DNA from: a virus
Direction: 5' to 3' (one strand)
DNA: 25,595 nucleotides
IMG/VR virus record: IMGVR_UViG_3300021976_000575
Span: 1 to 25,595 of that record
Positions 1-25,595 of this stretch are shown one piece after another; the stretch's first letter is position 1, and each line of letters begins with the position of its first letter. Under the pieces are notes generated by a model. That model saw only the letters and a list, made by a program, of their open reading frames with translations. It did not search any database and had not been told where the DNA came from. The position numbers and the translations under genes are program-made.

Positions 1-1266
1 ATGCGAACACCGGTTCACCTGTATCTTCGTGTCCGTCTTCCGGACGGTTCATATCCTTACCTCAAAGCTGCCTACTCTTCCAACGGTCGCCTCAGACCAA
101 ACCATGCAATCCATCATGGTCGAGCCGCTGAATTTCCGGGCTCGGTCTACTGCCTGCGCTTCCGTCGAGCAGATGGAAAGCGTGTGTGGGAACCAGTCGG
201 TACTGATGCCTCACTTGCGCTCGCCAAACTCCAGCAGAAAACGTTAGCCCTCCAGAATGGGAATGATTCCGTCGTTCCGGTTCCAGTTACACCGCCGAAC
301 CAGAAGTTCCTGAACGCGGCGATCCGCGAGTTCCTCACGGAGATGCAGGGTCACCGTTCGCGCAAGACCTACCTTGCTTATGAGAAAACCCTCCACCTGT
401 TCAGTCCATCGTCGGATGACACAGGCAAGTCGCCGGAGCTCAAGCGGGCTTTCGATGATTGTCCGCTCGATCAGCTCATGCGGACGGATGTCCTCGACTT
501 CATTGCGTTCCTCAAGACCAGAGGGAACGCTCCGCGCACAATTCGAAACCGTGTCGACTACCTTCAGATTTTTTTCCATCACTTCGGCCTCAAGTCCCTT
601 CTCAAAGGGAAAGACCTCCCGACATATACCGAGAAGAAGGCCCGTGCTTATAACGCTGGTCAACTTTCCAAGCTGTTCGCACACTCGACGCAAGATGACG
701 CCGATCTGTTGCATTTCTTCCTCTGCACCGGCGCGAGGGAGCAGGAAGTCGAATACGTTTGCTGGCCCGATGTTGATCTTGATCTGAAGACATACACCGT
801 AACCGAGCATCTCGATCTCGGTTATACCCCCAAGGACAAGGAGGAAGGTGGCCTCCCCATCCCAGATCTGCTAGTCGATGTTCTTAAGGCCCGCCGCGCT
901 CGCTATCCAAGTACCCGTTTGATCTTCCCCGGCAAGCATGGGAAACCTGATGGTCATTTGCTTCGGAGACTGAAGCAGTTAGCTCTCCGTGCGGGAGTGA
1001 ACTGCGGTCACTGTGACAACAAAAAGGGACAGTCCTGCGCAGTGCATCCGGTTTGCAAGCAGTTTGTACTACACAAACTTAGGAAGACCTTTGCCACCAC
1101 CCTGCATCATCAGGGCCTTCCTGCTCAAACGCTGCAGAGGTATTTGCGGCACAGCGATCTCGACACCACGATCAAGTACATCGCTGATGCGGACGATGAG
1201 ACCGTACGCAAGACCATCAATTCGACGTTTCCATCGGGATTCGGATTTGCGGGAGGCGTGCGGTGA
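1..1266 (+). CDS. Tyrosine-type site-specific recombinase (phage integrase)
   Basis: The 421-residue product should integrate and excise the prophage by cutting and rejoining DNA at att sites. The catalytic set is visible: Arg246 in 'CTGAREQE', a lysine in the beta-hairpin near 278-280, His358-x-x-Arg361 in 'HKLRKTF', His384 in 'LRHSDLDTT' and the nucleophile Tyr393. Residues about 100-200 look like the SAM-like core-binding domain, and 1-90 an arm-binding or host-type N-terminus. Between Arg and HxxR sits an insert with Cys335, Cys338, Cys346, His349 and Cys352, which resembles a zinc-binding knuckle. The ATG is the first base of the window, so I cannot check for an upstream ribosome site or a longer start. 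The stop overlaps the next start by four bases. Confidence 0.95.
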   Translation: MRTPVHLYLRVRLPDGSYPYLKAAYSSNGRLRPNHAIHHGRAAEFPGSVYCLRFRRADGKRVWEPVGTDASLALAKLQQKTLALQNGNDSVVPVPVTPPNQKFLNAAIREFLTEMQGHRSRKTYLAYEKTLHLFSPSSDDTGKSPELKRAFDDCPLDQLMRTDVLDFIAFLKTRGNAPRTIRNRVDYLQIFFHHFGLKSLLKGKDLPTYTEKKARAYNAGQLSKLFAHSTQDDADLLHFFLCTGAREQEVEYVCWPDVDLDLKTYTVTEHLDLGYTPKDKEEGGLPIPDLLVDVLKARRARYPSTRLIFPGKHGKPDGHLLRRLKQLALRAGVNCGHCDNKKGQSCAVHPVCKQFVLHKLRKTFATTLHHQGLPAQTLQRYLRHSDLDTTIKYIADADDETVRKTINSTFPSGFGFAGGVR

Positions 1267-1565
1267 GGCCCCTCCTCCTGTTCCATCCTCCGGCCAGTTA
1301 CCTCCAACTCAGACTCCGCTATCCGGATCACATCCCTGATCTGATTCGTCTCCGCTTTCCCCAGGCGAGCGCGGAGAAACGTGAGCTCCTGTTCGAGCGG
1401 ATCGAGATCTACCTGCTCGATGAGAGCTCGGAGATCGACCGGATCACGAGCATGGTCGTCAGTTCTGATCTCACCTCGGCGGTCGCCTACTTCCGCGAGC
1501 TCAACATCCTCATCCTGACCGGCCTCGGTCACCTACCGCTTGTCACCACACCGGAGGTGCGATGA
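1263..1565 (+). CDS. Hypothetical protein translationally coupled to the integrase
   Basis: This encodes 100 residues of no recognised family. The GTG start lies inside the integrase stop (GTGA overlap). It is preceded by GGGAGG at 1251-1256, six bases upstream, which supports the start and suggests coupled translation. The protein is rich in Leu, Ile and Arg, with a likely helical stretch 'KRELLFERIEIYLLDE'. I see no Cys motif, signal peptide or clear membrane segment. Its position directly behind the integrase suggests a possible recombination accessory role, such as a directionality factor. That is inference from place only; it does not look like a typical basic winged-helix excisionase. 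Confidence 0.65.
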   Translation: MRPLLLFHPPASYLQLRLRYPDHIPDLIRLRFPQASAEKRELLFERIEIYLLDESSEIDRITSMVVSSDLTSAVAYFRELNILILTGLGHLPLVTTPEVR

Positions 1566-2317
1566 TTCTTTCGCCGTTGAGTAATGCCCGCTCTCGCACC
1601 CTCATGGGAAGGCGTCGGCGGTGGCCGAGATACGAGATGGGCGATCTACAAGCAGATCTGCGGAACTGTTCCGATCATCTGTGCCTGTACCTCTGGCCTG
1701 GCCCGTCAGCGCGATCCTGCATCTCGGTGACCTTGGACGTCGTGTTCGGACTCATCCGGTCGCTGCACGACGGCACTCTCCCCCGAAGCACACACCCAAG
1801 CCCATTCATTTTTTCAATTCCCGCTCCCGGGTTTGGAGTTCTCACCCCCAATCCGGGATACCCGAAGTATCGATGGCCCGCGCCATCAACCCCAAACTCA
1901 ACAATCAGCCTCGTAGGCACCGAGGTTACATCTACAGAGCACCGCACCCAAAAGGAGAAGCCCACAATGAATAGCCCCTTCCTCATCCCTGTCACCGCCG
2001 CCGAATTCCTTGCCTGCTTCCCTCATTACATCGAGGACTTCGTCCAGCGCTGTTGCATCCTCCTGACCGATGAGCAGAGAGGGCGAGCCGTGGCACATCT
2101 CAGCCGTTACATCGGGGAGCTGCCTACGAACTACTCGCCGTACGATGGCGCAGTCGATCGCATCGACATCATCGCCGGAGCCATCGATGGAGAAGAGGAG
2201 GTGGAGGAGGTAACTCTGTGGGGGAGGTACCTGAGCCGCTTGAATGGAGTGATCTTCGGGGAACTTAGTCGGCTGCGCCTGATCCCCCTCGCAACATTGA
2301 TCACGCATGCGGGATGA
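1562..2317 (+). CDS. Hypothetical protein; start uncertain (1562 or 1967)
   Basis: The open frame is 251 codons from an ATG at 1562. That ATG overlaps the previous stop (ATGA) and has GGAGG four bases upstream. The first 135 residues are odd: Pro/Ser/Arg-rich with little regular structure, as translated non-coding DNA would look. A second in-frame ATG at 1967 has a better-spaced AAGGAG and gives an acidic 116-residue protein starting 'MNSPFLIPVTAAEF'. That part looks like a genuine compact helical protein. The true product may therefore be 1967-2317. A competing 48-codon frame lies at 1584-1730 without a ribosome site. No family recognised. Confidence 0.5.
   Translation: MILSPLSNARSRTLMGRRRRWPRYEMGDLQADLRNCSDHLCLYLWPGPSARSCISVTLDVVFGLIRSLHDGTLPRSTHPSPFIFSIPAPGFGVLTPNPGYPKYRWPAPSTPNSTISLVGTEVTSTEHRTQKEKPTMNSPFLIPVTAAEFLACFPHYIEDFVQRCCILLTDEQRGRAVAHLSRYIGELPTNYSPYDGAVDRIDIIAGAIDGEEEVEEVTLWGRYLSRLNGVIFGELSRLRLIPLATLITHAG
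1952..1957 (+). promoter_or_regulatory. Internal ribosome binding site AAGGAG
   Basis: AAGGAG lies nine bases before the in-frame ATG at 1967. It is among the best ribosome sites in the left part of the window and is the main reason to suspect that translation of the acidic 116-residue protein starts here rather than at 1562. Confidence 0.55.
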
Positions 2318-2337
2318 TGGCGTAGATCGGGCGGTAG

Positions 2338-3363
2338 ATGGCCGAAAATCGGGGGAGAGCCGGGTCTATGGCAGAGACGTCCTCTATTGGACTATTGGCA
2401 CCCGTCCTTCCCCCGGATACGATGGCAGCCATGGCCCAGCCGAGCGGAACCAGTAAGAAAAGAAGGAAGATTCGTCGCGATGCTGCCGAGACCGCGAAGC
2501 TTACAGCACAGATCCTAACAGAGCAAATGGCCTTCAACGCCGAGAAGGTGACTCCTCCGGATGCCGATCCAACGATCGCAGAGCGCATCTTCAGCTTTCT
2601 CGAACATCCGCTTTTTTCGCTGCCTGTCAGCGTGATTTTGGGACTCGTAGGCGTGTTCGTCTATGGGCCGTGGTTGGCTGGTGGTTCTATCTTCATCCTC
2701 GGCGCACTCCTTCGTTCTGCGGCTCTCCGTGGTCTCTCGACTAGAGCCAAGGCAATCACCGCTGGTGGCCTTTGGTTGGTGTCTGCTGGATTTTTTGTAT
2801 GGATCGGCTTTTACATCGATGACAATCACCAAAAGACCTGGACCCTGGATCAGGTTGCTGGCCTCTGGAAAAACGTAAATCCTGGACCTACGTTTACCAG
2901 CATTTTCAACTATCCACGTGTTCCGGCTTCCATCGCCACTGTTGACTTTGGTCTTGATAGCACAACTAGTTTGGACCATGAAGTAACCGTGAAGCCAGCA
3001 AACTTACTGCTAGGTGGCGTGTGGCTCCTATCCCAGAGGATTGACCTTCCCATGCTGAAGGCAAAAGCGGTTCCTGTAACGGCGAAGAACGTGCATCTCT
3101 GGATCAGGGCGTGTGATCAATGCGCTTGGATGGACAACGGGAACGGCTTCAATGCTTCGCAGGCATCACCTAATCCCCAATTAAGGGACAAGCAGCTAGG
3201 CAATATCGGTGCCGGAGCTCCTACGTCGATCGCGCCAATGAGCATCATGATTCCTTTAGGAGCAAACTCATTCGGAGTCGCACTTAGTTATATCTGCGAC
3301 AACTGCAGACAATCGTTGGAGGCTAACGCTGTAGAGCTGAAGGTGAATGTTCAGAGAAATTAA
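2338..3363 (+). CDS. Membrane protein with two CxxC motifs, unknown function
   Basis: The 341-residue product has a basic, charged N-terminus (KKRRKIRR at 40-47). Hydrophobic segments follow at about 93-110, 111-127 and 139-160, so three transmembrane helices are likely. The C-terminal part of about 180 residues is soluble and carries two CxxC pairs: Cys259/Cys262 in 'ACDQCAWMDNG' and Cys320/Cys323 in 'YICDNCRQS'. Together these could bind one zinc or form disulphides. No family recognised. The start at 2338 has a weak ribosome site; ATG 2368, with GGAG ten bases upstream, is a good alternative. The next gene follows 67 bases later on the same strand. Base composition here is lower in GC than in the structural genes, which fits a transferred cargo gene. 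Confidence 0.75.
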   Translation: MAENRGRAGSMAETSSIGLLAPVLPPDTMAAMAQPSGTSKKRRKIRRDAAETAKLTAQILTEQMAFNAEKVTPPDADPTIAERIFSFLEHPLFSLPVSVILGLVGVFVYGPWLAGGSIFILGALLRSAALRGLSTRAKAITAGGLWLVSAGFFVWIGFYIDDNHQKTWTLDQVAGLWKNVNPGPTFTSIFNYPRVPASIATVDFGLDSTTSLDHEVTVKPANLLLGGVWLLSQRIDLPMLKAKAVPVTAKNVHLWIRACDQCAWMDNGNGFNASQASPNPQLRDKQLGNIGAGAPTSIAPMSIMIPLGANSFGVALSYICDNCRQSLEANAVELKVNVQRN

Positions 3364-3401
3364 CTTATAAAAGACAGCCGTAGATCGTGAATAATCTTGG
3401 A

Positions 3402-3427
3402 GATTACTATTCCTACGGAGAGTAATC
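3402..3427 (+). promoter_or_regulatory. Inverted repeat overlapping the next gene's ribosome site
   Basis: GATTACT at 3402-3408 pairs with AGTAATC at 3421-3427. The hairpin would have a 12-base loop, and the GGAG ribosome site at 3417-3420 sits at its 3' edge. In the RNA this could mask the start of the downstream hydrolase gene, or in DNA it could be an operator. The stem is short and AT-rich, so the call is weak. Confidence 0.25.
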
Positions 3428-3430
3428 AGG

Positions 3431-4285
3431 TTGCGTATGGGTCGCAAAACGGTAGCACTTCTAATAAGTTTCCTTATTCTGCCACTTCAGCTCTACGGGC
3501 AAGAGCTGAGGGGCACGGCGGTGGTGGCGGCATTTGATTCGAACCATGCAGTTATTGCCGTGGATAGTCGGATTGCCACTACCGACGGAAGAACAGGAAT
3601 GACGTGTAAGTTTGTTCTGCATCCACATACGCTTCAGGTAGCAGCGGGTTCGGCAGGCTACATCCCAGCTGGCGGAGGAACTGCACGGACTATCTTCGAC
3701 ATTTCGAACTACGATTCAGATTTTTCTAATGCAAAAACCGCTCAACAGCTAGAAGCGGCTGTTACAGCATGGACAGAAACCGCGAAGTCTCTCTTTCAAG
3801 AAGGGTTCAAAACAACCCCCAATCTTTTGGAGATAAATCCCGAAACTGGAGCCTTTCTCGAAGCTTTGTTTTTTGCTGTGGTCGACAATGGTACGGTGAG
3901 AGCGGTTAGAGTAACTCTGATCAAAGCCCCTATGGATAACGTCATAACCCCTAAAGTTAAGCTTGTCCCTTTGCCTGATCACGACCATCCATCGGAACTC
4001 TGGTTTTTGGGCGAAGCCACGAAGACTGAGCAAGAACTACTAGCAAATCGAACGTCTCGCGCTCAGTCAAATCAGAAAATTCTGCGAGACCTCATCGATG
4101 CCCCTACTGCGAAAGATCTTCTTAATGCCGAAAGAGCTTTTATCTCCCTCACTGCCGAGTGGTATCCAAAATATGTCGGCCCTCCTGTCGACGCTGCTGA
4201 AATTACACCGACTGACGGAATTGTCCTCGCTACATCAAAAGCGGAGTGTGCTCGAAAACAAGATCCAGTCAGATTGGCACGATAG
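3431..4285 (+). CDS. Exported proteasome-beta-like Ntn hydrolase
   Basis: The 284-residue product begins with a signal peptide (positive MRMGRK, then a hydrophobic core at about 8-19, ending near LYGQ). Immediately after it comes 'RGTAVVAAFDSNHAVIAVDSR'. This matches the mature N-terminus of proteasome beta subunits and HslV: Gly28 before a candidate Thr29 nucleophile, then Asp45 and Arg47 at mature positions 17 and 19. Lys60 follows at mature position 32 in 'TCKFVL', and an AAG turn comes a few residues later. Those are the positions of Thr1, Asp17, Arg19 and Lys33 in proteasomes. I infer an autoprocessed N-terminal-nucleophile amidohydrolase acting outside the cytoplasm; its substrate is unknown. 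The TTG at 3431 has GGAG about ten bases upstream; ATG 3437 is the alternative. Its 3' end overlaps the convergent gene by 17 bases. Confidence 0.7.
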   Translation: MRMGRKTVALLISFLILPLQLYGQELRGTAVVAAFDSNHAVIAVDSRIATTDGRTGMTCKFVLHPHTLQVAAGSAGYIPAGGGTARTIFDISNYDSDFSNAKTAQQLEAAVTAWTETAKSLFQEGFKTTPNLLEINPETGAFLEALFFAVVDNGTVRAVRVTLIKAPMDNVITPKVKLVPLPDHDHPSELWFLGEATKTEQELLANRTSRAQSNQKILRDLIDAPTAKDLLNAERAFISLTAEWYPKYVGPPVDAAEITPTDGIVLATSKAECARKQDPVRLAR

Positions 4286-5030
4286 TGGATACGGTCCAAA
4301 GAGTGTCCATTTCCTGTATGGCCGCTGCAACCACGGATGGACTGTGTATCTCTGACATGAAAGCTGTCTTGCTGCCTGCGTCCTTAATGGATGGGCCTAG
4401 ATGCCATACGGTCGCTTCATCGATAATGATGAATCTGTCATGAACCTTGTCCGTCTTTCTCAATTCGACCGTGTTCCCATGCTGCGACTTGAAATGCTTG
4501 CCTTCTAGCGTGAAGTCATCTTTCGTCCTCATAGTGAGTATCCGTATCGCCACTGTGGCTTGAAGATTCGTTAGCAACTGCCAGGTGGAATCATCGACGT
4601 AGTTGTCCACGATGCATATGTCTGTCTTTGCCGATTGGATGATCTTTCTTATCACTTGAAAGGCATCATGCTGTGAACCCGAAGGCATGAGGTGTTGGAA
4701 GTCGGACGGAAGCTGCCACTCAAGCTGCTCAATCGCGCTTTTCAAAATTGCCAGATGATTATCAAGCCTCTTATTACGCCGCTGCCGAAGCTCCTCTGTG
4801 GATGCATTCAAGGAAATAATTGCTGGAGTAGCTCTATCGAAGCTGCTCACTAACCCATCCAAGGGACCAAAGGCTCTAACCAAAAGTGCTTGGCTCGTTG
4901 AGAGCCACTGTTTTCGTTGAGGGTCGTCCGATGGCAACTTCCAAAGACCGTCCGCTTTTTCTATCTGTAGTGTGAGAAGGTTTATTGTCTTTGCCACGTC
5001 GATATTGGAGGGTGAAGTCGATGAATCCAT
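4269..5030 (-). CDS. Phospholipase-D-like protein, candidate defence effector
   Basis: The product is 253 residues. The C-terminal half looks like one PLD-fold unit: 'DICIVDNYVDDSTW' (about 137-150) forms the usual early strand, and 'HDRFIIID' (197-204) occupies the HKD position with Arg replacing Lys. It is followed by 'HLGPSIKDAG' (210-219). HDR-type variants occur in nuclease-like PLD proteins. The N-terminal half is helical with many Arg/Lys, perhaps a sensor or oligomerisation part. I chose the ATG at 5030 because GAGG lies about seven bases upstream; a TTG at 5072 would add 14 residues with poor support. The gene follows the Abi_C gene by 59 bases on the same strand, which suggests one two-gene operon. 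DNA or RNA cleavage is inferred, not shown. Confidence 0.65.
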   Translation of the reverse strand: MDSSTSPSNIDVAKTINLLTLQIEKADGLWKLPSDDPQRKQWLSTSQALLVRAFGPLDGLVSSFDRATPAIISLNASTEELRQRRNKRLDNHLAILKSAIEQLEWQLPSDFQHLMPSGSQHDAFQVIRKIIQSAKTDICIVDNYVDDSTWQLLTNLQATVAIRILTMRTKDDFTLEGKHFKSQHGNTVELRKTDKVHDRFIIIDEATVWHLGPSIKDAGSKTAFMSEIHSPSVVAAAIQEMDTLWTVSTIVPI

Positions 5031-5089
5031 GGGACCTCGTGTATTTTCAAAACTACGGGTATCTCTGTACAAACAACCAGCAAGGTTAG

Positions 5090-5905
5090 CTATCGGGAGA
5101 GCCGCGCCTCAGATGATTCAATTACGAATGTCGCCAATGCCATTGCCGCATGCGCAGTAAGCCTCGCATGCCTCGCTTCAATCCTATATATGGTTGTGCG
5201 CGTGTCGTGTCCGTGAGCAGATCCTCTCCGGGTCCGCAGTGCCGCCGTTCCATCAACGATGGAAGCCATCCCGCTCAAAATCTTCTTCAAGCCATCGTCC
5301 TCAATTTGGCTCGGATCGAGGTGGAGATGCGACCGTACAACCTTCCAAAGAGGAAGGACGCTTTGATCGGCGGGCAACTGTAGTCCCTCGTCCGCGATGT
5401 ATCCCTTAAACAAAGCTTCTAATAGAGCACACGATGCTGTGACCGCCGCTTGAGGATCGGAGTCGAGATTTGAGAAAATTCGGTCAAACTCCTGTTGGAC
5501 TCCCTTCAAGTCGCGTTCGTGAACAATCTCCTGGAGGGTCCGAGTCGCAATCATTGAGCCAAGCTGCAGGATGTATCCACCTTTCTGATAGGAAAGCCCA
5601 TGTGCACTCAACTGAGATTCGATCCTCTGACGATGTCCTTCGACGGGATGGGGCTGTCCCCAGCTCGGTGGAGGCACTGCTTCCATTAATTCTTCAATTA
5701 GGCACCCAAGTGCTGAGAGAGGGTCCGGCATTTCTTTATTCGCTCTACGCAACCACTCATGACATTTCTGTTGTTTGTTGCCTTCAGGAACTTCTTGTGG
5801 GAAACCTGCCATAAAGAAACGAGAGTCTATCTGAGTGTGCGTGTAATAGGTACTGAAAACGTCAGAGATCACGGCGACGAGGGGCATCGGAATCTGTCTT
5901 TGCAC
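5090..5905 (-). CDS. Abortive infection family protein (Abi_C domain)
   Basis: The 271-residue product ends in what I recognise as the Abi_C-terminal domain. 'DPQAAVTASCALLEALFKGY' (150-169) opens a helical bundle. 'LRTRRGSAHGH' (223-232) is the conserved RN..GxxHG-like turn, and 'RHARLTAHAAMALATFVIES' (245-264) the closing helix. The N-terminal part has 'NKQQKCHEWLRRAN' and 'DPLSALGCLIEELME', common in this family. Members are linked to phage exclusion, though the biochemical activity is generally unknown. The GTG start at 5905 has TGAGG six bases upstream; ATG 5887 is a fallback. It leads the pair with the PLD-like gene and may be a superinfection-exclusion cargo of the prophage. Confidence 0.75.
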   Translation of the reverse strand: MQRQIPMPLVAVISDVFSTYYTHTQIDSRFFMAGFPQEVPEGNKQQKCHEWLRRANKEMPDPLSALGCLIEELMEAVPPPSWGQPHPVEGHRQRIESQLSAHGLSYQKGGYILQLGSMIATRTLQEIVHERDLKGVQQEFDRIFSNLDSDPQAAVTASCALLEALFKGYIADEGLQLPADQSVLPLWKVVRSHLHLDPSQIEDDGLKKILSGMASIVDGTAALRTRRGSAHGHDTRTTIYRIEARHARLTAHAAMALATFVIESSEARLSR

Positions 5906-6080
5906 GATAACCTCAATGGATAGAATCTATTGTAGATTTTTATGCGCGGACGTTACTACAGATGCTCAGATCTAATCTGGACATCCACAGCATGTTTCGC
6001 CTAAACTTCGCCCATGAGCTGGGGACTCGGAGGAGACAGAAAACCCCCTGCACCCATCGCACAGGACATACTCAGTACTG

Positions 6081-6341
6081 ATGGCGTTCCATTACGAGCA
6101 GGGCTGGCGCTGCACGTTCTTCATGGACGATAGGAGGAGGACTGCTCTGCCCCGTCGTGCGTTCTTCACCGCAGACGAGGCCCTGTTCGAGTTCATCCGA
6201 AGAGGTGGAGGTATCGACGGCAGCGATACAAGGTTCTATATCGAGTCAGCCATCAAGAGGCAGCATGGAGACGTGACGCTGAGGCTTAGCGAAGAGCAGT
6301 ACCAGGCACTGCACGCTACTCCAAAACCTGTCCGAAAGTAA
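6081..6341 (+). CDS. Small hypothetical protein
   Basis: This encodes 86 residues, basic and mixed alpha/beta, with no recognised domain. The reading frame has ordinary codon use and a plausible compact sequence (aromatic-rich start 'FHYEQGWRCTFFMDD', helical 'TADEALFEFIRRGG'). No close ribosome site is visible before the ATG. It is divergent from the Abi_C gene, with 175 bases between them that should hold promoters for one or both; I could not pick a convincing -35/-10 pair. Function unknown. Confidence 0.5.
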   Translation: MAFHYEQGWRCTFFMDDRRRTALPRRAFFTADEALFEFIRRGGGIDGSDTRFYIESAIKRQHGDVTLRLSEEQYQALHATPKPVRK

Positions 6342-6452
6342 TAACGTTCCTGATAACGTGTGTATGTACAGTCGCGATGTAAACGTTTCTCGCGCTCGCA
6401 CCTTTCGGGCAGACCGGCAGCCAAACCGCCCACCAATGCCATAGCCGTTCGC

Positions 6453-6486
6453 CAAAAAACAGAGGGGGAGTTTCCCTTCCCCCTCT
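6453..6486 (-). terminator. Rho-independent terminator after the first small paralog
   Basis: AGAGGGGGA (6461-6469) pairs perfectly with TCCCCCTCT (6478-6486) around an 8-base loop. Read on the minus strand, the stem is followed by GTTTTTTGGC (6451-6460), a proper U-tract. It lies about 22 bases past the stop of the minus-strand gene at 6509-6781. Confidence 0.8.
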
Positions 6487-6508
6487 ATGGTCTACTTCAA
6501 GAAATTCA

Positions 6509-6781
6509 TCACCGTCCGCCAGTTCTACGGCCAGACGAGTTGGAAGGAGCGGTTTCGCCGGAGGTTACTTGCCCATTGCCACCGTTACCGGGGGTTTCGT
6601 TTCCGTTCTGCGGCCCTCCTAGCCAACTCTGACCACCACTGCCATCGCCTTGATTAGCTGAAAGCCAGCTCTCAGCAGCTTCGGCCTCGTTTGTACCGGA
6701 CCGATTGTCGGTCTGTTGGCCGGTTTTTTTGATTGTGTTTTGGGCGGCAGTGCTGAGCCCTTCTGCTTGTATTTCGGACAT
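6509..6781 (-). CDS. Small Gly/Asn-rich protein, member A of a tandem paralog family
   Basis: The 90-residue product begins 'MSEIQAEGLSTAAQNTI', matching the N-terminus of the two genes upstream on this strand (TEN..PAAQN). The rest diverges into low-complexity sequence rich in Gly, Asn, Ser and Gln, with two 'SWL' repeats ('ESWLSANQG', 'QSWLGGPQN'). I use the ATG at 6781 because a conserved leader with GGAG eight bases upstream precedes it. The in-frame ATG at 6805 lies inside that leader. No Cys, no signal peptide. Function unknown; the disordered tail suggests a binding or surface role at most. A strong terminator follows. Confidence 0.55.
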   Translation of the reverse strand: MSEIQAEGLSTAAQNTIKKTGQQTDNRSGTNEAEAAESWLSANQGDGSGGQSWLGGPQNGNETPGNGGNGQVTSGETAPSNSSGRRTGGR

Positions 6782-6816
6782 GGCGGATCTCCACAGTTGC
6801 GTCATTGTTGGATTTG
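6782..6816 (-). repeat. Conserved 5' leader, copy A
   Basis: Reading the minus strand, ATCCAACAATGACGCAAC, then GTGGAGATCCG, immediately precede the ATG at 6781. Near-identical sequence precedes the starts at 7154 and 8108. The GGAG ribosome site is in its 3' part. Confidence 0.7.
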
Positions 6817-6848
6817 GGTAAAGCGGACTTCTCCGGAGCCAGCTCTCC

Positions 6849-7154
6849 TCAGTGAGAGAGGTGGTAGCTGATCACCTGGTATGCATCGGAGGCTGTCATC
6901 GGTTTGTCATTTTCATTCGGACTGCAGAATGTTTCCAGGAACGGGGCCGCACTCGTGAACTTTGGCCCGTATCTGGCTGGCTCCGCGATGCAAAAGCGAA
7001 ATAGGGTAATCAAGCCTTGGAGGTCTGCGCCTAGTTGATCGAAGGTTGGTGACTGGTCCTTCTGGGCGGCAAGGTTCTTAGCACTTTCGGCGTTGTACTC
7101 CGGTGGGTCTTCGATTGTGTTCTGGGCGGCAGGATTCTTAGTATTTTCGGTCAT
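6849..7154 (-). CDS. Hypothetical protein, member B of the tandem paralog family
   Basis: The 101-residue product opens 'MTENTKNPAAQNTIEDP' and repeats the motif imperfectly a few residues later as 'AESAKNLAAQKDQ'. The tail ends 'MTASDAYQVISYHL', similar to 'LSASDAASVAAKLM' and 'LTPSEAAKLIAPLA' in member C. It is therefore a short relative of the larger protein. The ATG at 7154 has GGAG eight bases upstream in the conserved leader. In this copy the upstream ATG/frame is lost through a small length change, so the leader is conserved as a translation signal rather than as protein. Function unknown. Confidence 0.6.
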   Translation of the reverse strand: MTENTKNPAAQNTIEDPPEYNAESAKNLAAQKDQSPTFDQLGADLQGLITLFRFCIAEPARYGPKFTSAAPFLETFCSPNENDKPMTASDAYQVISYHLSH

Positions 7155-7188
7155 GACGGATCTCCACTATGCGTCAGTATTGGATTGA
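7155..7188 (-). repeat. Conserved 5' leader, copy B
   Basis: On the minus strand AATCCAATACTGACGCA, then AGTGGAGATCCGTC, precede the ATG at 7154. It matches leaders A and C apart from a few substitutions and a one-base shortening. Confidence 0.65.
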
Positions 7189-7233
7189 ATAAGGCATATC
7201 AAGGACACGCTGTTTTGCCGTGTCGCCAGGTTA

Positions 7234-7266
7234 TCCAAAAGGTGCAGTGTGGTCGTCGGCTGCACC
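7234..7266 (-). terminator. Candidate terminator after member C
   Basis: GGTGCAG (7241-7247) pairs with CTGCACC (7260-7266) around 12 bases. Read on the minus strand the stem is followed by TTTTGG, a short U-run. It lies about 50 bases after the stop at 7317. A second small stem (GACACG/CGTGTC, about 7204-7224) follows. The U-tract is weak. Confidence 0.45.
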
Positions 7267-7316
7267 AATTGGAAGACAAATCTTTGCTCCGGAGCTAGAT
7301 CTCTTCAGAGATGGCC

Positions 7317-8108
7317 TCACGATGCTGAAGAAGGATCAATAGCCTTACAGTAGTTGACAATGTTATTCATCTCCAGCCAAGTGGTGCCGTCTAGGCCGGG
7401 GAAGGTGGCGTCGGGACCCGGATCCGGATATAGGTCGCGGAACTGTATGGCGAGGGGTGCAATCAGCTTGGCCGCCTCACTGGGAGTTAATCCGCGAAAC
7501 GGATTACAAAGAGTGGGGTTGTGATAGAGGTTCGTGCAGCAACCCGAAATCTTATCTAGACAGCTCTGAATATCGGGTGACCACGGTCGGTCGTTCTCCT
7601 GCGATGAAACGAGAACGAGGTAGAGGATGTACTGAATACCGCTCAAGGCATCAAAATCAGATTGCCAATTCGCACTGGAATAAGCGACTTCGCTGGGGAT
7701 TTCGACTAGGCTCTGGTCGGATCGAATTTGGGCGCTTTCGGTGCCATGCTGCTGATCAAACACAATGGTCTGGCACCAAGAGAGAATGAAGCCTGCGAGG
7801 TTGGCGATGCCGGTGTCAGCAGATGTCTGCAGTTGTTGGGCGTAAGGCATCATTAGCTTGGCGGCAACGCTGGCGGCATCGCTGGCGCTTAATTGGTCCG
7901 TCCCGGGCGGCTCCTCCAACATGAATTTGGAGGTCTGTTGGATGCCCCCCAGCTTGTCCTGAATGGCTTCTTCATACGTGCTCGAGGGCAAGTTGTTGAC
8001 GATGATTTGAATTTGGTTGAACGCTCTCCAGGTTGGCTCGTAGTCCAGGTAGGAAGCATCGGCTTTGCTGGGGTTCTGGGCGGCAGGAATCTGAGCATTT
8101 TCGGTCAT
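7317..8108 (-). CDS. Hypothetical protein, member C (largest) of the tandem paralog family
   Basis: The 263-residue product begins 'MTENAQIPAAQNPSKAD' and continues into a helical protein. It has two related halves: 'LSASDAASVAAKLMMPYAQQL' in the first and 'LTPSEAAKLIAPLAIQF' in the second, each followed by a region ending in hydrophobic helices. This suggests an internal duplication. Several Cys occur in the second half (CLDKISGCC, C near LCNPF). There is no signal peptide and no domain I recognise. The ATG at 8108 is chosen for the GGAG eight bases before it; ATG 8132 lies within the conserved leader. It is the first gene of the minus-strand cassette and divergent from the gene at 8381. Confidence 0.7.
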   Translation of the reverse strand: MTENAQIPAAQNPSKADASYLDYEPTWRAFNQIQIIVNNLPSSTYEEAIQDKLGGIQQTSKFMLEEPPGTDQLSASDAASVAAKLMMPYAQQLQTSADTGIANLAGFILSWCQTIVFDQQHGTESAQIRSDQSLVEIPSEVAYSSANWQSDFDALSGIQYILYLVLVSSQENDRPWSPDIQSCLDKISGCCTNLYHNPTLCNPFRGLTPSEAAKLIAPLAIQFRDLYPDPGPDATFPGLDGTTWLEMNNIVNYCKAIDPSSAS

Positions 8109-8144
8109 GACGGATCTCCACTGTTGCGTCATTTGTTGGATTGG
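8109..8144 (-). repeat. Conserved 5' leader, copy C
   Basis: On the minus strand CCAATCCAACAAATGACGC, then AACAGTGGAGATCCGTC, precede the ATG at 8108. It is almost identical to copy A and close to copy B. Confidence 0.7.
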
Positions 8145-8253
8145 GCAACGGATGCAGGCGGGAGAAAGTTGATCGAAGGTAAAGACTATCCGAGTTCAGG
8201 CTTCTCGGAATTGGGACCAGTGTAACAATCTGGTTGTACCGCGTCTCTGCCTC

Positions 8254-8283
8254 GGAAGTGTGACGAAAAACGATTACACTTCC
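8254..8283. promoter_or_regulatory. Dyad-symmetric site in the divergent intergenic region
   Basis: GGAAGTGT (8254-8261) and ACACTTCC (8276-8283) form a perfect 8-base inverted repeat separated by 14 bases. It sits in the 272-base gap between divergent genes (8108 minus, 8381 plus). No U-tract follows on either strand, so an operator or a regulatory RNA stem is more likely than a terminator. No protein can be assigned. Confidence 0.4.
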
Positions 8284-8380
8284 AAGGTGGGCCCGAGGCC
8301 AAAGAATGTCATGACTCTACAGCGGGGTCAATCCTAATTGTGGGTGAATTTTATGACCTCGTGGCTGTACGATTCCCGAG

Positions 8381-8896
8381 ATGACCACCAAACGAAAACC
8401 CCCGAAGAAAGCCGAGCCTGTAGACATCAGCAAGAGCTTGTTCGATGCGCTCGCCCAGAAACCGGAGCCAGAGAGCCGTCAGCATCACGATGGACCCGTC
8501 GTCGGCGACATGGTCACCGTTGGCAGCGGCACGAGTGTCTATACAGTTCTCTCCGTCAGCCAGAACGGAAGAGAGGTCAACTTGCATATTCCCGGCACCA
8601 ACCTTGAGCGTTTCCGGGTGCCTGTGCGCGACCTCACCATTGCAGGCCAAGCTCCGCGTAAGCCCAAAGAGCCAGAGAAACCACAGATTGACAAGGAAGA
8701 CGTCCGCGAACACTTGGTATCTACCCAGCACAGCAGCATGCATCATTTCGAGGGAGACATCGCCCTGCTGAAAAAGTATTTGAAGAGCAAGGGCCTTCCT
8801 TCCTCCACAGCGGACGAACTGGATGAACTGCGTACGGACATCGAGGACAGGTGGGGTAGCGCTATCGAATCGATCATGGACAAGCTGGGGGGATAG
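8381..8896 (+). CDS. Hypothetical protein with small beta-barrel-like region
   Basis: The 171-residue product has a Lys/Pro-rich start. A segment at about 40-88 ('GDMVTVGSGTSVYTVLSVS...RFRVPVRDLT') reads like a small SH3/Tudor-type barrel. A Pro/Lys linker follows, then a helical acidic C-terminus (from about 105). The family is not recognised. The ATG at 8381 has only a weak purine run upstream. The next gene begins 54 bases after its stop on the same strand, so the two probably share a transcript. Confidence 0.6.
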   Translation: MTTKRKPPKKAEPVDISKSLFDALAQKPEPESRQHHDGPVVGDMVTVGSGTSVYTVLSVSQNGREVNLHIPGTNLERFRVPVRDLTIAGQAPRKPKEPEKPQIDKEDVREHLVSTQHSSMHHFEGDIALLKKYLKSKGLPSSTADELDELRTDIEDRWGSAIESIMDKLGG

Positions 8897-8950
8897 GTTC
8901 ATGCAGCCCTCGCCGCATTTGCAAGCATCCAAAGGGCAGGAGGTCGCCCG

Positions 8951-9253
8951 ATGGAGCTATCCATGACCGATATGCCCGAGTTCCGCCTTAACCTAAGACG
9001 AGATGCCGGTGCAGAGCCCTATATTCTGTCTTGCTCTATCGTCGGCCAAACGACTGGAGTACATGGTATCGTTCGACGCCTCCGACACAGCACAGACGTT
9101 GTGCGCTCTCTTCTAGATGCGGGCATCTCCGACAACCGGTACAGGGATGCGGTCGCTGGAATCGATAATGAGCCTGGCGCAACCAAATCCTTCGACATCA
9201 GCCTCAACGAAGCGCAAAAACTCTCGGTTATCCATACGGAGAGCACTGAGTAA
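8951..9253 (+). CDS. Hypothetical small protein
   Basis: The 100-residue product has a perfect AGGAGG eight bases before the ATG, so translation is well supported. The sequence is mixed alpha/beta with no recognised motif; 'GIVRRLRHSTDVVRSLLDAG' is a likely helix. It is followed within ten bases by a perfect long hairpin terminator shared with the convergent late operon. Function unknown. Confidence 0.6.
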   Translation: MELSMTDMPEFRLNLRRDAGAEPYILSCSIVGQTTGVHGIVRRLRHSTDVVRSLLDAGISDNRYRDAVAGIDNEPGATKSFDISLNEAQKLSVIHTESTE

Positions 9254-9260
9254 GCAAACA

Positions 9261-9302
9261 AAAGGGGCCGGGAATTGGTTAAAACCAATTCCCGGCCCCT
9301 TT
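9261..9302. terminator. Bidirectional terminator with a perfect 20-bp stem
   Basis: AAAGGGGCCGGGAATTGGTT (9261-9280) and its exact reverse complement (9283-9302) flank an AA dinucleotide. The stem ends in A/T runs on both sides, so it can act in both directions. It separates the plus-strand gene ending at 9253 from the minus-strand late operon ending at 9330. Confidence 0.9.
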
Positions 9303-9329
9303 GAATACCAATAGAAACTGCTGACCTCT

Positions 9330-9905
9330 TTAGAGTTCGACTACGTCAGTCGTATGCCGATGCTGTATCTGATGGAGCAGCACGACCTCAGCACGGCCCT
9401 TGATCTTCTCGTTCAGATTCACGTTGAATGAGTCCCGATCGCTCTCCATGAGATCGAGATCGTCCCCTTCGAGCGTGATCGAAACATGCACATCCGGCAC
9501 TCGCTCGTACTTACCGAGCAACTCTTCCCTTGTCAGTGTTCCCTTCCATGCCTGATACGTTTCCTCGTCGATCTTCCCCGTCTTCCTCCACTCCGGATAG
9601 TGGATCGTCTCGTCGGTGCAGAGCTTGGCGTGTACCTCGAGTTTCCGCTTACCGGGAACCAACACGGTCGACGATCCGCAGCCTGGGCAGGTAACGCTGC
9701 CCTTTTCGTCTATCAGGCCCGCCCGCTCAGCCGTCTCAGGGGTGACCGCAGCGCGGCAGGTATGGGCCTTCCGCTGCTCATCGGTCAGCCCTTCCGGGAT
9801 CGCGAGCTTGTCGCTGGTGCAGCGGTGAAGATCGGGATGCTGGTGGACGTTTCCCCGCACCGAATGGAAACAGTAGTGATCATGAGACTCAAGCAGCTTG
9901 TGCAT
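9330..9905 (-). CDS. Hypothetical protein with a zinc-finger-like motif, last gene of the late operon
   Basis: The 191-residue product is rich in His and Cys at its N-terminus. Cys73 and Cys76 in 'VTCPGCGSS' with His92 and Cys96 in 'VHAKLCTDE' make a plausible zinc-binding knuckle. The C-terminal part is acidic ('LEGDDLDLMESDRD'). AGAGGA stands upstream of the ATG at 9905, and the start overlaps the previous gene by 17 bases. No family is recognised. Its place after the tail-tip genes suggests a late, tail-associated or host-interaction role, but that is position only. Confidence 0.6.
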   Translation of the reverse strand: MHKLLESHDHYCFHSVRGNVHQHPDLHRCTSDKLAIPEGLTDEQRKAHTCRAAVTPETAERAGLIDEKGSVTCPGCGSSTVLVPGKRKLEVHAKLCTDETIHYPEWRKTGKIDEETYQAWKGTLTREELLGKYERVPDVHVSITLEGDDLDLMESDRDSFNVNLNEKIKGRAEVVLLHQIQHRHTTDVVEL

Positions 9906-10188
9906 TCGTAGCCGTCCTCTTTACAGGTTTACCGCTGGCGTCATCAAAGATGTAATTCTCCATGCCGTCAGCAATCAAATCGATGTAAGTTGCGGAGTCA
10001 ATCCCCACCGGCTCCAGCAGCGGCGATCCGAATGGAGAGAGGTCGCGTCCCTGAGCGTCGACCAGCGGAGTGCCATCGGGGTTGCGATAGGTCACTCGGT
10101 TGATGAGTGGAACGATGGTGGCCATGGGATCGGCGCACACATGGACAATATTGCCTGCAGAGTCGTGTTCGATGAAGTAAATGATCAT
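9889..10188 (-). CDS. Hypothetical tail-operon protein
   Basis: The 99-residue product starts 'MIIYFIEHDSAGNIVHVCAD', like small phage proteins found near tail fibres. It contains 'YRNPDGTPLVDAQGRDLSPFG', a likely beta-turn region, and 'IDLIADGMENYIFDD'. No catalytic motif is visible. It begins one base after the previous gene ends and overlaps the next, so it belongs to the operon. Function unknown. Confidence 0.6.
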   Translation of the reverse strand: MIIYFIEHDSAGNIVHVCADPMATIVPLINRVTYRNPDGTPLVDAQGRDLSPFGSPLLEPVGIDSATYIDLIADGMENYIFDDASGKPVKRTATNAQAA

Positions 10189-10189
10189 G

Positions 10190-10681
10190 CTAAATCCAGC
10201 GGTAATTCACTAGTGGAGAATTGGGAGATCCGCATAGCTGGTTGGGCGAGCGGTCGAGGTCGTTCGAGCGAATCGAGAACGATCCGGCACCGAGGCCGAC
10301 GATCTTATGCGAGCAGTCAGTCCAGGAAGGGACCGGGACGGCGCAATGGGCAGGGTGAGTGCCGTTCTCGTCGGGAGGAGCGGCTGGAACCCAGTCAGTG
10401 CGGTAGGCTGGGTACCCGATGTCGATCTGCACGGTCGGCGCGTGGCCGGGTAAGGTGTCGACGGAGACCATTTGGCCTGGGCGAACAGTCACGCTGCCAA
10501 ATGTCCCTGCTAGCGCGTTTGAGTTCACCCTTTGAGTCGAGATCAACCCGTTACGATCAATCACGTCGACGCCAGCAACGGTGAGCATGGATACTGGCTG
10601 ACCATCGCCGAGCGCTATCAGGCCATCATTGGAGATAGTCAACAATAAGGAATTGGCGGATTCATCGCGGATAACGAGCAT
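10190..10681 (-). CDS. Hypothetical tail-tip-associated protein, paralog of 11044-11400
   Basis: From the ATG at 10681, two bases after the preceding stop, the 163-residue product begins 'MLVIRDESANSLLLTISNDG'. This aligns with 'FILRDETAALLILYIDNDG' of the gene two places upstream, and the similarity continues through 'GQ..S.L...GV.VI.R.G.IS'. The shared module of about 65 residues looks beta-rich. The C-terminus is different and contains Cys and Pro. A longer start at 10744 would overlap the previous gene by about 60 bases and break the alignment, so I reject it. Function unknown; a small virion decoration or fibre-adaptor role is conceivable. Confidence 0.6.
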   Translation of the reverse strand: MLVIRDESANSLLLTISNDGLIALGDGQPVSMLTVAGVDVIDRNGLISTQRVNSNALAGTFGSVTVRPGQMVSVDTLPGHAPTVQIDIGYPAYRTDWVPAAPPDENGTHPAHCAVPVPSWTDCSHKIVGLGAGSFSIRSNDLDRSPNQLCGSPNSPLVNYRWI

Positions 10682-10683
10682 GG

Positions 10684-11040
10684 TCAGAACACCGAGTAGT
10701 CGAAGGTCTTCTGCACTCCCTCGTTGAGGAGCGGATAAACACAATCGAACGAGTGAGGAGTGAAGGATAGGATGACCGCCCCCGCCAGAACACCGAAGCC
10801 TTCGACCTGTTGGCTTAGGTTCACAGTCGTTATTACTTGCGAGCTCAAAGTGACGGAGCCGGTGATGCGATTCAGTGCATTTGGCGGCACCGATCCGGGA
10901 GTCACTTGCCCGCCAGCGAACACTTGCCTATCGCCAACCGTCAGCCCACTGGTCGGAAGCGTCGGCCCAAACGACACCCCGGAACTATCGTTGGACGATG
11001 CGATCAGCTGCGATGTGGAATCAGAAAGATTGAAACCCAT
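10684..11040 (-). CDS. Hypothetical tail-operon protein
   Basis: The 118-residue product is Ser/Thr/Val-rich and beta-prone ('ITGSVTLSSQVITTVNLSQQ'), typical of small phage structural proteins. It has no recognised domain. It lies between the two paralogous genes with three-base and two-base gaps, within the same transcript. Confidence 0.6.
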   Translation of the reverse strand: MGFNLSDSTSQLIASSNDSSGVSFGPTLPTSGLTVGDRQVFAGGQVTPGSVPPNALNRITGSVTLSSQVITTVNLSQQVEGFGVLAGAVILSFTPHSFDCVYPLLNEGVQKTFDYSVF

Positions 11041-11043
11041 GGA

Positions 11044-11400
11044 TCACCAGATGGAATAGGACACGGTGGTAGTGGAGGTCGAGCTAGGATTGCTCCACGT
11101 CGTCGCGGTTGTGGTCACAGAGTCGGGCGGGGTGTCCGAGGTGACGCTCGGTGGCTGCGGGATCGAATACGTCACCGTGCTGATTCCCGCAACGGGGATT
11201 ACAAGCGTCCCCGCGAACGGCGACGAAGCACCAACGCCGACTGTGTTGTCGCTCAAGTACGCGCCTCGGGCGATGACGCCCAGGCCCTCAAGGGAGAGAG
11301 CCTGACCCTGGTTGGCGCTGCCCAGGATTCCCATCGCACCATCGTTGTCGATGTAGAGGATGAGTAGGGCAGCGGTCTCGTCTCTGAGGATGAAGGGCAT
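11044..11400 (-). CDS. Hypothetical tail-tip-associated protein, paralog of 10190-10681
   Basis: The 118-residue product has an N-terminal module 'FILRDETAALLILYIDNDG' shared with the 10190-10681 protein, then a Ser/Thr/Pro-rich low-complexity tail ending 'STTTVSYSIW'. The tail looks extended rather than globular. It starts three bases after the stop of the large tail-tip gene. A structural role at the tail tip is inferred from position. Confidence 0.6.
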   Translation of the reverse strand: MPFILRDETAALLILYIDNDGAMGILGSANQGQALSLEGLGVIARGAYLSDNTVGVGASSPFAGTLVIPVAGISTVTYSIPQPPSVTSDTPPDSVTTTATTWSNPSSTSTTTVSYSIW

Positions 11401-11403
11401 AGT

Positions 11404-14100
11404 TTATTGATTCAGCGCTTGAATTGAGTACTTCTTCGCCCCGTCGTCGATGACCAGCTTGAAGCCGGACGGGACGACGGTCGCGATGATGTTCGCAGGC
11501 ACACCGGAGACAAACGACGTATCGTTCGAAGTGTTCTGGCTGGTTTTGTCAGCGCCTGACTGCGCAGGCTGCAAGCTCTGGACCGGAGTGCCATCGGAGT
11601 ACTGCACCGATCCCGCCTGCCGATACGACGCACCCAGGTCGAGCAACTGTGGCGACGATGCACCGGGAGGCGTGAAGAGGATTTGCAACGCTCCCGAGCC
11701 TGGACCGTTGTGGTACTCCACAACGATCTGATACATCGTGCCAGCGGTTAGATTGATGGTGCCTGACTCCGTGTAGGTGCGATCCGAGCCCGCCGGGTGA
11801 CCGGTTGCGAGAGCTGAAACCAGCTGAACCCCGCCGACTCGAACATTGCATCCATCGTCGCTGTTGACGCCAAACGTGTAGGTTCCGGTTGTGGAAGCAA
11901 CATAAGAGGTGGTGAATCGGGCATAGATGTTCTGGAGATCTCCACCGTCCGACGGCGCGGGGACATACGTCGCGCCCGCGAATGAGTACGAAGCTCCCCC
12001 GGAAACAGCCAGAATCAAATTGGCGTTACTGCCCGTTGTTCCGAAGAGAGTCCCACCAGGCAGATCACCGCCCGACGCGGGAGGCGCACCGTTAGCAGGT
12101 AAACGCCACCACTTTCCAACCCATCCATTGACGGATGGCAGTTGTGAACTCAGGGTCCCGAGGAAGGTGTCGAGGGATGGGACCGGGAAGCCGTCTTGCT
12201 CTACCCAGTCCGAGATCGCTCCGCTCGCGCGAACCGTGGCGATCCGAACGTCGTAGTTCTGGCCAGCGATGATTCCGGCGATCAAGCCGATGTTGAGGCT
12301 AATGTCGACGGTCGGCGCGTTGTACCAGTTTGAACTCCCCAAGCGGCGGTATTGCACTACGATCCCCGTCGCCACGTTGTCGAGAGGCGTGTCGAACGTC
12401 ACCTCGATAACGGCGACGACCGAGCCGTCCTCAGCAACAATCGCGGTGTTCGGCCCGCTGAACAGGTGCATGTTCGTCGGCGGGTTCGGCACGTACGGCG
12501 TCTGTGTCGGCGCGGCAGGCGCGGCGAGGATGGTTAGCTCTTCGAGCGTCGACCAGGAGTAGATGTCCGACCCGGTCTCCTTAAGACTCATCGAGTATCG
12601 AACCGTCGGACCCGAACTATCATCTCCGTTGGCTATGCGCAGAGATGTCCCGCCGACCTCCATGACCCGGTTCTGCCAGTTCATGAGACTGAACGTGAAT
12701 TGAAGCGCATCGCAGGTCTGGAGTTTGTAGTTGCCCAGCCGAAGTTCCAGTGTGCCGTTGCCCTGGTATTTGCGAGCACGGAGCAGATTGATCTTCATCA
12801 AGCGCTGACATTGCGTCATCGACAGCACAGTCGGGAAGTTCATCGATAGCGGACGCTGATGGCCGCCATCTTCGGTCAGGTATTCGTCGGATGGATATCC
12901 GTGGGCAGGATCGACCGCGTAGTCGGGGACGCTTGTGTTCGTAAACTTGAGATCGAAGTTGTTCTGAACGCCCCCAACGACGCGGTAGTAGTTGCCCGAG
13001 ACCGAATATGGGTATTGTGGGGAGACGTGAGTCGCCGTAACTCGGTTGGGAAGATCCCGCACGGAGCGGTTTGGGTTCCAATCGAACGCAGCGGTGATAT
13101 CTGACACGTCGAGCGATGCGGATGGGCCTGTATACGCCCCCGGAAAGATGAAGTGCTCCCCGCCGGTGAACGAGTAGCGGCCCGCCATGCCGGTTAACAT
13201 CGTTTGCATCACATCGGCGACAGGAGTGGTCGTATCGTAGGCCCAGTCGCAGCAGTAGCGAGATTCTGTCTGGCCATTGAGCGCGGCGACGGCGACCTGC
13301 TCGTCACAGAGGTTCGCTGCGGCGATGAGCTGCGCCAGATTGATATTGGAGTCGCCGAGGCCGAACTCCGGATCGCCGATTACGTCTGCAAGCACGAGAG
13401 CTGCGTTGTTCGTGAAACTGCGCGAGTTCGTGCGCGGATCGTAGATATCATCTTTGCCGTCCAGGACAACTTTCACCTCCGGGCGAGATGGAAACTGGCT
13501 GTCCGACTGAGTCAGCTTCAAATAGATGTACGTGCAGCCCATGAGCGACGGCACATCCGCATTTGCGTTCGGCCCCCAGGTGGGATCATTGCCCTGGAGT
13601 TCGTGCATGTAGTCCCCGGCCTGCTGGGTCCCGTTTCTGAAGAAGACGGATACCTTTCCGCCGAAGTTGTACTTGGTGATCCCATCTGGCCCAAGGTGAT
13701 CGTTGTGATCGGCATCGCCGAAGCCGCCGTTTGCAAAAAACACTTGCCGCCCGTCGAGGAATATCTGCTGCGGCCCCTTCGTCCGGTGTCCGGCGAGGAC
13801 AATGACCTGATTCCACTGGTGTCCAGTGAACGACTCATAGATCACGACACCGCCGACCATCTGAGTGCCGTACACGATGGTGCGCGGCGAAGCAGGCTGG
13901 CGGGTGGAGATCTGCATCCCCCGGTTCTGGACCAGAGCATCTCCCACGGCTCCGATTGCATTCCCGATCCCGCTCATAACGAGACCAGCCAAAATCTTGT
14001 CGAACCATGGGCTCGCGATAAGGGCCGGGTCGAAGGCAGCAGCGACACCCATGCCGACTGCGCCGACGAGTTCAACAGTCGCTGTTAGTGCTTTGCTCAT
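11404..14100 (-). CDS. Tail-tip / host-specificity protein (J-like) with C-terminal PA14 domain
   Basis: The 898-residue product is the large central tail-tip protein. A Gly/Ala-rich hydrophobic N-terminus (about 8-55) precedes 'RQPASPRTIVYGTQMVGG' (67-84), the characteristic opening of J/TipJ-like tail proteins. Hub-like domains run to about 530, followed by a fibronectin-III-like segment (about 540-640). Near 722-810 comes a PA14-type beta-barrel: 'ARFTTSYVASTTGTYTFGVNSDDG' is split here by its turn, and 'YQIVVEYHNGPGSG' ends it. PA14 domains bind carbohydrate or cell-surface ligands, so this may be a receptor-binding module. ATG 14100 overlaps the previous stop (ATGA), so I prefer it to a start at 14160. 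It belongs to the tail-tip cassette with the four genes transcribed before it. Confidence 0.9.
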   Translation of the reverse strand: MSKALTATVELVGAVGMGVAAAFDPALIASPWFDKILAGLVMSGIGNAIGAVGDALVQNRGMQISTRQPASPRTIVYGTQMVGGVVIYESFTGHQWNQVIVLAGHRTKGPQQIFLDGRQVFFANGGFGDADHNDHLGPDGITKYNFGGKVSVFFRNGTQQAGDYMHELQGNDPTWGPNANADVPSLMGCTYIYLKLTQSDSQFPSRPEVKVVLDGKDDIYDPRTNSRSFTNNAALVLADVIGDPEFGLGDSNINLAQLIAAANLCDEQVAVAALNGQTESRYCCDWAYDTTTPVADVMQTMLTGMAGRYSFTGGEHFIFPGAYTGPSASLDVSDITAAFDWNPNRSVRDLPNRVTATHVSPQYPYSVSGNYYRVVGGVQNNFDLKFTNTSVPDYAVDPAHGYPSDEYLTEDGGHQRPLSMNFPTVLSMTQCQRLMKINLLRARKYQGNGTLELRLGNYKLQTCDALQFTFSLMNWQNRVMEVGGTSLRIANGDDSSGPTVRYSMSLKETGSDIYSWSTLEELTILAAPAAPTQTPYVPNPPTNMHLFSGPNTAIVAEDGSVVAVIEVTFDTPLDNVATGIVVQYRRLGSSNWYNAPTVDISLNIGLIAGIIAGQNYDVRIATVRASGAISDWVEQDGFPVPSLDTFLGTLSSQLPSVNGWVGKWWRLPANGAPPASGGDLPGGTLFGTTGSNANLILAVSGGASYSFAGATYVPAPSDGGDLQNIYARFTTSYVASTTGTYTFGVNSDDGCNVRVGGVQLVSALATGHPAGSDRTYTESGTINLTAGTMYQIVVEYHNGPGSGALQILFTPPGASSPQLLDLGASYRQAGSVQYSDGTPVQSLQPAQSGADKTSQNTSNDTSFVSGVPANIIATVVPSGFKLVIDDGAKKYSIQALNQ

Positions 14101-14627
14101 CGCGTAAATCCTTGAAACAACTTGTGCGTGTGAATGGCCGGATCGTGGTCGCCATGCCATTTAGGAGGAATCCAGTCGTGAACGACCGAGATCGACCATG
14201 CGCGGGTGACGTCGAGGATGGAGAATCGAACCAACCCGGTCTCGCCGGGGGATAGAACGTGACGTCCATTCAGCGCAACGATGCCCGCGATTTCGTTTCC
14301 ATCGGCATTACGGACGATGACTAGCTCGCCCCGCTTCGCCATCTTCGGGTGCTCGTACTCGGTCATGCCGTGCTTGGTAGCGCAGTAGGCGGCTGCATCG
14401 GCTACGGTTGAGCCACCTGTGATCTTCTTGATCGTCTTCATCGCGCCGAGTTCGGTTCTGTAGCGGCCCCGAAACTTCTCGGCGATGTCGACTCCGGTCT
14501 GGGCTTGGATCGCGTCGGCAGCGAATAGAGCGCAGTCGTTGGATCCCCAGGAGAACGCGGTACTCTCCCGATCCATGAGGAACTGATCGAGATGCAGCTC
14601 GAGATGATGTTCTTTCTTCGTAAGCAT
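14097..14627 (-). CDS. DUF6950 / NlpC-P60-like tail protein
   Basis: The 176-residue product has 'FSWGSNDCALFAADAI' with Cys32, the entry motif of DUF6950 and a counterpart of the catalytic cysteine in NlpC/P60 peptidases. A 'HVLSPGETGLVRF' segment later may supply the His-containing strand. In many siphophages and gene transfer agents such a protein sits directly before the large tail-tip protein, as here. There it is thought to assist tail assembly or cut peptidoglycan during injection. The ATG at 14627 shares a base with the preceding stop (TGATG), which fixes the start. Peptidase activity is not certain. Confidence 0.75.
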   Translation of the reverse strand: MLTKKEHHLELHLDQFLMDRESTAFSWGSNDCALFAADAIQAQTGVDIAEKFRGRYRTELGAMKTIKKITGGSTVADAAAYCATKHGMTEYEHPKMAKRGELVIVRNADGNEIAGIVALNGRHVLSPGETGLVRFSILDVTRAWSISVVHDWIPPKWHGDHDPAIHTHKLFQGFTR

Positions 14628-15172
14628 CACTTCCAAATCCCCGTGAAGTCGTTGAGGGTTTCGACCCAGTCGAAACCGGAGTCATGGGGGAATCGAGACC
14701 GCTGATCGGCAGAGGTCAGACGTCGCCCTGACGCCCGTTGGAAATCGATCATGCGGGATTCGAGGTTTAGCGTGATGGAGATCGTGTCCGTGCCGACGTG
14801 GATCGAGGGCGCGTCGATGATCCCGGAAAAGCAGGAATAGACGCTCAGCACAATTCCGTTCTGAAGAAGACCGAGCCAGACAATAGCCTGGAGTCCCGGT
14901 TGAATATCGTTCAACGATTCGCCGAGTAGCGCGGGATCGATGCCTGATAAGACCACGGAAGTTCCCATAGCCGAAACATCAGAACCTTCGCTGATCGTGC
15001 CGACTCCGGCGAGAGATCCGATGCCAGCGAAGTCATGGCCGTTGAACGTGATGGTGCCGGTCCCGGTCCATACCCGCTGAATCGAGGACTTGAATTGGAG
15101 CTCGGCGGCGAAGAACGGCGCGATGCTAGGCGCAGCGAGGCCCGCTGCGAGATTTGTATCTATATTTCTCAT
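14627..15172 (-). CDS. Minor tail / hub-type protein (DUF2163-like position)
   Basis: The 181-residue product is beta-rich. Its end, 'DFQRASGRRLTSADQRSRF' then 'DSGFDWV..L.D', is a pattern common in phage tail proteins encoded just before a DUF6950/NlpC-type gene. By synteny with gene-transfer-agent tails (Dit, hub, peptidase, megatron) it would be the hub-type component. I do not see a definitive domain signature. It is coupled on both sides by overlaps (ATGA in front, TGATG behind). Confidence 0.65.
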   Translation of the reverse strand: MRNIDTNLAAGLAAPSIAPFFAAELQFKSSIQRVWTGTGTITFNGHDFAGIGSLAGVGTISEGSDVSAMGTSVVLSGIDPALLGESLNDIQPGLQAIVWLGLLQNGIVLSVYSCFSGIIDAPSIHVGTDTISITLNLESRMIDFQRASGRRLTSADQRSRFPHDSGFDWVETLNDFTGIWK

Positions 15173-15816
15173 CGATATTCGCTGATCTGGAAGGAAAGGG
15201 CTGTAAGGCGGGTGTAGTCGGAGGACCAGCCGTTCTGCTGGTTCGCCAGGCGGAACAGGCCTTTAGGAGATTGCGTTACAAGTGGCTGCCCATCCGGGGG
15301 GACTTCGCGAAGGGACGGCCAAACGTTAATCAGTGCCTTGCCGTTGGCGTCCGAGTTCACAACGTCAAGGACTCGATGGAGCCGAAACCCAACTTGGATG
15401 AAGTCACCAGCGATCAGTTGTCGTGATCGTGAGACCTGCCAGCCCTTGGTCGCGAGGATGTTTGTGCCAGCAGTCACTGCAACGGAGCCATCGACGGCTG
15501 GAGTCCCCAGCAGCAACCCCTTCGGCCTCTGCTTCATCGGGTCGCCGACCTGAATCGCATTGACGACACCCTGGCACTGCATGAGCGCGGACAGCCATGC
15601 ATCGGCCTGATCCTGGGTAAGCGGAGGTAGCGTGACCGTCCCCGACCAGAAGTCGCCACCTGGCCACTTTTGTGCCTGCTGCTCACCGGTGAAGATCGAG
15701 GTCACAACGGCAGATGTGGTCAGGAACTTCCACTCGACGGAACGCAGGCCGGGTGAGGTCGGCAAAGACACGAGAGTAATCGTGTTTCCGTTGATGACTA
15801 TGGGTTGTGTCGGCAT
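15169..15816 (-). CDS. Minor tail protein, probable distal tail component
   Basis: The 215-residue product has 'LRSVEWKFLTTSAVVTSIFTG' near the N-terminus and 'WPGGDFWSGTVTLPPLTQ' at about 51-68. This looks like the DUF2460/Dit-type or related tail-tip adaptors that start the baseplate cassette. AAGG lies five bases before the ATG, in a leader just past a hairpin terminator. Its position between the fibre and the hub-type gene fits a distal tail protein. The family name is inferred from order rather than from a firm match. Confidence 0.6.
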   Translation of the reverse strand: MPTQPIVINGNTITLVSLPTSPGLRSVEWKFLTTSAVVTSIFTGEQQAQKWPGGDFWSGTVTLPPLTQDQADAWLSALMQCQGVVNAIQVGDPMKQRPKGLLLGTPAVDGSVAVTAGTNILATKGWQVSRSRQLIAGDFIQVGFRLHRVLDVVNSDANGKALINVWPSLREVPPDGQPLVTQSPKGLFRLANQQNGWSSDYTRLTALSFQISEYR

Positions 15817-15820
15817 TGGA

Positions 15821-15855
15821 CCTTAAAAGAGGAAGGCGAGCTCGGGGCTCGCCTT
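15821..15855 (-). terminator. Hairpin terminator or attenuator behind the tail fibre gene
   Basis: AAGGCGAGC (15833-15841) pairs exactly with GCTCGCCTT (15847-15855) around a 5-base loop. Read on the minus strand the stem is followed by CCTCTTTTAA. It lies 26 bases after the fibre stop and just before the leader of the next gene, so it could lower expression of the distal tail cassette. Confidence 0.65.
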
Positions 15856-15880
15856 TGGTGGAGAGGAATGAGTTACAGAC

Positions 15881-18064
15881 TTACATCTGCGAGAGGAGGC
15901 CAGCCTTGATACAGGGAGCGAGCATCTTATGCGATCCGATTGTCGACGGGTGAACGCCGTCACCCAGCAGCGTCGCAGCCGTCAAAGAGTTCACGTTGCT
16001 GACCGTGGATAGATCCACCACCGGAACCGCATACGAAGCACAGACAGCTTTGATGGCTGCAACCACGATAGGGTGATTCGTTATGCTCAGGCCATTGTTC
16101 TTGTACGGGATGACCCACACAAGGCGAATGGAGGGCTTCGCTTTGAGGAATCCCTCGACCGCTGCCCGAAGGTATCCGTAGTACGTCGTTGCCGTCGCCG
16201 TATCGGTGATCGCTCCAAGGTTCGAGAGCAACGTCGTGTCGTTCGTGCCTAGGAAGATTGTCACGATATCAACGTTTGTGAGCACAGTTGCAAGCGTCTG
16301 CCCGGCGGTCGGCCACGGCCCCGGTGCATTGATCTGCACGGCACCGACCGCGACCGAGCCGTCCCCGGCAGCTTGGGGTAGTGTCGAGTCGATAATGCCA
16401 CCACTCGATAAGCCATTGACGGGGTCGCCGGTAGCAACAGGGCTTCCAGTAACTTGGAACATCTCGAAGATTTGATCGGTGCGACGGCCTCCGCGTGCGT
16501 CTTGGCTCGGGATGGTGACGCCGGTTGCCGCGACGATGTCGGCTTGGTAGAGCCCCGTCATCTTGGCCGTGATCGAATCGCCCCACGGCATCCAGTTCTT
16601 GCCGACGAGCTGGCGCTGCATGTATGTTGTGAGCGCGTCCGCCGTCAAATACCCGAATGCCTTATAGCTGCCGGGGACCGTCGAGCCATTGACAAGCATG
16701 ACCGTTGCTGGGCTGTACCATTGCGGGCGCGTAGACCCCGAAGCAGTCGCAATCCAGAAGCGGAACCATACAGCCCCGGCAGGCACCGCGATAGGCGTTC
16801 CGGCAGCGACAGGCGAGGTGATAGACGACAGCACGGTCCTATCAGCGTTGTAAAAGATCGCTGACGCGCTGCCGGAGATCGCGTCAACAATGATGTTCGA
16901 CGTGATGAACGACAACCCTTGAACGTTGATATACGGCGACGTCACAAAGTTCGCAATGTTCACGATAGTGTTATCGAACTTCAAGTATCCCGTTTGTGTG
17001 CTTGACGAATCGAACAGATTGATAATCGCAGGCTTCGTCGCAATAGCCAGTGCGGACGATGTACTGATAGCCGCACTCTGCGCCACGCCGATGCTTGCCG
17101 ACACGGGCGCGATGGCAGCGGTTAGGGCTGTTGAGTTGACGTACCCGAAAGTCTGATACGTCCCCGGCAGAGCCTCGTACGCAACCATGACCGTGTTGAT
17201 ATCGACGAGCGGGGTGATTCCCGACGCCGACGTAACAGGCATGTAGAAACGAATCCAGGCAGCACCCGCAGGCACGGGGATAGGGGTGTTCGCTGCGGTG
17301 TCCGCCGTCGAGTAAACACTCAGGAAGGTTTGGTCGCCTTTATAAAAGCAGAGGCCATATCCGGGGGCAGGCGAAGGACTTCCATGCAAGATGACGTTGA
17401 CGAGAATGTTCGTTGCGCTTCCAACCGGGATGAAAGCCGAAGTCTGAAACCCGGTCAGAGCTTGCACCGTGCCGTCAGCCTTTAGCGCTCCCGTAACAAC
17501 TCGGGTTTTGTCGAAGAGGTTTACCCCTGCGGGCGTCACGGCTGCGACGGCCTTTGTTGTCATGGCACCGAGGGTGGCGACGGAAACGTCCCCCTGTGGT
17601 CCGGTCGCTCCCGTAGCACCCTGAATGCCAGTTTGTCCGGTCGCTCCCGTAGCACCCTGAATGCCTTGATCACCCTGCGGCCCTTGCGGACCCGGCTGCA
17701 CGGTGACGCCTGGTTGCAGGTTCGGAGTGAATGTGTCGAAGCTGAACGTCGATCCCGTGGGCTGGAAGGCCGAATATCCCGAGCCCAGCAGGGTCGCGCC
17801 CGTAGCATCGTCTGTGACGGTTACCGAATAAGCAATGTACTGAGGCACCGTTAAAAATGTGTCCGCGAGCTGGATCGAGAACGCACCGTTGACCACCTGA
17901 GTCGTCACAGCGCGGGAGCTCGTCTGACCGCCGTTTCCTGCGCGGAAGGACGTAGCTTGGCCCTTGCTTGTGACCGGCTGAAAATGAATAGTCGCCGAGC
18001 TGATGAGAGCGCCAGTAGCGTCTTTGAGCGCGGTTGCGCTTACCGTCGTGTATCCGGTTGGCAT
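15881..18064 (-). CDS. Tail fibre with collagen stalk, duplicated beta domain and SGNH esterase
   Basis: The 727-residue product has four parts. Residues 1-120 are a beta-rich virion-attachment region. Residues 125-159 are twelve Gly-X-Y triplets, a collagen-like stalk. Residues 181-309 and 348-472 are two copies of a domain starting 'NLFD' and containing '[13 protein letters not shown]' / '[13 protein letters not shown]', ending 'GTYQTFGY' / 'GSYKAFGY'. These look like jelly-roll binding modules. Residues 487-727 are an SGNH/GDSL hydrolase: Ser497 in 'WGDSITA', Gly525, Asn608 in 'GTND', and Asp702/His705 in 'GDGVHP'. Together they suggest a receptor-binding fibre that binds and deacetylates surface polysaccharide. 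AAGGA is five bases before the ATG. The substrate is inferred. Confidence 0.9.
17600..17665 (-). repeat. 30-bp perfect direct repeat in the collagen stalk
   Basis: Positions 17600-17629 and 17636-17665 are identical over 30 bases, a 36-base period equal to four Gly-X-Y triplets. Each copy carries GGTCGCTCCCGTAGCACCC. Recombination or slippage here would change stalk length in frame. Confidence 0.9.
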
Positions 18065-18082
18065 GGAAGTCCTTTAATCGGG

Positions 18083-18373
18083 TTACTTAGTCAGGGAGAG
18101 AAGATGAACCGCATATGTCGCCAGCGCGGAGATCAGCGCGGAGATCGCCGAGGCACCGCCGAGGATCATCCAGCGCCATCGTTGCAGCGACTCGACGGTG
18201 CGTTCTACGACCGAGAGCCGAGAGGGTGTTCCGTTGCCGGTTATTCCGGTTTTCACGTGGATCTCGAGGGACGTGATTCGTTCTCCCGACTCACGCGAGT
18301 AGTTATAGAGGTCATCTCGGAGACTTTTTATCTCCGCTAGGATCAGTGCTTGCAGGTCATTTTCCAAAATCAA
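18083..18373 (-). CDS. XhlA/holin-like small membrane protein
   Basis: The 96-residue product has an amphipathic helical N-terminus (about 1-40, 'LAEIKSLRDDLYNY'), a linker, then 'VERTVESLQRWRWMI' and a single hydrophobic helix at about 68-91 near the C-terminus. This plan, helix-linker-one TM, fits XhlA-type lysis accessory proteins and some tail-associated membrane proteins. The ATG overlaps the tape-measure stop (ATGA). No endolysin follows, which leaves a lysis role open; anchoring or signalling at injection is another reading. Confidence 0.6.
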   Translation of the reverse strand: MILENDLQALILAEIKSLRDDLYNYSRESGERITSLEIHVKTGITGNGTPSRLSVVERTVESLQRWRWMILGGASAISALISALATYAVHLLSLTK

Positions 18374-20715
18374 AACCTTCTCGTTTGTGGTGTGCGACGG
18401 CCATAGTCGCGATTGGCTGCGACTGATTGCGCGACGATGCCCGGGCGAGCGGCGGCAATTCCCCGCTGCACGGCGACCTCTACAGCAGCCGGATCACTAG
18501 ACCCTCTGGCATCGATGTTCCAGTGATGGGTGTCGCCACCGCCGAGTTGGGATAGCTGATTGTTCGGGATGACGCGACCGCTTACAGATGGAGAGAAGAG
18601 TTCTGGTCCGCGCTCCCCGATGATCGATAGGCTGTTCGCCGAGATAGCGCCACCATTCGCGAATCCGGGCAGCGATCCAATTACCGAACTGAACACCGAT
18701 CCGATACCCGAACCGCTGTGATCGTCGTTATTCTGGCCGCCGATGAAGCGACCGAGCCAGCTTGCCGGACTCGCTACCGAAGCCACAGTTGAAGCAAGGT
18801 CTGCAGGCCTCGTATAGATCGGGTTGTCCTTCGTACCAAGCTGCGACGGTTTACCAAAGCCGAGGCCGCCGAGAATGCTTCCTTCAAGTCGATTCAGGCC
18901 GACGCCAGCGATGTTTTTCCCGATCCCCTGGAATGTGCCAGCCCAGTTGGTCCGGCCTCCGGTCATCGCAGAAGTGATATTTTCGTTGAGGCTTCCCAGA
19001 ACATTCTGGGTAAGGTCGCGCATCTGCGTTGCTGCGTCGCGAGATGCGGTGACGAATTCATCGAGCGCGTCTCGGAACCCAACAGAGCCGAGTGATCCCT
19101 GCGGATTGACGGCTGCGTTGTCGTGCTGGGCCTGTATCTGACGGTTCGCGTTCAGCGAGTCGATCTGATTCTGGTTTTTCTGAAGAGCAGCTGCTCTGCC
19201 GGTCGGATCGTTGCTGAACTCGGGAGACGACGAGATAGCGTCCCGCTGATCCTTCAATTCCTTGAGGGCAGCGTTGTATTCCTGCGTGTGGAGATTCGCA
19301 GCCACCTGAGCGGCGTCCAGACGTGTCATTTGCCCGGTGGCGACCGCCATCTCGAGCGAGGACTCGGCGATTGCGGATGCATTCTGCTTCTGTAACTCTA
19401 TGGATTCGCGCAGAGCCTGCACGTATTGGAGTGCGGAGCTACCCTGAACCTTGATAGATTCCTGATCGGTACCCGATACGCCGGAAGACTTGTTGAAATC
19501 GTTCAGATACTCGGTCGTGAACTTAGCGAGGGCAGATGCATCCTGCCGGTTCTGTTCGATCACATCCTGGTTGATCTTCTTTTGAATGGCTTTGTAGTTA
19601 TCTGAGCCACGAGTCAGCGTCTCCTGGCGGGCCTTCCACCAGTTCGCATCTTCAAGCAGGGTGCGATCCTCTGCTGCCTTCCAATCGGAGTTAGCCTGCT
19701 CCATCTGCTGAAGCTGCTCGGCGGCGGCCTTCTTCAGCGACTCCTGATATTCCTTGGCCGCCTGAAGAGACTTCTGCTGGGCGACCAGCTTGCCGTTCGT
19801 TTCCTGAGCTGCCTGCGCGTCCTGCCGATCCACAATCGACTGACGGAACCCACGGAGGATCGAGAGGTTGCTCGATTGATCGCCCGCGAGATTGCCGACG
19901 TTCTCCTCGCCGACCATACCGGGATTCTGCCGCACGAAGGTCTGGTGCTTGGTCCAGTCGAGCGCGGACTGCTGCTTTGCAGTGATCTGCCTGCCCAGGT
20001 CGTCGGCTGTATCGGTATTGCCCGACCGGACAGCGTCGGCGCGGCGGCGGCCAAGATCGGCGAGTTGGTCACTGTAGGACGTGACCGAACCGGATACTGA
20101 AGCAGTCCCTGCGCTACCGATCAGGACAGACCACCCGCTTACCTTGCTCTGTTCGAGCAGCTGCTTAATCTTTGTGTTGTCGTCTTCGAGAGACTTGGCC
20201 AGAGCATCCGCTTTGACACGCGCTTCATCAAGGACGATTGCGAGCCCATTCTGTGGACGGCCCTGGAGCTTGGCGATTGAGTTGGCTAGTTCGTCATTCG
20301 TCAGCCGTAGCGCATCCGTGGAGGAGGCTGCGGACAGGTGTAGCGAGTTGAATCCCGCATCGATGACAGCAGGCATCTTGCGGACCTGCTCCACGAACTT
20401 TGCCACCTCGTCACCAAGCGAGAACAGCAGTCGACCTGCACTGATCAGGCCCACAATCGGGAAGGCGGCGGCGAAGATCTTGCCGACCAGCTGGGACTGC
20501 GTGGCGAAACGCTCCAGGGCGCGGATGTTCGCTCCCATCGGGTTATCCAGTAGTCGGATAGCGGCTGATGCAGACTGCATGGAGGTGATGGTCGAATGAC
20601 CGGCCCCGCGTGCCTTACCAGCAAAAGTGTCCAGTTGGCGCTGGGCGTCAGCCATCGCAGCCGAATATGTGGCCTTGTTGACGCTCAGAACGACTTGTAC
20701 TTGGCCTGCTGGCAT
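18370..20715 (-). CDS. Tail tape measure protein
   Basis: The 781-residue product sets tail length and is likely injected with the DNA. It opens with 'VQVVLSVNKATYSAAMADAQ', typical of tape measures. A hydrophobic segment follows at about 79-100, then long helical, Gln/Ala-rich coiled-coil regions through about 550. The C-terminal part holds the recurrent tape-measure sequence 'FANGGAISANSLSIIGERGP', followed by 'LFSPSVSGRVIPN'. The start shares one base with the previous stop (TAATG). It follows the chaperone frames and gp10-like gene; that is close to lambda order (G/T then H), though a gp10-like gene usually comes earlier. Length is short to medium for the family. Confidence 0.95.
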   Translation of the reverse strand: MPAGQVQVVLSVNKATYSAAMADAQRQLDTFAGKARGAGHSTITSMQSASAAIRLLDNPMGANIRALERFATQSQLVGKIFAAAFPIVGLISAGRLLFSLGDEVAKFVEQVRKMPAVIDAGFNSLHLSAASSTDALRLTNDELANSIAKLQGRPQNGLAIVLDEARVKADALAKSLEDDNTKIKQLLEQSKVSGWSVLIGSAGTASVSGSVTSYSDQLADLGRRRADAVRSGNTDTADDLGRQITAKQQSALDWTKHQTFVRQNPGMVGEENVGNLAGDQSSNLSILRGFRQSIVDRQDAQAAQETNGKLVAQQKSLQAAKEYQESLKKAAAEQLQQMEQANSDWKAAEDRTLLEDANWWKARQETLTRGSDNYKAIQKKINQDVIEQNRQDASALAKFTTEYLNDFNKSSGVSGTDQESIKVQGSSALQYVQALRESIELQKQNASAIAESSLEMAVATGQMTRLDAAQVAANLHTQEYNAALKELKDQRDAISSSPEFSNDPTGRAAALQKNQNQIDSLNANRQIQAQHDNAAVNPQGSLGSVGFRDALDEFVTASRDAATQMRDLTQNVLGSLNENITSAMTGGRTNWAGTFQGIGKNIAGVGLNRLEGSILGGLGFGKPSQLGTKDNPIYTRPADLASTVASVASPASWLGRFIGGQNNDDHSGSGIGSVFSSVIGSLPGFANGGAISANSLSIIGERGPELFSPSVSGRVIPNNQLSQLGGGDTHHWNIDARGSSDPAAVEVAVQRGIAAARPGIVAQSVAANRDYGRRTPQTRRF

Positions 20716-21224
20716 TACTTGCTGCTCGCTTTCGTTACTTCTTCCTGGAGGGTTGTGGCTATCGCCTGGGCCACTTGTTCCGCAGTAGCCTCATAGGCTG
20801 GCCGGATGAACGGGTGTTCCTTCACTTCACCGACATGGGAGCCGGGACCGCGTGTCTTGCCCGCATTCTTGCCGGATTTGATAACGCTGGATCGGCCACC
20901 CCGAACCAGCCGGTGCCCATACTCGACCCAGTTGGCGACGTGGCGTGTCAGCTTACCGGGCTGCGTGATCGAGACGAAGTTGTCGTCATCGACCTTGCGA
21001 ATGGTAGAACTGATATCGTTCGCCAGCGCACCAGGGGGCAAGGCTGTGCCGGACGGGAGATCAGGACGAACCGGAGCCCGCTCCCGAATAGCCTCTTCTT
21101 CAATGGAAGAGCCAGCCCTGAGAGCCTTGCGGATGGCTCGCTCGGCGGCCTGTGTGCTCAGGTTTTCGAGCATTGCCTTTGTGTCGGCGAGGCCTTCTAT
21201 TCGGATGTCTATACCGTCAGGCAT
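20715..21224 (-). CDS. HK97 gp10-family head-tail protein
   Basis: The 169-residue product matches HK97 gp10. The sequence 'IRIEGLADTKAMLENLS' opens it, 'RKALRAGSSIEEEAIRERAPV' (about 32-52) is the conserved helix, and 'WVEYGHRL' with 'EHPFIRPAYEATAEQV' are the C-terminal signature. The family functions in tail completion/joining. Here it lies between chaperone and tape measure rather than between head closure and terminator, a somewhat unusual place. Its start overlaps the preceding frame by eight bases and its stop overlaps the next start (TAATG). Confidence 0.85.
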   Translation of the reverse strand: MPDGIDIRIEGLADTKAMLENLSTQAAERAIRKALRAGSSIEEEAIRERAPVRPDLPSGTALPPGALANDISSTIRKVDDDNFVSITQPGKLTRHVANWVEYGHRLVRGGRSSVIKSGKNAGKTRGPGSHVGEVKEHPFIRPAYEATAEQVAQAIATTLQEEVTKASSK

Positions 21225-21534
21225 CTTGGGACCCCATGAAACACGCCATTGTGGTGCGGAGTTCGAATGCGATGGAGGATCGTTTCCGTTTCTTCTTCGT
21301 AGGCTTCATCCGCGACCACCGTGAAGGCATGAAGTCCTCCGTGGTCGTTGGCTTTTCGGTAGACCGGAATCCAGTGTTGGCGATCCAACTTGTAAGTTGG
21401 GCGAAGAGGAGTTCGTTCGATTCCGTTGCCCGCTTATACCGTTTCAGCAGCGCATCAAACTGGCGCGGGGTGAGTGCGTAGAAGTCGTCGTCGGAAAGAT
21501 GTAGATCGTATCGCGCGGTTGCCCACATCTGCAT
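21217..21534 (-). CDS. Tail assembly chaperone, second reading frame (GT/T-like extension)
   Basis: The frame encodes 105 residues from its first ATG ('MQMWATARYDLHLSDDDFYAL') but stays open upstream through 'ARELTPEYLW' into the preceding gene, to the slippery site at 21579-21585. A -1 shift there would give a product of about 240 residues: 120 from the first frame and 120 from this one. 'LTPRQFDALLKRY' is a typical T-frame helix, and the C-terminus is very basic ('PTKKKRKRS'). No convincing ribosome site precedes the ATG. I therefore believe the fusion is the real product, acting with the shorter form to chaperone the tape measure. Confidence 0.75.
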   Translation of the reverse strand: MQMWATARYDLHLSDDDFYALTPRQFDALLKRYKRATESNELLFAQLTSWIANTGFRSTEKPTTTEDFMPSRWSRMKPTKKKRKRSSIAFELRTTMACFMGSQDA

Positions 21535-21551
21535 CCAGAGATATTCCGGGG

Positions 21552-21938
21552 TTAGCTCTCTAGCCCCGGCAGGGTAGGGTTTCCCTTCTCCTCTTCGCTT
21601 GGATCGGAGAGAGACAGACGATACGCCTCCACGATGGCATCAAAGATTGGCCCGAGCGTTTTCAGGGTCACCAGAAAGGCAACTTCACCGAACGTCGCGT
21701 CCGGCTGGTGCGCCAGTACCGCCGCATACAGAAGGGCGGGCAGACGGGTGGCGTCGACCTGATCCAGTTGCAGCGAATGGAGTAGGTTCACGGAGACGCC
21801 GTCGGCTCGGAGGCGAGCTTCCGCCAGCGCGAGAGCGCCGAAGGTGAAGCAGAGATAGTACGTCTGGTTGCCGAGAGTGAGCGGCACCTTCGGAAAAGTC
21901 GGGTCGACTTCGGGATTCTTGGCGATCTTCTTTGCCAT
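21552..21938 (-). CDS. Tail assembly chaperone (G-like, zero frame)
   Basis: The 128-residue product has 'PLTLGNQTYYLCFTFGALAL' near the start, the usual beta-hairpin then helix of tail assembly chaperones. A helical body follows ('LYAAVLAHQPDATFGEVAFLV') and an acidic tail 'SDPSEEEKGNP'. It coats the tape measure during tail assembly and would be made in excess over the frameshifted form. The start shares a base with the tail tube stop (TAATG). The slippery heptamer lies near its 3' end. Confidence 0.9.
   Translation of the reverse strand: MAKKIAKNPEVDPTFPKVPLTLGNQTYYLCFTFGALALAEARLRADGVSVNLLHSLQLDQVDATRLPALLYAAVLAHQPDATFGEVAFLVTLKTLGPIFDAIVEAYRLSLSDPSEEEKGNPTLPGLES
21579..21585 (-). promoter_or_regulatory. 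Programmed -1 frameshift site GGGAAAC
   Basis: On the minus strand the heptamer reads G GGA AAC in the frame of the chaperone gene, the exact X XXY YYZ form. It lies eight codons before the zero-frame stop. Lambda uses GGGAAAG at the same place in gene G. Confidence 0.85.
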
Positions 21939-22384
21939 TAGCTACCTGCCGTGAAGGTGACAGGGCCGCTGATCTTAAGGGTGACGCTGTAGTTGATCAC
22001 CTCGCTGACGCCCACGGTGAAGTCGCGAGACTCCACCAGAGCATTGAAGGTGAACGTGTCTCCCGCCGAAGTCTGACCGGAAGATTTCGGCAGCTTGAGC
22101 TCGAAGGGAGTGATCGCTCCGGTACTGAAGGCCGTCTCGACCATGATCTGTCCCGCGTCCGAGGAGACGCGATTGCCGTCGAGCTTAAGGCTGCCGTTAT
22201 TGCGGACCGTGGTGATGAACTCCTGGTCGACACCGGAGTCATAGTTGGTCACGTCGGTGGTTCCCCACTGCGCCCCGGTGATGCCGGACGATTTGACCTC
22301 GCCGACTGGCGTGTATGTGGGCGATCCACCGGGAGTGCCAATGGAAAATACGGAACTGCGACCGACTTGTGCTTTGCTGGCCAT
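21938..22384 (-). CDS. Major tail tube protein
   Basis: The 148-residue product is the building block of the tail tube. It has the typical plan: an N-terminal 'VGRSSVFSIGTPGGSPTYTPVGEVKSSG', shortened here at its turn, a central region 'TTDVTNYDSG' common to TP901-1/lambda-V-type tubes, and beta-strands to the end with 'INYSVTLKISGPV'. AAGGAGCC lies about ten bases before the ATG, the strongest ribosome site in the operon, fitting a major virion protein. A stable hairpin precedes it. Confidence 0.9.
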   Translation of the reverse strand: MASKAQVGRSSVFSIGTPGGSPTYTPVGEVKSSGITGAQWGTTDVTNYDSGVDQEFITTVRNNGSLKLDGNRVSSDAGQIMVETAFSTGAITPFELKLPKSSGQTSAGDTFTFNALVESRDFTVGVSEVINYSVTLKISGPVTFTAGS

Positions 22385-22400
22385 GATAGAGGCTCCTTAA

Positions 22401-22425
22401 ATGCGAAACCGCCGATGTCGGCGGT
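22401..22425 (-). promoter_or_regulatory. Stable hairpin upstream of the tail tube gene
   Basis: ACCGCCGA (22408-22415) and TCGGCGGT (22418-22425) pair perfectly. On the minus strand TTTCGCATTT follows, then the AAGGAG ribosome site. It could be a weak terminator or a 5' stem that stabilises the tail tube transcript; the interrupted U-run favours the latter. Confidence 0.4.
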
Positions 22426-22451
22426 GAGGGTATGGGTGAGGATGATGGTGC

Positions 22452-22820
22452 TTAGAGAGTGGTGAAGACGTAGAACTCGTATGTCGCTCGATACTGCCGG
22501 GAATCCTTATCAAAGAAATCGAGCGGCTGGATGCCAAAGATTGTCATGCTGTCGTCCTGGTATCCGTCGAGCGCGAGTCGAACAACCTCGCGAAGATGGG
22601 TTGCGGCTCCGTATGAGGTTCCCCAGCAATTGACTTCTACGCGGAGGCGGCGGGAGCCGTTTGTGTCGAAGGTTGGGTCGGGTGATCCGCCGACGAACAT
22701 GTACTCGATGGCGGGGAGGGGACATTCATCGGGCAGTTCTATTGGCCAGATGCGATCCGCGACTAAGGCGGTGACCGGAGCCTGCGACTTTAGAACATTG
22801 AGGAACAGCGTTTCGATCAT
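22452..22820 (-). CDS. Tail terminator / completion protein (DUF3168-like)
   Basis: The 122-residue product has the family's pattern: 'LKSQAPVTALVADRIWPIEL' at the start, 'PAIEYMFVGG', 'RLRVEVNCWGTSYGAATHLR' in the middle and 'YRATYEFYVF' at the end. These proteins cap the tail tube and join it to the head. The ATG overlaps the head closure stop (ATGA), and it is followed by the tail tube gene as usual. Confidence 0.8.
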   Translation of the reverse strand: MIETLFLNVLKSQAPVTALVADRIWPIELPDECPLPAIEYMFVGGSPDPTFDTNGSRRLRVEVNCWGTSYGAATHLREVVRLALDGYQDDSMTIFGIQPLDFFDKDSRQYRATYEFYVFTTL

Positions 22821-23158
22821 GGTTTGCCCTCGTTCAGTTCAAGGCAGAGCAGATTGAGTTCTGCTCGCGACTCGTCGGGATCACTCACCGCTTGAATCTG
22901 GAAGATCCGGTCTCGGTAGAGGATTCGCTGCGAGGATCGGATCGAAACACCGGGTCTCCACCTGATGGTGGCGGTGTGCGACACCTGCGATATGAAGCCG
23001 GATGCCGCGTAGACCTCTTTCGAAGTGGCAGCGCGGATGGATGCCCAGGTGCCGAGGAGGAATGACCACGTTTGAGTCGGCTGGCCGTATTCGTCCTGCG
23101 CGGTGGCTGGCTGCTGAATTGTGATCTTGCGGTTGAGCTTGCCTGATGCGGGGGCCAT
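22817..23158 (-). CDS. Phage head closure protein (head-tail adaptor)
   Basis: From ATG 23158 the 113-residue product begins 'MAPASGKLNRKITIQQPA'. It contains 'DEYGQPTQTWSFLLGTWASI' and 'ILYRDRIFQIQAVSDPDESR', the recognised pattern of SPP1 gp16/HK97-type head closure proteins. GAGG is five bases upstream of this ATG. A longer frame from 23206 would add 16 residues overlapping the connector gene and has no matching family sequence. It closes the connector channel after packaging. Confidence 0.85.
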   Translation of the reverse strand: MAPASGKLNRKITIQQPATAQDEYGQPTQTWSFLLGTWASIRAATSKEVYAASGFISQVSHTATIRWRPGVSIRSSQRILYRDRIFQIQAVSDPDESRAELNLLCLELNEGKP

Positions 23159-23165
23159 GAAGACC

Positions 23166-23849
23166 TCAGTAGATGCTTTCGTGGACTTCGCCAGCCAAGA
23201 GTTCATTGACGCCGAGCGGGAGAGTCTTCAGGTTGTCGGTGGTCGAGGCTTCGCGGTTCGAGTAGAGATGGCCAATAATCAGCAGCATCGCCGCGTAGAT
23301 GGTGAACGGGCAGCTGCCTTCCTCGTATGTCCCAGACGTATAGTCCACGCTCACCGAACCGGGCCGGTAGTTGTTCGGATACGGCCAGTTGAAGCCTGGG
23401 GAAGGCGCGATCCGCGCGGGCTCTGAATTCAAATCCACGACGTAGCTGTGAGGATCGACCGTTCGAGCGGTTCCACCGTCATCGACATACGAGATCGATT
23501 CAACGCTAACCGTCGACGGCTTCGGAAGCCGAATGACTAGTCCTCGCCAGTACCAATCAAGATATGAGTCACCCGATGTCGAACCGATCGTAGAGTCGCC
23601 GCACTGCCATGGAAACGAGTCCATCGTAAGCCGCATCTTCCTCGGATAGATGGATCGATTGATGTACTTCTCCACGTACTGTCGAGCAGCCGTGATGAGC
23701 GCGAGGATGTAATCGTCGTCATCATCGAAGTCCACCCGAAGATGCTGCTTCGCCTGGGCGAGCGTAACGGGTTCGGTGTCGGGCTGCGATAGCTCGCGAT
23801 AGGAGAGGGGCATCGGTGTTCCAGAGGAGTTGGCGAGCCAGGAGTTCAT
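23166..23849 (-). CDS. Head-tail connector protein (phage gp6 / phiE125 gp8-like)
   Basis: The 227-residue product has the family signature 'EPVTLAQAKQHLRVDFDDDD' followed by 'LITAARQYVEKYINRSIY' near the N-terminus and a beta-rich C-terminal half. It would form the ring below the portal. The start is uncertain: ATG 23849 has CAGGAG only one base upstream, and ATG 23813 gives 'MPLSYRELSQ', closer to family N-termini but with no clear ribosome site. It follows the capsid gene by 19 bases. Confidence 0.85.
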   Translation of the reverse strand: MNSWLANSSGTPMPLSYRELSQPDTEPVTLAQAKQHLRVDFDDDDDYILALITAARQYVEKYINRSIYPRKMRLTMDSFPWQCGDSTIGSTSGDSYLDWYWRGLVIRLPKPSTVSVESISYVDDGGTARTVDPHSYVVDLNSEPARIAPSPGFNWPYPNNYRPGSVSVDYTSGTYEEGSCPFTIYAAMLLIIGHLYSNREASTTDNLKTLPLGVNELLAGEVHESIY

Positions 23850-23868
23850 GCTCCTGGCTCGGTTGGGT

Positions 23869-25050
23869 TTACTTGATCGTCAGCGAGAGGATGGGGCTGA
23901 AGGCCGTGCTCGCGATGGTCGGAGCTCCACCAGCTCGGGCGAACGCAACCACGCCGAGACGGTTCATCTCAATCCAGCGCTCGGTGGAACGCTTGATGAC
24001 GATGCCCGGGGTGACCTCGCGCAGGACGTATCCGGCAGAGAAGTTTCCGAACATGATCGGCGTGTTGCCAGTAGCGACGATCGATCCATACTGGTTAATC
24101 TTCACCGGATATCCGAAGAGCGTCCCGGCGAAGCCCGAGGTCGCACCGTCGTTGAACGGGATGAAGATCGGGCGCTGCTGACCGTCCTTAACCTTCAGGA
24201 TGCTCCCCAGAACCGTGTTCGAGAATGCAAAGGCCGCACCGTTCCCATATGCCGGATCGAGCGCGGTCATGAGACCAACGAGATCGTCGTACCCAACAGC
24301 AGCGACGGTTGCGGTCGTCAGAGCGGACGGAACATTGCCCTGGAGGCCGATGAAGTTGGACGTGTTGCCAATGGTGATCGCCTGAGAAATCGAGCGCATG
24401 TAACGCTGCTGGATGGCCGCATTCACATCGGCGACGAGGTCATACGCAACGTCCTGCACGAGCTTGTTATCCAGTAGGATCGGGTTCGAGCGAAGACCAT
24501 CGACCTTCACCGTGATGCCGCTAATCGCGGGATCGTTCGTTGCGATGGCCGCCGACTCCAGGACGAAGCCGTTGGAGGTGTCATCCCACAGCGGGACCTT
24601 GACGTCCTCGCCGGTGTTGGTGCGCAGCTTGCGGACGATGTCGTAGATCGAACCAGCGCTACGCTGGGCCTGGACAGGCTCCAGAGCGGCTACCGGGATC
24701 ATGACCCCGCCGTTGGCGGCGACGGTCAGATCGCGCTGCTCAAACTGCTCGCCGCTAATATAGGCACGCAGAGCGATGTTCGTCGCAGCACGACGCTCCT
24801 CAAAAGAGCGACTGTCAAGATTGCGCTGCTCAACCGCGCCACGCGGCGGTGCATCGCGGTGCTCGGGGAGCGAACGCTCCTCGGTTTCGGCGCAGGATTC
24901 GAGCCGCTCGATGTCGGCTTTGAGCCCGTTGGCATCAGTGAGCATCTTGTCGACCTGGGAGCGCTGCTCCTCGGTCACGTTCTGGCCGTTCATAATGAGA
25001 CGTGCGTCCGCCAGCAGCTTGTTGCGCTGCTCGATGAGGTTCTTGAGCAT
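23869..25050 (-). CDS. HK97-fold major capsid protein
   Basis: The 393-residue product starts with a coiled-coil scaffold domain (1-~105: 'MLKNLIEQRNKLLADARLIM', charged and helical). The HK97 fold follows: 'GGVMIPVAALEPV', 'VPLWDDTSNG', 'LDNKLVQDVAYDLVADVNAA', 'AFAFSNTVLGSILKVKDGQQ' and 'EMNRLGVVAFARAGG'. The scaffold part should be removed by the upstream protease. I use ATG 25050 because it begins with the typical N-terminus; a frame to 25101 adds a leader-like, unlikely extension. AAGGA lies about 11 bases upstream. Confidence 0.95.
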   Translation of the reverse strand: MLKNLIEQRNKLLADARLIMNGQNVTEEQRSQVDKMLTDANGLKADIERLESCAETEERSLPEHRDAPPRGAVEQRNLDSRSFEERRAATNIALRAYISGEQFEQRDLTVAANGGVMIPVAALEPVQAQRSAGSIYDIVRKLRTNTGEDVKVPLWDDTSNGFVLESAAIATNDPAISGITVKVDGLRSNPILLDNKLVQDVAYDLVADVNAAIQQRYMRSISQAITIGNTSNFIGLQGNVPSALTTATVAAVGYDDLVGLMTALDPAYGNGAAFAFSNTVLGSILKVKDGQQRPIFIPFNDGATSGFAGTLFGYPVKINQYGSIVATGNTPIMFGNFSAGYVLREVTPGIVIKRSTERWIEMNRLGVVAFARAGGAPTIASTAFSPILSLTIK

Positions 25051-25151
25051 GGTGTGAGGTTCCTTTGAGGTGGTGTGTGGGATGGAGACGGACGGGTGCA
25101 AGAGAGCGAGAACGCTGACCGTCTCGTCCGGGTGGAAAGGTTTGAAGGGAT

Positions 25152-25595
25152 TTACAGAGTTTCGGCGATGCGGAGCCGGAGTTCGGTGTCGGCTGCCCAG
25201 GTATCAGGCTGGGCCGGTTCAGGTCCGCGTTCGATACGCGACCGGATCTCGACAGGTATCGTTTCAGGCAGCGACCGAAGCTGCGATGATGTGTCCGAGT
25301 AAGCAGGAAACGTCACACCGACCGATACCTCGATCAGGTCAACGTCCTTGATGATCCGTAGTACCGAACCATCCTCGTTCGAGATCCACTGATCGTCGCG
25401 GCAGATGAAGCCGAACGAACAACCGGCGACGTCTTTGCGCTCAATCGAGACCTTCAGATCATTGGCTCGGGTGGTGGCGGGGAGATCGACTTCGAACTGG
25501 AGGCCGGTATCGTCCACCTGGAGGCGAAGTGTTTTCGCCGATAGGCGTCCTGCGGGAGCATTATCGTCATGGTTGATGAGGCATACGATATCGGA
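25152..25595 (-). CDS. HK97 prohead protease, 5' end beyond the window
   Basis: At least 148 codons are open to the right edge, so the N-terminus is missing. The product cuts the capsid scaffold domain during maturation. The catalytic His is in 'CLINHDD' near the start of the visible part, and the Ser in 'GCSFGF'. 'DLIEVSVGVTFPAY' is the conserved region after it. The acidic residue completing the triad could be in the following strand. It precedes the capsid gene by about 100 bases. Portal and terminase should lie further right. Confidence 0.9.
   Translation of the reverse strand, partial: SDIVCLINHDDNAPAGRLSAKTLRLQVDDTGLQFEVDLPATTRANDLKVSIERKDVAGCSFGFICRDDQWISNEDGSVLRIIKDVDLIEVSVGVTFPAYSDTSSQLRSLPETIPVEIRSRIERGPEPAQPDTWAADTELRLRIAETL

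Follow-up and report, generated by a model that had tools for sequence, protein, structure and literature searches.

A shared gene-start module before dissimilar payload genes in the accessory region of a temperate siphovirus

A three-gene unit between integrase and tail genes

The whole stretch of DNA analysed here, which we call the window, corresponds to a 25,595-base record in IMG/VR. It carries an integrase gene at positions 1-1266, the sole integrase profiled there, which matches phage integrases, and according to profile searches the minus strand encodes head, connector and tail proteins between about 11 and 25.5 kb. The phage, from soil, is a temperate siphovirus and its host is most likely an Edaphobacter-like member of the Acidobacteria. 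Between the integrase and the tail block sits an accessory region that includes the consecutive minus-strand genes C, B and A, in this order, and a terminator-like hairpin follows the last of them. The DNA upstream of C showed no recognisable promoter of the sigma-70 type. The features of the unit are as follows.

8109-8215, minus strand: type I leader of gene C, 107 nt, with hairpin, C-rich stretch, Shine-Dalgarno sequence GGAG and start, from an alignment of 15 leaders
8189-8209, minus strand: leader hairpin TCCGAG-n9-CTCGGA (TCCGGG/CCCGGA in most relatives)
8109-8143, minus strand: minimal start module of C, CAATCCAACAAATGACGCAACAGTGGAGATCCGTC
7317-8108, minus strand: gene C, first cistron, an open reading frame with a 792-nt coding sequence for 263 aa
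7300-8080, minus strand: 781-bp segment identical to a second phage, L016, with flanking leader and intergenic DNA about 85% identical
7287-7302, minus strand: trailer of C, AGATCTAGCTCCGGAG (weak)
7155-7264, minus strand: type II leader between C and B, also present at a Sinorhizobium meliloti locus and before gene D of L016
7155-7188, minus strand: minimal start module of B
6849-7154, minus strand: gene B, 101 aa, a class-a N-terminus (MTENTKNPAAQNTIEDPPEYNAESAKN) followed by an unrelated body
6831-6846, minus strand: trailer of B, AGAGCTGGCTCCGGAG (weak)
6782-6816, minus strand: minimal start module of A
6509-6781, minus strand: gene A, 90 aa, a disordered protein of the WLGGPQNG class with a C-terminal RRTGGR
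6459-6488, minus strand: terminator-like (intrinsic) hairpin, an 11-bp stem followed by T5, 3' of A, closing the C-B-A unit

A preliminary description of this DNA had reported three neighbouring minus-strand genes with a common leader, and both the open reading frames and a self-BLAST of the window bear this out. The starts of C and B align over 71 bp at 89% identity (E 8e-18), those of C and A over 47 bp (E 1e-9) and those of B and A over 88 bp (E 5e-8). A 45-base leader pattern had no match in 100 shuffles, and together these values place the sharing of the leader by C, B and A far above chance. The common N-terminus described for all three proteins is weakest in A (MSEIQAEGLSTAAQN), though the leader of A is unmistakable. 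The similarity reported after the stop codons of B and C consists of 16 bases of which 2 differ; the window self-BLAST did not report it at E 0.1, no such trailer follows A, and a common trailer is only suggestive.

The three bodies call for a more differentiated account than the paralog family first proposed. Gene A does belong to one payload family, and calling its body low-complexity undersells it, as it is homologous to proteins elsewhere and scores z 14.4 in a shuffle comparison with the Edaphobacter modestus prophage protein L052_8201. Homology could not be demonstrated between the bodies of B and C (shuffle p 0.27) or between the two halves of C (shuffle p 0.10). Because B opens with an N-terminus of class-a type (TIEDPPEYNAESAKN), we regard it as chimeric. 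None of the three proteins has a significant match to a Pfam, PHROGs or PADLOC family, NCBIfam returned no match for the proteins queried (B, C and relatives of A), and a protein search with C found no match in cultured phages, plasmids or GTDB genomes. AlphaFold2 predicts C to be all-helical at low confidence (pLDDT 45); a fold search with this model and with that of a payload from another locus, L063 (pLDDT 32), was discarded as the confidence was too low.

Several neighbouring genes are worth recording. An Abi_C domain protein at 5090-5905 on the minus strand (Pfam E 5e-18), AbiJ-like in PADLOC (E 1.5e-12), is a candidate abortive-infection gene of the prophage, and a PLD-like protein at 4269-5072, also on the minus strand, matches the PADLOC candidate defence family PDC-S05 (E 1e-34). 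These two neighbours mark the region as accessory and are silent on the roles of A, B and C. An 86-aa gene on the plus strand (6081-6341) also adjoins a module copy in an Edaphobacter MAG (L023), and a near-perfect 42-bp palindrome at 9261-9302, between the accessory region and the late genes, is perhaps a bidirectional terminator. Within the late genes, a putative tail-associated protein (15881-18064, minus strand) combines a collagen-like stretch with a GDSL hydrolase domain and has a relative in the E. modestus prophage L052.

Leaders and payload classes behind the common start

The starts have in common the core CAATCCAACAAYGACGCAACAGTGGAGATCCGTC-ATG-ACC-GAA-AA, and their consensus is GACGCAACAGTGGAGATCCGTC. 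Two kinds of leader, differing in their upstream half, precede it. In type I leaders (15 aligned) about 105 nt 5' of the ATG are conserved, with a mean column identity of 76%, and they alone contain the inverted repeat TCCGRG-n4..9-CYCGGA, which is absent before A and from type II leaders. The loop length of this hairpin ranges between 4 and 9; in the alignment 89.8% of the hairpin cells are paired and a compensatory change is seen at one pair, so that pairing and covariation appear to lend the hairpin modest support. RNAalifold found no stable consensus structure in the leader alignment, folds of single leaders were mixed (z from +1.2 to -2.4), and the leader matched none of the Rfam 15 covariance models. 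Since gene A retains only the last ~35 nt of the leader, we define the minimal start module as the part that internal cistrons keep.

The genes behind this one leader fall into at least four payload classes between which no similarity was detectable, and none of the classes matched a Pfam, NCBIfam or PADLOC family where scanned. Class a comprises disordered proteins with short motifs, namely A, gene D of L016, proteins at eight further loci (L023, L052, L053, L057, L060, L061, L062 and L065) and the rhizobial proteins. The helix-rich class b contains C, B and a tandem pair at locus L064; the bodies of this pair are clearly homologous to each other, one of them is weakly linked to C (p 0.013) and the other shows no link, and the class is grouped by appearance, not by proven homology. 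Class c is a 389-aa protein (L063) with a strand-rich prediction of very low confidence, and class d is a 165-aa protein found at three loci (L054, L056 and L059). The proposal that a conserved start is carried by variable payloads is thus upheld, with at least four dissimilar classes in Acidobacteriaceae, one in rhizobia, and one class that also occurs without the module.

That last class is informative about how the arrangement may arise. A protein search identified class-d relatives in other Acidobacteriaceae at 71%, 64% and 56% identity, at loci that gave no significant leader match (best E 0.13). The leaderless proteins begin with MSSTPTTKQVQSPLNL or MPDNTQVQSPLNL and the leader-bearing ones with MSEKTMVPQ...DGQVQSPLNL, in which MSEKTMVPQALHTSNAEELPHMRDSDGQ joins the common body at VQSPLNL. 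As the leaderless set is the wider and more divergent one, the module was probably added in class d and not lost, which suggests that it was transplanted onto a pre-existing gene. As judged from these alignments, we show that the module recurs before four dissimilar classes and is joined, in one of them, to a body that exists elsewhere without it. A putatively secreted protein of ~555 aa adjoins the class-d gene at all three loci (L054:5231-6895, L056:8909-10573 and L059:9189-10859), and a relative of it (L062:10281-12125) lies near a class-a gene.

Within class a, the octapeptide WLGGPQNG occurs 21 times in proteins of the family and has no copy with one to three mismatches, while its codons vary, with up to six codons used at the leucine. 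The motifs ARNPQTG, DPPEY, GQLKWNEQR, TKHRFS and GRGK also recur, most of them in both phyla. An octapeptide that is invariant despite codon variation points to purifying selection at the protein level on short motifs in a disordered background. We found nothing on WLGGPQNG in the literature, and its motif conservation suggests a family of unstudied proteins that probably have a binding partner.

Copies in a second phage and in bacterial genomes

The phage contig L016 (IMGVR_UViG_3300048861_000125) encodes C in a 792-nt sequence that departs from that of the window at 2 positions, both within the first 28 nt. Its tail proteins are only about 45% identical to those of the window, i.e. the two phages are otherwise different, and the array runs opposite to the tail genes in L016 and in the same direction as the tail genes in the window. 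Uniform divergence cannot produce a segment of 781 identical bp between flanks of ~85% identity, whereas a recent transfer delimited by the conserved start and trailer can; as far as these alignments can tell, this shows that the payload block of gene C was exchanged recently between two otherwise different phages. The next gene after C in L016 is D (from 3101), which has the same leader, combines B-like (DPPEYN) with A-like (WLGGPQNGNET) pieces and contains one in-frame stop. Two related phages, L017 and L018, whose tail protein is 69% and 60% identical over the part compared, gave no match to the array in the stretches compared.

Further copies of the module were also present in bacteria, as the preliminary description had anticipated with its guess at acidobacterial genomes: copies are found in the Edaphobacter clade and elsewhere in Acidobacteriaceae from soil as well as in plant-nodule rhizobia, and its refuting outcome, no further copies anywhere, failed to materialise. 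A gapped DNA pattern of the start matched five contigs in GTDB (two of Edaphobacter, two of the Acidobacteriaceae MAG Bin6.3 and one of a Rhizobiales isolate), and BLAST within the pattern-positive genomes raised the number of locations to five for Bin6.3 and three for E. modestus DSM 18101, one of the latter lying in a prophage. A survey of the Edaphobacter clade and genus found the module in about 5 of 62 genomes; a single genome holds as many as five copies, and some copies are chromosomal. One genome, G145, has four matches, one of which (L058) is degenerate, and more copies lie in G102, G155 and G004. In wider surveys the module occurred in 2 of 120 genomes of the family and 7 of 397 of the order, and among rhizobial groups in 1 of 200 and 2 of 397 genomes, one of the latter two at E 1e-3 only. 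A related locus is present on plasmids of Sinorhizobium, Rhizobium and Phyllobacterium. The module family is therefore patchy, often multicopy where present, cross-phylum and not universal.

The rhizobial copies adjoin a ligD-like gene, not a clear phage, and some fall inside IMG/VR provirus calls; no EcfG-type general-stress promoter was found upstream of them. Leader-pattern scans of viral sequences returned only the E. modestus provirus, or nothing. Exact 16-mer leader matches in nine viral contigs (L007-L015) came with no payload similarity and were treated as chance. SRAP (SOS response-associated peptidase) genes lie near three module copies (L016:1286-1969, L052:9961-10641 and L053:5984-6385). 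Three Acido-Lenti-1 RNAs (L027:2105-2149, 2415-2459 and 6262-6306) and an ar35 sRNA (L026:767-863) were also seen near module copies.

A candidate start module, its alternatives and its nearest parallels

We propose that C-B-A is an accessory (moron-type) operon in which a mobile gene-start module, serving as a translation signal in cis and as recombination arms, precedes interchangeable payloads, and from the sequence comparisons we give this reading a probability of about 0.62. The module would comprise ~35 nt of leader including a Shine-Dalgarno sequence, followed by the ATG and some 8-12 initial codons, extended in first or only genes by ~70 nt of additional upstream 5' leader with the hairpin and the C-rich stretch. 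It would serve in cis, at the mRNA level, to signal translation initiation, through a strong Shine-Dalgarno sequence and fixed A-rich start codons, with the hairpin and a CUCC stretch perhaps tuning access. Repeated copies may double as homology arms that allow payloads to be duplicated and swapped by recombination. More speculatively, the payloads might be cargo for lysogeny or stress, with protein products, the disordered WLGGPQNG family among them, that work inside the host cell. A bolder version, in which a mobile expression module lets bacteria of two phyla, along with their phages, take up and express new genes and a dedicated partner reads the cross-phylum WLGGPQNG family, is tentative and, in our estimate, somewhat unlikely.

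Whether the conserved start is a translation signal or an N-terminal tag had been left open in the preliminary description, and the codons around the ATG favour the former. In all 19 starts compared, codon 3 is GAA; codon 5 reads NCT and codon 8 has T as its last base, even though the encoded residue is A, T or S at the former and P, S or L at the latter. Conservation at third positions matches that at first positions (mean pairwise identity 0.72 and 0.68), and pairs with the same residue use the same codon in 83% of cases at the starts versus 59% inside WLGGPQNG of the same gene family. Such codon fixation while residues vary suggests that the nucleotides around the start are themselves under selection, as they would be in a translation-initiation region, and the module also persists before internal cistrons. 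Fixed third positions could partly come from recent spread, the copies being related by descent; the synonymous divergence inside WLGGPQNG argues that this is not the whole story. We consider it unlikely that the N-terminus, MTENxxxPAAQN, is instead a peptide tag for targeting or cargo loading or a RiPP-type leader peptide. M-[TS]-E and P-A-A-Q-N do recur with several payloads, and class-a proteins have repeated short motifs after the N-terminus, as RiPP precursors can. The untranslated leader, however, is conserved together with the codons, and L064 gene 1 (MTENIPAPKN), gene D of L016 (MTEKHESN) and class d (MSEKTMVPQALHT) keep the leader with poorly conserved residues. No maturation or secretion enzyme gene was recurrent among the neighbours compared, part of which were profiled.

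An ordinary tandem gene family, made of recent duplicates whose bodies diverged while the leader was kept as non-coding regulatory DNA, would account for the tandem copies in the window and at L064, where homology of the bodies is clear, and for the similar trailers of B and C. It sits poorly with payload classes that lack detectable mutual homology and with a payload block that moved between different phages, and the independent leaderless relatives already contradict it for class d, which makes it quite unlikely overall. Very unlikely, in our judgement, is a regulatory RNA responsive to a ligand, temperature or a protein and controlling a scattered regulon, with the module kept for regulation and not for translation strength. 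A 105-nt leader with a recurrent hairpin, a C-rich anti-SD-like stretch and a Shine-Dalgarno sequence is compatible with such an RNA, but its consensus structure is weak, it matches no Rfam family, the internal cistron A makes do with the last ~35 nt, and type I and type II leaders differ in their upstream half.

The proposed start module resembles two known systems. Start-Associated Sequences (SAS) and extended SAS (ESAS) of Cluster K mycobacteriophages and Cluster EF Microbacterium phages follow a 13-bp consensus, GGGATAGGAGCCC or GGGAAAGGACCCC, in 11-19 copies per Cluster K phage, are essentially absent from mycobacterial host genomes and are suspected to act in translation initiation; about half of the Cluster K sites have an inverted repeat with 17-bp arms and a variable spacer just upstream (PMC3203893; PMC7302621). 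Likewise, a conserved ribosome-binding sequence stands here directly before the starts of unrelated genes in a non-structural part of the genome, and a subset of sites has an upstream inverted repeat with a variable spacer, albeit with arms of 6 bp. Unlike SAS, the module has a different consensus, conserves ~35 nt plus 8-12 codons, and is present in two to three copies per phage array and one to five per host genome, in two phyla and on host chromosomes. The erp or upstream-homology-box genes of Borrelia cp32 prophages encode surface lipoproteins whose N-terminus is a lipoprotein leader and sorting sequence (PMC10016077). There, as here, one upstream and N-terminal segment is carried by payloads of independent origin, in prophage-borne operons with frequent recombination (erp, PMC10016077); the module N-terminus, MTENAKNPAAQN, differs in having no signal peptide, being hydrophilic with neither a hydrophobic core nor a lipobox cysteine, and in being conserved largely at the nucleotide level. 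SAS/ESAS would thus be the nearest parallel at the level of the motif and erp at that of the gene family; the module appears to work like both and, because the SAS consensus and the lipoprotein signal are absent, to be a member of neither.

The locus offers a direct view, at sequence level, of a way in which new genes could be made by phages and soil bacteria, by placing a portable start before unrelated coding sequences and swapping payloads through it. Class d offers a way to test the capture step, since its protein occurs both with the module and in its absence, and WLGGPQNG, kept through synonymous change in Acidobacteriota and rhizobia, marks a protein family that has not been studied. 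The closest bacterial counterpart is the locus by the ligD-like gene on S. meliloti pSymB-type megaplasmids, which has a type II leader and a class-a protein, unannotated or annotated as hypothetical, in which both WLGGPQNG and ARNPQTG occur. Neither helical nor beta payloads were seen there, and it differs from the phage arrays in usually occupying a single place per replicon and in being kept across strains of the species. Its class-a gene (L022:3109-3800) is frameshifted in S. meliloti 1021 and open in other strains.
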